From the NCBI GenBank assembly GCA_000531095.1, contig HG799464.1, positions 766,339 to 830,338 on the forward strand: a stretch of 64,000 nucleotides of DNA. Reading direction: 5' to 3'. The position numbers and the translations under genes are program-made. Below the pieces are notes generated by a model, which saw nothing but the letters and a program-made list of their open reading frames with translations, searched no databases and was not told where the DNA came from. The stretch's first letter is position 1. Every line of letters begins with the position of its first letter. The DNA comes from Gemmata massiliana. Lineage in GTDB: Bacteria > Planctomycetota > Planctomycetia > Gemmatales > Gemmataceae. Positions 1 to 64,000 of this stretch are shown here, one piece after another.

Positions 1-615
1 TCATCACCGCCGCGAAGGCGATCAGGGCGGCCATCACGACGAAGTGGAACCACGACAGCCCGAACGGGCCGCTCCGGGACGTCGGCGAGGTCGGGGCGGG
101 GCGAGGTTCATCTCGCGCTTGAGCCAGTCCGCCGCGGCCGCGGGCGGTTCGGACTGACCGGCCGCGACCCGCCGCATGGCGATGCCGGACTCCATCCGGG
201 CGGTGCCCTCCCGGATGCGGGCCAGCGCCGCCTGCATCCCGGGCCAGTCCTCGACTTCGGCCGCGCCGGCGAGCCGCTCCAGCCCGTCCGCGATGATCGC
301 GGTCCCTTCGCGGACCCGCTCGTCGCCCGCGGCCTTCAGCCGCGCCCGCGCCTCGGCGTCGAGCTTCGGCGTGTTCATCATCTCGGGGAACGGCTCGCGG
401 GCCGGCGGGCGGTGCATCGCGTCCATCATCCCGCCCATGCCCTCCATCCCCGCCATCCCGGGCGCCTTGTCCGCGCCGGGGGCGGCCCCGCCGTCCTTGG
501 GGTGGTGCTTGGCGTGATCCGCGGGCGACACCGGCTGCGCGACGGCGACGGCAACGCCGATCGCGCCAACCGCGAAGGCGAGGACCAGCCCGAACCGTGC
601 GAGACGATGGGTCAT
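1..615 (-). CDS. Exported helical protein with C-terminal membrane helix; frame broken, runs off window
   Basis: The start MTHRLARF is followed by a signal-like hydrophobic stretch, a His/Met/Gly-rich linker (HAKHH, MAGMEGMGGMMDAMHR) and an amphipathic helical region with repeated Glu/Arg/Ala. The literal frame stops at 34-36. Shifting frame at the C/G run at 93-101 gives a hydrophobic segment (FGLSWFHFVVMAALIAF) that stays open to the window edge. Adding one C to a C4 run restores the frame exactly, so this is a one-base loss, either real or a homopolymer error. The ATG at 615 overlaps the stop of the upstream gene (TGATG), implying translational coupling at the end of the metal operon. Function is unknown; the Met/His-rich linker and operon suggest a periplasmic metal-handling role. 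Confidence 0.6.
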
Positions 616-929
616 CACGCGGGCACCTCGACGACGCGGTTCATCGTGCCGAACGGGTTCGGGACGCACTTCGGGCAGCCGTGGCGGGCCGTCTCGCAGC
701 CCGGCTCACAGTACCACCGGCCGTCGATCACGAACTTGTACTCGTGCCGCCCCGGCGCGAGCGGGATGGCGACCGCCCAGGTGCCGTCGGCCTCGCGGGT
801 CATCGGCGTGGCCGTGGGGTTCCAGCCGTTGAACGTCCCCGCCACGAACACCGTTCCGGCGTCCGGGGCACGGCACGCGAACCGGGTGCGGGTTTTGTGC
901 CCGTGAGGACTCGTCGCTGTCTTGTTCAT
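615..929 (-). CDS. Small glycogen-binding-domain (CBM48/AMPK-type) protein
   Basis: The protein is 104 aa. It carries the early-set glycogen-binding fold seen in CBM48 and AMPK-beta: VFVAGTFNGWNPTATPM, then DGTWAVAIPLAPGRHEYKFVIDGRW. The C-terminal part adds CEPGCETARHGCPKCV, four Cys that could bind metal, which is not typical of the family. I chose the ATG at 929 (MNKTATSP) because the ten upstream residues look non-coding. Its stop overlaps the start of the next gene, so it belongs to the minus-strand operon. A carbohydrate-binding fold in a copper-type operon is unexpected; the Cys cluster may be the functional part. No catalytic domain is present. Confidence 0.75.
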   Translation of the reverse strand: MNKTATSPHGHKTRTRFACRAPDAGTVFVAGTFNGWNPTATPMTREADGTWAVAIPLAPGRHEYKFVIDGRWYCEPGCETARHGCPKCVPNPFGTMNRVVEVPA

Positions 930-995
930 GACAACCTTCGGATAATTGAGGGGTGGCACGGGCGGCCTCGGCCGCCCGCGGGCGATGACACCGGC

Positions 996-1346
996 TCAGT
1001 GGCGGATGACGGAACTGCGGTAGTACCCGCTCGCCGGGTAGTACGCCGGGCCGACGTGGTAGTAGGCACCGTGGTAGTAAGGGGTGTACACCGTCCCGGT
1101 ATGCACCGTGTACGGCTGGTAATAGGCAGGGACAACCCCGCCGGAGTAGAACCCCGCCGCCGGGTGAACGTAACCTGGCGTGGAGTAGTACGAGGGAACG
1201 TAGCCGCCGTGGTAGTACGACTGCGTGTAGCCGCCGTAGTACCCGCTGTACGCCCGGCGGTACTGCGCCTCGGCGGATCCGGACGTGAACAGCAGCCCGA
1301 CCGTCACCAGCGCGGCCAGGACCGGAACTCGGACGTTCGCGAACAT
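996..1346 (-). CDS. Secreted Tyr/Gly/His-rich protein
   Basis: The protein is 116 aa. A clear signal peptide (VLAALVTVGLLFTSGSAEA) is followed by a low-complexity mature part rich in Tyr, Gly, Ser, Pro and His (YSGYYGGYTQSYYHGGYVP). There is no recognisable enzyme domain. Planctomycetes encode many such short Tyr-rich exported proteins; metal binding or cell-surface adhesion are both possible. It lies in the same-strand run from the merR gene, about 110 bp below the Met-rich gene. The gene looks real because of the signal peptide and the strong compositional periodicity; the function is unassigned. Confidence 0.7.
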   Translation of the reverse strand: MFANVRVPVLAALVTVGLLFTSGSAEAQYRRAYSGYYGGYTQSYYHGGYVPSYYSTPGYVHPAAGFYSGGVVPAYYQPYTVHTGTVYTPYYHGAYYHVGPAYYPASGYYRSSVIRH

Positions 1347-1457
1347 GATCGCCTCCTTCAGGCGTTTGAGGTCAGGGACTCGGGTCGATGTGTCGGACCG
1401 TTTCGGCTCAGTTCGCCGGCCGCCCGTGAAGTTCGTCGGGCGGCCGCGTGTGATCTC

Positions 1458-2406
1458 TCACGGGGTCTTCGGGTGGACGTGGGCCGGGTCGGGGGCCGTC
1501 TTGGCCGCCGGCTGGGCGTGCCCGAGCAGGATCTTCCGCTGGTCGTCGGTCAGCACCTTGGCGGCCTCGCCGACCGATCGGATGAAGGCGAGCCGCTGGT
1601 CCCCGCGGAACTTCTCGATCTCCCGCACCTTGGCGTCGATCTTGGCCGCGTCCGGCTGGTCGGCCGCCGTCAACTCCCACAACTGCTGTTCGGCCTCGTC
1701 GATCTTCCGCTGGGCGTTCGCCTTGTCGGTGACCGCCTTCTGTTCATCTCGCGTTGAGCTTGACCTGCTGCTCGGTGGAGAGGGTGATGTGTTCGGGGTG
1801 GTCGAGGAAGAAGTCGGTGGCCCCGATGTGGTAAACGTGGGACGCGCCGGGAAACCCCGGCAGGGCGGCCGTCATCTTCATCTTCTGGCCCTTCGTCCCG
1901 CCCATCGAACCCATGCCCATCATCCCCATCATGTCCATGTCGTCCATCATCCCGCCGCCCGACCCGCTCATGCCGGCCATCCCGCCGGACCCGCCGCTCA
2001 TCCCGCCCATGCCACCCATCATGTTGTCCATGCCCATCATCCCGCCCTTCTTCCCGCTCATGCCGCCCATCATGTTGTCCATGCCCATCATCCCCAAGCC
2101 CCCTCCAGAGCCGCCCGAGCCGCTTCCCATCCCCGGCATGCCGCCCATGCCGCCGGCCGGCGGGGCGATCTTGGCCACGGTCGCTTCGAGTCGGGTGACC
2201 TTCGCCTGGAGCAGCCTGATCTGCTCAACGAGTTCCTTGTTCGGGTCGGCGGGCGCGCCCGCCGGTTGGGCGTGCTTCGGATCGGGCTGTGCGTCTTTCT
2301 TGTCCTGACCCGTGGCAAAGACCGGCCAGGCGACAAGGAACCCGAGGACCGCCGAGCCGACGGCCACCGCCGCGTACCGACTGCGGGCAGACTGAAACCA
2401 GTTCAT
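1458..2406 (-). CDS. Met/Gly-rich exported protein with Spy/LTXXQ-like C-terminus, frameshifted
   Basis: The start MNWFQSARSRY leads into a membrane/signal segment, then a coiled-coil stretch (ELVEQIRLLQAKVTRLEATV). Next comes a long Met/Gly/Ser tract with a near-perfect repeat of GGMMGMDNMMGGM, then a domain containing HPEHITLSTEQQVKLNA. The frame stops at 1744. In a shifted frame the protein continues as DEQKAVTDKANAQRKIDEAEQQLWELTAADQ and on to 1458, ending in a helical region with LTDDQRKILLG. Both halves clearly belong to one LTXXQ/Spy/ZraP-like protein, so one base is missing near 1745-1750. Met-rich tracts of this kind bind Cu(I) in other proteins; here that is inference supported by the adjacent copper-storage gene. 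Confidence 0.7.
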
Positions 2407-2473
2407 GATGCAACCTCCGGGCGAGTGGGAAGGGCGGCGCGACACATCGCGCCGCCCGCGGACGCAGGACGGG

Positions 2474-2917
2474 TCAGTGCTTCAGGTGCTGAAGCATCTC
2501 CTTGCAGGCCTTGGCGCAGTCCCGGCAGGCCTTGGCGCAGGCGGCCATGTGCTTGTCGTCGGGGAACTTCTCGCAGGCGGTCGCGCACGCCTCGGTGCAC
2601 TTGATGCAGCACTCGCAGGCGTGGGCCGCGAACGGGCTGTGGCGGGCCACGAGCGCGGCCGCCGTCTTGCAGCACTCGGCGCAGTCGATGCAGGTGTGCA
2701 GGGTCGCCGCGTGCTCCTTCTTCCCGGCCGCCAGGTTCTCGGCGCAGTGGTGGAAGCACATGTCGCACTCGAGCATGCACGCCGCACACGCCTTCGCGCA
2801 GGCGGCGAAGTGGGCGTGGTGGTCGTCGCCCTTCTTGTCGTCCGCGAACACCGACCCGGCCCCGGCCAGCACCGCGGCCCCCGCCCCGATCCCGGTCAAC
2901 ACGTCACGACGGTTCAT
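2474..2917 (-). CDS. csp1: Tat-exported Cys-rich copper-storage protein (Csp1-like four-helix bundle)
   Basis: The protein is 147 aa. The N-terminus MNRRDVLTGIGAGAAVLAG is a twin-arginine-type signal. The mature part is a helical bundle with 20 cysteines in CxxxC and CxxC spacings (for example CAKACAACMLECDMC and CIDCAECC) plus HH pairs. This is the hallmark of the Csp/DUF326 family, in which inward-facing thiols load many Cu(I) ions. Export through Tat fits Csp1, which folds before translocation. It sits directly downstream of the merR gene on the same strand. No Cys appears lost. Assignment to the family is strong; copper as the physiological metal is inferred from family knowledge. Confidence 0.9.
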   Translation of the reverse strand: MNRRDVLTGIGAGAAVLAGAGSVFADDKKGDDHHAHFAACAKACAACMLECDMCFHHCAENLAAGKKEHAATLHTCIDCAECCKTAAALVARHSPFAAHACECCIKCTEACATACEKFPDDKHMAACAKACRDCAKACKEMLQHLKH

Positions 2918-3046
2918 CGCAGTCCCCAGTTAGAACGTTCGGACGGGTTCGCGCCGCGCCGGAACGTCCCCGCTCGCCGCGCGAGCCCGCTCCCCGGACG
3001 CACCGGCGGCCCACCGCCCCGCGGGGCCGGAGGCGCCGGCGTCGGC

Positions 3047-3514
3047 TCATGTGCCGGCCGTGGGCACAGGATCGGGCACCCGGTGTGGGTCGGGGCCCTG
3101 CACCTCGTCGCCACAGTGGCCGGCGATCATCGTCAGGATCGGGCACCCGTGAGCCGGGCCGTCCCCGGCGCAGAGCGCCCGCAGTTTGGTCAGCACGCCC
3201 TCGTTCGCCCGCAGCTCCGAGATCTGGGTCTCGATTGCGGCGATCCGCTCGTCCGCCACCCGCCGTACGTCACCCCGGGAGGCAGACAGGCTCTCGTGCA
3301 GGTCGAGGAGCCGCTTGATGTCGCGCAGCGTGAACCCAAAGTCCTTGGCCCGCCGCACGAACAGCAGCCGCTGGACGGCGGCCTCGGGATACTGCCGGTA
3401 TCCCGACAACGAGCGGTCGGGTTCGTCGATCAGCCCCTCCTGCTCGTAGTACCGCAGGGTCTCGACGCTCAACCCGACGCGTCTAGCCAATTGGCCGATC
3501 GTGTATGTGCTCAC
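3047..3514 (-). CDS. MerR-family metal-responsive regulator
   Basis: The protein is 155 aa. The N-terminal winged helix-turn-helix is typical of MerR (TIGQLARRVGLSVETLRYYEQEGLI, then GYRQYPEAAVQRLLFVRRAKDFGFTLRDIKRLL). A dimerisation coiled coil follows, then the metal-loop motif LCAGDGPAHGCPIL. The two Cys separated by eight residues occupy the place used by CueR, ZntR and MerR to bind metal; the extra upstream Cys of mercury-type MerR is absent (Ser in LHESLSASRG). A MerR-type promoter lies immediately upstream at 3527-3558, so the gene is probably autoregulated and drives the downstream copper-storage operon. The metal specificity, Cu(I) or a divalent ion, cannot be fixed by eye. Confidence 0.9.
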   Translation of the reverse strand: MSTYTIGQLARRVGLSVETLRYYEQEGLIDEPDRSLSGYRQYPEAAVQRLLFVRRAKDFGFTLRDIKRLLDLHESLSASRGDVRRVADERIAAIETQISELRANEGVLTKLRALCAGDGPAHGCPILTMIAGHCGDEVQGPDPHRVPDPVPTAGT

Positions 3515-3526
3515 GGTCTCCTCCGC

Positions 3527-3558
3527 AGTCTAAACCCCGGGGTATGCTTCAGGGTCAA
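3527..3558 (-). promoter_or_regulatory. MerR-type promoter/operator with over-long spacer
   Basis: Read on the minus strand: -35 TTGACC (3558-3553), -10 TAGACT (3532-3527), spacer 20 bp (19 bp if TTAGAC is taken). The palindrome ACCCCGGGGT sits between them at 3534-3543. An over-long 19-20 bp spacer containing a dyad is the signature of promoters that MerR proteins untwist. The -10 lies 13 bp from the ATG of the merR gene, so the leader is very short. Confidence 0.85.
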
Positions 3559-3942
3559 GCCCCATTTCCAAATAATTCGCCCCCGCTCCGGTTCGCGACC
3601 GCGATCCGGAGCGCGTGCATGTCGAACGCTCGGCCCGCGCCGGCGCGACCGGGTTCGGTCAGGTCGTACGCCCGGGGTTACCAGACATCGGGAACCGCCG
3701 GACTCGCGGGTCGGCCGATCGGACGCCCGCGACCTACCCACACGCAGTCCGGACCCGGCAGCCGGATGTCCGTCAGCACCGCGGCGAACTCGTCGGGAAG
3801 ACTGGACGCGCCCCCATGCCACATCCGCACACTTCCGCACTCGCTCCCCGAGCGATTGGGACAGATACGCACACACGCCTGCTGAGTTGTGTGATCTCCA
3901 CTACTCAATGCACGTCTCGTGCCGCCTCGCGCCCGAGGTGAG
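3559..3942. other. Gene-free stretch upstream of the MerR promoter
   Basis: No ORF here has a plausible start, protein-like composition or recognisable motif. The open frames are short and Arg/Pro-rich, as expected of shadow frames in high-GC DNA. It separates the promoter from the end of the YHS-like gene. I see no clear terminator for that gene. Confidence 0.5.
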
Positions 3943-4824
3943 TTACGGCTTCTGCACGTACTCCTCGGGAACCTTCACCTCGTCCGGCTTCTCCTTGGCC
4001 TTCTTGACGAACTCGTCCACGCACGGCGGGCAGCAGAATTGGTACTCCTTCCCGGCGACCACCCACGCGAGTTTGGGGTTCGCCTTCGTCCGGGAGACCG
4101 GGCAGATCCGGTCGCCGGGCTTCGGGTTCGCGTCGTGTTCCGCCTTGACCCCCTTGAACTTCTCCGAGGCCGTGACCCCGCCGTTGGCCTTGACGTCCGC
4201 CTCTGTGTACTTCCCGCCCGGCGTCAGGTAGAGCTTCCGCTCCTCCTCGGCGCTGACCTTCTCCGGCATGGGGTCGCGGTGCCACTCGCCGCCCGACTTC
4301 ACCGAGAACCAGTGCCGCTCGCCCCCGAAGTTCATCGCGGGGACGACCAGTTCGACGCGCCCGCTGTCGAGTTCCCGCGGCAGCCGGCCGACGAACCGCG
4401 ACGCCTTGCCCGGCGGGTTCCCGGGCTGCGGTTCTGGGGACAGGAGGACGCTGAACTCGGTCCCGTCCGGCGGCCGGCGCACCGTCGCCGGGACGGGTTG
4501 CGAGTCGATCGGGTGGACCTGCGTCTCGTCCCCGCCGTAGGTGTAGACCCGGACCTGCCCGGACCGCTCGAACACCGCCTCGACGTGGAAGTGGCTCTCC
4601 GTCCCGACCGCGACCACCGTCCCGCCGTGCGGCCCCGGCGGGTGGTCGTGGTCCTTCTCGGCGTGCCGCGGACCCATCGCGTCGAGCATGAAGTGCCGGC
4701 ACACCAGGACGCATACGGCAAGGGCCAGCACGACCCCGCCGGCGATCGCGAGGACTCGCGGCCACCGGCGGGTGCGCGCTCCGTCGGCTCGCGGGCGCTC
4801 CGGGCGGTTCTGTTTTCGTGCCAT
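3943..4824 (-). CDS. Membrane-anchored periplasmic protein with C-terminal YHS/TRASH-like metal domain
   Basis: The protein is 293 aa from the ATG at 4824 (MARKQNRPER). One N-terminal helix (VLAIAGGVVLALAVCVLVC) is followed by HAEKDHDHPPGPHGG, a His-rich motif seen in metal-efflux adaptor-associated proteins. A beta-rich middle region comes next. The C-terminus has RICPVSRTKANPK, then EYQFCCPPCVDEFVKKA; the Cys-Pro spacing and the FCCPPC motif match YHS/TRASH domains that bind soft metals. It lies upstream of the merR unit on the same strand, separated by about 430 bp. It probably senses or carries a metal in the periplasm; no enzymatic motif is visible. Confidence 0.75.
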   Translation of the reverse strand: MARKQNRPERPRADGARTRRWPRVLAIAGGVVLALAVCVLVCRHFMLDAMGPRHAEKDHDHPPGPHGGTVVAVGTESHFHVEAVFERSGQVRVYTYGGDETQVHPIDSQPVPATVRRPPDGTEFSVLLSPEPQPGNPPGKASRFVGRLPRELDSGRVELVVPAMNFGGERHWFSVKSGGEWHRDPMPEKVSAEEERKLYLTPGGKYTEADVKANGGVTASEKFKGVKAEHDANPKPGDRICPVSRTKANPKLAWVVAGKEYQFCCPPCVDEFVKKAKEKPDEVKVPEEYVQKP

Positions 4825-5017
4825 ATCCGGGTCTCCACACACGAGGCCGCGCCGTGTCGGCCCACGACCGCTTCGGCCGCGGTCGAAGCGAGGCAGCGTG
4901 CGCCACACTTTTTGCGCAGCGAACCAACGAAGAGGGAGCGGGACGCGGCTGGACCGAGTCCGGGGCCGCAAGGGTTACAGTCGGGGCGTCGAGAATGCGC
5001 GAGGGGTCAGCGAGGTG

Positions 5018-5509
5018 TTAGCAGCGGAGGGCGTGGTGCGCGTAGAGGCGATCGTCCGTGGACATGAACGGCGATAGCGCGCCGGGCGGCGCGGCGGCGC
5101 ACGACCTGCCGCTCGGGGAGCGAAGTGCAATCGCGCTGTGGAGGAAGAACCCGGTCGGCGACGAGATGTCTCGCGATCCGGGCGTCGCCCGGGAGTCATC
5201 GGAAGCCGTGATCGCAACGGGTTCCTGCCGCTGGTCGCGGCACGGGCACGTCCGGTCGTGCGGCGCGGGGTCGTGCGATCCCGGCGGCTTTGTGGCCGCT
5301 CCCGCGGGGTGGTGCTTGTGGGCGGAGCGATGATCGGTCGGCTTGCGGGGCGGGGTCTGGTGGCAACACGTCCGGGCCGGCTGCCGCTTGTGCGCGACCG
5401 CCGACGACCACTGCGAGGCGGCGCGCGAGAGGGCGGCGGTGGTGCAGCAGCACACCCACGGCCCTGCGGCCGTCAGAGCAACCAGAACGATGTTGACAAC
5501 AAGGCGCAT
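5018..5509 (-). CDS. Exported Cys/His-rich small protein
   Basis: The protein is 163 aa from the ATG at 5509 (MRLVVNIVLVALTAAGPW), which gives a good signal peptide; the frame is open further upstream but without an export signal. After the helix comes CCCTTAALS, then a His/Cys/Pro-rich segment (TCCHQTPPRK, SAHKHHPAGA, HDRTCPCRD) and a poorly conserved-looking tail. It resembles the short Cys/His-rich secreted proteins often found beside planctomycete metal genes. It is probably the first gene of the same minus-strand metal region. Function is unknown; metal scavenging is an inference from composition and location. Confidence 0.55.
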   Translation of the reverse strand: MRLVVNIVLVALTAAGPWVCCCTTAALSRAASQWSSAVAHKRQPARTCCHQTPPRKPTDHRSAHKHHPAGAATKPPGSHDPAPHDRTCPCRDQRQEPVAITASDDSRATPGSRDISSPTGFFLHSAIALRSPSGRSCAAAPPGALSPFMSTDDRLYAHHALRC

Positions 5510-6201
5510 AACAGAACACCAGAACCTCGGCCCAAAGGCAATATTAATGGCCCGGCCGGCCGAAAGCAATGACCCGCGCTCGGACGCCGGACGGCCGTCG
5601 CCCCGGTCGATGCAGGTGCGTTCACCGCGTTCGATCTCCCGCAGGCTCATCGTCCCGATCATTTCCCGATCGCGCTGGATGCCGACCGATTCGGCCAACG
5701 ACATCGCGAACCTGCTCGCGGATCTGCACAGGTCTTGAAACAGCCCACGGCGCGAAGAGGGCAGAGTGACGAAACGCGGCACTGTCGAGACGACCGAGTT
5801 ACGGCTGGCGCGAGACCCGCAGGTGCGTCTACGGTTGGCGGCGTGCGCGGCGTGAGCAGCCCGCGGTCACCTTCGTCACTCCCATACCACTCCGCGCTGA
5901 CAGGCACCAATTGCCGAACGACCTATCCATCAGCACCGACTCGGAGTCGGGGCAGCCTGATTCGGGCGTGATGTGGAGACGGCGCCCGTCTTGTCGAGAA
6001 CGAAACGGCGCGGAGCCGCCAGAGCCAAGCGTTGCCCACCAGTCGCAGCCCGATTTCCCGGAGATGAGAAGTCGCTCCCCGCACGGGGGCGTTCACCTCA
6101 CCCGCGCGCGAGGCTACTTTCGGCCGGTCCGGGGCCATCGTCGATGTTGTGGCCAATTCCGGCACTCTCAAGCGGTCGCCGGACATCGCTTGCCCACGGG
6201 A
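5510..6201. other. Intergenic stretch without supported gene
   Basis: Long overlapping open frames exist on both strands, but all are Arg/Pro/Ser-rich shadow frames with no start context or motif. This stretch holds the upstream region of the Cys/His-rich gene (5509) and the downstream side of the beta-propeller pseudogene (6202). I see no tRNA, array or strong hairpin. Confidence 0.4.
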
Positions 6202-6905
6202 TCATTTCCCAATGCGGAACAGCCGCGTGCCGGTGCGGATGAAGAACGTGCCGTCGGCCGCGGCCACGCAGTAGACGATCGGGTCGAGGTACTCCGGGGC
6301 CGGACCTTTCTCGCCGGTGCCCTCACCCCCAGCGGGCTTCGGTTTCGCGTCCCAGAGATTGTTCGACGCCACCTTGTCGAACTCCTTGCCCGCCTTCAGC
6401 ACCGTCGTGGTGCCGTCTTTGCCGAAGAAGTAGACGTGCTTGCCCGTGCCGAGTGGCGACGCCCAGCACGCGCCGTCGATGCGCTCGGCGAACAATTCCT
6501 TCCCGGTCGCGAGGTCGTGGGCGTACACCACGCCGACCTGGTTCACGAAGTACGCGACGCCCTCGTACCCCAGAGGCGTCGCGTAGTTGGAGATGCCCAC
6601 CTTCGCGGTCAGCGGCCACGGAACTCGGTTTCCCGTCCTTCGCGATCAGCTTCAAACAGCCGTTGCCCTTCGCACCGGCCGGGGCGTCGTCCTTCGGCCG
6701 GCTCACCCCCGCCGCCGAAGAGGACGCGACCGCCCACCGACGCCGAGGGGAGCGTTTTGCCGACCGCATTGTCGAGCTTCCACAGTTACTTGCCGGTGTC
6801 GGCCGCGTAGCCGGCGACCGTGCCCGCGCGACTGGCAATCACTTCAGGTTTGCCGTCGCGGGTGTGCAGGGGGTTGCTTTGCGGTCGCGTGCCGCGGTTC
6901 TGCCG
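6202..6905 (-). pseudogene. Degraded PQQ-type beta-propeller protein
   Basis: Three pieces read as one beta-propeller protein. The upstream piece includes TRDGKPEVIASRAGTVAGY then AADTGK, followed by an in-frame TAA where such repeats normally read GKELWKLD, and continues LWKLDNAVGKTLPSASVGG. After a G-run shift the frame gives VSRPKDDAPAGAKGNGCLKL and IAKDGKP. After a second shift it gives PWPLTAKVGISNYATPLGYEG, VGVVYAHDLATGKELFAERI and finally GTFFIRTGTRLFRIGK. The repeated DxxTGKxLW signature is that of PQQ-like propeller blades. One nonsense codon plus at least two frameshifts make this a real relic or a badly assembled stretch; the 5' end is also missing. An intact relative is at 34618. 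Confidence 0.75.
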
Positions 6906-7601
6906 AGTCGTGTGTGTGTTCCCCCAAGATGAGGCAGGAACGATGTACGAACCCGCATTGGAGTAGAAGCATGACGGACCCGTGAGGAGGGTCTCGTCAG
7001 ACGAGCGCGGCGGTCAGCGGACGGCGACTTCGGCACCCGTAGCCGGGCACAGTTGACCGTGATTCCGACCGATCACGACCCGTTGGATCGCGAATCAGCG
7101 GGGGGAGCGCAAATCGCAACGGGGAACGTCAGCATCCGCGGATCGATGTCGGCAGCTCTTGCGAACCCTTGGTCGGCCTCACCTCGTCGCGTTCTCTGCC
7201 GCCGGAGCGTGTTGTGGCAGTTTTGTGGCAGTGTTCAGCATCTTCATTGGTCTCCGTCGCGCCAATTCTCTTGATGCTCGCGATCATCAATGTATGATTT
7301 AGGCAGTTGCTCCAGCCGGGAGCCGGCATCTGGGCCGCGGTCAGAGAATCCCTCCCTCTCCGCTATCCAACCCGCCCGTGTGGCAAAACGTTTGCCGCAC
7401 GGGCGGGTTGCCTTTCTGGGTCATCTCAGCTCGACTGGTGTCGATTGTCAGCGATGCCCTGCAGGGCAGGCGCACTATCTAAACGTCTGGGAAACAAAGG
7501 GTTGCAGAAAACGAGGGCCGAGAATGGCCTTAATTTCCGCTTCTCAAATTCCATAATCTCCTACGGATTCAGCACTTACATAGTGCGCCCGCCCTGGCGC
7601 T
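6906..7601. other. Gene-poor stretch between pseudogene and insertion sequence
   Basis: No ORF here is convincing. It contains a strong hairpin at 7369-7409 (listed separately) and a short tandem motif TGTGGCAGTTTTGTGGCAGT near 7212. Its position between two degraded elements suggests decayed accessory DNA. Confidence 0.4.
7369..7409. repeat. Strong 19-bp-stem hairpin
   Basis: The left arm begins AACCCGCCCGTG and ends GGCAAA. The right arm (7391-7409) is its reverse complement with a single G-U-type mismatch, and the loop is 3 nt (ACG). There is no T-run on either side, so it is a poor intrinsic terminator. No gene ends nearby. It could be a relic of a transcription stop, a cruciform repeat, or part of a small mobile element. 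Confidence 0.6.
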
Positions 7602-7658
7602 GTCCGTGGTGAGGTAACACGAGGGTCGTTGAAGCTCTCGTGGCCCTCGCCCACGGAC
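7602..7658 (+). promoter_or_regulatory. Nested inverted repeat just before the transposase start
   Basis: The outer stem GTCCGTGG/CCACGGAC (7602-7609 with 7651-7658) is perfect. An inner stem CGAGGG/CCCTCG pairs 7620-7625 with 7644-7649. It ends 7 nt before the transposase ATG at 7666. Hairpins at this place in insertion sequences can block translation initiated from outside transcription; that role is inferred. It may also mark the left end of the element. Confidence 0.4.
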
Positions 7659-7665
7659 GACCGCA

Positions 7666-8980
7666 ATGATTCTACCCACGGAAGCGCACCCGCTGGTCCA
7701 GGTTCTCGCGCTCAACTTCACCAGCCCCACGTACCAACGGTTCTCGGTTCTGTTGGTCGGTGCCCTTGTGAGCACCGGTCGGCGCACCGTGGCGAACCTG
7801 CTCCGCACGCTCCGGCACCTGGCCCCGGGGCACCCCACCGACTACCGCCGGGTGCTCTCCCGCGCGCCCTGGTCCGGGCTCGCGCTCGGGTGCGCGTTGA
7901 TGCGGTTCGTGCTGGATCACATCGTTCCGGACGGTCCGGTGCGGTTGGTCGGGGACGACACGGTTGACGGGCACAAGGGGGCGCACGTGTACGGCAAGGC
8001 CCGGCACCGGGACCCGGTGCGCTCGACCCACTCGTACACCGCGTTCCGGTACGGGCACAAGTGGGTGGTGCTGGCCGTGCTGGTGAAATTCCCGTTCGCC
8101 ACCCGCCCGTGGGCGCTACCGGTACTCATCGACCTGTACCGGTCCGCGGATGACGACCGGAAGCGGAACCGACCGCACCGTACCCCGGCCCGAATCATGT
8201 GCAGCCTGTTGCGGCTCCTGCTGATCCGGTTCCCGGACCGGACCTTCGTGTTCGCCGGGGATTCGGGGTACGGAACCCACGACGTGGCCCGGTTCTGTCA
8301 TCGGCACCGGGACCGGTTGACGTTGGTCAGCAAGCTACACCCGGACGCGAACCTGTTCGACCCGCCCTCGCCGTACACCGGCAAGGGACGGCCCCGAGTC
8401 AAGGGCGACCGGTGCCCAAGCCGCGCCAAGCGGTCGCTGCCCACACTACCCGACATCGAGCGATAGACGAACCACTACACCGGTTTAAGGGGCGCCCCGG
8501 GTCAAGGGCCAACGCCGGCTCAAGCCGCGCCAGGCCGTCGGTGCCGCCACGACCATCACCCGGTTGGGGGTCGGGCGGTACGGAGGAGGGAAACGGACCG
8601 TCGAGCCCCTTGAGGGCACCGGGCACTGGTACAAGGGCGGATGCGGGTTGGTTCCGGTTCGTTGGGTGTTCGTCCGTGACATGAGCGGCACGCACCAAGA
8701 CGAGTACTTCTTCACCACCGACCCGAACTTGACACCGACGGCGGTGATCGCCGCCTATTGCGGCCGGTGGAACATCGAAACCACGTTCTCCAGGAGATGC
8801 GGGCCGAGTTGGGCCTGGAGACGACCCGCGGGTGGCGTGAGAAGACAGTGTTGCGCGCGGCCCCGTGCCTGTTCGGATTGTACACCGTCGTCGCGCTCCT
8901 GTTCCACGCGCGCCCGTGAGCCAAGCGGGTTGGTCGCCCCAGCCGAGTACGAGCGGGCGCACAACCAACCCCACCGCTAA
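7666..8980 (+). mobile_element. Inactivated insertion sequence, DDE (IS4/IS701-like) transposase in three frames
   Basis: The first frame (7666-8466) starts MILPTEAHPLVQVLALNF and contains LVGDDTVDGHKGAHVYGKARH (first Asp of a DDE site) and FVFAGDSGYGTHDVARF (second Asp). It then runs into a 102-bp tandem duplication and stops. A second frame continues with GTGHWYKGG, RWVFVRDMSGTHQDEYFFTT and YCGRWNIETTF. After another shift, QEMRAELGLETTRGWREKTV follows, containing the late Glu of the YxxRWxIE..F..E signature. At least three lesions separate the parts, so no full transposase can be made. No convincing terminal inverted repeats or target duplication were seen. Confidence 0.85.
8374..8577 (+). 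repeat. Diverged 102-bp tandem duplication inside the transposase
   Basis: The segment beginning TACACCGG at 8374 is repeated from 8476. Copy one encodes TGKGRPRVKGDR, and in another frame PKPRQAVAAH. Copy two encodes APRVKGQRRLKPRQAVGAA. The copies match in most positions but differ at many, so this is not a fresh slip. It looks like recombination between two diverged copies of the same insertion sequence. Confidence 0.65.
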
Positions 8981-9237
8981 ACGCTGTCCACTATTCGTGA
9001 GGAACTCCACTCACTGTTCTTCGGCTGGATCGGTTTTCTGATCTTTCGCGTGCTGTACCCACCGTAGTTCTTCTTGAGGCTCCCTTCCTTACTGATTCGT
9101 TCCGGTGTCATGATCACCGTGAACTCTCCGCCCATCTCCTGACTGCACGCCACACACACCATCGTCTCGGGCATGGCCTCCACCCGCTCGGGCGGGATCT
9201 CCCCGCCGCACCGGGCACACGGTTGCGGAACGATCAT
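8977..9237 (-). CDS. Small zinc-ribbon (DksA/TraR C4-type-like) protein
   Basis: The protein is 86 aa. CARCGGEIPPERVEAMPETMVC followed by VACSQEMGGEF gives a four-Cys CxxC...CxxC zinc ribbon in the style of the DksA/TraR C-terminal finger. A conserved-looking segment GSLKKNYGGYSTRKIRK follows. The last residues (SEWSSSRIVDSV) look unlike the rest, and the stop at 8977 falls within the end of the inactive insertion sequence. The original C-terminus was therefore probably replaced by insertion. It may be a small RNA-polymerase-associated or nucleic-acid-binding protein; this is not certain. Confidence 0.7.
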   Translation of the reverse strand: MIVPQPCARCGGEIPPERVEAMPETMVCVACSQEMGGEFTVIMTPERISKEGSLKKNYGGYSTRKIRKPIQPKNSEWSSSRIVDSV

Positions 9238-9451
9238 CGTTCGCGTCCTCCTCGAAGTGAAGTGGAGTCACCGGCGGGTCGCGCTCACCCCGCCACTCGT
9301 ACAACGCACTACCGGAGGTATTTACTCCCGTAAACCGCGAGAAATGAGCCGAAAACCGCCCGAATGAACCTATTCGTGACCGGCGCTGTCTTCCGATTAT
9401 CGGCACTCCGAAATTCCGCCCGAATCACCGGTACGCGACACCCATGCGCAC

Positions 9452-9496
9452 AAAAAAGTAGCCACGTGGCACCTCCATCGAGATGCCACGCGGCTA
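9452..9496 (-). terminator. Rho-independent terminator of thrS
   Basis: On the minus strand: stem TAGCCGCGTGGCA, 12-nt loop, TGCCACGTGGCTA, then C and TTTTTT (9457-9452). The 13-bp stem has one mismatch and is followed by a T-run, a textbook intrinsic terminator about 100 nt beyond the thrS stop. The upstream arm and loop lie within the 36-bp direct repeat. Confidence 0.85.
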
Positions 9497-9576
9497 TTGA
9501 GCAACCTTGGGCGGAACCTTCCGAGACATGGCCCGAACGAACCTCCATCGAGATGCCACGCGGCTATTGAGCAACC
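9471..9576. repeat. Pair of identical 36-bp direct repeats, 34 bp apart
   Basis: Positions 9471-9506 and 9541-9576 are identical (start ACCTCCATCGAGATGCC, end ATTGAGCAACC), with 34 unique bases between. The size is that of a minimal CRISPR unit, but copy one supplies one arm and the loop of the thrS terminator. A partial duplication of the terminator is therefore the simpler reading. No cas gene is in the window. Confidence 0.85.
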
Positions 9577-9599
9577 CGTGTTTACAAACCGGGAACCGA

Positions 9600-11471
9600 T
9601 CAGGCGTCCGGGATCAGTTTTAGGGTGCGAGTCGCAATGGCCTTTTCCAGCATCGCGACGAACTCCGCAACCGGCTTGGCCCCGAGGTCTTCGCCGCTCC
9701 GGAGGCGCACGGCCACCGCGTTCGCTTCCATCTCCTTGTCGCCGATGACGAGGATGTACGGGATCTTCTGCAATTGCGCGTCACGGATCTTCGCCTGCAT
9801 CCGCTTGCTGCTCAGGTCCACATCGACGCGATGGTCCTTATCGAGCAACTGCTCGCCGAGCTTCTGGGCGAACTCGAAGTGCCGGTCGCCGATGGGCACG
9901 ATCGCGACCTGCACCGGGGCGAGCCACACCGGGAACGCGCCCGCGTACAGCTCGATCAGGTACGACATCATCCGCTCCATCGTGGAGATGACGCCGCGGT
10001 GGATCATCACCGGGCGCTTCGGGGTGTCGTCCGAGTCCTTGTACTCCAGCTCGAACTTCGCCGGCAGGTGCTGGTCGGCCTGGATGGTGCTGAGGGTCTC
10101 TTCGCGCCCCATCACGTCCTTCACCTGCACGTCGATCTTCGGCCCGTAGAACGCGGCCTCGTTCCACGCCTCGAAGAACGGCATCCCGGATTCGGTCAGC
10201 ACCTCGCGCAGCATCTTGGTGCTGCTCTCCCACATCGCGGGGTTGTCGACGTACTTGTCGGTCGCGGGGCCGTCCGGGTCGCCATTCTTCGAGAGCCGGA
10301 ACCGGTACTCGGTGATGCCCAGATCGGCGTAGGCCTTCTTCATCAGGCTCAGGACGCCCGCGATCTCCTGCTTCACCTGATCGGGTCGGACGAACAGGTG
10401 CGCGTCGTTGAGGGTCATGCACCGGACGCGCGACAGCCCGCCGACGACCCCGCTGCGCTCGAACCGGTACATGTTGCCGAGTTCCGCGATGCGGATGGGC
10501 AGATCGCGGTAGCTCCGTGCCTTACTCTTGTACACCTGAATGTGGTGCGGGCAGCACATCGGCCGCAGGCACAGCTCCTCGTCGTCGTTCCCGCCCTCGC
10601 CCATGTCCATCGGCGGGAACATGCTGTCCTTGTAGTGGTCCCAGTGACCGCTGATCTTGTACAGCTCCTTCTTCGCGATGTCCGGGGTGAACACGTGCAG
10701 GTAGCCGGCGCGGCGCTCGTAGTCGGTGATGAAGGTCTCCAGCAGCCGGCGCACGGTCGCGCCCTTCGGCAACAGCATCGGGAACCCGGAACCGAACACC
10801 GGCTCGTTGGCGAACAGTTCCAGCTCGCGGCCCACCTTGCGGTGGTCGCGTTTGGCCGCCTCTTCGAGCCGCGCGAGGTGCGCCTTCAGGTCGTCCCCGT
10901 TGGCCCACGCGGTCGCGTGGAACCGCTTGAGCGCCTTATTCTTGCTGTCGCCGCGCCAGTACGACCCGGTGACCTGCTGGATCTTGAACCCCTTCGCGTC
11001 GAGGTCGCCGGTGGTTTCGACGTGCGGCCCGCGGCAGAGGTCGGAGAAAGTGTCCTGCTGGTAAACGGTAATGGTCGGCGCGTCGGCCGAGGCGTTCCCG
11101 TACTCGTCCTGGCCCTTGGTGAGCCCGTCGATCAGTTCGAGCTTGTAAGGGTTGTCCTTGAAGATCTGGCGCCCCTCTTCGGCGCTAATCTCGCGCACCT
11201 TGAAGACGTGCCTGCCCTTGATGATCTGCTTCATCCGGTTGGCGATCCACTCCAGCTCGCCCTCGGTCGGGTTCACGTCGAGCTCGAAGTCGTAGTAGAA
11301 GCCGTACTCGTTGGGCGGTCCGATGGTGGGCTTCGCCTGCGGAAACTTCTCGACCACCGCCTGCGCCAGGACGTGCGCAAGCGAGTGGCGAGGCTTGTAG
11401 AGGTCCGGAGCGGGATAATCTTTGGGGATGTGTTTCTCGGCCGCGGCCTTGAGCTCTGCTTCGGTAGCCAT
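9600..11471 (-). CDS. thrS: Threonyl-tRNA synthetase without N-terminal TGS domain
   Basis: The protein is 623 aa from the ATG at 11471 (MATEAELKAAAEKH). It begins directly in the editing domain, with RHSLAHVLAQAVVEKFPQ (the HxxxH of the second additional domain) and PNEYGFYYDFEL; the roughly 60-residue TGS domain of the standard enzyme is missing. The class II core is present: zinc ligands in MCCPHH, motif 2 around GNMYRFERSGVVGGLSRVR, motif 3 in HRGVISTMERMMSYLIE. The anticodon-binding domain starts near WLAPVQVAIVPIGD. It charges tRNA-Thr in the cytoplasm. A terminator follows the gene. Absence of TGS is known for some lineages. Confidence 0.95.
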   Translation of the reverse strand: MATEAELKAAAEKHIPKDYPAPDLYKPRHSLAHVLAQAVVEKFPQAKPTIGPPNEYGFYYDFELDVNPTEGELEWIANRMKQIIKGRHVFKVREISAEEGRQIFKDNPYKLELIDGLTKGQDEYGNASADAPTITVYQQDTFSDLCRGPHVETTGDLDAKGFKIQQVTGSYWRGDSKNKALKRFHATAWANGDDLKAHLARLEEAAKRDHRKVGRELELFANEPVFGSGFPMLLPKGATVRRLLETFITDYERRAGYLHVFTPDIAKKELYKISGHWDHYKDSMFPPMDMGEGGNDDEELCLRPMCCPHHIQVYKSKARSYRDLPIRIAELGNMYRFERSGVVGGLSRVRCMTLNDAHLFVRPDQVKQEIAGVLSLMKKAYADLGITEYRFRLSKNGDPDGPATDKYVDNPAMWESSTKMLREVLTESGMPFFEAWNEAAFYGPKIDVQVKDVMGREETLSTIQADQHLPAKFELEYKDSDDTPKRPVMIHRGVISTMERMMSYLIELYAGAFPVWLAPVQVAIVPIGDRHFEFAQKLGEQLLDKDHRVDVDLSSKRMQAKIRDAQLQKIPYILVIGDKEMEANAVAVRLRSGEDLGAKPVAEFVAMLEKAIATRTLKLIPDA

Positions 11472-11653
11472 ATTGGAGATGTCCTGTTCTGATGGGCGTG
11501 GCACGCGGACGTACAGCCGCAACCTCCCGCACCATCACCGACCATGTTACGGGCGAAGGGACACCGCGACAGGTGCTCGCGTTCGCGCCCGTGTGTTACG
11601 GATCGCGACTGGACGCTACGAACGGCCCGGTCTGTAATCAAAAGGGGACCGCA

Positions 11654-12007
11654 ATGAAGCCCTCGGCCGGAAATCTCTTCACCAACCTGCCCGCACAACC
11701 GCCGGCAGACGAACTGTTCGAGGTGCTAACCCAGCGCCCGGGATGGAAGATCGAGCGCATTACGTCGTGGGGCCACGCGACCCCGCAGTGCGAGTGGTTC
11801 GACCAAACGACCGACGAATGGGTGGTTCTGCTCGCGGGTGCCGCGCGCCTGCGAATCGAGGGCGAGCTCGTCCCGCGCGAACTCGGCGCCGGCGACTGGG
11901 TGTTCCTCCCGGCGCGGCTCCGGCACCGCGTCGAGTGGACGGACGAGACGCGGCCTACAATCTGGCTCGCGTTTCACATTGTGCCAGAAGCTACCAAAGG
12001 GCTTTGA
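11654..12007 (+). CDS. Single-domain cupin protein
   Basis: The protein is 117 aa from the ATG at 11654, preceded by AAAGGGGA as ribosome-binding site. The cupin barrel is visible: WFDQTTDEWVVLLAGAARLRI, then LGAGDWVFLPARLRHRVEWT. The two motifs supply an incomplete set of metal ligands (one His in RLRHRVEW and a Glu in DEWVVL). Such short cupins occur as metal-dependent isomerases, dioxygenases or sugar-binding proteins, so the substrate cannot be told. It is divergent from thrS across an intergenic region of about 180 bp. Confidence 0.8.
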   Translation: MKPSAGNLFTNLPAQPPADELFEVLTQRPGWKIERITSWGHATPQCEWFDQTTDEWVVLLAGAARLRIEGELVPRELGAGDWVFLPARLRHRVEWTDETRPTIWLAFHIVPEATKGL

Positions 12008-12165
12008 TTGCGGCACGCGGGATACTTGGCACACGACTCGACGGTTCTGCCCGTTGCCACCGGAATCGTCACCCGTCATACTGAGGGGCACCGGCGGTCG
12101 CCGCTGGTTTGACCGTTATTGCTCGAACGCACAGATCCGCCGCGCCGCATCGCCCGGCGAACCAC

Positions 12166-15100
12166 ATGATTCACCCCCTGTTCGCCGTGTTCGCTCCCGC
12201 CCTCGCTGCCGGTGCAGCCGTCGCAGCGATCAGCGTGCCGCTTGTCGTCCACCTGTTGTTCCGCAAGCGGTATCAAATCGTGCCGTGGGCCGCGATCCGG
12301 TTCCTTATGGTCGCGGAGCGCCGGCACAAGCGGCGCATCGACCAGTGGTTGCTGCTCGCGCTGCGCGCCCTTGCGCTTCTGCTGTTCCTGTTCGCTATGA
12401 TCGCCACGACTACGTGGGCCGAGGAGTTGTGGCAAAAAGTCCGCCCCGGCACCACGGAAACGATCGCGAACGTCCCACGAACGCACCACGTCCTCGTAAT
12501 CGACGCATCGCTCAGCATGACCGCGCGCGCGGAGGGGGACCAGACCCGGTTCCAGCGCGCGATCACGCAGGCCGAGAACTTGGTGCGCTCGGGGAACCCC
12601 GGCGACGGGTACACCGTGTTCGTTCTCACGACCGCGCTACAACCGCTCGTGCCAGGGCCGTCCAACGACCCCGAAAAGGTGGTCGCCGAGCTGCGGAAGA
12701 TCAAACCGACCCACGGCGCCGCCGATCACACCGCCGCGCTCGCGACCGTCGCGGACGTCCTCACGCGGTCCCCGCGTGCGTACCCGCGGCGCCAGCTCAC
12801 GTTTTTCACGGACCTCCAGCGGGCGTCGTGGGCGAATGCGGTCCCGCGCACCGAGAACAGCACGGGCGAGGTCTGGCAGCGGATCGTCGCGCGCTCGGAC
12901 GTGGCCATCGTGGACACCGCGGGGCACGCGACCGAGAACCTCGCGATCGCGGACATGGTCCTCGTCGATCCGATGCCGCTCGTCGACCAGCCGGTGACGG
13001 TTTCGGTCACGGTCGCGAACCTCGGGCGCGGCGAGCGCAAGGGCGTGCGCGTCGAGTTACTTATGGGGCGCCCTTCAGCCGGTGGCGAGGCGCTCGTGTC
13101 CGTCGAGCAGAAGTTCGTGGAGCCGATCCCGCCCGGCGGCCGCCAGACCGTCCGGTTCGACCTGAACCACCAGCACCGGTTCCGCAGCCGCGGTGTTCAC
13201 GTTCTTCAGGCCAAAATTGTTGAAACCGACGACCTCCCGGCCGACGACAGCCGGGCGCTCGCGGTCGAAGTGCGCGACGGGCTTCACGCGCTGCTCGTTG
13301 ACGGCCGGGCCGACCCGGACGTGAACCGGCGCGGGGCCACGTACCTCCAGCGCGCGCTGTTCCCTCCGGGTGCCAAGTACACCGACACGCCCAACCGTCC
13401 GCGTGTGATCACCCCCGGCGACTTCGTCGATCCGTCCTGCGATCTCACCAACGTCGATTGCGTGTTCTTCTGCGACGTGCCGAACCCGACCTCGGAAATG
13501 GCCGCGAAGCTCGAAGCGGTGCTGCGGCGCGGGGGCACAGTCGTCATCGGGCTGGGACCGAACGCGGCATCGCCCGCGAGCCGCGCGAAGTATAACGCGG
13601 AACTTTACAAGGACGGGGCCGGTGTGTTGCCCGGCGCGCTCGGGGACGTCGTCGCTGCGTCCGGTCCGGACGATCCCGGGTTCCGGCTCGCGGCCGACGA
13701 GGACGAGTACCGCAAGCCTCCGCTCGCGATCTTCGGCGCGGACAAACTGCGAGCCGAACTTGTTAACGAGCCGTTCCGCAGTTACGTGCGGATCGACGCC
13801 CCGGCAGACGGCCGGGCACACCGGCTCATGACCTTCTCGCGCGCCGGGACAGGTCCGACCCCCATGACCACTTCCGCGGCGAAACCCGATCCGGCGCTCC
13901 TTGAGTGGAGCAAACACCGCGGGCGCGCCTACGTCTTCACCAGTTCGTTCAACCGCGACTGGAACGACTGGGCGGCGATGCAAACCTACCTCGTGTTCTG
14001 GCACGAGTTCCTCAAACACTCTGCCGCGAACCCGGATCGGCACACGCTCCGCGTCGGCGAGGCGATCGAGGAGTTCTTCCCCGCGGCCGCAGCCGGGCTG
14101 AACGCCGGGCTGAACGGTCCCGACGGGCTTTCTGCAACGATCCCGCTCCTGATGCAAGACGAGGCGGGGGTCGCGACGTTCGCCAACACCGCGGCGAGCG
14201 GGTTGTACCGCGTCGGGCTGAACGGCTCGCGCGACCGGGTGTTCGCGGTTAACGTCCCGGAAGTCGTCGCCGGCTTCCCCACGGAATCCGATCTCGGGCA
14301 AATCGATCAGCGCGAGTTCCGGTCGTTCGGCGCAGTGCAGTTTGTGACGGACCCTGCCGAGGTGAAGCCTACGAGCGAGAGCGGCGCGGTTATGACGACC
14401 GCACCAAAACCACACGGCCCTCGGATCTCGCGCGCCGCAACACTGTTCTCAGTGCTGTTCCTGGTGACCGAAATTATCCTGGCGTGGCGCTTCGGACCGT
14501 CACGGAGCGGAGGCGGGGGAACTGCCCCGGCACGCTCCCGCATCGGGCGGCTCCTTGTGCTCTTCGGCGCGCTCGTGCCGCTCGCGGTCGGGGCGTTCAT
14601 CTTGTTCTCGGTGGCCCACGCGGACCGCACCGGGAACCCACTCGGGTTCCTCCCGCACGGCCTGCGTTCGAGCATTGAGAATACGGCCGGCGTGCCCGTC
14701 GCGGGACCGGGTGAAGGAACCCGCTGGCGCCTCGAATGGTTCCCGGCACTGTTCAAAAATAGCGCGGCGGACCGGCGCGCGGTGACGGGACTCGCGTGCG
14801 CATGTCTCCTGCTCACGTTCGGCGTGTACTGGATCGAGCGCCGGGCCGCGGGCGGACTCGGGCGGGTCACGGCACCGGCGCTGCTGCGGGCCGTCACGTT
14901 CCTGCTCGCGCTGTTCGTACTCCTGGCCCAACTCCGACTCGCGTTCGACCGCGAGGGGTGGCCTGAGATCGCCATCCTGCTCGACACCTCCGCGAGCATG
15001 AACACGCGGGACGCGCTGAAAGACCCCGCCGTGCGCGCCAAGGCCGAGGAACTGGCCGGCACCACCGATCTGTCTCAAACGAGCCGGCTCAAACTCGCGC

Positions 15101-17166
15101 AGATGCTCCTCACGCGCAAGAACGCCGACTGGCTCGACAAACTGCTCCACGAGAAGCAGGTCAAGGTCCACCTGTACGCGATCGATACGCAGCTCCGGCC
15201 GATCGGTATCGTCGAGGAGGAGAGTCAACTCACGGACGCGCGCGATGCCCTCTTGAAGCAGGCACCCACGGGCGACGAGTCGAAACTGGGCGACGGCGTC
15301 GAGAAAATCCTGCAAACGTTTCGCGGGAGCACGCTGTCGGCCGTCATCATGTTTACTGACGGGGTCACCACCGCCGGTCCCGACTTGCCCAAAGCCGCGC
15401 GCACGGCGTCCCTCGATGGGGTGCCACTGTTCCTGATCGGCACCGGCGACCCGTGGCAGTCGCCCGATCTTGCGCTCACCGATATTCAGGCCGAAGACGT
15501 GGTGGGGAAAGGCGACCAGCTCGTTTTTAAGGCCCGCCTGACCGCAAAGGGCGACGTCCCCCCGAACCCAGTCACGGTGTTCCTCCAAGAGCGCCTCCCG
15601 AACGGCAAACTGGAAGACCGCGGGCGCGTGACGGTCACCCCGGACCCGAACGGCAACCCGGTCCCGGTAACGGTCACACACATCCCGATGGAAGTCGGCG
15701 AGAAGACGTTCATTCTCAGCGTCCCGACGGTGCCGGGCGAGTCCAACGCGCGCAACAACAAAATCGAGCGCACGGTACTCGTCACCGAGTCGCGCCGCAT
15801 CCGGGTGCTGTACGTCGAGGGGTACCCGCGCTACGACTTCCGCTTCGTGAAGGTCATGCTGGAGCGCGAGTCGGACAAGTCCATCGGCGGTAAGGCGGTC
15901 GAGGTTCACGTCGTTCTGCTCGATGCCTCGAAGGGGTGGGCGGAAACCGACCGGTCCGCGTTCCGCGGCGACTTCCCCACACGGACGGAACTGTTCGGGT
16001 ACGACGTGGTCGTACTCGGCGACGTGGACCCGAAACAGGTGCCGCGTTCGGCGATCGCGCTCCGTGACCTCGCCGACTTCGTGAAAGAAAAGGGCGGCGG
16101 GTTACTCTTCCTCTCCGGGGAGCACGGCACCCCGAACGCCTACACGGACACGCCGCTCGCGGAAGTGCTTCCCGTGATTCCCGGTGACCAGCCGGTGGCT
16201 ACCCGCCCGCCCGAAGAACAGCCGCTTGTCGAGGGGTTCCGCCCGCGCTGGACCGCAACCGGTCGGCAGCACCCACTCTTCCTGCTCTCGCCGGACGAGG
16301 GCGAATCCAATCGCGTGTGGAATCAGTTTCAGGAACTGTTTTGGTTCGCGAAAGGGTACCGACCGAAGCCGCTGACACGGGTACTCGCGACGCACCCGGC
16401 GCGCCGGGCGGACGGCGGCGCGGCCGACGAGAACCACGCGCTGATCGTGCAGCAGTTCGTCGGCAACGGCCCGGTGCTGTTCTTCGGGTTCGACGACACC
16501 TGGCGCTGGCGGTTCCGCAACGACGAAGAGAACTTCGACCGCTTCTGGATGCAGACGATACGGGTGCTCTCGCGCTCGCGGGTGCGGCGCCCGGAAGTGC
16601 GCGTCGAGCCGAAGACCGAGTTCCGGCGCGACGAAAAGGTGACCGTGCAAGTGCGGTTCCCGGTCGAAGCGCCCGCCCCCGCAGGTTCAGCACCCGTGCG
16701 TGTAACAATGACGCGCAGCCCGGTCCTGAAAGACGACGGCACACCGAGCCCCGGTCCCACCGAAACGACAACGCTGACACTCCCTCGCACGCCCGGACCG
16801 ACGGTACTGTTCGAGACGACGCTCGCACGCGCCCCGGAGGGCGAGTACCGCTTCGAGCTGGCGGACCCGGAAGTGCAGGGCACGCGCCCGTTCGCGACCG
16901 CCCGCGTGCTCCCGCCGATGAACGAGAGCGAGCGCACCGAACTGAACCGCGCCGACCTCAGCGCCGCGGCAACCAATTCCGGGGGCAAGTTCTACACGCT
17001 CGCCGACGCCACGGACGTGTTCAACGACCTCAAGAACCTCCAGCGCGTGCCGCTGAACCAGCCGTGCCCGCCGGTCCCGTTGTGGAACCACCCGTTCCTG
17101 TATGTATTGCTTTTGTCACTTCTCCTCGGTGAGTGGCTTTTGCGGAAGCGCGAGCGACTGCTATGA
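12166..17166 (+). CDS. Giant BatA / double von Willebrand-A / glutamine-amidotransferase-like membrane protein (fusion)
   Basis: The protein is 1666 aa. Residues 1-90 are a BatA-type N-terminus (VPLVVHLLFRKRYQIVPWAA plus a second helix). A first vWA domain follows with MIDAS motif DASLS at about 113. A helix near FSVLFLVTEIILAWRFG would normally end a BatA protein. Here translation continues into a second module: helices, a second vWA domain with DTSAS at about 940, FTDGVTTAGPD, a glutamine-amidotransferase-like region (VLYVEGYPRYDFRFVK) and a final helix YVLLLSLLLGEWLL. In related genomes these are usually two genes. It probably works in envelope or MoxR-type chaperone processes, but no moxR is in the window. 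The start is the ATG before MIHPLFAV. Confidence 0.85.
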   Translation: MIHPLFAVFAPALAAGAAVAAISVPLVVHLLFRKRYQIVPWAAIRFLMVAERRHKRRIDQWLLLALRALALLLFLFAMIATTTWAEELWQKVRPGTTETIANVPRTHHVLVIDASLSMTARAEGDQTRFQRAITQAENLVRSGNPGDGYTVFVLTTALQPLVPGPSNDPEKVVAELRKIKPTHGAADHTAALATVADVLTRSPRAYPRRQLTFFTDLQRASWANAVPRTENSTGEVWQRIVARSDVAIVDTAGHATENLAIADMVLVDPMPLVDQPVTVSVTVANLGRGERKGVRVELLMGRPSAGGEALVSVEQKFVEPIPPGGRQTVRFDLNHQHRFRSRGVHVLQAKIVETDDLPADDSRALAVEVRDGLHALLVDGRADPDVNRRGATYLQRALFPPGAKYTDTPNRPRVITPGDFVDPSCDLTNVDCVFFCDVPNPTSEMAAKLEAVLRRGGTVVIGLGPNAASPASRAKYNAELYKDGAGVLPGALGDVVAASGPDDPGFRLAADEDEYRKPPLAIFGADKLRAELVNEPFRSYVRIDAPADGRAHRLMTFSRAGTGPTPMTTSAAKPDPALLEWSKHRGRAYVFTSSFNRDWNDWAAMQTYLVFWHEFLKHSAANPDRHTLRVGEAIEEFFPAAAAGLNAGLNGPDGLSATIPLLMQDEAGVATFANTAASGLYRVGLNGSRDRVFAVNVPEVVAGFPTESDLGQIDQREFRSFGAVQFVTDPAEVKPTSESGAVMTTAPKPHGPRISRAATLFSVLFLVTEIILAWRFGPSRSGGGGTAPARSRIGRLLVLFGALVPLAVGAFILFSVAHADRTGNPLGFLPHGLRSSIENTAGVPVAGPGEGTRWRLEWFPALFKNSAADRRAVTGLACACLLLTFGVYWIERRAAGGLGRVTAPALLRAVTFLLALFVLLAQLRLAFDREGWPEIAILLDTSASMNTRDALKDPAVRAKAEELAGTTDLSQTSRLKLAQMLLTRKNADWLDKLLHEKQVKVHLYAIDTQLRPIGIVEEESQLTDARDALLKQAPTGDESKLGDGVEKILQTFRGSTLSAVIMFTDGVTTAGPDLPKAARTASLDGVPLFLIGTGDPWQSPDLALTDIQAEDVVGKGDQLVFKARLTAKGDVPPNPVTVFLQERLPNGKLEDRGRVTVTPDPNGNPVPVTVTHIPMEVGEKTFILSVPTVPGESNARNNKIERTVLVTESRRIRVLYVEGYPRYDFRFVKVMLERESDKSIGGKAVEVHVVLLDASKGWAETDRSAFRGDFPTRTELFGYDVVVLGDVDPKQVPRSAIALRDLADFVKEKGGGLLFLSGEHGTPNAYTDTPLAEVLPVIPGDQPVATRPPEEQPLVEGFRPRWTATGRQHPLFLLSPDEGESNRVWNQFQELFWFAKGYRPKPLTRVLATHPARRADGGAADENHALIVQQFVGNGPVLFFGFDDTWRWRFRNDEENFDRFWMQTIRVLSRSRVRRPEVRVEPKTEFRRDEKVTVQVRFPVEAPAPAGSAPVRVTMTRSPVLKDDGTPSPGPTETTTLTLPRTPGPTVLFETTLARAPEGEYRFELADPEVQGTRPFATARVLPPMNESERTELNRADLSAAATNSGGKFYTLADATDVFNDLKNLQRVPLNQPCPPVPLWNHPFLYVLLLSLLLGEWLLRKRERLL

Positions 17167-17246
17167 TGGGTGGCGCTGACTAACCGACCGCACGCGATGC
17201 GGCCCGTGGGGTGAGTGCCCCGGTTCGTTGAGGCGAGAGGTTCCGT

Positions 17247-20200
17247 ATGGCACTGCTCCTGCGCCCGCCGGAAGAGCGCGAATCGCTCCCGGACCGCCTC
17301 GCCGAACTCGGGCGCACGCGGAAACGGGTCGCGCTCGCCGCGGGCGCGCTCGGGTTCATCGGGACCGTCGTCGGGATCGCGGCCCTCTCGGGCCTGCTCG
17401 ACGCGGCCGTTCACCTCTCCCCCTTCGTTCGCACACTCGCGCTTGTTACCCTCTTGGCGGCGGGGGGAATCGTTTGGGTGCGCGGGATCAGCCGGGCACA
17501 ACGCTACCGGACCGATGCCCTCACGGTCGCACTCGAACTCGAAGACCAGTTTCCTTCGCTCAACGACGCGCTCGCGTCGGCGGTCTCGTTCCTGGAGCCC
17601 CGCGGCGAGGACGCGTCCGACGAACTTCCACCTGCGATACCGGGCGTTTCCAATCGACTCACCGCGTCCGCGGTTCGAGTCGCGGAGCGCCGGGCCGGGC
17701 GCTTGCCGCTCGATTACATCGTCCCGACCGGCCGGTGCTGGTGGAACGCCTGGGCGTGCGGCGCGGCGCTCGCCGTCGCGCTGCCACTCGCATTATTCGA
17801 TACCGACCGCGCCGCGGTCGCGTTCGCGCGCCTCGCGGACCCGTTCGGCGCGCACCCCTGGCCGACCAAAACGCGGATCGAGTTCCTCGCACCGAAAGAG
17901 TTCCCGGTTCGCATCCCGAAGGGCGAAGCGTTCGAGCTCCGGTTCGCCGTGCGAGGCGAACTCGTGGGGCCGGCGACCGTCTCCGTGCGCGTGAAGGACG
18001 GCGGCGAGTTCGAGGACCCGTTCCCGCTCGCGCGCAACAACGACCCGCAAGTGCCCGGCGCCGCAGTCGTCACGGCCCGGTTCGATCCGTCGCGCGTTTC
18101 CAGCACGTTCGAGGTTCAGGTGACCTCGAACGACGCGGTAACCGACTGGCAAACGGTCACCGTAGTGCCCCCGCCGCGCCTGGTACCACTCGACGGGCGC
18201 CCCTCACCACAGTTCCACGTTTCCCCGCCCGCGTACACGCGCCTGCCCGCGGTCGAACTGCCGGCCGGGGCAACGGCGATCGAGATCCCGACCGGAACCG
18301 CGGTTCATTTCCGGGCGGCGACCGATGTCAAGCTCTCGGGCGCGGTCCTCACGTTCGCGGGGGACAAAACGGCCGTCACGAACGCGGTCCCGTTCGCGCA
18401 CCTCGGACAGTTCGATCCGATCGCGGCTATCGGCGCGCAGGCTCTCGCCAACGAGATGGCCGCCGACATTCCACTCACCGTTTCCGCAGACGGGATGCGG
18501 TTCTCCGCCACGTTCGTTCCGCTGCTGTCCGGTCCCTACGCGCTCAAACTGACCGACGACACGGGGTTGACCGGTACGCGGGTAATCAAGATCGACCTCA
18601 CACCGGACCCGGTTCCCAAAGTCACGCTCAACCAGCCCGTGACGGGGCGCGACCCGTCCTACCTCACGCTCGCGGCCTCGGTGCTCGTCAACGCCCTCGC
18701 GGAAGACCCGCTATACGGCGTGCGCGGCGCGTACCTCGAATACCGGGTCGGCCGCGACGGACCGGTGCGTTCGATCCCACTCGGCGCGGCCGGGAACCAG
18801 CCCATCATGGCCCTCGCGGGCGCGGCGGGCGGTTCGGCCGTGGTACTATCTCCGCCCGCAGCAAGCCTGGAAGCGTTCGCGCGCGTACCGATTGCCGCGT
18901 TTCTCCGCGACGACGGGGCGCCCGTGCGCGAGGGCGATCTGATTGTGCTCCGGGCCGCGGCCGGCGACTGGGACGACGTCGCGGTACTCAAGGGGCGCGG
19001 GCGCAGTATCGGCGAGGTCGAAATCCGCATCGCCGCGCCGGACGCGATTGATGCGTGGCTCCAGCGGGAACTGGCGACGATCCGCCCGGAACTCGTTCGC
19101 ATCCGGGAACAACAGCGCGACGCGAAGCAAAAAACGATCGAGGTGCTCCCGCTGCCGGGCGGCACGCTCGCGCCGGCCGACCGCGACCGGCTCGTCGGTG
19201 CGGACCTGGGCCAGCGCCAGGTCACGGGTAAGATTGCCGACCCCGCTCAGGGGTTGCGCGCGAAAGCGGACCTGCTCCGCGAAACGGTTCGCGCGAACGG
19301 GTTGCCGAAGTCGAACACGACCGACCGCGTGGAGATCGTCGCGACCGAACTCGGGCGCACCGCCGACCGCGACTTGGGCGCCGCGCAACAGAACTTAGCC
19401 GACGCGCTCCGGCTCGCCGGGCAGCTCCCCAAACCGGGCCAGGAAAAGGAACTGACGGACTACCTGCGCAAAGCCGGGCGGAGCCAGAAAAACATTGAGG
19501 ACACCGCGACCTCACTGCTCGACCTGCTCGCACTGTGGGGCGGGGCCGGCGAGATCCGGAGCGAGGCGCGCGTGCAGAAGGACATGATCCTGCGCCAGAT
19601 CGTGGGCAACGAGCACCTCAAGGAGCGCGTCAAAGAGGGCAAGCAGAACCCCGCCGGCGACGAGCAGCGCGAACTCGATCGCGCCGCGCTGCGGGCCGAC
19701 CAGTCCGCGGACCAGGCGCGCGAGTTGATCGGGCGCGCGGCGAACCTCGCGGCCGAAAAAGACAAGCAGGCGGGCGACCTCCGTTCCCAGGCCGCGCTCA
19801 AGGAAAAAGAAGCGGCCGAACTGAAGCGCCAGGCGGCCGCCACCGAGAACCCGGTCGAGCGGTCCTCGCTCGGCGCACAAGCCGACGGGGTCGCGGCGAG
19901 CACCGTCGACATGAAGGCCGCGGCGGACAAGGCCGAGGCCGAAGCCAAGGCGCTCCGTAAGGGGATCGAGGCGACCGGTGGTCAGGGGTTGGCCGACGGG
20001 CTCCGCAGCGCCGCCGATTTGCTCCGCAAAAACAAGCAAAGTGGCGCCGAGACCGCCCTGCGGTCCGCGGGCGGGCGGCTCGACGCGCTCGCAGAGGCGC
20101 TCGCGGAAAAGGAAGTGGACGCGATCCCCGAACTCGCCAAGCCGAAGGTCCAGCGCCGCGCCGCCGACCAACTGGACGCGCTCGCCGGGAACGTGGACAG

Positions 20201-21293
20201 CCTCCAGAAGCGCGTCGAGGCCGCGGCCCGGCTCCCCGACCCGACTCAGCGGGCCGAAACGCTCAAGATTCTGGGCCAGGAACAGGACAAACTCGTCGAG
20301 CGCGGGCGCGAGATGCTGCAAAAGCTGACCGCGGAAAAGGCCGAAGACGCCGCCCGCGACCTCCGCTCCGCCCTCGACCGGATGGAATCCGCACGCGACG
20401 ATCTGGAAAAGGGGCAGCCGAACACCCGATCCCAGCGCGAAGCGGTGGAGCGCCTCGACGCGGCGCGCGACAAGCTCGATCTCGCCGCCGCACAGGGCGG
20501 TCGGCAGCTCTCCGACGAGAAGCGCCGGAAACTCGCCGATCAGGTCCGCGCGCTGCTCGAAAAGCAGCGCGCGGCGGTGACCGAGGCGACCCGCATTCAC
20601 GGCGAAGTGGCGAAGCAAAAGGGGTGGGACAAGCTGCTCCTCACGAGCTACTCCGATATCGACACGGTGCGCGAAAAGGACATCGCAATCGAAGTGCGCA
20701 AGCTGGCCGAAGCGGACTTCGCGCCGCTCCCTGTTTTCGCCCGGTTGCTCACCGATTCCGCGAAGGCCATCGATACCGCCCGCGAGAAGATCAAAACGCG
20801 GTGCGACGACGCGGACCTTGCCGCCGCGTTCGACGCGGACCTCGAAGCCCTCGGGGACCGCAAGGTGATGCGGCCAATGGAACTCGCACTCCGGCGCCTG
20901 GAACAACTCGCCGACGCACTTAAACCCGACGACAAGAAGCCGCCCGCCAAGAACGGCAATGCCCCCGAGAACCCGCCCAAAGCGCCGAACCCGCCGGCGA
21001 ACCCCAATGGCGGGGGCGAACCGGACGTGGTTCCGCCGCTCGCACAACTGAAGGTGCTCCGCGCGCTCCAGGCGGAACTCAACGAGCGCACGGCACAGTT
21101 CGCGAAGGATCACCCGGAACCGGATAAACTAACGGACAGCGAGAAAGAAGAACTCGGGGAGTTGGAGCAGGCCCAGTGCGAGGTTACGGAACTGTTCGAG
21201 CAGATGGCGAAATTGTTCCCGTCGGCCGAGAAGGAAACGGACAAGAGCGAGAAAGCCGGGGGCGGGGACGCAAAAGAGAAACAGGGACCGTGA
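17247..21293 (+). CDS. DUF4175-like very large membrane-anchored coiled-coil protein
   Basis: The protein is 1348 aa. Two N-terminal helices (ALGFIGTVVGIAALSGLL and LALVTLLAAGGIVWV) precede a beta-rich region of several hundred residues. A long Ala/Lys/Glu/Arg-rich helical region of about 700 residues follows (for example LKEKEAAELKRQAAATENP), then a Pro/Asn linker (PPKAPNPPANPNGGG) and a short C-terminal helix. The order, directly after a BatA/vWA protein, matches planctomycete loci where DUF4175-type proteins follow vWA proteins. It is probably a periplasmic scaffold or envelope-stress component. No catalytic motif is seen. The start at 17247 is supported by GAGAGG upstream. Confidence 0.8.
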   Translation: MALLLRPPEERESLPDRLAELGRTRKRVALAAGALGFIGTVVGIAALSGLLDAAVHLSPFVRTLALVTLLAAGGIVWVRGISRAQRYRTDALTVALELEDQFPSLNDALASAVSFLEPRGEDASDELPPAIPGVSNRLTASAVRVAERRAGRLPLDYIVPTGRCWWNAWACGAALAVALPLALFDTDRAAVAFARLADPFGAHPWPTKTRIEFLAPKEFPVRIPKGEAFELRFAVRGELVGPATVSVRVKDGGEFEDPFPLARNNDPQVPGAAVVTARFDPSRVSSTFEVQVTSNDAVTDWQTVTVVPPPRLVPLDGRPSPQFHVSPPAYTRLPAVELPAGATAIEIPTGTAVHFRAATDVKLSGAVLTFAGDKTAVTNAVPFAHLGQFDPIAAIGAQALANEMAADIPLTVSADGMRFSATFVPLLSGPYALKLTDDTGLTGTRVIKIDLTPDPVPKVTLNQPVTGRDPSYLTLAASVLVNALAEDPLYGVRGAYLEYRVGRDGPVRSIPLGAAGNQPIMALAGAAGGSAVVLSPPAASLEAFARVPIAAFLRDDGAPVREGDLIVLRAAAGDWDDVAVLKGRGRSIGEVEIRIAAPDAIDAWLQRELATIRPELVRIREQQRDAKQKTIEVLPLPGGTLAPADRDRLVGADLGQRQVTGKIADPAQGLRAKADLLRETVRANGLPKSNTTDRVEIVATELGRTADRDLGAAQQNLADALRLAGQLPKPGQEKELTDYLRKAGRSQKNIEDTATSLLDLLALWGGAGEIRSEARVQKDMILRQIVGNEHLKERVKEGKQNPAGDEQRELDRAALRADQSADQARELIGRAANLAAEKDKQAGDLRSQAALKEKEAAELKRQAAATENPVERSSLGAQADGVAASTVDMKAAADKAEAEAKALRKGIEATGGQGLADGLRSAADLLRKNKQSGAETALRSAGGRLDALAEALAEKEVDAIPELAKPKVQRRAADQLDALAGNVDSLQKRVEAAARLPDPTQRAETLKILGQEQDKLVERGREMLQKLTAEKAEDAARDLRSALDRMESARDDLEKGQPNTRSQREAVERLDAARDKLDLAAAQGGRQLSDEKRRKLADQVRALLEKQRAAVTEATRIHGEVAKQKGWDKLLLTSYSDIDTVREKDIAIEVRKLAEADFAPLPVFARLLTDSAKAIDTAREKIKTRCDDADLAAAFDADLEALGDRKVMRPMELALRRLEQLADALKPDDKKPPAKNGNAPENPPKAPNPPANPNGGGEPDVVPPLAQLKVLRALQAELNERTAQFAKDHPEPDKLTDSEKEELGELEQAQCEVTELFEQMAKLFPSAEKETDKSEKAGGGDAKEKQGP

Positions 21294-21332
21294 CACCGCC
21301 CCCCCTTCTTGATCTTGCTACTGGGGTGACGC

Positions 21333-21749
21333 ATGAACCGCATTTCGTTCTTCGCGATGTTCGCCGTTACGGTCGCGTGTACGAACGCGCGGGCCGCGGC
21401 CGAGCGCCCGGTCGCCCCCCCGCCGCGCGAGATCCGGCCCGACGGCACCCGCGATCCCGTTCCGCAATCGGAGCCACCCGCTCCGGGCGAAAACCCGGCC
21501 GTCACCGTGAAGCGCATCATCGAGAACTCGAAGGACGTCGGCGACAAGCTCGCGAAAACGGACACGGGAACCGACACTCGCAAGAAACAGAACAAGATCC
21601 TCTCCGACATCGACGCACTCATCAACCAACAAGAGAACCCTCCGCCGCCCCAACCCGACCAGAACAAGGATAAGGACAAGAACCAAGATAAGGATGCCTC
21701 GCAAGGAGAGAAACAGATCGTCGAAAGACCCGCTGCTCGACCGACATGA
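21333..21749 (+). CDS. Exported Lys/Asp/Gln-rich protein, N-terminal part (possibly split gene)
   Basis: The ORF is 138 aa with a signal peptide (ISFFAMFAVTVACTNARA). A Pro-rich stretch, a short helix (VKRIIENSKDVGDKLAK) and a charged repeat (PDQNKDKDKNQDKD) follow. The tail after this repeat (ASQGEKQIVERPAARPT) differs in character. Its stop overlaps the ATG of the next ORF (ATGA). The next ORF repeats the same PDQNKDKDKNQDKD and lacks an export signal. Either the two are coupled genes or one gene split by a frame change; I favour the latter, moderately. Confidence 0.6.
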   Translation: MNRISFFAMFAVTVACTNARAAAERPVAPPPREIRPDGTRDPVPQSEPPAPGENPAVTVKRIIENSKDVGDKLAKTDTGTDTRKKQNKILSDIDALINQQENPPPPQPDQNKDKDKNQDKDASQGEKQIVERPAARPT

Positions 21750-21808
21750 GCCCTCCGCAGGACGAACCCGACCAGAACAAGGATAAGGACAAGAACCAAG
21801 ATAAGGAT
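21652..21808 (+). repeat. 44-bp direct repeat in two frames
   Basis: Positions 21652-21695 and 21765-21808 are identical, starting AACCCGACCAGAAC, at an offset of 113 bp. That offset is not a multiple of three, and the intervening 69 bp are unique. Both copies encode the same PDQNKDKDKNQDKD peptide, each in the frame of its own ORF, so selection or recent duplication preserved the reading. Confidence 0.8.
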
Positions 21809-22303
21809 AAGAGCAAGGATAAAGACAAGAGCGATAAGAAAGACCCGATGATGGACCCGGGCATGGCAATGAAGAACGACATGCCGATGAGCGGGATGAA
21901 CATGGGTGATCCGCCCCCGATGGGCGGGATGGGAGAGTCGCAACCGATGGGACGCAAGCCGCGCATGGGCGACCCGATGAACGACACGAAGAAGGAACAA
22001 AACAGCGGCGCGAAGGAGCAGAACAAACCCGAGTCCGAACCAAAGAAGGGCGGGCAGGAACCCAAGGGCACGCCGGGGAAGACCGGCGGTAACCCGATGG
22101 GCACGATGAAACCCGGTAAACCGTCGATGCCGTTCGAGGAAGACGTCGCGAAGGACGTTTGGGGGCACCTCCCGGATAAGCTCCGCCAGCAGATGTCGCA
22201 GTACTACAAAGAAGATTTCACCCCGAAGTACGCGGAGCTGCTGCGGCTGTACTACTCATCGCTCTCGGAAAAAGGGACGAAACCCGGCGAGCCGCGAAAG
22301 TGA
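21746..22303 (+). CDS. Asp/Lys/Met-rich low-complexity protein, C-terminal part
   Basis: The ORF is 185 aa. Charged repeats (DKDKSKDKDKSDKKDP) are followed by a Met/Gly/Pro-rich tract (MMDPGMAMKNDMPMSGMNMG and MGGMGESQPMGRKP). A folded-looking C-terminus follows: FEEDVAKDVWGHLPDKLRQQMSQYYKEDF and YAELLRLYYSSLSEKG. This C-terminal motif (WGHLPxxxRQxMxQ) is common at the end of planctomycete exported proteins in vWA/DUF4175 clusters. With no signal peptide of its own it probably belongs to the preceding ORF. Function is unknown. Confidence 0.65.
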   Translation: MSPPQDEPDQNKDKDKNQDKDKSKDKDKSDKKDPMMDPGMAMKNDMPMSGMNMGDPPPMGGMGESQPMGRKPRMGDPMNDTKKEQNSGAKEQNKPESEPKKGGQEPKGTPGKTGGNPMGTMKPGKPSMPFEEDVAKDVWGHLPDKLRQQMSQYYKEDFTPKYAELLRLYYSSLSEKGTKPGEPRK

Positions 22304-22383
22304 TTGATTGTTTACGAGTTGACCGAAGCACGCCCGTGTGCCGACCTCCGAATCGAAAACGAGCGCCCCAAGAGCTCCGACTC

Positions 22384-23532
22384 ATGCGTAATCCCCTGCG
22401 TTCCGTGTCGCGACGCGACTTCCTCCGGACAACGGCGGTGGGCGGGTCGGTTGGCGCGCTCCACCTAGCCGGCTTCGCCCAACAGGGCGGGCCGCGCGCG
22501 GACGAACAGACCGCCCCGCGGTCGGACACGGGTGCGGAGTTCATCACTCCGGATACGCAATCGGCCGTCGACCGGGGATTGGGGCTGCTCGCGCAGAGCC
22601 AGTCGGCCGACGGGTCGTTCGGGGACCGGATCAGTGGGGCCACGGCGGGCATCACCGGGCTGAGCGGGCTGGCCCTGCTCGGGGCCGGGAACCAGCCCGG
22701 GCGCGGGAAGTACGGGCGGAACGCGAGCCGCGTCGTCGATTACGTCACCGGGCTGGTCACGGGCACCAACCCCGGGTTCCTGAGCGACAACCAGTTCGGG
22801 CGGATGGGGAACCAGCCCAGCGCGATGTACAGCCACGGGTTCGCGGGCCTGTTTTTGGCCGAAGTGTGCGGGATGCTCCCGGACGTGCAGCGCCAGAAAA
22901 AGGTGCGCGCGGTACTGGAAAAGGCGACCGCGTTCGCGGTGGCCGCGCAGAACGGCGAGGGCGGGTGGCGCTACGAACCCAACGCGCCGTTCGCGGACGT
23001 GTCGGTGACGGTGGCAATGATGATGGCCCTGCGCGCGGCCCGGAACGCGGGCGTGTTCGTGCGCAAGGACGTGGTCCGGCGCGGGGCCAAGTACATCCGC
23101 GAGTGCCAACTGGCCGATGGCGGGTTCAGCTACTTCAAGGGCAACGGACCGTCCGCGTTCGCCCGCACCGCGGCGGCAGTGGTCGGACTGTACAGCGCGA
23201 GCATCCCCGAGGACGAGAAGGTCAACAACGGGGCCATCGAGCGCGGGCTCCGGTACCTTCAGCAGTTCATGCCCAACCGCCAGTTCAACCAGCGCGAACT
23301 GCCCCCGGCGCACTACTACTACGGCCAGTATTACGCGGCCCTGGCGATGTGGTCGGCCGGCGGGGACTATTGGCGCACCTGGTTCCCCGCGATCCGCGAC
23401 GAACTCCTGGGGCGCGCCCGGGCCAGCGGCGGCACCTGGACCGACACCTACCACGGCCCCGCGTATGCGACGGCCATGAGCCTCATCGTGCTCCAGTTGC
23501 CCAACAACTACCTGCCCATCTTGCAGAAATAG
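22384..23532 (+). CDS. Tat-exported squalene-cyclase/prenyltransferase-repeat protein
   Basis: The protein is 382 aa from the ATG at 22384. SRRDFLRTTAVGGSVGA is a twin-arginine signal. The mature protein is an alpha/alpha barrel built of squalene-cyclase/prenyltransferase repeats: LLAQSQSADGSFGD, AVAAQNGEGGWRYEPN, IRECQLADGGFSYFKG, ASGGTWTDTYHGPAYATAM. The QxxxGxF/W motifs are present, but the DxDD acid of true cyclases is not, so it is probably a non-catalytic or glycan/lipid-binding relative. It closes the vWA-DUF4175 gene run. A paralogue lies at 44367. Confidence 0.85.
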   Translation: MRNPLRSVSRRDFLRTTAVGGSVGALHLAGFAQQGGPRADEQTAPRSDTGAEFITPDTQSAVDRGLGLLAQSQSADGSFGDRISGATAGITGLSGLALLGAGNQPGRGKYGRNASRVVDYVTGLVTGTNPGFLSDNQFGRMGNQPSAMYSHGFAGLFLAEVCGMLPDVQRQKKVRAVLEKATAFAVAAQNGEGGWRYEPNAPFADVSVTVAMMMALRAARNAGVFVRKDVVRRGAKYIRECQLADGGFSYFKGNGPSAFARTAAAVVGLYSASIPEDEKVNNGAIERGLRYLQQFMPNRQFNQRELPPAHYYYGQYYAALAMWSAGGDYWRTWFPAIRDELLGRARASGGTWTDTYHGPAYATAMSLIVLQLPNNYLPILQK

Positions 23533-23721
23533 CCCAGAGCACACGGGGTTGAGTCGCACGTGTCGGTCCTTACGTCACTCTTCTGTAACGCGATTCATAA
23601 CTTTCGTTTGACGCGCCCCGCGCCGTGTGGTTATTATCTTTCCAGAGGTGGTCATTCGCTTCTCTCCTCGAATGTCACGCCGGCAGCGTCCTTCGCGAAT
23701 CGACCATCGGAGACAGACGCA

Positions 23722-25398
23722 ATGACCGCGTGGGCAACAATCCGCCGGTTCGGAGCCGCGGGCGCACTCGTTTTGAGCGCGTTCGTGTTCACGTCCCCCC
23801 CGGCTAGCGGAACGCCCGAACCCAAACCCGTCCGCCCGGCGAAACCGACGCCCGCTCAACTGCGCGAGATCGCGGAGAAAGCGGAAAAGAACGGGGACTG
23901 GGAAGCCGCGTTCAACGCTTATTGCCACCTGTTCGTCGCGGACCGTTCGTCACCCGAACTGCGCGACAAGCTCAACGTTGCTCTTCGGTACACCCAGCAA
24001 CTCCGCCGGTACCGCGACCCGAGTTTCCAGCAATTTGTTAACGGGGTGCAACTCGATAGCGGGTTGGATCTCTTCGACGAAGTGTTCCAAAAGCTCCCGG
24101 TGGTCTATGCGGACCGCGAGAAAGCTACTGTGCAGAATCTGTGGGCCTTCGCGATCGAAGAACTGGATCGCGCTCTGGGCAACGTAGCATTTCGACAAGC
24201 GTTCCTCAACGCCCCGCGGATCGACAAAGTAGACCAGTTCCGTTCGACGCTCCGCCAACAATGGGCCAAGCGCAGTATCGCAGACCACAAAGAGGCCCGT
24301 AGCGGGCTCCGGCGCCTGATCGCGGCCGCCCAGGAGCACTTCACGGTTCGGGTTCCGGCGGCGTTCGCAATCGAAGCCGCTTGCGGTGCGTGCAGTGGAC
24401 TGGACGAATACACGGTCTTCCTCGCCCCGAGCGCCGGGAGCGACGCATCACAGATCCCGGACCTTTCCGCCGCGGGGTTGTATCTCGGTATCGAGAAGAA
24501 CGCGCTCGTTATCGATGGGATCGTCCCGAACTCTTGGGTCGCACTGAACTACCCGCAACTGCGCCGCGGAGACAGAGTGACTCGTCTGAACAACCGCACG
24601 ATGGACGCGGCCGGACTGTCGGGTGCGATTAACGCGCTTCGCAACCCGACCGACGGCGCCCACCAACTCGATATTAAAGGCGCCGGCGACGACGCCAAAA
24701 TCGAAGTGCGCATTCCGGTTACGATTCCGTCCGTGTACGGCACCGGGATGATTCCGAGCAAGCCGGTCGGTTACGTTCGCATCGGTAATTTTCAGACGAG
24801 TACCCCACAGGAACTCGACGAAGCCCTAGCCGAACTGAAGTCCAAAGGTGCCCGGGCAGTGGTCATTGACCTCCGCGGCAACCACGGCGGTTCGTTCCTC
24901 GCGAGCGTCGAAACCGCCCGCCGTCTGCTACCCGCCGGGTTAATCGTCACTACCCAGGGACAAGTGAGCGACGTCGCGAACCAGGTCTTCAGTTCCGCGA
25001 GCGGAATGAGCGCTCACGATATTCCCATCGTGATCCTCATCGACGCCGAAACCGCGTCCGCCGCAGAAGTTCTGGCCGCGGCCCTGAAAGACAACAACCG
25101 CGCCACGCTCGTCGGGATGCCGAGCTTCGGAAAAGGCACGGTCCAGTGCCCTGTCAAGCTCGTCACGCTCGATGACCTCGATCCCGCGACCGGTAAGAAG
25201 GTGAGCAAGACCGGCACGGTGCGTGTAACGATCGCGAAGCTGGTCGCTCCGAGCGGTCCCATTAGCGGGGGCGGCATCAGCCCGCACTTCCTCGAATCGG
25301 ACACGACGCTCCAACTGGAAATCGCGGCAGACAAGGCCCAGGAACTCGCGACCGGTCGAATGTCGCAACCGATCCCGGCTCCGCCGCTGATCCCCTGA
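23722..25398 (+). CDS. S41 family C-terminal processing-type protease
   Basis: The protein is 558 aa from the ATG at 23722 with signal peptide (GALVLSAFVFTSPPASG). An N-terminal helical region precedes a PDZ domain (SAAGLYLGIEKNALVIDGIV then PQLRRGDRVTRLNNR) and the S41 catalytic domain: DLRGNHGGSF, IVILIDAETASAAEVLAAAL, GMPSFGKGTV. The catalytic Ser is about residue 446 and Lys about 471, the 25-residue spacing found in Tsp/CtpA. It should cleave unstructured C-termini in the periplasm. It is a single gene with its own upstream region of about 190 bp after the squalene-cyclase-repeat gene. Confidence 0.9.
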   Translation: MTAWATIRRFGAAGALVLSAFVFTSPPASGTPEPKPVRPAKPTPAQLREIAEKAEKNGDWEAAFNAYCHLFVADRSSPELRDKLNVALRYTQQLRRYRDPSFQQFVNGVQLDSGLDLFDEVFQKLPVVYADREKATVQNLWAFAIEELDRALGNVAFRQAFLNAPRIDKVDQFRSTLRQQWAKRSIADHKEARSGLRRLIAAAQEHFTVRVPAAFAIEAACGACSGLDEYTVFLAPSAGSDASQIPDLSAAGLYLGIEKNALVIDGIVPNSWVALNYPQLRRGDRVTRLNNRTMDAAGLSGAINALRNPTDGAHQLDIKGAGDDAKIEVRIPVTIPSVYGTGMIPSKPVGYVRIGNFQTSTPQELDEALAELKSKGARAVVIDLRGNHGGSFLASVETARRLLPAGLIVTTQGQVSDVANQVFSSASGMSAHDIPIVILIDAETASAAEVLAAALKDNNRATLVGMPSFGKGTVQCPVKLVTLDDLDPATGKKVSKTGTVRVTIAKLVAPSGPISGGGISPHFLESDTTLQLEIAADKAQELATGRMSQPIPAPPLIP

Positions 25399-25404
25399 GA
25401 AACT

Positions 25405-25953
25405 GTGCAAATCCCACCGCGTACCTCTCCTCCTCTGGATCTCCTCAGTGCGGTTCCAGAGGATGCGCATTCGGTGGTTGAACGGTGGTGGGCTACTCTC
25501 ACCGAAACCGAACAGCGCGAACTGTCAGAACTGTGGGATTCGCGCCGGGAAGAGCATTTCTTTACTCCTCAATCCGCCTTCATTGACCTTCCCGATGCGT
25601 GGGAAAATCTTCCCACAGTGACCGGCGGGCGCTTCGTCCCGCACGATGATTCCGCGCGAATGGCCGATTGGATCGATGACTGGCTCGAATACCTATCGGG
25701 GCACGAGGAAGTCGTCCTGTTGTCGAGAGCAGTTGTTGTGTTTCGCACTTACCACATGTGCCAAATCGAGCCGGCAGCGCGGGCCGTCACGGCTTGTGGC
25801 CTCTTGCCCGCGAGCTTCTGCTGCCCGGTTGCGCGCCCCACGTGCCCGATGCAACGGGTTCAAGCGATCGCTCCCAATCAATCGTTCCACCTCGCTCCCG
25901 CGGCGGCCGGTGGCTGGTGGGTCATTGCTCCGGGAGTGCGCACCAGAAACTAA
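25405..25953 (+). CDS. Hypothetical protein with C-terminal Cys motif
   Basis: The ORF is 182 aa, GTG start at 25405, six bases after the S41 protease stop. The N-terminal half is helical and acidic (AHSVVERWWATLTETEQRELSE, MADWIDDWLEYLSGHEE). The later part has FCCPVARPTCPMQ, three Cys in a compact Pro-rich motif. I recognise no family. Amino-acid composition is protein-like and the tight spacing suggests cotranscription with the protease. An alternative is that only the downstream part is translated. Confidence 0.55.
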   Translation: MQIPPRTSPPLDLLSAVPEDAHSVVERWWATLTETEQRELSELWDSRREEHFFTPQSAFIDLPDAWENLPTVTGGRFVPHDDSARMADWIDDWLEYLSGHEEVVLLSRAVVVFRTYHMCQIEPAARAVTACGLLPASFCCPVARPTCPMQRVQAIAPNQSFHLAPAAAGGWWVIAPGVRTRN

Positions 25954-26047
25954 ACGGTTCGCGTTGTTCGCCGTATGCTTGGCACAGTTTCTCCCGTTTT
26001 TTCGCAGAAGACTCGTCGCCAGAGGGCCGACCGGTTACGGTAATCGC

Positions 26048-26923
26048 ATGAGCAGTTCCTCCCTCACCGCAGCCGAAGCGGACGCAGCCGACGCGCTCAT
26101 TCGGCTCGCGCTCGCGGAAGATTTCGGAACGACCGGCGACCGCACGAGCCTCGCCACGATCCCGGAAGCCACACGTGCCCGGGCCGCGTTCGTCGCCCGA
26201 ACAACGGGCGTAGTCGCCGGGTTGCCGGTCGCGGATCGCGTGTGTCGAACGGTTAGCGCGGACCTCACGTTCACCCCTGCAGTCCCCGACGGCACCGCCA
26301 CGGAGCGCGGAACCGTCCTGGCGACGGTTTCCGGACCGCTCCAGGCGATCCTCGCGGCCGAACGGACCGCACTGAACTTCCTACAGCGATTGAGCGGCGT
26401 CGCGTCCCTGACGCGACGGTTCGTGGATGCGGCCCACAGTTCTACCGCCAAGGTGCTCGACACGCGCAAAACGACACCGGGCTGGCGGCTCCTGGAAAAG
26501 TACGCCGTTCGCGCCGGTGGGGGAACGAACCACCGCATCGGGCTGTACGACGGCATACTGATTAAAGACAACCACATCGCCGGGCTGAACGGGGACGTGC
26601 GCAAGTCCGTCGAGGCGGCCCGGACCTATCCCGGGAACGCGGGGCTGCCGGTCGAAGTAGAAGTAGACACCCTCGAACAGCTCGAACACGCGCTCGCGGT
26701 CAAAGCAGACATCGTGCTCCTCGACAACATGTCGCTCGACCAACTGCGCGCGGCAGTTAATCGGCGCAACGAGGTCAGCCCGGCCACGCTGCTGGAAGCC
26801 TCGGGCAACGTGAACCTGACAACGATCCGTGACATCGCGGCCACCGGCGTGGACCGCATTAGTGTGGGCGCGGTCACACACTCCGCCCCCGCACTGGACA
26901 TCGGACTGGACTACGCAGCGTGA
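26048..26923 (+). CDS. nadC: Nicotinate-nucleotide pyrophosphorylase (carboxylating)
   Basis: The protein is 291 aa from the ATG at 26048. It converts quinolinate and PRPP to nicotinate mononucleotide in NAD biosynthesis. Family motifs: EDFGTTGDRTS near the start, ERTALNFLQRLSGVA, KVLDTRKTTPGWRLLEKYAVRAGGG (core PRPP/quinolinate-binding arginines and lysine), NHRIGLYDGILIKDNH, EVEVDTLEQ, LLDNMSLDQ, LEASGNVNL and GVDRISVGAVTHS. Length is normal. Its TGA overlaps the GTG of birA by four bases, so the two are cotranscribed and coupled. Confidence 0.95.
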   Translation: MSSSSLTAAEADAADALIRLALAEDFGTTGDRTSLATIPEATRARAAFVARTTGVVAGLPVADRVCRTVSADLTFTPAVPDGTATERGTVLATVSGPLQAILAAERTALNFLQRLSGVASLTRRFVDAAHSSTAKVLDTRKTTPGWRLLEKYAVRAGGGTNHRIGLYDGILIKDNHIAGLNGDVRKSVEAARTYPGNAGLPVEVEVDTLEQLEHALAVKADIVLLDNMSLDQLRAAVNRRNEVSPATLLEASGNVNLTTIRDIAATGVDRISVGAVTHSAPALDIGLDYAA

Positions 26924-27717
26924 GCGACTCTTTCACCCCGCGCGAAACCTGGCACTTCGACACCGAGCTCATCGGGCGGCGCGTACTGGTGTACGACTCC
27001 GTCGACAGCACCCTTTCGCTCGGTGCGGCCCTCGCCGCATCAGAAGAAGACACGGACGGGCTGGTACTGATCGCCGACCACCAGAGCGCCGGGCGCGGGC
27101 AGTACGGGCGCACGTGGACGAGCCGCCCCGGAAGTTCACTGCTGATGTCGGTCATTGTGCGCCCGCCCACCGAATTGCGGCGCCCGGTCATCTTGACCGC
27201 GTGGGTCGCGGTCGCGATCGCGGACGCGGTCAAGACCCTCACGGGCGCGCAAGCCCGCCTCAAGTGGCCCAACGATCTGCTCGTTACCGAGAAGAAAATC
27301 TGTGGCATCCTCATCGAACAGAGCAGTAGCGCGGGCGCGCTGACTACTATCGCCGGGACCGGTTTGAACCTCACCCAAACGGCCGAAGAATTCGCCCAAG
27401 CGAACTTGCCCTCGGCAACATCTCTAGGAATCATCTCGGGGGGAGCCATCGACACCCGCGCCGCTGCCGGCGTGGTGATTCGCAAACTCGACCGCGAATA
27501 CTCCCGCCTCTGTGCCGGCGAGAGCAGTGCGGTTGAAACGGAGTGGAAGCGCCGGACCGGGTTACTCGGCCGGCAGGTCGTGATCGAACATTTGGGAGGC
27601 GCAAGTACGACCGGTCGGTTGCGCGACATGAGCTTCGGCGGTCTAGAACTGGAAGACCCGGCCGGATTCGTGAGCGTGGTGACGCCAGAAAGCGTGGCAC
27701 ACGTTCGCGCCGTTTGA
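26920..27717 (+). CDS. birA: Biotin--[acetyl-CoA-carboxylase] ligase
   Basis: The protein is 265 aa, GTG start overlapping the nadC stop (GTGA). It activates biotin and attaches it to carboxylase subunits. Motifs: YDSVDSTLSL, ADHQSAGRGQYGRTWTSRPGSSLLMSV (biotinyl-AMP loop GRGQxGRxW), LKWPNDLLVTEKKICGILIE, IAGTGLNL and the small SH3-like C-terminal domain (GLLGRQVVIEH). It lacks the N-terminal DNA-binding domain of the E. coli repressor, so it is ligase-only. Confidence 0.95.
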   Translation: MSDSFTPRETWHFDTELIGRRVLVYDSVDSTLSLGAALAASEEDTDGLVLIADHQSAGRGQYGRTWTSRPGSSLLMSVIVRPPTELRRPVILTAWVAVAIADAVKTLTGAQARLKWPNDLLVTEKKICGILIEQSSSAGALTTIAGTGLNLTQTAEEFAQANLPSATSLGIISGGAIDTRAAAGVVIRKLDREYSRLCAGESSAVETEWKRRTGLLGRQVVIEHLGGASTTGRLRDMSFGGLELEDPAGFVSVVTPESVAHVRAV

Positions 27718-27860
27718 CCGCGTGCGCGAGATGCGCCCCGACGCGGACTGTAAGAGGCCAGACCGATACCTGTATGCCCTCAACACCCGGCTCGATCCTG
27801 CCGATTCGGGTATACTGCAGACCTCGCTGAACCCGCCCGCCAACCGGCTCCGAGTGTCCG

Positions 27861-29144
27861 ATGCCGACGGTCCCCCTCGACACCCCCGCCGATCAACTGC
27901 GATCCGCTCAGCTCGCGGCCGTGCGCCGGCTCCTCGCGGCGGTAATACCTGGGAACCCGTTCTACGCCCGCAAATTCGCGGGGCGCGACCCGCGCGAAAT
28001 CGACTCGATGGAGGCGTTCGCGCGGCTCCCGTTCACCACCAAAGCCGAACTCACAGCGAACCAAGCCGAACACCCGCCCTACGGCTCAAATTTAACGTTC
28101 CCGATCGAGCGCTACACCCGGTTCCACCAGACCTCCGGCACCACTACCGGGCGCCCGCTCCACTGGCTCGACACACTGGAGTCGTGGGAGTGGCTCATCG
28201 GGTGCTGGCACACGAACTTCGCACTGTTCGGGCTGACGCAAAAAGACCGACTGTTCTTCCCGTTCTCGTTCGGGCCGTTTCTCGGATTCTGGAGCGCGTT
28301 CGAGGCCGCATCGCGTGCCGGGTTCCTGACGATGCCCGGCGGTGGGATGACCAGCACAGGCCGGCTCCGGTTCCTGCTCGAACACCACTGCACCGTTCTC
28401 TTTGCCACTCCCACTTACGCCCTGCACCTGGCCGAACTCGCAGCGAAAGAGGGAGTTGATCTGGCAAACAGCGCGGTGCGCGCGATCGTGGTCGCGGGTG
28501 AACCGGGCGGGAACATCCCGGCGACACGGCAGCGCCTGGAAGCGGTTTGGGGCGCTCGCGTTTTCGACCACTACGGCATGACCGAAATGGGTCCAACCGC
28601 GGTGGAAGCGGCCGGTCGGCCGGGCGAGATGTACCTCTTAGAATGCGACTACCTCGCGGAAGTCGTAAACTCGCGAACGGGGCAGCCCGTCGCCGAAGGC
28701 GAAAGCGGCGAACTGGTGCTGACGAACCTCGGGCGCGTGGGGAGCCCGCTCATCCGGTACCGGACCGGCGACATGGTACGAGTGGCCACTTCGCCCGACC
28801 CGACGGGGCGCTCGTGGCGCCGGCTCGATGGGGGCATTTTGGGGCGTGCAGACGACATGCTCCACGTGCGCGGGAACAACTTGTACCCGAGCGCGATCGA
28901 GGCCATCGTCCGCCGGTTCCCCGCGGTCGCCGAGTACCGGATTCACGTGGATCACACGAACCCGCTCGCGGACCTGCGATTAGAAGTGGAACCCGCGACC
29001 GGCGACGGGAACAGCCTCGCGGACAACATCGGCCGGGCGATCCGCGATGAGTTGTTCTTCCGCGTGGACGTGACCGCTGCTGCGCCGGGCAGCCTACCTC
29101 GATTCGAGATGAAAGCCGCCCGTATCGTCCGGACCGCGCGGTGA
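27861..29144 (+). CDS. Phenylacetate-CoA-ligase-like adenylate-forming enzyme
   Basis: The protein is 427 aa, ATG start. It belongs to the ANL superfamily, PaaK branch: FHQTSGTTTGRPLHW (P-loop), VAGEPGGNIPATR, FDHYGMTEMGPT (adenylate-contacting YGxTE), IRYRTGDMVRVAT and a C-terminal domain with LHVRGNNLYPSAIEAIV. It should activate a carboxylic acid as the acyl-adenylate and then the CoA thioester. The substrate is unknown. The next genes on this strand encode a second ligase, an aldehyde-dehydrogenase-fold enzyme and an alcohol dehydrogenase, suggesting it feeds a reduction pathway. Confidence 0.85.
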   Translation: MPTVPLDTPADQLRSAQLAAVRRLLAAVIPGNPFYARKFAGRDPREIDSMEAFARLPFTTKAELTANQAEHPPYGSNLTFPIERYTRFHQTSGTTTGRPLHWLDTLESWEWLIGCWHTNFALFGLTQKDRLFFPFSFGPFLGFWSAFEAASRAGFLTMPGGGMTSTGRLRFLLEHHCTVLFATPTYALHLAELAAKEGVDLANSAVRAIVVAGEPGGNIPATRQRLEAVWGARVFDHYGMTEMGPTAVEAAGRPGEMYLLECDYLAEVVNSRTGQPVAEGESGELVLTNLGRVGSPLIRYRTGDMVRVATSPDPTGRSWRRLDGGILGRADDMLHVRGNNLYPSAIEAIVRRFPAVAEYRIHVDHTNPLADLRLEVEPATGDGNSLADNIGRAIRDELFFRVDVTAAAPGSLPRFEMKAARIVRTAR

Positions 29145-29168
29145 CAGAATCGCGCACTCGGGAACTTC

Positions 29169-29206
29169 CGTAATCCTTCGTATAGCATACATTATACGAA
29201 GTTACG
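29169..29206. other. loxP core with 454 Titanium linker flanks (probable sequencing-linker remnant)
   Basis: Positions 29176-29204 match 29 consecutive bases of P1 loxP: spacer GCATACAT at 29184-29191 flanked by TTCGTATA and TATACGAAGTTA. The flanks CGTA-AT on the left and CG on the right follow the 42-base 454 Titanium paired-end linker (CGTA, loxP, ACGA) with small indels. A 29-base match cannot be chance. No Cre-like recombinase is seen in the window. Confidence 0.8.
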
Positions 29207-29295
29207 TGCTCAGCGCGAACAAGACGAGTAATTTGATTCTTGTAGTACGGGATTAACTACCCGTATTGAGGGACAAACCCTTTCCGGGAGGTGAC

Positions 29296-30480
29296 GTGAA
29301 AGACACGCCAGGTAAGCCGGCCCCTGTAACCGGCACCACGCTCGAAGAGCGCATCAAGAACGCGCGGACCGCGCTCGACGCGCACGTTCGCGAGATCGTG
29401 CGGTGGCACTTCGACCCCGCCACCGGTACCCCGTTCTGGCTCGAAAAGGCGAAGACGTTCAACTTCAACCCGCTCACCGACGTGAACGGGTGGGACGACG
29501 TGAAGAAGTTCCCGATCTTCGAGGACGACTGGCTCCGCGGCGGCCCGGTGCGCCGGTGGGTGCCGAAGGGCCTCGCGGACCGCGGCGTGTACGTCTTCGA
29601 GACCGGCGGCACGACCGGGCTGCCGAAGTCGCGCATCGTGATCGACGACTTCAAGATCGACTACGAGATGATGTCCGACACGCTGCCGGACCAGTTCTTC
29701 CCGCGCGGGGCCAACTGGCTCATGCTCGGGCCGAGCGGTCCCCGGCGCCTCCGGCTCGCGATCGAGCACCTCGCGCAGTACCGTGGGGGCATCTGCTTCG
29801 CGATCGATCTCGACCCGCGTTACGTCGTGAAGTGCCTGAAGGAGCGCAAGATCGCGGAGGCGCAAGCCTACAAGGACCACTGCATCGACCAGGCGCTCAC
29901 GATCCTGGCCGGCGGGCACGACATCAAGTGCATGTTCACCACGCCGAAGCTGCTCGCGGCCCTTGACGAAGCGCTCCGCGGCGGGAAGCTCGAAGACAAA
30001 TACCGGTCGCTCGGCAAGCCGGTCCCGCGGGGTGGTATCCGATCGATCAAGCAAGCGGGTCTCACCGGCATCTTCTCGGGCGGTACCGAGTTCACGCCAC
30101 AATTTACGCGCGAAGCCTACGAGGAGATGCTCGACAACGGCGACGTGTACATGACGCCGACCTACGGCAACACGCTGATGGGCCTCGCGTGCTCGAAGCC
30201 GATCGGCCCGGAAGACGGGTTCAAGATCAGCTACTACGCCCCGCAACCGCGGGCCGTGATCGAGGTCGTGAACCCGAAGAACTACGACGAAGTGGTGCCC
30301 TACGGCGGGACCGGGCGCGTGCTCCTGAGCACGTTCACGAAGGAGTTCTTCGTACCACGGTTTCCGGAACGCGACGAGGGCGAACGGGAGAAGCCGTTCG
30401 AGAAGTACCCGTGGGACGGCGTGAGCGGCGTTCGGCCGTTCGCGGAACTCGCCGGCGGGACCGTTGTCGGCGTGTATTGA
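29296..30480 (+). CDS. Second adenylate-forming, acyl-ligase-like enzyme
   Basis: The protein is 394 aa from the GTG at 29296, preceded by GGGAGG; a TTG at 29266 is the alternative start. VYVFETGGTTGLPKSRIV is an ANL P-loop, followed by IFSGGTEFTPQF, YMTPTYGNTLMGL and GGTGRVLLSTFTKEFFVPRF. It is shorter than PaaK and lacks an obvious C-terminal lid domain, resembling acyl-protein-synthetase/LuxE-type or phenazine-cluster ligases. It may transfer an acyl group to a protein or directly to the neighbouring reductase; that is inference. The linker-like sequence lies in its upstream region. Confidence 0.75.
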   Translation: MKDTPGKPAPVTGTTLEERIKNARTALDAHVREIVRWHFDPATGTPFWLEKAKTFNFNPLTDVNGWDDVKKFPIFEDDWLRGGPVRRWVPKGLADRGVYVFETGGTTGLPKSRIVIDDFKIDYEMMSDTLPDQFFPRGANWLMLGPSGPRRLRLAIEHLAQYRGGICFAIDLDPRYVVKCLKERKIAEAQAYKDHCIDQALTILAGGHDIKCMFTTPKLLAALDEALRGGKLEDKYRSLGKPVPRGGIRSIKQAGLTGIFSGGTEFTPQFTREAYEEMLDNGDVYMTPTYGNTLMGLACSKPIGPEDGFKISYYAPQPRAVIEVVNPKNYDEVVPYGGTGRVLLSTFTKEFFVPRFPERDEGEREKPFEKYPWDGVSGVRPFAELAGGTVVGVY

Positions 30481-30498
30481 TCGGTAACTGCGACCTGC

Positions 30499-30540
30499 AA
30501 AAGACACGCGCCCCGCCTGTTGGCGGGGCGCGTGTCTTTT
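30499..30540. terminator. Bidirectional intrinsic terminator
   Basis: AAAAGACACGCG then CCCCGCC pairs across the loop TGTT with GGCGGGG and CGCGTGTCTTTT. The 19-bp perfect stem is flanked by A-run and T-run, so it works on both strands. It separates the plus-strand ligase (ends 30480) from the minus-strand lipoprotein (ends 30544). Confidence 0.95.
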
Positions 30541-30543
30541 AAC

Positions 30544-30714
30544 TTAGCTCCGCTTCGGCGGCGCGGGTGGAGGCGGAACTGGCGCCGCTTTGTTGGGCGC
30601 AGCCCCCTTCCCCGGCGCGGGAGGAACTTCTTGAGGCGGCTGTGTGCCACCCCCGCAACCGGTCGCGAGGGCGAGAACCAGTCCGCTCAGAACCACGGTG
30701 AGAATTCGAGGCAT
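30544..30714 (-). CDS. Small proline-rich lipoprotein
   Basis: The protein is 56 aa from the ATG at 30714. MPRILTVVLSGLVLALATGCGGG is a lipoprotein signal with lipobox LATGC. The mature part is 30-odd residues rich in Pro, Ala, Gly and Lys (QPPQEVPPAPGKGAAPNK). It lies 55 bp downstream of the DUF1559 gene on the same strand, the usual place for such lipoproteins in planctomycetes. It may be a cell-wall spacer; no partner is proven. Confidence 0.75.
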   Translation of the reverse strand: MPRILTVVLSGLVLALATGCGGGTQPPQEVPPAPGKGAAPNKAAPVPPPPAPPKRS

Positions 30715-30769
30715 TGCTGATCTCCTGTCGGCTCTGGCCCCCAAAGAGAGTGAGGGCAACGAGTATGGC

Positions 30770-31648
30770 TCAGTCCACGTTGGTCACAACGACCCCGTCG
30801 TTCATCCCCGACAGGAACACGAACGCGCTCGAATCCATCCCGCGGCGTAGCGAGCGAACGGAGCCGTCGCAGAACGCGAACAGCACGCCGCCCGTGTGCC
30901 GCCCCCCAAACTGATACCACTCGCTCGTTTCGGTCAATCCCCACGCGGTCGGAAGCCCACCGGTGCCCATCCACGTGCTCACGTAGTCACGGGTGCCGGG
31001 GTTGTGACCACCGAGGTACTCGCCGAAGCCGATGGTGTTGGAAGTGCCGTCGGAAATCGCGGTAATTGTCGTCTTGGAGTTCGTGAAGAACGGGCCGGTC
31101 AGCGACGTGTTCGCCGCACCCAGGTACCCGGCGCTCGGAGCGTAGTTAGTCTTCCCGAGGGTCGGGTAGGCAGTCGGCGACCACGAACCAGCACTCGGCG
31201 AGGGACCGTTAACGTAAATGTAAGCCCAAACACCAGTTGAAGCAGTTACGTTGTCCGACCCGTCCGACGGGCACTGGAACATCTTGACCCGGTAGTTCGC
31301 GGCCACCCACGAGTTCCCAGAATACCAAACACCGGTTCCGGGGATCGCGAGCTTTGCCGGTTCAATCAGTTGGTAAATGTTGTCCTGTTCCACGAACGGC
31401 AGCAGGTAGCCGAAGGTGCCGATCGCACTCACGCTGTTGTTGCCGGGCGGCAGGTAGCCACACGAACTTTCGTAGTTGGCCGCAGCTAACCCGAGTTGCT
31501 TCATGTTGTTGCTGCACGACATCCGGGCCGCGGCTTCGCGCACTTTTTGCACGGCGGGAAGCAGCAAGCCAATGAGGATCGCGATGATCGCGATCACTAC
31601 CAACAGTTCAATGAGGGTAAAACCTCTGCGGAAAGGAGTTGGGCGCAT
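30770..31648 (-). CDS. DUF1559 pseudopilin-like secreted protein
   Basis: The protein is 292 aa from the ATG at 31648. [21 protein letters not shown] is a type IV pilin-like prepilin cleavage and methylation motif, followed by [28 protein letters not shown] and [11 protein letters not shown], the DUF1559 signature. The C-terminus ends with the family motif [22 protein letters not shown]. These proteins are greatly expanded in planctomycetes and are processed by a prepilin peptidase and type II-secretion-like machinery. It is divergent from the aldehyde-dehydrogenase gene across 389 bp. Confidence 0.95.
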
Positions 31649-32037
31649 TGTGTCTCTCAGTTGTTTTAAAACGGCCCCACCGAACTGGTTCCGATGTGGA
31701 AACCGCGGATTAACTGTTCGTTTCGGTACTGAACGACCCGGATACTTCGCTGACTGGAACCGGATTGAGGGGCGGGATTCGCACAGAAACTTCAACATCC
31801 GTTGGTGTGATCGGCGGGCGGCAAGCGTACTGCTTCGACTTTGGAACGGAAACGGGGTTGAGGCAAATTGAAAAATGCGTGAACCGGGTTCGTACCCTCG
31901 GTGCGGGCGATTCGGGGGTCGGTACTGGAGCCAAAAGTGCTCTGTCGCCATAATGTCGTTAGGAGGCGACCTGAATCCGGTATGTCTCGGTTGAGGCCAG
32001 CCCCGCCCGCGAAACAATTTCACCCCGCTCGCACCAC
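31649..32037. other. Divergent promoter region, no gene
   Basis: It separates the DUF1559 gene (minus) from the aldehyde-dehydrogenase gene (plus). It is less GC-rich than its neighbours near 31660-31760 and 31850-31950. A short ORF at 31765-31953 has no protein-like features. Promoters of both genes must lie here; I cannot identify boxes with confidence. Confidence 0.5.
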
Positions 32038-33474
32038 ATGATCCAGATCCCCGCTCTCCGCTTCGGCAAAACGTACACCAGTCTGGAGAAAGCGACCCTG
32101 GTTCACCACGTCACCGGGGAACCGGTCGCGGAAGTGAGTCAGGTCACGGGTTCGATGATCGCCCGCGACGTCAGCAACATGGAGCGGGCACACAAAGAAC
32201 TCGCGGCCATCCCGGTGCGCGACATCCTCGCGATGTACAAGAAGGCCGCGGACTACTTCCTGAACGCCGCCCTGCCCTGTGGCGACACCGAACTGACGTT
32301 CGATCAGTACACGCGGAACCTCTCCGCCACGACCGGCAGCGCGCTGGTGTTCTGCGACCGGAACGCGCGCAAAGTCCACTACGTCCTCGACAACATCGAA
32401 GAAGTCATCGGCGGGTTGACGCGCGGGATGCCGATCGAGGTGCTCGACCAGGGGTACTCCACCGCGGGCGGGCGGATGCAGGCGTTCTACCCGACCACGA
32501 ACGTCTTCGGCGCGGTGCTCCCGTCCAACTCGCCCGGTGTCCACTCACTGTGGGTGCCGACGCTAGCGTTCAAGATTCCGCTGCTACTCAAGCCCGGGCG
32601 CGAGGAACCGTGGACGCCGTACCGCGTGCTGCAAGCGTTCCTCAAGGCCGGCGTTCCCGCGAGCGTGCTCGGGTTCCTCCCGACCGACCACGCGGGCTCG
32701 GCCGACATCCTCCGGTTGTGCGGGCGTAGCATGGCGTTCGGCGACGACCGGAGCATGGCCCCGTACAAGAACGATCACCGCGTCGAGATCCACGGGACCG
32801 GGTACTCGAAGATCATTTTCGGCGAGGACCAGGCCGACAACTGGGAACAGCACCTCGACCTGTTGGTCGAAGCGGTCGCGGCGAACGGCGGGCGCGCGTG
32901 CGTGAACGCCAGCGCCATCTGGACGCCGCGCAACGCCGACGCTATTGCCACCGGGCTGGTGCAGCGACTCGCCGGAGTGAAAGCGCGCCCCTGGGACGAC
33001 CCCAACTGCGAAATCAGCGCGTTCGCCAAGCCGGAAGTCGCCGAAGCGATTAACGCGATGGTCGACGAAGGGCTGAAAACGCCCGGCGCACGCGACGTGA
33101 CCCAGGAACTGCGGGGCACGCCGCGGCTCGTGAAAGAGGGCCGGTGCGCGTGGCTGCTGCCGACGATCATCCGGTGCGACGGCCCGGAACACCCGCTGGC
33201 GAACAAGGAGTTCCTGTTCCCCTACGCCAGCGTGATAGAATACCCCCAATACGATGTGCTGAAACGCATCGGTTACACCCTCGCGGCCACGGCCCTGACC
33301 GACGACCCGGCGTTCATCGCGGAGTGCATGGCGTGCGCGAACATCGAGCGACTGAACATCGGGCCGCTACCCACCAACCGGTTGACCTGGGACCAGCCGC
33401 ATGAAGGCAACCTCTTTACACACCTCTACAAACAGCGCGCACTCCAGCACGCACGCAAGCCCGCCGCCGTTTGA
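32038..33474 (+). CDS. Aldehyde-dehydrogenase-superfamily reductase, probably acyl-CoA/acyl-adenylate reducing
   Basis: The protein is 478 aa. ALDH fold: [32 protein letters not shown] (cofactor-binding), catalytic Cys about residue 288 in [15 protein letters not shown], and [12 protein letters not shown]. The loop that normally carries the catalytic Glu (ELGG) reads [13 protein letters not shown] instead. Loss of that Glu is typical of CoA-acylating aldehyde dehydrogenases and LuxC-like reductases, which do not hydrolyse the thioester. It therefore probably reduces an activated acid to an aldehyde. Its 3' end overlaps the alcohol dehydrogenase gene by 74 bp. Confidence 0.8.
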
Positions 33475-34600
33475 TTTCGAGCCGCTCGGTCGCGTGATCT
33501 TCGCGCCGGGCGCGCTGGCCCAACTCGGCGCCGCGGTCCAATCTGTTGGCGGCACGCGCGTGTTACTCGTGACCGACCCCGGTCTCGAACACGTGGGCCA
33601 CCCGCAGCGCGCGCTGAAGATCATGCGCGAGGCCGGCCTGGAGGTGTTCCTCTTCGACGGCGTGAAGGAGAACCCGACCGAGCGCGAGGTGGACGCCGGC
33701 GTCGTGTTCGCGCGCGCCCACACAATCGATTGCATCGTCGCCGTCGGCGGCGGTAGCTCGATGGACTGCGCCAAGGGGATCAACTTCATCCACACGAACG
33801 GCGGTCGGATGATCGACTACAAGGGGCACGGCAAGGCGACCAAGCCGATGCTCCCCTCGGTCGGCGTCCCCACCACCGCCGGGACCGGGAGCGAAGCCCA
33901 GAGCTACGCACTCATCACCGACGAACGCAGCCACCTCAAAATGGCGTGCGGTGACAAGAAAGCTGCGTTCCGGGTCTCGATCCTCGATCCCGAACTGACG
34001 CTCTCTCAACCCCGTTCTGTTACCGCGGTGACGGGTATTGACGCAGTCGCCCACGCGATCGAGTCCTACGTCTGCACCAAGCGAAACCCGGTTTCTGCGA
34101 TGTGCGCGCGGGCGGCGTTCAATCACCTCGAACCGAACTTCGAGACCGCGCTGCGCTCCCCGCAAGATCTCGCCGCGCGTTCCGCGATGCAGATCGGCTC
34201 GCACCTCGCGGGCATGGCGATCGAAAATGCGATGCTCGGAGTGTGTCACAGTTGCGCAAACCCGCTGACGGCCCATTACGGCATCACCCACGGTGTCGCG
34301 ATCGGCGTGATGCTCCCGCACGTGATCCGCTTTAACGCCCCCGCCGCCGGACACCTGTACGCAGAACTGGTCGCGGAGCGCGGGCTTACGAACGGCCAAC
34401 CCGCGGCCGAAGTGCTGGCCGCCCGCGTGTCGCAACTGACGGCCGCGGCCGGGTTGCCACAATCGCTGAAAGAATGTGGGGTCAGCAACACTATCCTCCA
34501 GTTGCTCGCCGAAGAAGCGAATCAACAGTGGACGGCACGCTTTAACCCCCGCCCGGTGACCGAAGCCGACATTCTCAGGGTGTATCAGGCCGCGTGGTAA
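33401..34600 (+). CDS. Iron-containing (group III) alcohol dehydrogenase
   Basis: The protein is 399 aa. Motifs: VAVGGGSSMDCAKGI (NAD(P)-binding), VPTTAGTGSEAQSYALIT, DPELTLSQPRSVTAVTGIDAVAHAIESYVC, ENAMLGVCHSCANPLTAHYGITHGVAIGVMLPHVI. The metal-binding Asp and His residues (DAVAH and the HSCANPLTAHYGITHG region) are present. It should interconvert aldehyde and alcohol using NAD(P)H. The ATG at 33401 lies inside the preceding gene; no better downstream start exists before the fold begins at FDFEPLG, so coupled translation is likely. Confidence 0.92.
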   Translation: MKATSLHTSTNSAHSSTHASPPPFDFEPLGRVIFAPGALAQLGAAVQSVGGTRVLLVTDPGLEHVGHPQRALKIMREAGLEVFLFDGVKENPTEREVDAGVVFARAHTIDCIVAVGGGSSMDCAKGINFIHTNGGRMIDYKGHGKATKPMLPSVGVPTTAGTGSEAQSYALITDERSHLKMACGDKKAAFRVSILDPELTLSQPRSVTAVTGIDAVAHAIESYVCTKRNPVSAMCARAAFNHLEPNFETALRSPQDLAARSAMQIGSHLAGMAIENAMLGVCHSCANPLTAHYGITHGVAIGVMLPHVIRFNAPAAGHLYAELVAERGLTNGQPAAEVLAARVSQLTAAAGLPQSLKECGVSNTILQLLAEEANQQWTARFNPRPVTEADILRVYQAAW

Positions 34601-34617
34601 CTCGTGAGGTGCCCACC

Positions 34618-35730
34618 ATGTCTCGCGTTCTGTCGCTCGCCGCGCTCGTCGCGGTCATGTTCTCCCCCGCGTTCGTTTCGGGTGACTGGCCGGTATTTCG
34701 CGGCGACCCGCTCATGACCGGAACGGGCAAGTCGAAGCTACCCGAGAAGCTCGAAGAGCGCTGGTCGTTCAACACCGGCGACGGCAAGAACCAGGGCGGT
34801 ATCGAGGGCGCACCAGCCATCGCCGGAAGCGTGGTTTTCGTCGCGTCGCTCGACAAGCACCTGTACGCCTTGGATCTCGCGACCGGCAAACAGAAATGGA
34901 AGGTCAAACTCGGTGCAATGAAGGCGTCGCCGAGCGTGAAAGGCGACCGCGTGTATGTGGGCAACCTGGACGGCAAACTCTTCTGCCTGAAGGCCGCCGA
35001 CGGCTCGAAAGTGTGGGAGTTCGAGACCAACGGCGAGATCATGGCCGGGTGCAACTTCCACGGCACGAACGTCCTCATCGGTTCACACGACTCCACGCTC
35101 TACTGCCTCGACGAGAACGGCAAGAAGATCTGGGACGTGAAGACGGACGGTCCGGTGAACGGCACCCCGGCGGTGATCGGCGACGTGACCTTCGTCGCGG
35201 GCTGCGACAGCGTCCTCCACATTCTCGACGCGAAGACCGGCAAGGAACTCGGCACGGTCGATCTCGGCGGTCAAGCGGCCGCGACCGCGGCGATCCTGAA
35301 CGACGTCGCTTACGTGGGAACGATGGCGAACACCGTTGTCGCGGTCGATCTGAAGAAGAAGGAGAAGATGTGGTCGTTCGAGGCGGCCACGCGGCAGCAG
35401 CCGTTTTATGCGTCCGCCGCGGCGGGTGAGATTGTCGTTGCCGGGAGCCGCGACAAAAAGGTGTACGGTCTCAACCCGAAGACCGGTAAGCAGGCATGGA
35501 GCTTCACCACCGAGGGTCAAGTGGACGCCTCCCCGGTGATTGTAGACGGCAAAGTGTTCGTCGGGTGCCTGAACGACGACGGGAACTTCTACGTTCTCGA
35601 CCTGAAGACCGGCAAGAAGCTCCAGGAACTGACACTGGACTCGGCCGTCTCCGGTTCCGTGGCCGTCGGGCCGGACTGTTTGATCGTGGGCACCGACAAG
35701 GGTGTCGTGTACTGCCTGGGGAAGAAGTAA
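34618..35730 (+). CDS. Exported PQQ-type beta-propeller repeat protein
   Basis: The protein is 370 aa from the ATG at 34618 with signal peptide (VLSLAALVAVMFSPAFVSG), then DWPVFRGDPLMTGTG, a common start of these propellers. About seven blades follow with motifs such as LYALDLATGKQKWKVKLG, LFCLKAADGSKVWEFET and VYGLNPKTGKQAWSFTT. There are no catalytic residues of true quinoprotein dehydrogenases, so it is more likely a binding or assembly scaffold. It begins 17 bp after the alcohol dehydrogenase and is probably in its operon. The pseudogene at 6202 is a relative. Confidence 0.9.
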   Translation: MSRVLSLAALVAVMFSPAFVSGDWPVFRGDPLMTGTGKSKLPEKLEERWSFNTGDGKNQGGIEGAPAIAGSVVFVASLDKHLYALDLATGKQKWKVKLGAMKASPSVKGDRVYVGNLDGKLFCLKAADGSKVWEFETNGEIMAGCNFHGTNVLIGSHDSTLYCLDENGKKIWDVKTDGPVNGTPAVIGDVTFVAGCDSVLHILDAKTGKELGTVDLGGQAAATAAILNDVAYVGTMANTVVAVDLKKKEKMWSFEAATRQQPFYASAAAGEIVVAGSRDKKVYGLNPKTGKQAWSFTTEGQVDASPVIVDGKVFVGCLNDDGNFYVLDLKTGKKLQELTLDSAVSGSVAVGPDCLIVGTDKGVVYCLGKK

Positions 35731-35750
35731 ACGCCCTGGGAGGCTAACGG

Positions 35751-36536
35751 ATGTCGATCGCGGACGCGCCCGTCGAGGTAGATCTCCCGACGCACCTCGA
35801 CCTCCCCGATACGGACGGCAAGCCCGTGGAGAACGCCTATGAGCACCCACAGAGCGCTCTACTCTCCGACGTATTGCTCCCGGTTCTGAATCGACTCCAC
35901 CCCGACGACAATTATTTCGTTGGGGCTGATACGGGGATCTACTGGCACCACACGAAGCCGGACCCACTAACCGGGTGTAAATCTCCGGACTGGTATTACG
36001 TCCCCAATGTGCCGCGGACGCTCGACGGTGAGTTCCGTCGATCATACGTCCTGTGGCAAGAGGGCATCCGCCCCCTGATCGTGATGGAGTACGTGTCCGG
36101 GAGCGGGGCCGAAGAACGGGACGACACGCCGTTCACCGGAAAATTCTGGGTGTACGAGCGAGGTATCGCAGCCGTTTATTACGCGATTTGGGACACTGCC
36201 CAAAAACAACTCGACGTCCACGAACTGGTTCGCGGGAGGTACCAGTTACTCCCGCCCGACTCGACCGGTCGAGTCTGGATTCCGGAAATGGAAGTCGGCA
36301 TCGGCCCCTGGCGCGGCGAGTACCACGGGTACACCGCAGATTGGTTACGGGTCTGGGACCGTAACGGAGTTTTGCTCCCCACCGCAGAAGAGCGCTGGGA
36401 CGCCGCCCGCCGACTCGCGGAACAAGAACACAAGCGCGCCGAGGCCGAGAAGCAACGCGCTGAAACCGAGAGGCACCGTGCCGAAAAGCTCGCCGCCCGA
36501 CTCCGCGAACTCGGCGTTGATCCCGACACTGTTTGA
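35751..36536 (+). CDS. Uma2-family PD-(D/E)xK nuclease with C-terminal coiled coil
   Basis: The protein is 261 aa. The Uma2/DUF820 fold is visible: YFVGADTGIYWHHTKP then KSPDWYYVPNV (active-site Asp), then LIVMEYVSGSGAEERDDTPFTGKFWVYERG (Glu and Lys), and VYYAIWDTAQKQLDVHEL. After about residue 205 it has a heptad-like coil (RRLAEQEHKRAEAEKQRAETERHRAEK). Uma2 proteins are very numerous in planctomycetes and their role is unclear. Its presence within the operon-like run may be incidental. Confidence 0.85.
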   Translation: MSIADAPVEVDLPTHLDLPDTDGKPVENAYEHPQSALLSDVLLPVLNRLHPDDNYFVGADTGIYWHHTKPDPLTGCKSPDWYYVPNVPRTLDGEFRRSYVLWQEGIRPLIVMEYVSGSGAEERDDTPFTGKFWVYERGIAAVYYAIWDTAQKQLDVHELVRGRYQLLPPDSTGRVWIPEMEVGIGPWRGEYHGYTADWLRVWDRNGVLLPTAEERWDAARRLAEQEHKRAEAEKQRAETERHRAEKLAARLRELGVDPDTV

Positions 36537-36550
36537 CGAGTGATTCTGCC

Positions 36551-37876
36551 ATGACTGTAAGCGCTGCCGAACAAGAGAAGACCGGGCTGGGCAACTACTT
36601 CATCGCGAACTACCCGCAATTCTCGTTCTGGAACAACTCGTACCTCCCGGACGCGCAGCGGGCGATAAACTCCCCGCCGCGCCCGGGGGTGCCGCTCGGG
36701 TTGTACCTGCACATCCCGTTCTGCCGGAAGCGCTGTAAGTTCTGTTACTTCCGCGTCTACACCGACAAGAACGCTAGCGACATCTCGGTGTACCTCGACG
36801 CCATTACCAAAGAAGTCGAGCTGCTGAGCAAGACCGCGTGCGTCGGGGGCCGCCCGCTCGACTACGTCTACTTCGGCGGCGGGACACCGTCCTACCTCAG
36901 TGCCACGCAGCTCGACGGGCTGATGACCCGGCTCCGCGAGATCATGCCGTGGGACTCGGCCCGCGAGATCACCTTCGAGTGCGAACCGGGCACGCTCCAG
37001 AAGCACAAACTGGAGATGCTCCGCAAGCACGGCGTCACCCGGCTCAGCCTCGGGGTCGAGAACTTCAAGCCGGAGATCCTCCAGTACAACGGCCGGGCGC
37101 ACCTGGAAGAAGAGATCTACCGCGCGTTCGGTTGGGCGCGCGAACTCGGGTTCCCACAAATCAACATTGACCTGATCGCGGGGATGGTCGGCGAGGACTG
37201 GGACAACTGGAAGCAGTGCGTCGAGAAGACGATCAAGCTCGCTCCCGACTGCGTGACGATCTACCAGATGGAGCTGCCGTACAACACGGTGTTTTCCAAG
37301 GAACTCAAGGTACTCGGCAACGACGAACCGGCCCTTGCGGTCGCGGACTGGCCGACCAAACGCGCCTGGACCCGGTACGCCTTCGATGAACTGGTGAAAG
37401 CGGGCTACGACATCTCCAGCGCGACGACCGCGGTGAAAAACAAGGCGGCGACGAAATTCGTGTACCGCGAGGCGCTCTGGCGCGGGGCTGATATGTTCGG
37501 AACAGGCGTCGCGTCGTTCGGGCACGTCAACGGCGTCCACATCCAGAACGTCGACACCTGGGAGGCTTATGTCGCGCGCCTCGACGCCGGCGAACTCCCG
37601 CTCGGGCGCGCGTTCCCCACAGCCGAGCGCGACCGGCTCATTCGCGAGGTCGTGCTGCTGTTGAAGACCGGGCACCTCGACGTCGGGTACTTCCGCGATA
37701 AGTACAACGTGGACATCCGCGACGAGTTCCGCGCCGCGTTCGAGAAACTGGAGAGCGACGGCTGGCTCAGCGTGACCGGCGAGAGCATCGACTGCACGCC
37801 GGACGGCCTCATTCAGATCGACCGCCACCTCCCCGCGTTCTTCGACCCGCAGTACATTAGCTCGCGGTACACGTAA
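36551..37876 (+). CDS. HemN-like (coproporphyrinogen-oxidase family) radical SAM enzyme
   Basis: The protein is 441 aa from the ATG at 36551. YLHIPFCRKRCKFCYFRVYT has the Cx3Cx2C cluster motif (C58, C62, C65) that binds the radical SAM 4Fe-4S cluster. DYVYFGGGTPSYL and TFECEPGTL follow, as in HemN/HemW, with LGVENFKPEIL and INIDLIAGMVGEDWDNW. The C-terminal domain matches HemN-like proteins, but the residues defining true coproporphyrinogen oxidase are not evident. Tyr and Arg follow the last Cys (CYFR), unlike the typical HemN GCNK or HemW DFN. Gene context suggests a secondary-metabolism or lipid role rather than haem. Confidence 0.85.
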   Translation: MTVSAAEQEKTGLGNYFIANYPQFSFWNNSYLPDAQRAINSPPRPGVPLGLYLHIPFCRKRCKFCYFRVYTDKNASDISVYLDAITKEVELLSKTACVGGRPLDYVYFGGGTPSYLSATQLDGLMTRLREIMPWDSAREITFECEPGTLQKHKLEMLRKHGVTRLSLGVENFKPEILQYNGRAHLEEEIYRAFGWARELGFPQINIDLIAGMVGEDWDNWKQCVEKTIKLAPDCVTIYQMELPYNTVFSKELKVLGNDEPALAVADWPTKRAWTRYAFDELVKAGYDISSATTAVKNKAATKFVYREALWRGADMFGTGVASFGHVNGVHIQNVDTWEAYVARLDAGELPLGRAFPTAERDRLIREVVLLLKTGHLDVGYFRDKYNVDIRDEFRAAFEKLESDGWLSVTGESIDCTPDGLIQIDRHLPAFFDPQYISSRYT

Positions 37877-37897
37877 GCGCCAAAAGTTTAGGAGCGC

Positions 37898-38036
37898 CGC
37901 GGATAAACGCAGATAACGCGGATCAGGCAGAAGACGGACGCTTTGGTTCAACCCCGGGTGGGCTGAACCAAAGCCTTTGTGTCTTTTTTGTGGTCAATCT
38001 GTCTTTCTGATCCGCGTCTATCTGCGTTTATCCGCG
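37898..38036. repeat. Nested inverted repeats carrying an intrinsic terminator
   Basis: The outer arms 37898-37926 and 38007-38036 are inverted copies (CGCGGATAAACGCAGATA, then CGCGGATCAG) with one 2-base difference. The inner hairpin GCTTTGGTTCA (37940-37950) pairs with TGAACCAAAGC (37964-37974), followed by CTTTGTGTCTTTTTTG, a terminator for the radical SAM gene. CGCGGAT-type palindromes of this kind recur in intergenic regions of planctomycetes. Confidence 0.8.
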
Positions 38037-38088
38037 ACTGATGTTTTCTGCTGCCGTCCGCGGTTCCGCACCCTCGGTGAAACGCCTC

Positions 38089-38553
38089 ATGTCCGAACCG
38101 CTCACGTTCATGATGGGCAAACACCCGGCACCGGTGCCGGGCGACTTGCGCTACTGCAAGAACCACATGTGGTGCCGGCCCGGTGAGGACGGGGTTCACG
38201 TCTTCGGGTTCACATCCTACGCAGTGCGGCTCATGCAGGATGTTTACTTCCTTGAATGGCGGATCGAACCGGGACTCGTCACCGCGAAACAGGAGATCGG
38301 CTTCATCGAGACACAGAAAGCCACGTCCGGACTGTACGCACCGGTCGCGGGGCGGATCACGCGGTTCAATGCCACACTTTTGGAAGACCCGGGAACGATC
38401 AACCTCGACAATTACGGTCGCGGGTGGCTCTTTGAACTCACAGGTGAGCTGACCGACACACTCGACCCGAGCGCCTACTTCGCCCACCTCGAAGCCGGCT
38501 GGGAGGCCACACAGCGGGTGCTCAAAGGGCAGATCAACGCGAGCGACGATTGA
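38089..38553 (+). CDS. GcvH-like lipoyl-carrier protein
   Basis: The protein is 154 aa from the ATG at 38089; an upstream ATG at 38041 lies at the edge of the inverted repeat and is less likely. GFIETQKATSGLYAPVAGRITRFN is the lipoyl domain motif, with Lys about residue 77 in the place of the glycine-cleavage H-protein lysine; LEDPGTINLDNYGRGWLFEL follows as in GcvH. No gcvT or gcvP is near. It may be a stand-alone lipoate carrier serving the adjacent redox enzymes; that is inference. Confidence 0.8.
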   Translation: MSEPLTFMMGKHPAPVPGDLRYCKNHMWCRPGEDGVHVFGFTSYAVRLMQDVYFLEWRIEPGLVTAKQEIGFIETQKATSGLYAPVAGRITRFNATLLEDPGTINLDNYGRGWLFELTGELTDTLDPSAYFAHLEAGWEATQRVLKGQINASDD

Positions 38554-38617
38554 ACCGGTTGTTCCGCGCCCCCGCGGGTGTTACGATCTACCAGATCACC
38601 TGACGGACGAGGCGCCC

Positions 38618-40891
38618 ATGAAGCCATCAGCCGTACTACTGATAGATCTTGAAAACTTCTTTTTGAGCCGGGTCGATTACTTCAACAACAGGGGCATCCG
38701 GGTCGAAGAGCGGCCGTCGTTCGCCGAAGACATGAAGAACCTGGTCCGACACGCTCAACGCATGACCGGGCTTCCGTTCGCGGTTCGGCGCGCGTATGCC
38801 GACTTTGAATCTCTGCGCGTCGAACCCCAAGACCTAATGCGCCAAGGAGTCGAGCCGGTCCAGGTGTTCCGCCTGTCCGGGAAGTCCGCGAACAAGAACG
38901 CCGCCGACATGAAGCTCGCGATGGACGCGGTCGCGCTACTCAGCCCGGGCGCTCCACTCGAACACTTCGTCCTTGTTTCCGGCGACGCGGACTTCATCCC
39001 GGTGATTCTGGAACTGAAGCGCCGCGGGCACACGGTTTCAGTGATCGCGGTTACAGGCGCGACCAACGATCTGATCCAACGGTTTGCTGATAAGTTCGAG
39101 TTGTTCGAGAGCCTCGTCCCCGCAGGTAGCGGGGAACGCCGAATGCGCGTGCCCGTTGCGAGCGAGCCGCCCAAATCCAACGGCACGAACGGGTTCAAAA
39201 GCGCAACACGAACGAGCACGCGCCCGGCACCGGCCGAACGCTCGACACTGGAACCGCACACCGCCGAACACTACAAGTACCTGCTCGCGAGCGGCCGAAC
39301 GGACGCGAACGAAGCCCGCGTGCTGACCGTTCCGTGGACCGCCCTTGTCTGGGTATGCGACGCGGTTGTGACAGCCCTGGCACCACCCACCGGCAGCCCC
39401 GCAACGTCCATCGACCTCATGGCCCGGCTTCAGGCCGCCGCCCGCATAACGGGAATCGTCGACCTCGCGGCCCACGTCGCGCTGATTCATTCGGCCGTCC
39501 GCTGCTCACTCCCGGTGCCGTCGGTCCCGGGTGGCGCTTACACGCTCGCAACGGAAACGACCGGCGACGAGATCCGGCAGAAGCTGTTGAGGTACGTCGT
39601 GTACGTGCTGAATTGCCGGCTCTCCGAAAACGGGGTGAAGGGACCGATCCGGGCGGAAGCACTCTCAGCGGCGTTCGACCCCGGAACCGCAATCGAACAG
39701 GCAACTGCGGAAATCGTTACCGCCCTCGCGGAGCCGGAGTTCGCGCCCCCACCTGCCTCATCCAAGCCGTCGCAGGTGAGCGGCGTTCACACACCGGACG
39801 AGTACCGGAAACTGCTTCAAAAAGGTGGGGCAAAGGGTACGGACACGGAACATACCCGCATCCACCCGACGCCCTGGCCATCAATCGAGCGCGTGTGCGC
39901 GGACACGTTCACCGCACTCCACCCCACAGCAGGCGGGGCCGGAACGCTCCAGCGCGGGCAGCTCCTCGAACGGCTCTACGCGACCGAAGACGACATGCGC
40001 GTTGATAACTACCGATCGCACGTGCGCCGCGCGTTCACTCTGCTCGGTCTCTCGCACGCGATTTTGGAAGAAGACGAGCGCGTCGCGCTCCACCCCGATG
40101 TCACGGAACCGGGCCACATTCGCTGGGCCGTGCTCGGGATCATGCTCAAACTCCTCGCCATCCGGCTGGAAGAAAAAGGCGTACCCGAGCCGATCCAACC
40201 CGAGGCATTCGTCGCGGCGATCGAAGCGGGTCCGTTCACCGACGAACTGCTCCCGGAGATCGCGACCACGATTCTGAGCGTGTACCAGTCCTCCGACGAA
40301 ACCGAACTGGTACCGATTCTAGAACCGGACGCAACCGCCCCGACAGAGGAGAGCGCCGAGTTCGCCGCAGCAGACTCCGTGGAGAATTCAGCGCCGATGG
40401 AGAAAGCTACGGCACTCGACGTTGACCCGTTCGCTTTTGATAGTGAACTATTCGATAAACCTCCTCACCCTGAACCCCCGAAAGCACCCGAACTGGTGGA
40501 CGTGCCCGCGTCCGAAATCGTTGACGTTTCAGCGATCACGAGTGAAGCAGTCGCCGCGGTCATCGAACCGGCCGTGCAAGTCATCCCGATCGCAGACGTC
40601 GAACCGCTCCCCATTCCGTCGGAATCAGAGTTAGTCGTGTTCGCGCCGTCGGTAGAGAACGAGGGGGAACCGGTGGAGGAAGTGACGCCGGTCGCGGAGT
40701 GGGTGCCCGACGAGGACGTGCTCTTCTCGGGTCTGGAAATCGGGGCCGAGCGCTTCCCCGCGGGGTCATCGACCCGACTCGTGCCACCGTCCGCTGAAAC
40801 GCGCGCCCCGGCCGATAAGATAACACCTCCCTCGATACCACCGTCCGCCCTGTTACCGCCGCTGCCGCCATCGCCACCGGAGCCCGCATGA
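38618..40891 (+). CDS. NYN-domain RNase-like protein with two tandem C-terminal domains
   Basis: The protein is 757 aa. Residues 1-165 are a NYN (PIN-like, LabA/DUF88) domain: VLLIDLENFFL (D10), KNAADMKLAMDAV, LVSGDADFIPVILELKRRGH (D123, D125) and LIQRFADKFELFE, with all acidic metal ligands in place. Two copies of one helical domain follow: HYKYLLASGRTDANEARVL then VPWTALVWVCDAV, and EYRKLLQKGGAKGTDTEHTR then IHPTPWPSIERVC. These resemble OST-HTH/LOTUS RNA-binding domains in position. The tail is long, acidic and Pro-rich. It is probably an RNA-binding nuclease. Its stop overlaps the next start (ATGA). Confidence 0.8.
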   Translation: MKPSAVLLIDLENFFLSRVDYFNNRGIRVEERPSFAEDMKNLVRHAQRMTGLPFAVRRAYADFESLRVEPQDLMRQGVEPVQVFRLSGKSANKNAADMKLAMDAVALLSPGAPLEHFVLVSGDADFIPVILELKRRGHTVSVIAVTGATNDLIQRFADKFELFESLVPAGSGERRMRVPVASEPPKSNGTNGFKSATRTSTRPAPAERSTLEPHTAEHYKYLLASGRTDANEARVLTVPWTALVWVCDAVVTALAPPTGSPATSIDLMARLQAAARITGIVDLAAHVALIHSAVRCSLPVPSVPGGAYTLATETTGDEIRQKLLRYVVYVLNCRLSENGVKGPIRAEALSAAFDPGTAIEQATAEIVTALAEPEFAPPPASSKPSQVSGVHTPDEYRKLLQKGGAKGTDTEHTRIHPTPWPSIERVCADTFTALHPTAGGAGTLQRGQLLERLYATEDDMRVDNYRSHVRRAFTLLGLSHAILEEDERVALHPDVTEPGHIRWAVLGIMLKLLAIRLEEKGVPEPIQPEAFVAAIEAGPFTDELLPEIATTILSVYQSSDETELVPILEPDATAPTEESAEFAAADSVENSAPMEKATALDVDPFAFDSELFDKPPHPEPPKAPELVDVPASEIVDVSAITSEAVAAVIEPAVQVIPIADVEPLPIPSESELVVFAPSVENEGEPVEEVTPVAEWVPDEDVLFSGLEIGAERFPAGSSTRLVPPSAETRAPADKITPPSIPPSALLPPLPPSPPEPA

Positions 40892-41940
40892 GTCGTTCGC
40901 GCGTTACCGTCGTTCTCTCGCAAGCACCGGGAAAGCACCCGGCGAAGCGGGCGCTCGAAGAGAGCGTCGTCGCCGCGCTCCTACTCGAACCGGACCTGGA
41001 AGTTTCGGTCGTCCCCAACCTCTACGACCTCGGTCCCGACCACTCCGGCCGCCTGTTCCTCGGCGGCGTCAAAGGCGACATGGTCGTGCTGTCGTGGCTG
41101 TACCCGCGCGCCGCGTTCTGGCTGCTCGACCGCGACGGCATCAAGGGGCACTTCGGCGAAACGCAACTGAAGGCGGCCTCGGACGACGATGACGAGGCGG
41201 AAGCCGACACGCCGGTCGACAAACCCGAAGCGATCGGCCCGAGCGGAGAGATCCCGGACCGGCACATTTACACGCTCGATTTGAGGGACTCGAACAAGCA
41301 CGAGGCGTTCGTCGCGGAAATCAAGCGCATCACTGCAGAGTGCCGCGACCGGCGCGACACGAAGGCGCGCGAACGAGCCGCAAACAAGGCCCCGGTTCTT
41401 CAGCTCGGGCTGTCGCTCTCGAAACCCGAACCGGAACTGCCGCCCGAACAGCGCGCGTTCACTCCCGAGGCGATGCTCGCCCCCGCGGGGCGCAGGTGGT
41501 ACCCGGTCATCGACTACAGCCGCTGCACGAACTGTTTGGAGTGTCTCGACTTCTGCCTGTTCGGGGTTTATGGGGTCGATTCCATCGAACGCATCCTGGT
41601 CGAGAACCAGGACCAGTGCAAGAAGGGCTGCCCCGCGTGCAGTCGCGTGTGCCCGCAGCAGGCGATCATCTTCCCCGAGTACAAGTCTCCTGCGATCGCC
41701 GGCGCGGAAACAGGCGCCGCGGTCGGCGGGCTGAAGATCGACCTGAGCCGGCTGTTCGGTGGCGACATGGGGGACGCCCTCGGCGCCGCGGTCCAGGAAC
41801 GCGACCGGGAGTTGCAGAACGACGGGCGCGCCGCGGTCGGTATGAGCGTGGGCATCCCGAAGCGTCAGGCGGACAAACCTGCGGGACCGAAGGACGACCT
41901 GGACCGACTCGTGGACGACCTGGACAACCTGGGTCTGTGA
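40888..41940 (+). CDS. Dicluster-type 4Fe-4S ferredoxin-domain protein
   Basis: The protein is 350 aa. A ferredoxin domain lies near residues 210-260: YSRCTNCLECLDFCLFGVYG, then CKKGCPACSRVCPQQAIIF. The first motif is CxxCxxCx3C. The second is unusual (CKKGCPACSRVC), giving two clusters with some irregular spacing. The N-terminal 150 residues are a separate alpha/beta region with VVPNLYDLGPDHSG. The C-terminus is charged. It overlaps the NYN gene by four bases, so the two are translationally coupled; linkage of a nuclease to an iron-sulfur protein is unusual. Redox sensing or electron transfer is possible. Confidence 0.85.
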   Translation: MSRSRVTVVLSQAPGKHPAKRALEESVVAALLLEPDLEVSVVPNLYDLGPDHSGRLFLGGVKGDMVVLSWLYPRAAFWLLDRDGIKGHFGETQLKAASDDDDEAEADTPVDKPEAIGPSGEIPDRHIYTLDLRDSNKHEAFVAEIKRITAECRDRRDTKARERAANKAPVLQLGLSLSKPEPELPPEQRAFTPEAMLAPAGRRWYPVIDYSRCTNCLECLDFCLFGVYGVDSIERILVENQDQCKKGCPACSRVCPQQAIIFPEYKSPAIAGAETGAAVGGLKIDLSRLFGGDMGDALGAAVQERDRELQNDGRAAVGMSVGIPKRQADKPAGPKDDLDRLVDDLDNLGL

Positions 41941-41980
41941 CCCGGCACGTCCGGCATACCTGCCGCAAAAAGGGGCCGGT

Positions 41981-42931
41981 GTGGCACTCCTGAAGCGATT
42001 TTCCGACGCCCTGCGCTCGATGTTCACATCGAGCGCGCCCGCAGCCCCGTCTGCGGCGGAGCGCGCCGTTCGGCTCGAACAGCAAATCCGCCGGCTCGTC
42101 GACGAGATGCCGCCGCTGCCAGTCACGGCAACGCGGGCACTCGCCCTGATGGAAGACCCTAACGTCTCCCTCGCCGCCATCGCCGACCTGATCCGGGAGG
42201 ACGCGGCGCTGGCGACCGGGTTGCTCCGCGTCGCGAACAGTGCCCTCTTCGCCGGTGGTGCGCCGACCATCCGGCTCGATCAAGCGGTGGTGAGGCTCGG
42301 GTTGTGGACGTGCAGAAGTATGGTCACTGCGATCGGGTTGCGCGGACGGCTCCGCGGGCGTGCAACCACCGGGGAATTCGAGCGCCGAACGCTGTGGCAC
42401 CACGGGTTCGTGACCGCGTCCATCTGCGCGCAACTCAACCGCACGCACCGACTCGGGTTCCACGGGGAAGAATATTCGGCCGGGTTGCTCCACGACCTCG
42501 GCCGGGTGCTGATCGCACTCGCCGACCCGGAGAGCCTCGCCCTCGCGGGCGCGATGGACTTCCGGGAAGAGGGCGACCTGCTCGCGCGCGAGCGCGCCGT
42601 GATCGGTGCCGATCACTGTGCGCTGGGCGGGTGGTTCGCCGAACTGAGTAACTTGCCGCCGGAACTGGTCGAAGTGATCCGGCACCACCACACGCCGCGC
42701 CCGCCTGGCGCGGGGTCGCGCCTCGTGGCTCTCGTGGCCGCGGCCGACCACATGGCCAACCACCTCCAGTGCGGCGGAACGACCGAGAACTACAACCCGC
42801 TAACGAACCCGCGGCTGCCCTTCCTGGTCGCGGGGTGGGGTGGGGAACGTCAAAAACGGCTAATCGCGACGCTTCCCGAACTCATGCGTGACGCGGTCAC
42901 CACGGCCGAGCGCGAACTGAGTTCGCACTAG
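41981..42931 (+). CDS. HDOD-domain signalling protein
   Basis: The protein is 316 aa, GTG start. HDOD domain: MPPLPVTATRALALMEDPNVSLAAIADLI, REDAALATGLLRVANSALFAG, AVVRLGLWTCRSMV, AGLLHDLGRVLIA and EVIRHHHTP. HDOD proteins regulate motility, biofilm and RNA-related processes in other phyla; many keep a partial HD site. Here the HD-type residues (LLHDLGR, HHH) are retained. It lies 40 bp after the ferredoxin gene and is probably cotranscribed with the NYN and ferredoxin genes. Confidence 0.9.
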   Translation: MALLKRFSDALRSMFTSSAPAAPSAAERAVRLEQQIRRLVDEMPPLPVTATRALALMEDPNVSLAAIADLIREDAALATGLLRVANSALFAGGAPTIRLDQAVVRLGLWTCRSMVTAIGLRGRLRGRATTGEFERRTLWHHGFVTASICAQLNRTHRLGFHGEEYSAGLLHDLGRVLIALADPESLALAGAMDFREEGDLLARERAVIGADHCALGGWFAELSNLPPELVEVIRHHHTPRPPGAGSRLVALVAAADHMANHLQCGGTTENYNPLTNPRLPFLVAGWGGERQKRLIATLPELMRDAVTTAERELSSH

Positions 42932-43127
42932 TGCGGTGAAAAACCTTTGCTAACCGAAGCAAAATCGCACAGGCCACTTCCCGTTTGAGCGCGGTAGCAA
43001 ATGTTTTATCCTTCTGGACGTTACACCAACGGTTACAGGCAAACGTCTGTATTCGTTTGCTTCGGACGGCAAATAAATACAAACATTTACCAGCAAATTA
43101 ATTCTAAATTCGGCTGCAGAGTTTGAC

Positions 43128-43598
43128 TTGAGCTCTAACGAACTGGATGCTGACGAAGACTGGAAACCGCCGCGGCGCGAGCGCCGCGAGAGGCCTGATG
43201 ACGACGGATTCATCGATGTCGAGTTGGCCAGACGCGCGGTCGCGGCTCCAGCCGTCGCGCTCCTCGTCGGGTGGTGCTTCCTCAGCCTCATCGCCCTCGC
43301 GTTCCTCGCGATCGCCGTATGGACACTCGCTGTCCCGGAGGCACTGTCGCCGGGGGCCAAGAAGGAGCAGCCGATAATGCTCGCCCTCGGCTTCGGCTAC
43401 CCGCTAGCTACGGCCGTCGGCTTGTATGGTGCGTGGCGGATGCGGCAATTGCGGGCGTACCCGTGGGCGATGGCGTCGGCCATCCTGATGATGCTCGCCC
43501 TCTCGTGCGGTTTCATCGGGATCGTACTGGGTATCTGGGCGCTAACGGCGCTCAACCGTCCGGAGGTGCGGCGGGCGTTCCGCAGCAAGACGCATTAG
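43128..43598 (+). CDS. Small three-helix membrane protein (possible cassette gene)
   Basis: The protein is 156 aa with TTG start (43128); no in-frame ATG precedes the folded part. A charged N-terminus (PRRERRERPDDDG) is followed by three hydrophobic segments (ALLVGWCFLSLIALAFLAIAV, MLALGFGYPLATAVGLYG, AMASAILMMLALSCGFIGIVLG) and a basic tail. It looks like the small DUF4190-type membrane proteins of planctomycetes. The region upstream (42932-43127) is markedly AT-rich. Its stop is immediately followed by the hairpin element at 43600, an arrangement typical of a gene cassette. Confidence 0.65.
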   Translation: MSSNELDADEDWKPPRRERRERPDDDGFIDVELARRAVAAPAVALLVGWCFLSLIALAFLAIAVWTLAVPEALSPGAKKEQPIMLALGFGYPLATAVGLYGAWRMRQLRAYPWAMASAILMMLALSCGFIGIVLGIWALTALNRPEVRRAFRSKTH

Positions 43599-43599
43599 G

Positions 43600-43692
43600 C
43601 GAACCAAGCGCTGCGCGTACCCCGACCCGCATGCAGACTTTCTGAGATGTGTAGCTCATCGAGCGGGCCGGGCAGGTGCAGCGCTTGGTTCG
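43600..43692 (+). repeat. attC-like hairpin element, copy 1
   Basis: A perfect 15-bp inverted repeat, CGAACCAAGCGCTGC (43600-43614) and its complement (43678-43692), encloses inner complementary arms CCCGACCCGC (43621-43630) and GCGGGCCGGG. The unpaired top carries GTAGCTCATCG (43651-43661). The end boxes end in AAC and begin with GTT as in integron attC sites, but GTTCGGC deviates from the GTTRRRY consensus. It starts right at the end of the 156-aa gene. Confidence 0.6.
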
Positions 43693-43716
43693 GCAAGAGA
43701 GGGTGAAGGAAATCGG

Positions 43717-44016
43717 ATGAGAACATTGGCTCTGGTAGGCGGCGTGCTGCTGATCGCGTTCGGAGCGTTGGCGGGCGTATCAACGGGCGCGGTGAACGCT
43801 CAAGCTGCACGTAATAACGTACCTGCGGACCAACGGTTCTGGAACGCGGTCGGTGGTGCTCCATGTAGCTTGATGTGCGTCGGCGGCGGTGCCCTGTTCG
43901 TGGCCGTGGGTACGCGCAAGCCCCGCCGAGTGAGATCCCGCTCGCGCGTGGATAAAGACAACCGCGACGACGAGGGAGCACGTTCGGCTCGGCCGTGGGA
44001 CACGAGGCGACGGTAG
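43717..44016 (+). CDS. Small two-helix membrane protein (possible cassette gene)
   Basis: The protein is 99 aa. Helices LALVGGVLLIAFGALAGVS and CSLMCVGGGALFVAVGTR are followed by a basic/acidic tail (KPRRVRSRSRVDKDNRDDEG). No family is recognised. It begins 24 bp after the first hairpin element and is followed by the second copy. Small orphan membrane proteins between such elements are typical of integron cassettes; no independent evidence of function. Confidence 0.5.
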   Translation: MRTLALVGGVLLIAFGALAGVSTGAVNAQAARNNVPADQRFWNAVGGAPCSLMCVGGGALFVAVGTRKPRRVRSRSRVDKDNRDDEGARSARPWDTRRR

Positions 44017-44050
44017 ACTCATTGCACACTCTGGGCAGTTTCGCAGTGGC

Positions 44051-44128
44051 CGAGCCAGCGCCGCACTTGACCCGACCCGCACGACGATTTTTTAGGGTTC
44101 GTAGCTCATCGTGTGAGCTGGGCTGGAG
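44051..44128 (+). repeat. attC-like hairpin element, copy 2 (diverged)
   Basis: It shares with copy 1 the core CCCGACCCGC (44071-44080) and GTAGCTCATCG (44101-44111) at exactly the same 30-bp distance, and a related left arm CGAGCCAGCG in the same place. The right arm (GAGCTGGGCTGG) pairs only weakly with the left. This is clear homology with copy 1, but folding is poorer. Confidence 0.55.
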
Positions 44129-44366
44129 AGCGTAATCGTTCAGCGGGGAAGGCATCAAGCGATAATGGTGTGATCCATTCCCTACGCCGGAGTCGAGTCA
44201 CACTACTTCGGCCCCAATCGCCTCGCCCCAAGCAGCGGCTATCCCATCGCCGTATTAAAACCGGTACCAAAACCGAAAAGAGTGTCCGATCCGGATTCCT
44301 TGTTGATCTTGCCCCTGTGGGGCGTCCATAGTGGTAAGGAACGTTTGCTCTTACCTGGGGCCGCCA
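44129..44366. other. Leader of the second squalene-cyclase-repeat gene, no gene
   Basis: No ORF with protein-like features lies here. A short A-rich segment (AAAACCGGTACCAAAACCG) lies at 44258-44276. The ribosome-binding site of the next gene may be the GGGG at 44357-44360. With copy 2 of the hairpin element this makes the 350-bp gap after the 99-aa gene. Confidence 0.45.
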
Positions 44367-45446
44367 ATGCACGCCGCAGCCGCAGCCATTGCCCTCGCAG
44401 TTCTGGCAACGCCGGCACCCAATAAGGGTGCGAGCGAAACCGTCCGGACCGGGTTGAAGTGGCTCGCCGCCCAGCAGAAAGCCGACGGCACGTGGGAGGG
44501 GCTGAACGGTATCTCGCCCACCACGATCACCGCGACCGCCGGACTCGCCCTCCTGATGGAAGGCAGCACGCCGAAGACCGGAACCTACGCACCGCACATC
44601 CGCAAAACGATCGACTGGTTCGAGGCGAACACGAACGACAAGGGGTTACTCGCCAGTAACTCCATGAACGAGATGTACCAGTACATCCAGAGCCACGCCC
44701 ACGCACTGTTGTTTCTCGCGTGCGCCTACGACTCGGACGACGATGACGACCGGCGCAAGCGGGTCGCGAAAGTGCTGGACAAAGCCACCAAGTTCCTCCT
44801 GGAGCGCCAGAACACGAGCGGCGGGTGGGGGTTCGTTGCCCCGGGCGAGAACGGCGGGTACGACGACAGTCAGTCCACGGGGATCGTGCTTCAAGCTCTC
44901 ATCGCCGCCCGCAAGGTCGGGATCAGCGTACCGAAGACTGCGACCGATAAGGCAGTGCGGTACCTGACCCGGGCGACCAATAAAGAAGGTGGGGTCATTT
45001 ACAGCATTGCGAACGGAATGCTCCCGGCGGGTAACGACGGGCAACCGATGTTCAGCGCGATGGCCGCGGCCGATGTGCTCATGCAGGACGGCGGGCGCCC
45101 GGAACAGTTGGCGAAGTGGGTCAACAACGCGAACAGCACGAACACCCCGCAGCAGCTCCGTTTCCTCCGCGACGGCGGTGTGTACGCGATGCTACAGCAG
45201 TACCAGCTCGCGCGAGTCGCGTTCGCACTGGGTGAGAACGGGCACCGCAAGATCGACACAGAAACGGCGGACCAAAATCTCCTCCGCTGGTCCGAAACGC
45301 GCACAAAGCTGTTCAAAACCCTCAAGGACATGCAGTCCAAAGACGGGAGCTGGGCCGATGTCAATTTCGGCCCCAGCTATTCTACGGCCGTCGCGCTCGT
45401 GATCCTACAACTCGACAACGACTATCTCCCCGCACTCTCTCGCTAA
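44367..45446 (+). CDS. Exported squalene-cyclase/prenyltransferase-repeat protein
   Basis: The protein is 359 aa from the ATG at 44367, with signal peptide (AAAAIALAVLATPAPNKG). Repeats of the alpha/alpha barrel: LKWLAAQQKADGTWEGLNG, FLLERQNTSGGWGFVAPGENGG, LKDMQSKDGSWADVNFGPSYSTAVALVILQL. It is a paralogue of the Tat-exported protein at 22384, sharing the C-terminal motif (ALVILQLDNDYLP here, SLIVLQLPNNYLP there). It lacks the DxDD catalytic motif of cyclases. It is probably a secreted structural or binding protein. Confidence 0.85.
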   Translation: MHAAAAAIALAVLATPAPNKGASETVRTGLKWLAAQQKADGTWEGLNGISPTTITATAGLALLMEGSTPKTGTYAPHIRKTIDWFEANTNDKGLLASNSMNEMYQYIQSHAHALLFLACAYDSDDDDDRRKRVAKVLDKATKFLLERQNTSGGWGFVAPGENGGYDDSQSTGIVLQALIAARKVGISVPKTATDKAVRYLTRATNKEGGVIYSIANGMLPAGNDGQPMFSAMAAADVLMQDGGRPEQLAKWVNNANSTNTPQQLRFLRDGGVYAMLQQYQLARVAFALGENGHRKIDTETADQNLLRWSETRTKLFKTLKDMQSKDGSWADVNFGPSYSTAVALVILQLDNDYLPALSR

Positions 45447-45483
45447 CGAACACGAGAACCGCGGAGATCGGTGAAAAGCGACG

Positions 45484-45554
45484 GGGCACGAAAGAAGACC
45501 GAAGAAAAGAGTTGGAGTAATTCCACTCTTGGCCTTCGGTTTTCTTTCGTGCCC
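45484..45554. repeat. Large two-part hairpin after the squalene-cyclase-repeat gene
   Basis: GGGCACGAAAGAA with ACCGAAG pairs with CTTCGGT and TTCTTTCGTGCCC. An inner stem AAGAGT..GGA/TCC..CTCTT tops it. No T-run follows directly, so it may stabilise or terminate transcripts of the gene ending at 45446, or it may be an intergenic palindrome. Confidence 0.6.
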
Positions 45555-45697
45555 GCCGCGCTTTTGGGTGGCCGATCCCCACGGTTTCTTTGATCTTGCC
45601 AAAACTGTGACCGACTTCGTCCTTCACGATTCCTTCAATTCCCTTGCTTTCCTCGCGCGCTCCGTGAAGAATGACCACGGAGTGTAAGGACCGATTC

Positions 45698-46420
45698 ATG
45701 TTCATCTACCCGGCAATTGATCTCCTTAACGGCCGCGCCGTGCGGTTGAAGCAGGGCGATTACTCGCAAAAGACCGAGTTCTCGGACGACCCGGCCGCGG
45801 TCGCGCGGCGGTGGGTCGAACTCGGCGCCGATCGCATCCACGTTGTCGACCTCGACGGCGCAAAAGCCGGTAAGCCCACCAACGGCGCCGTTATTCGCGC
45901 GATCGTCGAGGCCGTAGGGGTTCCGGTTCAACTCGGGGGCGGGTTGCGTACCGACGCCGACCTCGAAACCGTCTTCGGGTGGGGCGTGCGGTGGGCCGTG
46001 CTCGGTACCAAAGCACTTCAGTCCCCGGACTGGACCCGCACGGTCGCCAAGCGCTACCCGGATCACATCGTTCTGGGCGTGGACGCGAAAAACGGGTTCG
46101 TCGCGACCGAGGGGTGGCTCGAAGTTTCTCAGGTCAAAGCCGTCGATCTCGCGAAGCAGGTCAGCGATTCGCCGCTCGCCGCGGTCGTTTACACGGACAT
46201 CGCAAAGGACGGGATGATGAGCGGCCCGAACTTCGCCGGGCTCGCGGAGATGAAGGCCGCGGTTCCGCTCCCCGTCATCGCCAGTGGAGGCGTTTGTACT
46301 CTCGATCACGTGCGCCGACTGATTGACGAAGGGATTCCGGGCTGCATTATCGGCCGCGCACTTTATGAAGGGAGTCTGGACCTCGCAGCCGCACTCGCAC
46401 TGACGCGGCCACCTCAGTAG
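45698..46420 (+). CDS. hisA: HisA phosphoribosylformimino-aminoimidazole carboxamide ribotide isomerase
   Basis: The protein is 240 aa from the ATG at 45698 (MFIYPAIDLLNGRAVRLKQGDY), AAGGA upstream. It isomerises ProFAR in histidine biosynthesis. Motifs: PAIDLLNGRAVRL with catalytic Asp, HVVDLDGAKAGKP, VQLGGGLRTDADLE, AVLGTKAL, GVDAKNGFVATEGW, VYTDIAKDGMMSGPN (second Asp), VIASGGVCTLDHVR and IIGRALYEG. The TIM-barrel phosphate-binding sites are complete. No other his genes are in the window. Confidence 0.95.
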   Translation: MFIYPAIDLLNGRAVRLKQGDYSQKTEFSDDPAAVARRWVELGADRIHVVDLDGAKAGKPTNGAVIRAIVEAVGVPVQLGGGLRTDADLETVFGWGVRWAVLGTKALQSPDWTRTVAKRYPDHIVLGVDAKNGFVATEGWLEVSQVKAVDLAKQVSDSPLAAVVYTDIAKDGMMSGPNFAGLAEMKAAVPLPVIASGGVCTLDHVRRLIDEGIPGCIIGRALYEGSLDLAAALALTRPPQ

Positions 46421-46476
46421 AGGCGACCACTTAACGCGCCAGTGTTCTCCTCCTCTCTCCGATTGGAGTTCACGTC

Positions 46477-48621
46477 ATGGCCGTAAAACATGTGGTGGAA
46501 AACGTAAGGGACATTGCACTCGTTGGGCACCGCGCCGCGGGCAAAACCAGCCTGGCCGATGCCCTCCTCTTCGATGCCCACGCGGTCGATCGACTCGGGA
46601 GCGTGGATGATGGGACATCGGTCGCGGACGCCGACGACGAAGAACACAAGCACCACTTCTCCATCGACACCCACGTCCTCCACGCCGATCACGACGGCAA
46701 ACACCTCAACATCCTGGACGCCCCCGGCTCGCCGGACTTCATCGGCGCCGCACTCGAAGCGCTCGCGGCGGTTGAAACCGCGGTGATCGTCATTTCGGCC
46801 GTCAACGGCGTGGAGATGAACACGCGGAAGATGTTCCAGGAAGCAACCGCGCTGGGCCTGTCGCGGGCGATCGTCATCAACAAGCTCGACGCCGACAACG
46901 TCGACCTGCCCGGGTTGGTCGATACCATCCAGACCGCGTTCGGGAAGAACTGCGTGCTGTTCAACGTGCCGGACCGGACCGGCCCCGGGATGCGCGAGAT
47001 CTACTGCCTGCTCGACCCGCGGCAGATCCTCCCGCCGTCCCTACCGGTCGATGCCGCCTCAGCCCGGAGCCAGCTCATCGAAGCGGTCGTCGAGTCTGAT
47101 GAAGCGCTGCTCGAAAAGTACCTGAGCGAAGGTAAGGTCACGCTGGCGGAACTGGAGGCCGACATCACCCGCGCGATGGACTCGGGGACACTGATCCCGA
47201 TCTTCTGCGCGTCCGCGAAGAAGGACAAGGGCGTCAAAGAGCTGCTCGACGCACTCAGCCGCTACGGGCTGTCGCCGGCGTTCTCGCGCAAGCGCCTCGA
47301 AGGGTTGCAGGTCGGGTCGAACGGGTCCGCGCACCAGCTCGAACCGACCGAGCAGGAAGAGTTCGTCGCGCAAGTGTTCAAGGTGGTCAACGACAAGTTC
47401 GTCGGGCACCTGAGCTTCGTCCGCGTGCTCGCCGGGAAGCTCCAGCACAACCACAACGTCGTGAACCTGCGCAGCGGGCAAACGCTCCGCATCGGGCACC
47501 TGCTCGAAGCCCAGGGCAAAACGACCACACAGGTTCACGAGGCCGGACCGGGCGACATCGTCGCCATCGCGAAAGTCGAGGGGCTGGAAATCGGTGACAC
47601 GATCGCGTACACGAACCACGCGCCGAAGCTCCCACTCCCGCACTTCCCCACGCCGATGTTCGGGCTGGCGATCGAGCCCAAGACTCGCGGGGACGAGCAG
47701 AAGATTTCCGTCGGGTTGCACAAACTCGCGGCCGAAGACCCGACCGTAAAGGTCACGCACGACGCCCAAACGCACGAACTCGTCATCAGCGGCGTGAGCC
47801 AACTGCACCTGGACATCATCCGCGAGCGCCTAAAAGCCCGGTTCGGCGTCGAGATAAACACGAAAGAACCGAAGATCCCGTACCGCGAAACGATCAACGG
47901 CGACGGTGCGGGAGACCACAAACACAAGAAGCAGACCGGCGGGCGCGGGCAGTTCGCCGAAGTCCACATGCGCATTTACCCGCTGTCGCGCGAGATTAAA
48001 GACCAGGCTCAGTGCGAGTCCGAGTTCGCCAATAAGAGCCGCTTCGAGAAGCTCCGGAGCGTGCATTACGACCCCGCGTTCAACTTCGCGTTCATCGACC
48101 ACATTGTGGGTGGTTCGATCCCGAACAACTTCCTCCCCGCGATCGAGAAGGGGTGCAAAGAAATGCTGGAGCGCGGGGTGCTGGCCGGGTACCGCATCCA
48201 GGACTGCGCCGTGGAGGTCCACTTCGGTAAGTACCACGACGTGGACTCGTCGGAAGCCGCGTTCAAGACGGCCGCGCGCCACGCCTTCAAGAAGGCGTTC
48301 ATGGTGGCCCGGCCGTCACTGCTCGAACCGATTGTGAAGCTCGAAATCACGGTCCCGACCAAGTACACCGGAGCCGTACTAGGCGACCTGCCAACAAAGC
48401 GGGCACACGTCGAGAACCAGGACAGTCTACCCGGCGACATGACTGTCATTTACGCGCGGGCACCGCTCTCCGAGGTGGCCCGGTACGCCGCGCAACTGGG
48501 CGGCATGACGCAGGGTCAGGGGTCATACGCGATGGAATTGAGCCACTACGAAATGGTGCCCGCGAACGTGCAACAGCAGATCGTGAGTCGGTCGCAGCTC
48601 AAGGACGTTGAAGACGAGTAA
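46477..48621 (+). CDS. Elongation factor G paralogue with altered G3 motif
   Basis: The protein is 714 aa, full EF-G length. GTPase motifs: P-loop GHRAAGKTSLADALL, G3 LDAPGSPDF (canonical DTPGH; the catalytic His is Ser here), G4 NKLD. Domains II to V follow, with the domain IV stretch HKHKKQTGGRGQFAEV. The changed G3 and shortened switch region mark it as a paralogue (EF-G2/spdEFG type), not the main fusA. Such paralogues act in ribosome recycling or under special conditions. No ribosomal gene is adjacent. Confidence 0.85.
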   Translation: MAVKHVVENVRDIALVGHRAAGKTSLADALLFDAHAVDRLGSVDDGTSVADADDEEHKHHFSIDTHVLHADHDGKHLNILDAPGSPDFIGAALEALAAVETAVIVISAVNGVEMNTRKMFQEATALGLSRAIVINKLDADNVDLPGLVDTIQTAFGKNCVLFNVPDRTGPGMREIYCLLDPRQILPPSLPVDAASARSQLIEAVVESDEALLEKYLSEGKVTLAELEADITRAMDSGTLIPIFCASAKKDKGVKELLDALSRYGLSPAFSRKRLEGLQVGSNGSAHQLEPTEQEEFVAQVFKVVNDKFVGHLSFVRVLAGKLQHNHNVVNLRSGQTLRIGHLLEAQGKTTTQVHEAGPGDIVAIAKVEGLEIGDTIAYTNHAPKLPLPHFPTPMFGLAIEPKTRGDEQKISVGLHKLAAEDPTVKVTHDAQTHELVISGVSQLHLDIIRERLKARFGVEINTKEPKIPYRETINGDGAGDHKHKKQTGGRGQFAEVHMRIYPLSREIKDQAQCESEFANKSRFEKLRSVHYDPAFNFAFIDHIVGGSIPNNFLPAIEKGCKEMLERGVLAGYRIQDCAVEVHFGKYHDVDSSEAAFKTAARHAFKKAFMVARPSLLEPIVKLEITVPTKYTGAVLGDLPTKRAHVENQDSLPGDMTVIYARAPLSEVARYAAQLGGMTQGQGSYAMELSHYEMVPANVQQQIVSRSQLKDVEDE

Positions 48622-48633
48622 CAGAAACAGGCC

Positions 48634-48707
48634 TCGCACCGCCGCCCCCGGCGGCGCACCACCAGCGCAACCCGCGCCGGCGGCGCGCCCACCGGGGGCG
48701 GTCGCAC
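48634..48707. terminator. GC-rich inverted repeat after the EF-G paralogue
   Basis: ACCGCC...CCCCGG near 48638-48650 can pair with CCGGGGGCGGT near 48692-48702, with an internal GCGCCGGCGGCGC dyad. There is no T-run, so termination is uncertain. It fills the gap before the ExbB-like gene. Confidence 0.4.
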
Positions 48708-48787
48708 GAAACACTTGTTGAAGCCCCCACCCGTCGCCGATAATCCTAGAAGTACCTCACATCGCGCGCACCCTGGGAAGCACCCGC

Positions 48788-49516
48788 ATGAACGCGGTTT
48801 ACGATTTCTTCATCAAAGAGTGGTACTTCTCCATCCCGCTCGTCATCATGTCGCTGATCGCGGCGGCGCTGGTCATCTGGCGCCTGCTACTGAACAACAC
48901 CGCGAACACGGATATGGACGACTTCCTGCCACTGTTCCAGCAGACGCTACGAAAGGGCGGGGTCAAAGCTGCGGTGAGTCTGTGCAGAGAAGAAAAGGGG
49001 CTGATCCCGAGTCGCCTCTTCATTGCGGGTCTGGAAGCCGCCGACCAGGGGGCTGCGGCCATGCGTCGCAGTATGGCGAACGAGAACGAACTGGAAATCG
49101 TCCCGCGGCTCCACTTCCTGCTCGCACCGATTCTCGCGATCGCGAAGATCGCAACGATGGTGGGGCTGTTCTTCACCGTCATCTCGATGATTAACACGTT
49201 CAACGCGATCGGTGAGGGCGCGTCCAGCGGAAAGGCGAAGGAGATCGGCGGGCACGCCTCCAAGATCGGCCTCGCGCTGTTCGCGACCGCGCTCGGGCTG
49301 TTCACCGCAATCCCGCTCGTGTTCAGCCACGTGCTGTTCAAGGACTGGATCGCGAAGTTCGAGATCCGCGTCAAGGCCTCGTCGCAGAAGCTCATCACAC
49401 TCGTCACCAATTACAAGAAAGACCCGAAACTGCTCGACCAGCCCGAAAAAGAAGACGCAGAGGACGAGGACGAAAACGACCGCGCCCGCCGGAAGCGCAA
49501 AGCACGAGCAGATTGA
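48788..49516 (+). CDS. MotA/TolQ/ExbB-family proton-channel protein
   Basis: The protein is 242 aa. Three helices: IPLVIMSLIAAALVIWRLLL; LAPILAIAKIATMVGLFFTVISMI; IGLALFATALGLFTAIPLVFSHVLF. The last two, with the MVGLFFTVI and GLALFATALGLFTAIP motifs, are the ExbB/TolQ channel signature. The loop between helices one and two is cytoplasmic, and the C-terminus is highly charged. With the two ExbD-like genes immediately downstream it should form a proton-motive-force transducer energising an envelope process. No TonB or TolA is seen. Confidence 0.92.
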   Translation: MNAVYDFFIKEWYFSIPLVIMSLIAAALVIWRLLLNNTANTDMDDFLPLFQQTLRKGGVKAAVSLCREEKGLIPSRLFIAGLEAADQGAAAMRRSMANENELEIVPRLHFLLAPILAIAKIATMVGLFFTVISMINTFNAIGEGASSGKAKEIGGHASKIGLALFATALGLFTAIPLVFSHVLFKDWIAKFEIRVKASSQKLITLVTNYKKDPKLLDQPEKEDAEDEDENDRARRKRKARAD

Positions 49517-49641
49517 AGTCCGAGCCAACGCCCGTCGATCACGCCACGTTATCCCGGTGAAGTGTTTCTGGTGCGGCGATGCTCGCCGCACTCCCGTGGG
49601 CGGATCGCCCGCGGCCCCGAGATCACTTGCGAGTTCCGCCA

Positions 49642-50421
49642 ATGGCCGCGATTCCGAAGGCGTTCGACGTGTGGTTCGTCGCCGCGAACACGGTCTACAA
49701 GGCCGTGCCGTACAACGTCGTCGCCGACTGGACGCAACAGGGCCGGCTCGCGCGCACCGACAAGGTGCGCCCGGCCGGAACCACGACGGCGTGGGTCGCG
49801 ATCAGCGATTACGACTTGCTCGCCGACTACCTCGCGCGCCCGTCCCCCGCGACCGCCGCGCCTGCTCCGCTCGCGATCCCCGACGCAGACGATCAGGCCC
49901 CCGCGAGCGCACTGCCCGCGGAACCCGCGCCGGTCGAACTCCCGGACCCGGAGCCAGGAGAACGCATCCGGCGGCCGGAAGACGATGACGAAGTCGACAT
50001 GATCCCGCTCATCGACATCAGCATGGTGCTGCTTGTCTTCTTCATCATGATCCAGGCGGCCGGCGCGCTCGCACCCGTAGACGTCCCGGAAATGAAGTAC
50101 GCGGGCCAACTCACCAGCGACCCGGACGCGGTCACGATCACCATCGAGAAGCTCAACACCGAGGACGTGTACTACGCGGTCCGCGTCGGCAACGTGGCGC
50201 CCAAACCGAGCCACGACCAACTACGCACCCCGGAAGAGGCGCTCAAGGCACTCAACGAAGTTCTCGTCGGTGTCACGCGCCCCCCCGAGGTGCGCATCGC
50301 GTGCCGCAAGGATCTGCCGCGCGAGCGCGTCTACGAGTTACGGCGCGAACTCGAACCGCTGCGCAAAAAGGGCATCATCAACTCCACCGTCGCAACCGTC
50401 GTTGAGGCACCCGAAAAATGA
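49642..50421 (+). CDS. GYF-like domain fused to ExbD/TolR (first copy)
   Basis: The protein is 259 aa from the ATG at 49642. An N-terminal domain of about 60 residues (FDVWFVAANTVYKAVPYNVV, then TDKVRPAGTTTAWVAISDYD) resembles GYF_2/DUF4339-type domains. A Pro/Ala linker follows, then the ExbD segment EVDMIPLIDISMVLLVFFIMI, with the conserved Asp in the helix, and a periplasmic TolR-like domain. The cytoplasmic GYF-like domain is an addition to ordinary ExbD. The stop overlaps the next start (ATGA). Confidence 0.85.
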   Translation: MAAIPKAFDVWFVAANTVYKAVPYNVVADWTQQGRLARTDKVRPAGTTTAWVAISDYDLLADYLARPSPATAAPAPLAIPDADDQAPASALPAEPAPVELPDPEPGERIRRPEDDDEVDMIPLIDISMVLLVFFIMIQAAGALAPVDVPEMKYAGQLTSDPDAVTITIEKLNTEDVYYAVRVGNVAPKPSHDQLRTPEEALKALNEVLVGVTRPPEVRIACRKDLPRERVYELRRELEPLRKKGIINSTVATVVEAPEK

Positions 50422-51035
50422 GCGCGTGGTACGTGCGCAAGGAAGGTTCGCCGGAGGTGCTCGCCCTGCCGACCGCGGTGGAGGTGCTCACCGGGTTGCG
50501 TGACGGGAACTTCCTCCCCACCGACGAAGTAAGGGGACCGACCGACGCGACGTGGTGCGCGATCGAGGTTCACCCTACGTTCGCGGAAGCGGCCGAGTAC
50601 ATCGACCCGCCCCCACCAGAGGTGGCCGACGACACGCACCTCGACATGAACCCGCTGATCGACGTGTGTCTCGTGCTGCTCATCTTCTTCATCCTCACTA
50701 TCACTTACGCCTCGATCGAGCGCGCGCTCGACGTACCGCCAGACACGGCCGACGAAAAAGGCGCGCCACAAAAAATCGACATTAAGGACATCAAGGACCG
50801 AATCTTCAAAGTGATTGTGAAGATGGACGGCGAGCGCCCCATCATCAAGATCGAGGGCAAGGAAGTGACACAGGATCAGGTCTTCACTGAAATGCAGAAC
50901 ATCATTAACACGACCGGGCGGAAGGAGATGCTCCTCGACATCGACAAAGTCGTCCCCTGGGGCGTCGAAACCGCGATTCTCGACGCCGCGAAGGGCAACA
51001 AGGTCCACAACATCATCAACAACCAGCGGAAGTAA
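50418..51035 (+). CDS. GYF-like domain fused to ExbD/TolR (second copy)
   Basis: The protein is 205 aa. The N-terminus MSAWYVRKEGSPEVLALPTA then TDEVRGPTDATWCAIEVHP is the same kind of GYF-like domain as in the previous gene. The ExbD helix reads HLDMNPLIDVCLVLLIFFIL with the conserved Asp, followed by a periplasmic domain with VIVKMDGERPIIKIEGKEV. The two ExbD-like proteins share layout but not sequence, so they probably form a heteromer with the ExbB-like protein. Overlap by four bases indicates coupled translation. Confidence 0.85.
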   Translation: MSAWYVRKEGSPEVLALPTAVEVLTGLRDGNFLPTDEVRGPTDATWCAIEVHPTFAEAAEYIDPPPPEVADDTHLDMNPLIDVCLVLLIFFILTITYASIERALDVPPDTADEKGAPQKIDIKDIKDRIFKVIVKMDGERPIIKIEGKEVTQDQVFTEMQNIINTTGRKEMLLDIDKVVPWGVETAILDAAKGNKVHNIINNQRK

Positions 51036-51213
51036 CTTTCTCCAGCTACCTATCTCCAAGCGGTCCCGTGGTTCGCCCAACTTCGCGCCTCGCACCATCA
51101 CAATCGGCAAAATCGCTCAAGTCCCCTGCCCCGTCCGGTCGAATACAAGCGATGGGGGAACGGAGCCGGCTCTTGGAGCCGAGCCTGTGGTGGCGCGACC
51201 GGGGAGAAGTGCC

Positions 51214-52668
51214 GTGAGCGATACGCGAGGCCTGCTCGATCGAATTTCTGCGTTCCGGCAACGGCTCGACGCGACCCCGCAACTGATCCCGGATGCGTTC
51301 CCGGTCGACGCGGACAGCGCCTCGGTCGTTTCCGAGGCCGAAACGTTCCGGATGTCCCTCAAGCGCATCGCCGGCAGCGAACCCGAAGCCATCGTCAAAC
51401 CGCGCCCGCAGCAATTGCAATTCACGGAACGCGCCCAACGACTCCTCGCGCGAACCAAGGAACTACTCGATCGCCAGCGGAAGTTCACGGACGAACCACT
51501 GTTCACGGCGTTCGCGAGCGCTGGCAAGCCGGACGCACTGGTGGACTACCACCGGGAAACGGTCGGGGTGCTCGATTCGATCGTGCGACTCGCCCAGGCG
51601 TTCCCGGACTCGGCCGGTGCGCAACTCAAGATGTGCGAAGGGCTGACTGGGTTGGTCGCGGTCGTTATGGACCGACTCGCAGTCCAGGAACGAATCCTGA
51701 AGCAGCGCCGAACGGACGTTGAACGCATCGACCGGCTCGCCGGGTTCTTCGCCTCGATCCACTGCAACCTACCGACCACACTGGAAACGGTCGCCGCGCT
51801 CGCGGAGGAGATCCTCGAAGACGCGCGTCTGGCGAAGCCGATCCGGTTCGTGTCCGCGCCGGTCGATTCGGCCCACGGTCCCGGCGGGACCGTCGCGTTC
51901 CCGGTGCCGGCCCGGTTCGTCGCGGCGCATGCGATCAACGTCGCGCAAGTGATTGCACGGGTCGTGCCCTTCGACTACGAATGGGCCGCACGCCCCCTCG
52001 CACCGGTAGTCGCGGCACTCATCATGGATTGCGGGATGGTGACCGTGCCGTCCGCGCTTCTGATGAAAACGGACCCGCTCACGGCGGACGAGCGCCGCGT
52101 GCTGGAAGCGCACCCGAAGCTCGGGGCGGAACTGCTGCTCTGGCGCTTCCCGAACCTCGCCGGCCCGCTCGCCGCGGCCATCGCGACGCACCACGAGCGC
52201 GCGGACGGGACCGGGTACCCGGGCGGACTGGCCGGGTCGCAAGTGCCCCCTCTCGGGCGCCTGCTCCGGGTTGCGGACGTGTACGCGGCGCTGAACGAGG
52301 ACCGCCCACACCGCTCGGCAGCCGATCCGCGTGCCGCACTCACCGAAGTGCTCATGGCGGCCGAACAGGGTGAGGTGGACCGCGACTTCGCCGAGTACCT
52401 GCTGAACCTGTCGTACTACCCGGTGAACACGGTGGTCGAACTCACCGACGGGCGGGTCGCATTCGTCGTCGCGAACCACCCGAACCGACTCGACCCGCGC
52501 ACGCCGGGGCGCCCGGTCGTCGCGGTTCTAACGGACGCGGAGGGCGGGATGCTTCCCCGCGTCGAGCACCTGGACTTGTCCGCCGCGGACCACGGCAGCA
52601 TCGTGAAAGCAGTCCCCGCGGCACGGCGCCGAGAACTCCTGGGGAGCCGATACCCCGATTTGGTCTAG
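51214..52668 (+). CDS. HD-GYP-type phosphohydrolase-like protein
   Basis: The protein is 484 aa from the GTG at 51214, preceded at 7 nt by GGGGAG; an upstream GTG at 51187 is weaker. The N-terminal 250 residues are helical without known domain. The C-terminal HD-GYP region has AALIMDCGMVTVPSALLMKT, ERRVLEAHPKLGAELLLW, ATHHERADGTGYPGGLAG and LLRVADVYAALNEDRPHR. The GYP motif is intact (GTGYP), but the first HD reads MDCGM, so the metal site may be incomplete. Cyclic-di-GMP hydrolysis is possible but not certain. Confidence 0.8.
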   Translation: MSDTRGLLDRISAFRQRLDATPQLIPDAFPVDADSASVVSEAETFRMSLKRIAGSEPEAIVKPRPQQLQFTERAQRLLARTKELLDRQRKFTDEPLFTAFASAGKPDALVDYHRETVGVLDSIVRLAQAFPDSAGAQLKMCEGLTGLVAVVMDRLAVQERILKQRRTDVERIDRLAGFFASIHCNLPTTLETVAALAEEILEDARLAKPIRFVSAPVDSAHGPGGTVAFPVPARFVAAHAINVAQVIARVVPFDYEWAARPLAPVVAALIMDCGMVTVPSALLMKTDPLTADERRVLEAHPKLGAELLLWRFPNLAGPLAAAIATHHERADGTGYPGGLAGSQVPPLGRLLRVADVYAALNEDRPHRSAADPRAALTEVLMAAEQGEVDRDFAEYLLNLSYYPVNTVVELTDGRVAFVVANHPNRLDPRTPGRPVVAVLTDAEGGMLPRVEHLDLSAADHGSIVKAVPAARRRELLGSRYPDLV

Positions 52669-52769
52669 AAGTCCTACGACGGTAAGCAGGAGCCGGGGCC
52701 GGAACCGTCGATCGCCCGATGGTCCGCCCCGGTACCCGTTTCCCGACCGGGACTTCAGCCCTCCAATTC

Positions 52770-53486
52770 ATGAAGTCCTACCTCCTGGCAACGCGCCACC
52801 CGTGGGTGTGTTTCCTGTTCCTCCTCCCGCTCCTGGCGGCTTACGAAGGCGGGCTGTTCTGGCTCGGCGGCGACCAGGCGGTCCGGTTCCGTAACGGGGC
52901 CGATGCGTGGTTCCGCTGGGCACTGGAAGTCTTCGGCGCGGGCCACGTTCTGATTGCCCCAGCCATCGTGCTGGGCGTGATGCTCATCTGGAGCTGGTGG
53001 CGCTGGGCCGACCGCCCGGAAGACCCGGTGACGGCGTGGTTCGGAATGGCGTTCGAGAGTGTGCTGTTCGCGGTCGTGTTGTGGCAGTTCAGCCGGAACT
53101 TCGGGCCGATCATCGACGGCCTCGGGATCAAGCTCCAGATCACCGTCCGCACGGCCCCCGCTGCTCAAATCCTCACGTTCATCGGTGCGGGTATTTACGA
53201 AGAAGTGCTGTTCCGTCTCGGTTTGTTTGGTGGGCTGGTACTCGTGTTGCGTGTCATTGGGATTCCGGGGATGGTTGCCATCCCGGTGGCCGCCTTCGCT
53301 GCTGCGGCAGCCTTTGCCGCAGCGCACCACATCGGTCCTTACGGGGAACCGATGCGAGCAGACTACTTCGTGTTCCGCACCACAGCCGGGCTGTACTTCA
53401 CGCTCTTGTTCGTGACCCGCGGGTTCGGAATCGCGGTCGGTGCCCACGCGGGGTACGACGTGCTGGTAGGTGTTGTTGTCGTGTAA
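52770..53486 (+). CDS. CPBP-family intramembrane metalloprotease-like protein
   Basis: The protein is 238 aa from the ATG at 52770. Several membrane helices precede motif 1 GAGIYEEVLFRLGLFGG (E144, E145, R149), and motif 2 is FAAAAAFAAAHHIGPYG with the metal-binding His. The C-terminal helix contains GIAVGAHAGYDVLVG. This is the CAAX-protease/Abi (CPBP) fold. Substrates are unknown. It ends convergently with the membrane-protein gene at 53579. Confidence 0.9.
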   Translation: MKSYLLATRHPWVCFLFLLPLLAAYEGGLFWLGGDQAVRFRNGADAWFRWALEVFGAGHVLIAPAIVLGVMLIWSWWRWADRPEDPVTAWFGMAFESVLFAVVLWQFSRNFGPIIDGLGIKLQITVRTAPAAQILTFIGAGIYEEVLFRLGLFGGLVLVLRVIGIPGMVAIPVAAFAAAAAFAAAHHIGPYGEPMRADYFVFRTTAGLYFTLLFVTRGFGIAVGAHAGYDVLVGVVVV

Positions 53487-53503
53487 CGAATTGCAGCCTT
53501 GAG

Positions 53504-53570
53504 GCGAACGGCCGGCGTGAGCCGGCTGGTATGAGCAAATCACTCCTACCAGCCGGCTCACGCCGTTCGC
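53504..53570. terminator. Hairpin between convergent genes
   Basis: GCGAACGGCC then GGCGTGAGCCGGCTGGTA pairs with TACCAGCCGGCTCACGCC and GTTCGC across a 15-nt loop, with three extra bases in the left arm. The long stem lies between the stops of two convergent genes (53486 and 53579) and could terminate both. The T-run is weak (GTTGTCGTTT). Confidence 0.75.
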
Positions 53571-53578
53571 GTTGTCGT

Positions 53579-55126
53579 TTACGGGAGGACGGGCTGCGGA
53601 ACCACCAGTCCCCCGCCCGGAACTCCAACGAAACCTGGTGTACCGATCAGGTTCCGGATCAGTTCGTCTTTGATGCGAATGATCCCGGTCCCGTCGAGTT
53701 CGGCCTCATTGAACGCCCCTGATATTTTGAACTGACCACTCACTTCCGCCGGGTCTTCGATGTTCGCCCGCAGCGTCACGTTCACGACAACCTGGAACTG
53801 CCCGTTAGCCACATCTTCCACCGCGTAGGCGATGTCAAAGTGGACCGCCTTCGCGTCGTCCGGCGGTTCGACGAACGCGATCAGTTGGTGCCCGATTGGG
53901 GGAAGCGTTTCCGTGGCCACGAACCCGGCCGGGAGCTGGATCGGCTGCCCCCACGACTGCGCCGCGAACGTGGTATTCACCCCGTCCGCGAACTGCGTGC
54001 GGAGCGCGTTCTCGCGCGTCCCCTTCGAGCCCGCTTTGCCCGCGGGCGAGCGCGTTTCGGTGACCCGCAATGACACCACCGGCTGGTCGGCAGTGCTGAG
54101 GCCCTTGAGCACATCGGCCATACCCTGACCGAGTCGCCGGTCCGCAGCGTTTTTCTGCACGTGCGTAATAGCCGGGTCGTAGAACCGCGCGAGTTTTTCG
54201 AGCACCTGTTTGCGGTGGAGTGTGTTGCGCGAGTCCACGAGGTAGGCCCGGAGGAACCGCGGCTCTAACGACGGTGGGCTCGTTTCCTTCGTTACGAGGT
54301 CGTAGAGCGCGTCGTCGCGAACCACCGGGTTGATGACGAACGCCATGACCACGAAGCACATGACGCTACCGAGGAAAATGAAGACGTAGGGCAACAGCGC
54401 GGGCAGCGAGTGCCCCTCGCGCGCGGGTTCGTCGGGCACCTCGGTGATGTCGAGTTCGATAAGCCGCAGGTTGACGTTCCCCTCGGCGTCCTTCGGCTCG
54501 TCGCCGTTCTTGGCCACGTACCGCGCCAGCCCACCGAGGTCGGCCGGTTCGATCTCCCCGCGCGCCCCGCCCTCCGGACTGCGCGCCCACGCCAGATAGT
54601 TCAGGAACGTCACCATGTGCTCGGCGCGGCCCTCGTGCTTGAGCGTGACCGATGCGCTCCGGCGCCCGCCCAGCATGACGTTCACGACGCTGTTCTGGTA
54701 GTTCCCGTTGCTGTCGTAATTGTGCGTGTAGTTCGCGTCGACCACGTCATCGACGCGCGTAACGGTGACCTGTTCGCGGTACGCCTCATACATGAACAGC
54801 GGGTCGACATAAACCCATGTCCCGGCGTTCTTCGCGCCCCGTCCGCGGAACTTCGCGAACAGGAGCCAGCTCCCAACGAGCAACCCGGCGGTTTGCAGGA
54901 ACGCGACGCCAATGGGATCGTTGTAAATGATCCCGAGCCACGTGGTGAGCGTTAACAATAACGTGGTAATGATGATGATCGGACCCGCGATGCAACCGCA
55001 CCCGGGGAGCGCGTCGGTAGTGTGGACGAACACGCCCGGCGACCCGACGCCCTCGTTTTCGCGAACCGCGGTCAGGTACTCGCGAGTTCTGTCGTCGAGT
55101 TCCTCGAAAATAAACGTCTTGGGCAT
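53579..55126 (-). CDS. Multi-helix membrane protein of unknown function
   Basis: The protein is 515 aa from the ATG at 55126 (MPKTFIFEELDDRTREYL). Hydrophobic segments: CIAGPIIIITTLLLTLTTWLG, GVAFLQTAGLLVGSWLLF and, about 170 residues later, LLPYVFIFLGSVMCFVVMAFVI. A soluble domain follows with GSKGTRENALRTQF and a C-terminal region with IRIKDELIRNLIGTPG. No named family is evident. It is minus strand, next to the ATP-grasp gene, spaced about 130 bp, so coexpression is possible but not shown. Confidence 0.7.
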   Translation of the reverse strand: MPKTFIFEELDDRTREYLTAVRENEGVGSPGVFVHTTDALPGCGCIAGPIIIITTLLLTLTTWLGIIYNDPIGVAFLQTAGLLVGSWLLFAKFRGRGAKNAGTWVYVDPLFMYEAYREQVTVTRVDDVVDANYTHNYDSNGNYQNSVVNVMLGGRRSASVTLKHEGRAEHMVTFLNYLAWARSPEGGARGEIEPADLGGLARYVAKNGDEPKDAEGNVNLRLIELDITEVPDEPAREGHSLPALLPYVFIFLGSVMCFVVMAFVINPVVRDDALYDLVTKETSPPSLEPRFLRAYLVDSRNTLHRKQVLEKLARFYDPAITHVQKNAADRRLGQGMADVLKGLSTADQPVVSLRVTETRSPAGKAGSKGTRENALRTQFADGVNTTFAAQSWGQPIQLPAGFVATETLPPIGHQLIAFVEPPDDAKAVHFDIAYAVEDVANGQFQVVVNVTLRANIEDPAEVSGQFKISGAFNEAELDGTGIIRIKDELIRNLIGTPGFVGVPGGGLVVPQPVLP

Positions 55127-55257
55127 TCCACCTCTCCGATAGTCCCAAATCGCGTGTTCTAGATGCGTTGAGTCGATACCTGCGGCCTTGTTCGATGGCG
55201 CAGGTATCGGGCACATTCGGGTTTCGACGTTCGACCCAATGACATCCGACTACAACG

Positions 55258-56397
55258 CTACCCCACCATCTGATGCGGGATAAAGCGGCTCGTGTTACCG
55301 GTCACGAGTGACACGTCTTCGCGGATGCCCATGCCGCACGCCTCGCCGTTCACGACCCAACTCCCGAGCACCGGGTAGCGCCCGTCGTGCGGTTTCAACT
55401 GGCTCGCAAGCGCCTGGTACACATACGGCCCGCCCTGGTACGGGCCGTCCGTGCTGTGTGCAACCCGCCCGCCGACGACGACCTCGATATTCGCCCCCTC
55501 GCGTGCGTGAATCGGCTTCTTCACGTAGCTCCCATCCGTCAACGGGTCGAACGAGGCCGGCAACAGGAACGGGCTGTTGGGGTGCCGTTCGTACAGGAGC
55601 GGCAGGATGCTCTTACAACTGAGGATCATCTTCCACGGCGGTTCGACCCATTTGGTCGGCGCCGTGCGGAGGTGCAGAGCGAACTCCTCTTTCGTCATCC
55701 ACTCCCACGGGTACAGTTTGAAGCACCGGTTGATCGGAAACCCGGTGTTGTCCACGAACACGCGGCGCGGGCGGTCGTACCCGATGTCGGTGACGTCGAT
55801 GAACGAGGTCTTCGCACCGGCCTGGATCGCGACGTCGCGCATGTATTCCGCGGTGATGTAGTCCTCGGGCGTGTCCAGTTTGGTCATCGCGGCGAAATGG
55901 ATCGGGCCACCGTCGCGCTTGAGGACTTCCTTCCAAGCGTCAATCAGGTGCTCGTGGATGCTGTTGAACTGGTCGCCGCGCTCGTCCACGTCCTTGAGCC
56001 ACATCCACTGCGCAACGGACGCTTCCACGAGCGCCGTCGGGGTGTCCGCGTTGTATTCGAGTAGCTTGGGCGAGCCGACGCCATCGTAAGCGAGGTCGAA
56101 CCGACCGTACACCGACGGCTCGTCATTCTCCCACGACCGAACAACGTACTCTTCAAACTCTTGTGGGATAAGGAACAGCCCGAACAGGCGCTTGTCGATG
56201 ACCTCTTGGACGAGGTCGAGACACATCTTGTGAAGAACGTTGGTCGCCTCTTCGATGACGTCGATTTCGTAGTTCGTGAACTGGTAGAACGCGGACTCGT
56301 CCCAGTACGGCTCGCCGCGGAGGGTGTGGTAATACAGCCCGAACTCTTCGACCCGTTTCTGCCAGTTGGGTCGGGGATCGACGGTGACCCGGCGCAC
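55258..56397 (-). CDS. Glutathionylspermidine-synthase-like ATP-grasp enzyme (YgiC/YjfC type)
   Basis: The protein is 379 aa. Family motifs: YWDESAFYQFTNYEIDVIEEA, VYGRFDLAYDGVGSPKLLEYNADTPTALVEASV, FIDVTDIGYDRPRRVFVD, LYPWEWMTKEEF, NSPFLLPASFDPLTDGSYVKKPIHAREGANIEV and YVYQALASQLKPHDGRYPVLGSWVVNG. These are the ATP-grasp nucleotide and substrate elements of GspS C-terminal and YgiC-type ligases. It lacks the amidase domain of bifunctional GspS. The substrate is unknown (YgiC-type proteins are peptide ligases by fold). A small Gly-rich protein gene lies immediately upstream, as in ygiB-ygiC pairs. Confidence 0.9.
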   Translation of the reverse strand: MRRVTVDPRPNWQKRVEEFGLYYHTLRGEPYWDESAFYQFTNYEIDVIEEATNVLHKMCLDLVQEVIDKRLFGLFLIPQEFEEYVVRSWENDEPSVYGRFDLAYDGVGSPKLLEYNADTPTALVEASVAQWMWLKDVDERGDQFNSIHEHLIDAWKEVLKRDGGPIHFAAMTKLDTPEDYITAEYMRDVAIQAGAKTSFIDVTDIGYDRPRRVFVDNTGFPINRCFKLYPWEWMTKEEFALHLRTAPTKWVEPPWKMILSCKSILPLLYERHPNSPFLLPASFDPLTDGSYVKKPIHAREGANIEVVVGGRVAHSTDGPYQGGPYVYQALASQLKPHDGRYPVLGSWVVNGEACGMGIREDVSLVTGNTSRFIPHQMVG

Positions 56398-56525
56398 GGT
56401 CCACCTTCTGGAAAGTGAGGGGAAATAAAAAAGGTAAAAGAGAAAAAGGAATAAACACCCGCGTGTGCGGGCTAGGTTCCTTTTTCCCTTCTACCTTTGG
56501 GACTGTTCACTCCGCTAACCGCGGA

Positions 56526-56819
56526 TCAGCCACCGAATCCACCGCCGACGCGACCGCCAACGGAACCGAAGCCGCCCTTCGAGACGCTGGCCATCGCAGG
56601 GGAGCGCCCACCACCGCTCACGGACGAGGGGCCGCCGCCACCGATGTGTCCGATGAAGATGAACGTGCCCCCGCCGCTCCGCGACCGGCCGCCGACGCGC
56701 TTTTCAGCCTGCTTGTCGACTTCTTTGTCGTAGTTCTGTTCCGGCCACACGAAGTACCCGGCGGTCATCAGACCGGCGCCGAGTAGAACGAGCGAGAACT
56801 CACGGGACATACGGGTCAT
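56526..56819 (-). CDS. Small membrane-anchored Gly-rich protein, YgiB-like partner
   Basis: The protein is 97 aa. An N-terminal helix (LVLLGAGLMTAGYFVWP) is followed by a Lys/Glu segment, then a Gly/Ser-rich tail ending MASVSKGGFGSVGGRVGGG. YgiB/DUF1190 proteins, the neighbours of YgiC-type ATP-grasp enzymes, end with a similar SxGGFG motif. It may be the substrate modified by that enzyme. Same strand as the ATP-grasp gene, 128 bp upstream of it. Confidence 0.65.
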   Translation of the reverse strand: MTRMSREFSLVLLGAGLMTAGYFVWPEQNYDKEVDKQAEKRVGGRSRSGGGTFIFIGHIGGGGPSSVSGGGRSPAMASVSKGGFGSVGGRVGGGFGG

Positions 56820-57101
56820 GGCGAAATACCTAACGAGGCGCGCCCCGTTGCTTGGGCGTTACTAATACTATTCGTAACAGACCATCCACATCTTTACCAC
56901 GTCCGTCGCGTCTTGGGTAGAGTTTTTTCGGAGATCACGGGCCATTCCGAAGTTACCGGTCCCGACTTTTGGCCCGTTTTTACTTCCCCGTTACTCACTC
57001 CAAACACACTCCAACAACTCACGGAACGTCGCAGAGCTTCATTACCCTAAATAAAGCGTACTCAGCGCAGTTCTGTTACGTATGTTCCTTGAGAAATCGC
57101 A

Positions 57102-58559
57102 CTATCCGCGAAGCATCATGGAGACGTACTTCGTTTCGAGATAAGCTTCCAACCCCTCGTGGGCGAGTTCGCGCCCCATGCCGGATTCTTTCATCCCCCC
57201 GAAGGGACATTGAGGTGTTGCGGGAACCGGATCGTTCAAGCCAATGATCCCGGCTTCCAGCCCCTCCGCCATCCGCCACGCGACACTTAAGTCGTTCGTA
57301 AACACATACGCCGCCAAACCATACTTCGTGTTGTTCGCGGCGGCAATTACGTCGTCGAGTTTCGAGAAGTCCAAAACGGGCATCACGGGCGCGAACGGCT
57401 CGTCCGTGAGAATCCGCGCGTCTTGCGACAAACCCGACAGCACGGTCGGCTCGAAGAAGTATCCGCGATCGAACCGCGTGGACTTTCCGCCCCCGGTCAG
57501 AATCTTTGCGCCTTTGCCCTTTGCATCGTCGATTAGAGCTTGCGTTTCTTCCAGCGCCTTCTTCTCGAACATCGGCCCGACCACGACGCCCTCATCGAGC
57601 CCGTTGCCCAACTTGAGGTTCTTCGCCTCGGCGACCGCGACCTCTGTGAAGCGCTTCTCGATGTCCTTGTGAACGAAGAACCGGCTCGGGCTGATGCACA
57701 CCTGCCCGTTGTTGCGAAACTTGCCGAGCACCGCGGCCTTCGCAACGACCTCCGGGTCCGCGTCCGGGAACACGATGAATGGGGCGTGCCCGCCGAGTTC
57801 CAGGCTGAGTCGCTTCACTTGGTCCGCGGCCTGCTTCATCAGTTGCTTGCCGACGGCCGTGGAGCCGGTGAAGCTGATCTTCCGGACCGCCTCGTTCTGC
57901 ATGAACTCGTCGCTGATCTCATTGGCCGAGCCGATCACCAGGTTGGCGACGCCCGTCGGCAGCCCCGCATCGATGAGGCACTCGAATACGCCGATGAGCG
58001 AGAGCGGGGTTTGGCTCGCGGGCTTGCACACGATGGTGCAGCCGGCCGCGAGTGCGGGCGCGATCTTCCGCGCCTGGAGCGTGATGGGGAAGTTCCACGG
58101 ACCGATGGCCCCGACCACGCCGACCGGGTGCTTGATGGTCATGTGGCGCTTGGCCGGGTTCGTCTGCGGGATCACCTGCCCGTAAGCCCGCTTCCCCTCC
58201 TCCGCGAACCACTCGAAGGTGTCGGCGGAGTGCATCACTTCGCCCTTCGCTTCAACGAGGGGCTTCCCCTGCTCCATCGTCATCGCGCGGGCCAGCGCAT
58301 CCGCGCGCTCGCGCATGAGATCGGCGGTCTTCTTCAGCACCTTGGCCCGATCGTAAGCGGTCAGCTTCATCCACGCCGGCAGTGCGACAGATGCCGCGGC
58401 GACGGCCCGGGCCGCGTCCGCCCGGTTCCCGAAACTGACCTCCGCGATCGTCTCTTCCGTAGCCGGGTTGATGACCCCGAGCTTCTTGCCAGTCGAGGAG
58501 TCGCACCACGCGCCGTCGATGTACAGTTGGCGGTTCTTCACTGGGAGAGTAGCAGACAT
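57102..58559 (-). CDS. gabD: NAD(P)-dependent succinate-semialdehyde-type dehydrogenase
   Basis: The protein is 485 aa from the ATG at 58559 (MSATLPVKNRQLYIDG). ALDH superfamily with intact catalysis: GPWNFPITLQARKIAPALAAG, FTGSTAVGKQLM, catalytic Glu in LELGGHAPF and catalytic Cys about residue 288 in NNGQVCISPSR, then EPFAPVMPVL. The best family match is GabD-like succinate-semialdehyde or glutarate-semialdehyde dehydrogenase. It contrasts with the ALDH-fold reductase at 32038, which lacks this Glu. Confidence 0.88.
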   Translation of the reverse strand: MSATLPVKNRQLYIDGAWCDSSTGKKLGVINPATEETIAEVSFGNRADAARAVAAASVALPAWMKLTAYDRAKVLKKTADLMRERADALARAMTMEQGKPLVEAKGEVMHSADTFEWFAEEGKRAYGQVIPQTNPAKRHMTIKHPVGVVGAIGPWNFPITLQARKIAPALAAGCTIVCKPASQTPLSLIGVFECLIDAGLPTGVANLVIGSANEISDEFMQNEAVRKISFTGSTAVGKQLMKQAADQVKRLSLELGGHAPFIVFPDADPEVVAKAAVLGKFRNNGQVCISPSRFFVHKDIEKRFTEVAVAEAKNLKLGNGLDEGVVVGPMFEKKALEETQALIDDAKGKGAKILTGGGKSTRFDRGYFFEPTVLSGLSQDARILTDEPFAPVMPVLDFSKLDDVIAAANNTKYGLAAYVFTNDLSVAWRMAEGLEAGIIGLNDPVPATPQCPFGGMKESGMGRELAHEGLEAYLETKYVSMMLRG

Positions 58560-58758
58560 GCCAAACCTCCAAATGCGAGAGCGAGATGGAGGTATGCTAC
58601 GGAACCGCCGGTCGCGAGTTACGCGCGCCCACCGACCGACCCGTCCGCCGGTGGCTAACAATTGCTAACATTCCCCGCGCCGGCCGGCTCGACACCCACA
58701 TTTCCAAGCGAAAATGCGATCGCGCGGCTAACATTTCGCCACGAAATCGAGCCGGCGA

Positions 58759-59091
58759 CTAACCCCGAGCACCAAGAACACGGCCGCGATCCAGCACGCC
58801 GCTCTTCACGATCACCTCGATCGCGTCCAGGTCCACGGCGGTTTCTGCGTCCCGTGCGAAATTGCGTTCCTTAATTTGACGCAACCGGTCCCACATCCGG
58901 TCCACGATCGCGCGCTCTGTGCTCGCAACGGAAGAGAGAGCGATCAGCTCCGCGTCGCCCCTAATCGAGGCCTCGCGCGCCCTGATGCGCCGCCACAACT
59001 TCTTCAGAATGTCCGCGTAATTCGGTTCCACCGCTATCTCCCGAATGGCTCGTTTGCGCGGGTCCGCGCCCACAACTACATAATCGTGCAA
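58759..59091 (-). CDS. Small hypothetical protein
   Basis: The ORF is 110 aa. Charged and mostly helical (YADILKKLWRRIRAREASIRG, RAIVDRMWDRLRQIKERNFA). No motif is recognised. It lies about 200 bp upstream of the dehydrogenase gene on the same strand; an inverted repeat GCCGGCTCGA/TCGAGCCGGC (58683-58692 and 58747-58756) follows its stop and may terminate it. Real coding status is likely but not secure. Confidence 0.5.
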   Translation of the reverse strand: MHDYVVVGADPRKRAIREIAVEPNYADILKKLWRRIRAREASIRGDAELIALSSVASTERAIVDRMWDRLRQIKERNFARDAETAVDLDAIEVIVKSGVLDRGRVLGARG

Positions 59092-59235
59092 CTGCGTTCC
59101 AAGTACCGCGTTTTATCACGTTTCGGCGCGCGACCATTTCGAGGCATGGCTCATTTCTGGGCATTATACGCAATATGTGTACTAAAATACAGTAAAATTC
59201 TCAGCCGGGCGATTCATTTCCATCGCTCGGGCAAT

Positions 59236-59271
59236 AAAAAACGCGGCCGACCCAAGTTGGGTCGGCCGCGT
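59236..59271 (-). terminator. Intrinsic terminator of the RRM gene
   Basis: ACGCGGCCGACCCAA then GTTGGGTCGGCCGCGT is a near-perfect palindrome with minimal loop (59241-59271). Read on the minus strand it is followed by TTTTT (59240-59236). It lies about 35 bp beyond the stop of the RNA-binding protein gene. Confidence 0.92.
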
Positions 59272-59307
59272 GATTTGTTCAATCAGTTGATGTTGTGTGC
59301 GGCTCGC

Positions 59308-59748
59308 TTAGTAACGGTCGCCGCGGCCACCGCCACCACCGTACCCGCCGCCGTAGCCACCACCGCCGCCCCCACCGTACCCACCGCCGCCACCACCCCG
59401 GCGACCGCCGCCACCGCCGTACCCGCCGCCACCACCGCCGCCGCCACCGTAACCACCACCGCCGCCACCGTAACCACCACCGCCGCCCCCACGCGGGCGC
59501 TCTTCACGCGGCTTGGCCTCGTTGACGGTCAACCGGCGGCCCTGGTACTCGGCGCCGTTCATAGCGGCGACGGCTTCTTCGGCCCCGCTGGACATTTCGA
59601 CGAACCCGAACCCGCGGCTCCGGCCGGTTTCCCGGTCCGAGATCACCTGCACCTTGGTGACCGTGCCGTACTGCCCGAAGAGTTGTTCCAGATCCGCCTG
59701 CGTCGTCGTAAACGGCAGGTTGCCGACGTAAAGATTCTTGCTGGCCAT
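59308..59748 (-). CDS. RRM RNA-binding protein with glycine-rich tail
   Basis: The protein is 146 aa. One RRM domain: RNP2 LYVGNLPF, RNP1 RGFGFVEM, with the typical beta-alpha spacing (QADLEQLFGQYGTVTKVQVI). The C-terminal 60 residues are Gly/Tyr-rich repeats (GGGGGGYGGGG) with a basic end. This is the bacterial Rbp/GRP-type layout, often cold-induced in cyanobacteria and planctomycetes, where it is thought to act on mRNA structure. It has its own terminator. Confidence 0.95.
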   Translation of the reverse strand: MASKNLYVGNLPFTTTQADLEQLFGQYGTVTKVQVISDRETGRSRGFGFVEMSSGAEEAVAAMNGAEYQGRRLTVNEAKPREERPRGGGGGGYGGGGGGYGGGGGGGGGYGGGGGRRGGGGGGYGGGGGGGYGGGYGGGGGRGDRY

Positions 59749-60438
59749 GTCATCCCTCCCCGAGCGGGCTTCTTCACCGACCCGTTCGGGAACTCAACTG
59801 AACCGAACGCGACATCGCGCCCGGGAAGACGTGTGTGAACAAGCCACCGCTCGACACGAGGGTGCCGCCGCGAACGTGTTTGGGTTGAGTCGCGAGTACG
59901 GGACCACCGACGAAGAGGGGCGTACCGTGGAACAGGCCAGCTTGACGAGCTTGGGAGCGTCCGCAAGGCAGTCGTGAACTGTCTCTAGGCTTCAAAGCCG
60001 ATCCGCCGAAATACCAGACCGAGTACGCGAAGACCTGTCCAAAATCTTCCTAACCGTCCGGGGTCCGCCCCCGGAGGCTGATTTGACTATACGCGGCATT
60101 TGAAGAAAAAATAGGCGAAATCTGAAATTTCTTGCGTCGAGGGTAGACGGTGAAGAAATTTCGGACTACGCGCCCGCGCAGCGCAGAAAGTCCTCATCAG
60201 TCCGCCCCACCTCCTCAGACGGCACGAACCGATTCATTTGTAACAATCGGAACTCACGGCTGTGTTTTGGGCGGTCCATTGGGAGCCGAACCCAAAACGG
60301 TAGTCCGTCGCTACTGCCGAATTGCTGCCCGACACTGGAGACGTGATTTTTGGGCTAGATGAAGGTAACGGCTCGACTTACCATAACTTCGTTCAGCCCG
60401 CCTACGGTCCCTCTCCGCACTCACCCCCGGTGACGGTC
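59749..60438. other. Long intergenic region between the RRM and PSD1 genes
   Basis: The two flanking genes diverge, so it carries both promoters. The stretch at 60080-60140 is strikingly AT-rich (TTGACTATACGC, GAAGAAAAAATAGGCG). No ORF is convincing; a 70-aa ORF at 60150-60362 lacks protein-like features. The RRM leader may be long, as in cold-responsive genes, but no thermosensor is identified. Confidence 0.5.
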
Positions 60439-62835
60439 ATGCACGTCGGAAGCATCCCGACCGCTCTCGTGCGGGCGGCCGTGTCGCATTGCAGCCGGAC
60501 GTGGCGGGCCACAGCCCTCATGCTCGTTGCCCTTTTACCGCACAATAGCCGCGCCGACGACGGGACCGATTTCTTCGAGAAGAAAGTCCGCCCGATCCTG
60601 GCCGAGCACTGCTACTCGTGCCACGCAGTAAGCACGAAAAAAGCCAAAGGCGGTCTCGAACTCGATACCACCGCTGGCATTCGCAAGGGCGGGGAATCCG
60701 GACCGCTCGTCAAAGCCAAAGACGAAGACAGTTTGCTCCTGAAAGTCGTAGCGCACGCCCCGGACTTTCCCGCGATGCCCCCGAAGGGCAAACTCCCGGC
60801 CACCGCCGTGGCGGATCTCCAGCGGTGGGTGAAAATGGGGGCGCCGCTCCCGGCCGCAACTCAGGCGCCATCCACCACAGCTTCCGCACGCGAGTTCTGG
60901 TCGTTCAAGCCTGTTGCTGAACAATCCCGCCCGACGGTTTCGGACCCGAAGTGGCCGACGCGAAAAGCCGACTTCTTCGTTCTGAAGAAGCTCGACGAAC
61001 AGAAACTCGCGCCCGCCCCGGCCGCGGACCGGCGCACGCTGATTCGCCGCGTGTACTTCGACCTCATCGGACTTCCGCCCACGATCGAGCAGGTCGAGGC
61101 GTTCGTCGCGGATACCCGGGCCGATGCCTACGAGCGACTGGTCGATGAACTCATCGCCTCGCCGCGATTCGGAGAGAAGTGGGCGCGTCACTGGCTCGAC
61201 GTGGCCCGGTATGCCGAGGACAATTCCACCGGCGAATCGACGTGCCGCCCGCCACGATTCCCGTACCGCTACCGCGACTGGGTCATCGGGGCGCTCAACG
61301 CCGACGTCCCGTTCGATCGCTTCATTCGCCTCCAATTGGCCGCAGACCTGCTCCCCGATACCCCGCCCGCAGACTTCGCAGCGCTCGGGTTCCTGGGGCT
61401 TTCGCCCGTCTACCACAAGGAGCCCAAGCTCTCGAAGGACGTGATCTCCGCGTTCGTTGCCGACGAGTGGGACGAGCGCGTGGACGTCATCACCCGCGGG
61501 TTCCTCGGGCTGACCGTCGCTTGCGCGCGGTGCCACGACCACAAGTTCGACCCGATCACCGCGGAAGACTACTACGCCCTCGCCGGCGTGATGGCGAACA
61601 CGCAGCTCGCCGAGCGCCCGCTGAAGCCCAACGCCAATGCGGGTCAGGACGGCCTCACAACCGTCCGGCTCGAACTGATGGACGCGAACCTGCGGCTGGA
61701 ATACGCGCGGGAGATGCGCGGAACGGCCGTGAAGGAGAAGAAAGACCCCACGCCGTTCGATGCACAGATCAAGCAATTCGATGCGCGGGTCACCGAGTTG
61801 AAGAAGAAGGAAAAGGCCCTCGACACCGGGACGATTGCCAACGTGGTCCGGGACGCCGGGACGTGGGTGAACGGCGACAACCCGGACTGGACGGTGATCG
61901 ACTACAAGCCCGGCCGGTACCGCGACCTCCCCGTATTCATTCGCGGCAACCCGGCCCGACCGGGCGCGATCGTCGCGCGCCGGTTCCCGACCGCGCTTTC
62001 GCCGAGCCAACCGCGCGCACTCCGCGAAGGCAGCGGGCGGAAGGAACTCGCCGAAGCGATCGTTTCCGACGCGACCGGGCTGACCGCCCGCGTGTTCGTG
62101 AACCGGACCTGGGGGTGGGTGTTCGGCCGGTCCATCGTGACCACCCCGAGCAACTTCGGCGCGCTCGGCGACCGCCCGACGCACCCCGAACTGCTCGACG
62201 ACCTCGCCGGCCGGTTCGTGGCCAATCGCTGGTCGATCAAGTGGCTGGTCCGCGAACTGGTGACGTCCACGACGTACCGCCAGTCGAGCCGACACAACGA
62301 GAAGTTCGCGGCGGCGGACCCGGACGACCGATACTTGTGGCGCGCCCCGCGCAAGCGCCTGGAACTCGAAGCGTGGCGCGACGCGACGCTCCAGGTCAGC
62401 GGCCAACTCGACCTCACCGGCGGCGGACCCTCGGACAACCTGGACAGCCCGCGGAGCGCTCGCCGAACGGTTTACGGCAAGGTGAGTCGCGGGGAGCGCC
62501 CGGCCGACATTCACCGTCTGTTCGATCTGCCCGACCCGAAAGCCCACGGGGAGAAGCGCGACGCGACGACCACACCGGTCCAGCAGCTCTACTTCCTCAA
62601 CAGCCCGTTCGTCCGCCAGTCGGCCACGGCACTGGCCAAAACCGCGACCGCGGTGCGATCGACCGACCTCGGCGTTCGCGCGCTGTTCCGGCGCGTGCTC
62701 CTACGCGACCCGACCGCCGACGAGTTGGAAACCGCCAAGCGCCTGATCCGGCCCGCGCGCGAAGGCGCCCCGCCCGCGTGGGACTTGCTCGCCCAGGCAC
62801 TTCTGGCGAGCAACGAGTTCCTGTTCCTCAACTGA
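60439..62835 (+). CDS. Planctomycete cytochrome c / DUF1549 / DUF1553 (PSCyt1-PSCyt2-PSD1) protein
   Basis: The protein is 798 aa from the ATG at 60439 with signal peptide (ATALMLVALLPHNSRADD). A haem-binding CYSCH motif (about residues 58-62) lies in the PSCyt1 domain (FFEKKVRPILAEHCYSCHAV). The DUF1549 domain follows with IDPP-like PPTIEQVEAF and GEKWARHWLDVARYAED, and DUF1553 with GRKELAEAIVSDATGLTARVFVNRTWGWVFGR. These proteins are exclusive to planctomycetes and relatives, are exported, and always pair with DUF1501 proteins, as here. Their substrate is not known; they may act in polysaccharide processing. Confidence 0.95.
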   Translation: MHVGSIPTALVRAAVSHCSRTWRATALMLVALLPHNSRADDGTDFFEKKVRPILAEHCYSCHAVSTKKAKGGLELDTTAGIRKGGESGPLVKAKDEDSLLLKVVAHAPDFPAMPPKGKLPATAVADLQRWVKMGAPLPAATQAPSTTASAREFWSFKPVAEQSRPTVSDPKWPTRKADFFVLKKLDEQKLAPAPAADRRTLIRRVYFDLIGLPPTIEQVEAFVADTRADAYERLVDELIASPRFGEKWARHWLDVARYAEDNSTGESTCRPPRFPYRYRDWVIGALNADVPFDRFIRLQLAADLLPDTPPADFAALGFLGLSPVYHKEPKLSKDVISAFVADEWDERVDVITRGFLGLTVACARCHDHKFDPITAEDYYALAGVMANTQLAERPLKPNANAGQDGLTTVRLELMDANLRLEYAREMRGTAVKEKKDPTPFDAQIKQFDARVTELKKKEKALDTGTIANVVRDAGTWVNGDNPDWTVIDYKPGRYRDLPVFIRGNPARPGAIVARRFPTALSPSQPRALREGSGRKELAEAIVSDATGLTARVFVNRTWGWVFGRSIVTTPSNFGALGDRPTHPELLDDLAGRFVANRWSIKWLVRELVTSTTYRQSSRHNEKFAAADPDDRYLWRAPRKRLELEAWRDATLQVSGQLDLTGGGPSDNLDSPRSARRTVYGKVSRGERPADIHRLFDLPDPKAHGEKRDATTTPVQQLYFLNSPFVRQSATALAKTATAVRSTDLGVRALFRRVLLRDPTADELETAKRLIRPAREGAPPAWDLLAQALLASNEFLFLN

Positions 62836-62850
62836 CCGCGAGTGCCTCCG

Positions 62851-64000
62851 ATGATCCGACCCGATCTGACCGACCCGTTCGGACCGACTCGCCGGCAGTT
62901 CATCCGCGAACTCGGCGGGAGCATGGGGCTACTCGGGCTGGCGAGCTACCTGCGCGCCACCGAACCATCGGCCGCCCCGGTGCCAACGGTCGCGTTGGGG
63001 AAGCCACACTTTAAGCCGCGTGCGAAGCGCGTCATTTTCCTGTTCATGGCGGGCGGGCCGTCGCACCTCGACACGTTCGACCCGAAACCGGTGCTCGCCA
63101 AACACACCGGTCAGCGCCCCGGCGCGGCCGACCTGCGCACCGAGCGCGTGACGGGCGGACTACTTCCCTCCCCCTTCAAGTTCCAACCGGGCGGGAAGTC
63201 CGGCCTGCCGGTGAGCGACCTGCTCCCGAATATCCGGGAGTGTGCGGACGAACTGTGCGTGCTTCGAGGCGTCCACGCGATCAACCCGAACCACTCGCCG
63301 GCCGCCAACTTCCTGGCCAGCGGGCGCATCGACGCGGTCCACCCCGGGATCGGGTCGTGGGTCTCTTACGGTCTGGGTTCCGAGAACGCGGACCTGCCCG
63401 GGTTCGTCTCGCTCGGGGGCGGGTTCGGTCAAGCGGGGTTCGAGCGGAGCGGGTACCTTCCCGGTCAGTTCCAAGCGACCCGCGTGGCGGCGTCGGAAAC
63501 CGACCCGGAGAAGATGATCCGGCACTTGCGAAACCCGAACATCAGCTCCGAGGACCAGAAGCGCCAGCTCGAAGCACTCCAGTCTCTCAACCGCACGCAC
63601 GCCGCGGCCAACGGTAACGACCCACAACTGGAAGCGCGCATCCGTGCGATGGAAACGGCGTTCCGGATGCAGTCCGCGGCCGGCGAAGCGTTCGACATTC
63701 GCCGCGAAACGGTCCGCGTGCGGGAAGCCTACGGGAACGGGGAGTTCGCACGCGGGTGCCTGCTCGCCCGGCGCCTCGTCGAGCGCGGCGTGCGGTTCGT
63801 GCAACTCTCGATCGGCGGCTGGGACCACCACGCCCGGATCAACAACGAATTGAAGAAGTTGTGCGGTACAATCGACCAACCGATCGCCGCGCTACTGAGG
63901 GACTTGCGCCAGCGCGGGCTTCTGGACGACACGCTGGTCGTTTGGGGCGGCGAGTTCGGGCGCACGCCGGTGTCGGAGAACGGCGACGGCCGGGACCACA
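62851..64000 (+). CDS. DUF1501 sulfatase-like exported protein (truncated by window end)
   Basis: The frame is open from the ATG at 62851 to the window end (383 codons). TRRQFIRELGGSMGLLGLAS is a twin-arginine signal. DUF1501 motifs: VIFLFMAGGPSHLDTFDPKP, GVHAINPNHSPAANFLASGR, VRFVQLSIGGWDHHARI and VVWGGEFGRTPVSE. The fold is alkaline-phosphatase/sulfatase-like, and the GGWDHH and EFGRTP elements supply putative metal ligands. It begins 15 bp after the DUF1549/1553 gene and is cotranscribed with it. The C-terminus lies outside the window. Confidence 0.93.
   Translation, partial: MIRPDLTDPFGPTRRQFIRELGGSMGLLGLASYLRATEPSAAPVPTVALGKPHFKPRAKRVIFLFMAGGPSHLDTFDPKPVLAKHTGQRPGAADLRTERVTGGLLPSPFKFQPGGKSGLPVSDLLPNIRECADELCVLRGVHAINPNHSPAANFLASGRIDAVHPGIGSWVSYGLGSENADLPGFVSLGGGFGQAGFERSGYLPGQFQATRVAASETDPEKMIRHLRNPNISSEDQKRQLEALQSLNRTHAAANGNDPQLEARIRAMETAFRMQSAAGEAFDIRRETVRVREAYGNGEFARGCLLARRLVERGVRFVQLSIGGWDHHARINNELKKLCGTIDQPIAALLRDLRQRGLLDDTLVVWGGEFGRTPVSENGDGRDH

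Follow-up and report, generated by a model that had tools for sequence, protein, structure and literature searches.

A loxP-like stretch in the Gemmata massiliana genome is almost certainly an untrimmed 454 mate-pair linker

The site lies in a stretch of 64,000 nucleotides from Gemmata massiliana, referred to in full as the window, between two open reading frames, neither of which is interrupted. The features around it, in window coordinates, are as follows.

27861..29144, plus strand: AMP-binding ligase-like open reading frame, upstream of the site, which stops before the linker
29169..29206, plus strand: apparent residue of the CGTA-loxP-ACGA linker used for 454 Titanium paired ends, its outer arms altered
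29171..29204, plus strand: 34 bases replacing 31 unrelated bases of the relative G008 (lengths counted by hand from alignments)
29176..29204, plus strand: stretch of 29 bases identical to loxP
29266..30480, plus strand: open reading frame, weakly AMP-binding-like (its Pfam match is under the gathering score), downstream of the site, which starts after the linker at a listed TTG

A preliminary description of the window had reported 29 consecutive loxP bases at 29176-29204 and held that chance could not explain them. We confirmed the exact stretch and agree about chance: the 22-base loxP core at 29180-29201 is present a single time in the window and absent from all 100 shuffles, and the 29-mer would be expected about 6e-15 times in 64 kb on both strands (for independent bases and an assumed GC content of 64%). 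The complete 34-base loxP was not found in the window with up to three mismatches because the outer arms are altered, and the 10-mer ACTTCGTATA occurs nowhere in the window except at the site itself. Of the linker flanks that had been claimed, CGTAAT does stand ahead of the loxP stretch. The right end is cut at TTA, and the CG that follows the core (29205-29206) is also native in G008 (CGTGCTC) and therefore does not require a linker origin; indeed, the first two and the last two bases of the remnant are common to the native G008 sequence. The window copy thus has the linker's CGTA before it on the left side only, without ACGA after it, and does not have the two intact 13-base arms and 8-base spacer of a functional P1-type lox site.

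Two known sequences resemble this site. The Roche 454 Titanium circularisation adaptor, whose 42 bases are printed in PMC5199103, has the same sequence and spacer orientation as the copies found across the genome; relative to it, the window copy reads CGTAAT and then CC where the adaptor has AAC, and it stops at TTA, with native sequence following. That paper states that fragments were circularised using Cre, per the Roche 454 protocol, and in PMC3253782, too, the Roche 454 kit is said to rely on Cre-LoxP and to mark the junction by its linker. The loxP of phage P1 (X03453.1) is identical to the window copy over 29 bases. However, in P1 the 34-base site is preceded by CCTA and followed by ATTA, whereas the window copy has the linker's CGTA before it, and instead of the P1 flanks CCTAATAACTTC...TTATATTA many copies in this genome carry the adaptor flanks CGTA...ACGA.

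Twelve phage records, mainly P1-like or enterobacterial ones, contain the identical 29-base core, which could favour a single lox scar derived from engineering or from P1, the alternative that had been raised for this site. The left flank argues against such a scar, as does the presence of 40 copies on 12 contigs rather than one or two. A close Cre is also lacking in the genome (best match, 30% identity), and we saw no marker gene among the listed open reading frames at 27000-31500, which were inspected by eye, with Pfam run on the two neighbours. The flanks, the copy number and the absence of a close Cre rule this alternative out, and we give it next to no probability.

The genome itself (22 contigs, 9,269,192 bases) contains the exact 22-base core 40 times, 26 in forward and 14 in reverse orientation, spread over 12 contigs. 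The reversed control pattern of this core had no matches in the genome, and among the 59 genomes searched this one was the sole carrier of the exact core, with none in the 58 relatives. Searches with half-linkers of 15 bases per arm matched at 38 places for the left arm and 36 for the right, with no matches for the controls; merging these with the cores gave 63 distinct places, 23 of which lack an exact core. Genome-wide, loxP with CGTA before it and ACGA after it does occur, and some of the other copies retain the full 34-base loxP. By hand tally, 23 of the 40 exact cores have a complete left arm CGTAATAACTTC, 21 a complete right arm TTATACGA and 9 both, with one or both outer arms incomplete at the other 31. 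An N-run lies within 200 bases of 16 of the 40 copies; the 37 wide loci together contain 27 N-runs in 444,208 bases. At 11 of the copies (L173, L174, L176, L186, L188 and others; hand tally), CATAACTTC, usually GCATAACTTC, replaces the left CGTAATAACTTC, and similar arm variants occur in other genomes too.

Forty exact cores in one genome would also be compatible with a natural lox system, in which a resident Cre-like recombinase acts on lox sites scattered through the lineage. Querying the genome with P1 Cre returned three tyrosine recombinases at 27-30% identity (E down to 3e-16) and a fourth match that was not significant. All three and P1 Cre alike were assigned to Phage_integrase, and Pfam therefore cannot separate them from Cre. 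L209, L210 and L211 are paralogous tyrosine recombinases that are remotely Cre-like; the other two share 72% identity with the first. The close P1 Cre homologue that would go with a functional lox site was not found in the genome, in which the best match reached 30% identity, and we found nothing to link the three recombinases with the linker copies. Homologues of the recombinases (E <= 1e-20) are present in 2 of 18 same-genus relatives, G002 and G014, yet these two, like all the other relatives, lack the site. The flanks of the copies are those of the adaptor and not of P1, one copy (L020) breaks the frame of a protein-kinase gene that is open in a relative, and some copies adjoin N-runs and displaced duplicates. 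On these four grounds a natural lox system is ruled out: we consider it extremely unlikely, and its specific form, in which one planctomycete has a natural array of many lox copies on which one of its three Cre-like recombinases acts, vanishingly so. The preliminary description had named a Cre-like recombinase gene plus a second lox site in the same genome as grounds for giving up an artefact. Both are present, but the artefact reading stands because the other copies are linker-like and the recombinases are 27-30% identical to Cre.

An artefact of circularised mate pairs makes a prediction about neighbouring sequence, namely that downstream DNA ends up on the left of the linker and upstream DNA on its right. 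We fetched approximately 6 kb on each side of the 40 copies (37 loci, one shortened by a contig end), masked the linker and searched for direct duplicates of the 300 bases next to it. Seven of the 40 copies (L170, L172, L187, L193, L194, L200 and L206) had a duplicate of 35-137 bases, displaced by 1.5-4.0 kb, that abutted the linker. All seven lay in the predicted outward direction, in keeping with a mate-pair distance of about 3 kb. The L187 duplicate is just 35 bases long, and the one at L194 is ambiguous, as tandem repeats occur naturally at that locus. The remaining 33 copies, the window copy included, had no abutting displaced duplicate.

When duplicates were no longer required to abut the linker, those in the wrong direction appeared at the left flank of 1 and the right flank of 2 of the 40 copies, and 149 controls gave 6 and 7 at the left flank and 2 and 6 at the right (to the right and to the left, respectively). 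Duplicates are therefore common at controls under this looser rule, and a duplicate is informative only if it abuts the linker. When the search was restricted to abutting duplicates, with N-rich flanks dropped and L206 thereby lost, it found 6 of 40 in the predicted and 0 of 40 in the opposite direction; among 517 random positions from the same loci the counts were 1 and 2 (Fisher p 6e-7 for the predicted direction). With exact seeds the counts were 6 of 40 and 0 of 40 versus 8 and 16 of 699; this variant missed L172 and L206 and gained a weak match of 17 bases at L189. At L009/L170, the 93 bases to the left of the linker correspond, at 98-99% identity, to sequence lying 2.0 kb farther downstream in the relatives G008 and G012, while the outer flanks match in place.

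Displaced sequence left beside other copies by an untrimmed mate-pair read, as at L009/L170, raises the possibility that the window too is chimeric at 29.2 kb, with the linker joining genuinely distant sequences; a join of two sequences there had been proposed, together with a comparison of the junction in relatives as a check. In that comparison, window positions 28500-29900 were matched in one piece both by G008 (one contig, 94%) and by G012 (three contigs, 86% over 1.4 kb), and G008 was collinear with the window across the site over 4.4 kb at 93%. As two relatives run collinearly straight through, no distant sequences are joined at the window site. The proposed join has to be abandoned: the two collinear relatives rule out a chimeric window, which we regard as extremely improbable, and the neighbourhood of the window copy is not chimeric. 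In a repeat search of 25.0-33.5 kb, direct repeats were at most 84% identical and no displaced copy lay beside the site. What the comparison revealed is a swap of native bases for linker. The G008 flanks GGGAACTTCCG and CGTGCTC are 31 bases apart, and in the window 34 linker bases lie between them (hand count); the linker has taken the place of native intergenic sequence there, 34 bases for 31.

Six of the 40 copies, at five loci, were compared with relatives in this way. Between matching flanks, the window has 47 bases where G008 has 44, of which the differing part is 34 versus 31. L020 (42 bases versus 35 in G008) and L027 (44 versus 36) show the same type of replacement as the window, with 7-8 bases gained, and at L009 the linker plus mate sequence amounts to 133 bases versus 131 in G008. 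These lengths point to linker reads taking over native columns in register, by outvoting or filling them. The double site L033, with copies on the minus strand in a tandem-repeat locus, has 206 bases versus 116 in G008 and does not fit in-register replacement. At L020 (1989-2025; contig C3), the linker overwrites a stretch of a kinase gene through the aspartate and phenylalanine of what we take to be its DFG motif. The frame of this gene is shifted, whereas its G008 counterpart is open and has a Pfam protein-kinase domain (E 5e-31); the L020 kinase gene is a false pseudogene.

Taken together, the adaptor flanks, the 40 copies and 63 places, the N-runs at 16 of 40 copies, the displaced mate sequence at 7 of 40 and a fitting sequencing method support the reading already favoured in the preliminary description, and we consider it almost certain that the loxP stretch is an untrimmed 454 Titanium mate-pair linker, an assembly artefact and not a recombination site. 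The published method fits this reading. According to PMC4672568, the G. massiliana genome, project PRJEB621, was sequenced from 454 Titanium 3-kb paired-end and XL+ shotgun libraries at 22.4x and assembled with Newbler 2.8 (90% identity, 40-base overlap) into 22 scaffolds of 9,249,437 bp, 19,755 fewer than the 9,269,192 bases analysed here; the words linker and loxP are absent from the main text of that paper. The most likely explanation for the copies is that reads with an unrecognised linker went untrimmed into the assembly, where read coverage was presumably thin, and that the consensus took the linker, sometimes plus a piece of the mate, instead of the true bases. With its 42 bases the linker is slightly longer than the required overlap of 40, and untrimmed linkers may have been accepted for this reason.

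The linker site is unimportant as biology but matters for data hygiene. A public genome carries at least 63 apparent linker remnants, at least one of which breaks a gene, that of a protein kinase, and short false duplicates accompany some of them. When genomes are mined for lox sites, CGTA-loxP-ACGA should be filtered out.

The same linker is found in other public records. A scan of genome contigs for the loxP core returned at least 96 stretches containing at least 123 sites, 87 of the 123 with exact CGTAATAA...TTATACGA flanks, and at least 16 organism names appeared among the 80 matches listed. Carriers among these matches include Agrobacterium genomosp. 13, Kitasatospora cheerisanensis and Clostridium sartagoforme. 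Two Escherichia contigs differ in having CCTGATAA or CCTAATAA before the core and TTATCTTA after it, as a P1-type element would. Two small scaffolds of Litoribacter populi (L070 and L100) each carry four linker copies with exact linker flanks, evenly spaced by 129 and 123 bases; these arrays are perhaps a concatenation artefact. In the record of Lactococcus phage Q33 (JX564242.1, about 17544-17584; L208:1501-1541), GTAATAACTTCG...TTATACGA lies at the 3' edge of the annotated portal gene. The relative 50902 matches this region at 98.3%, with 20 of the 22 differing columns around the linker, and the Q33 record probably carries the same linker artefact.
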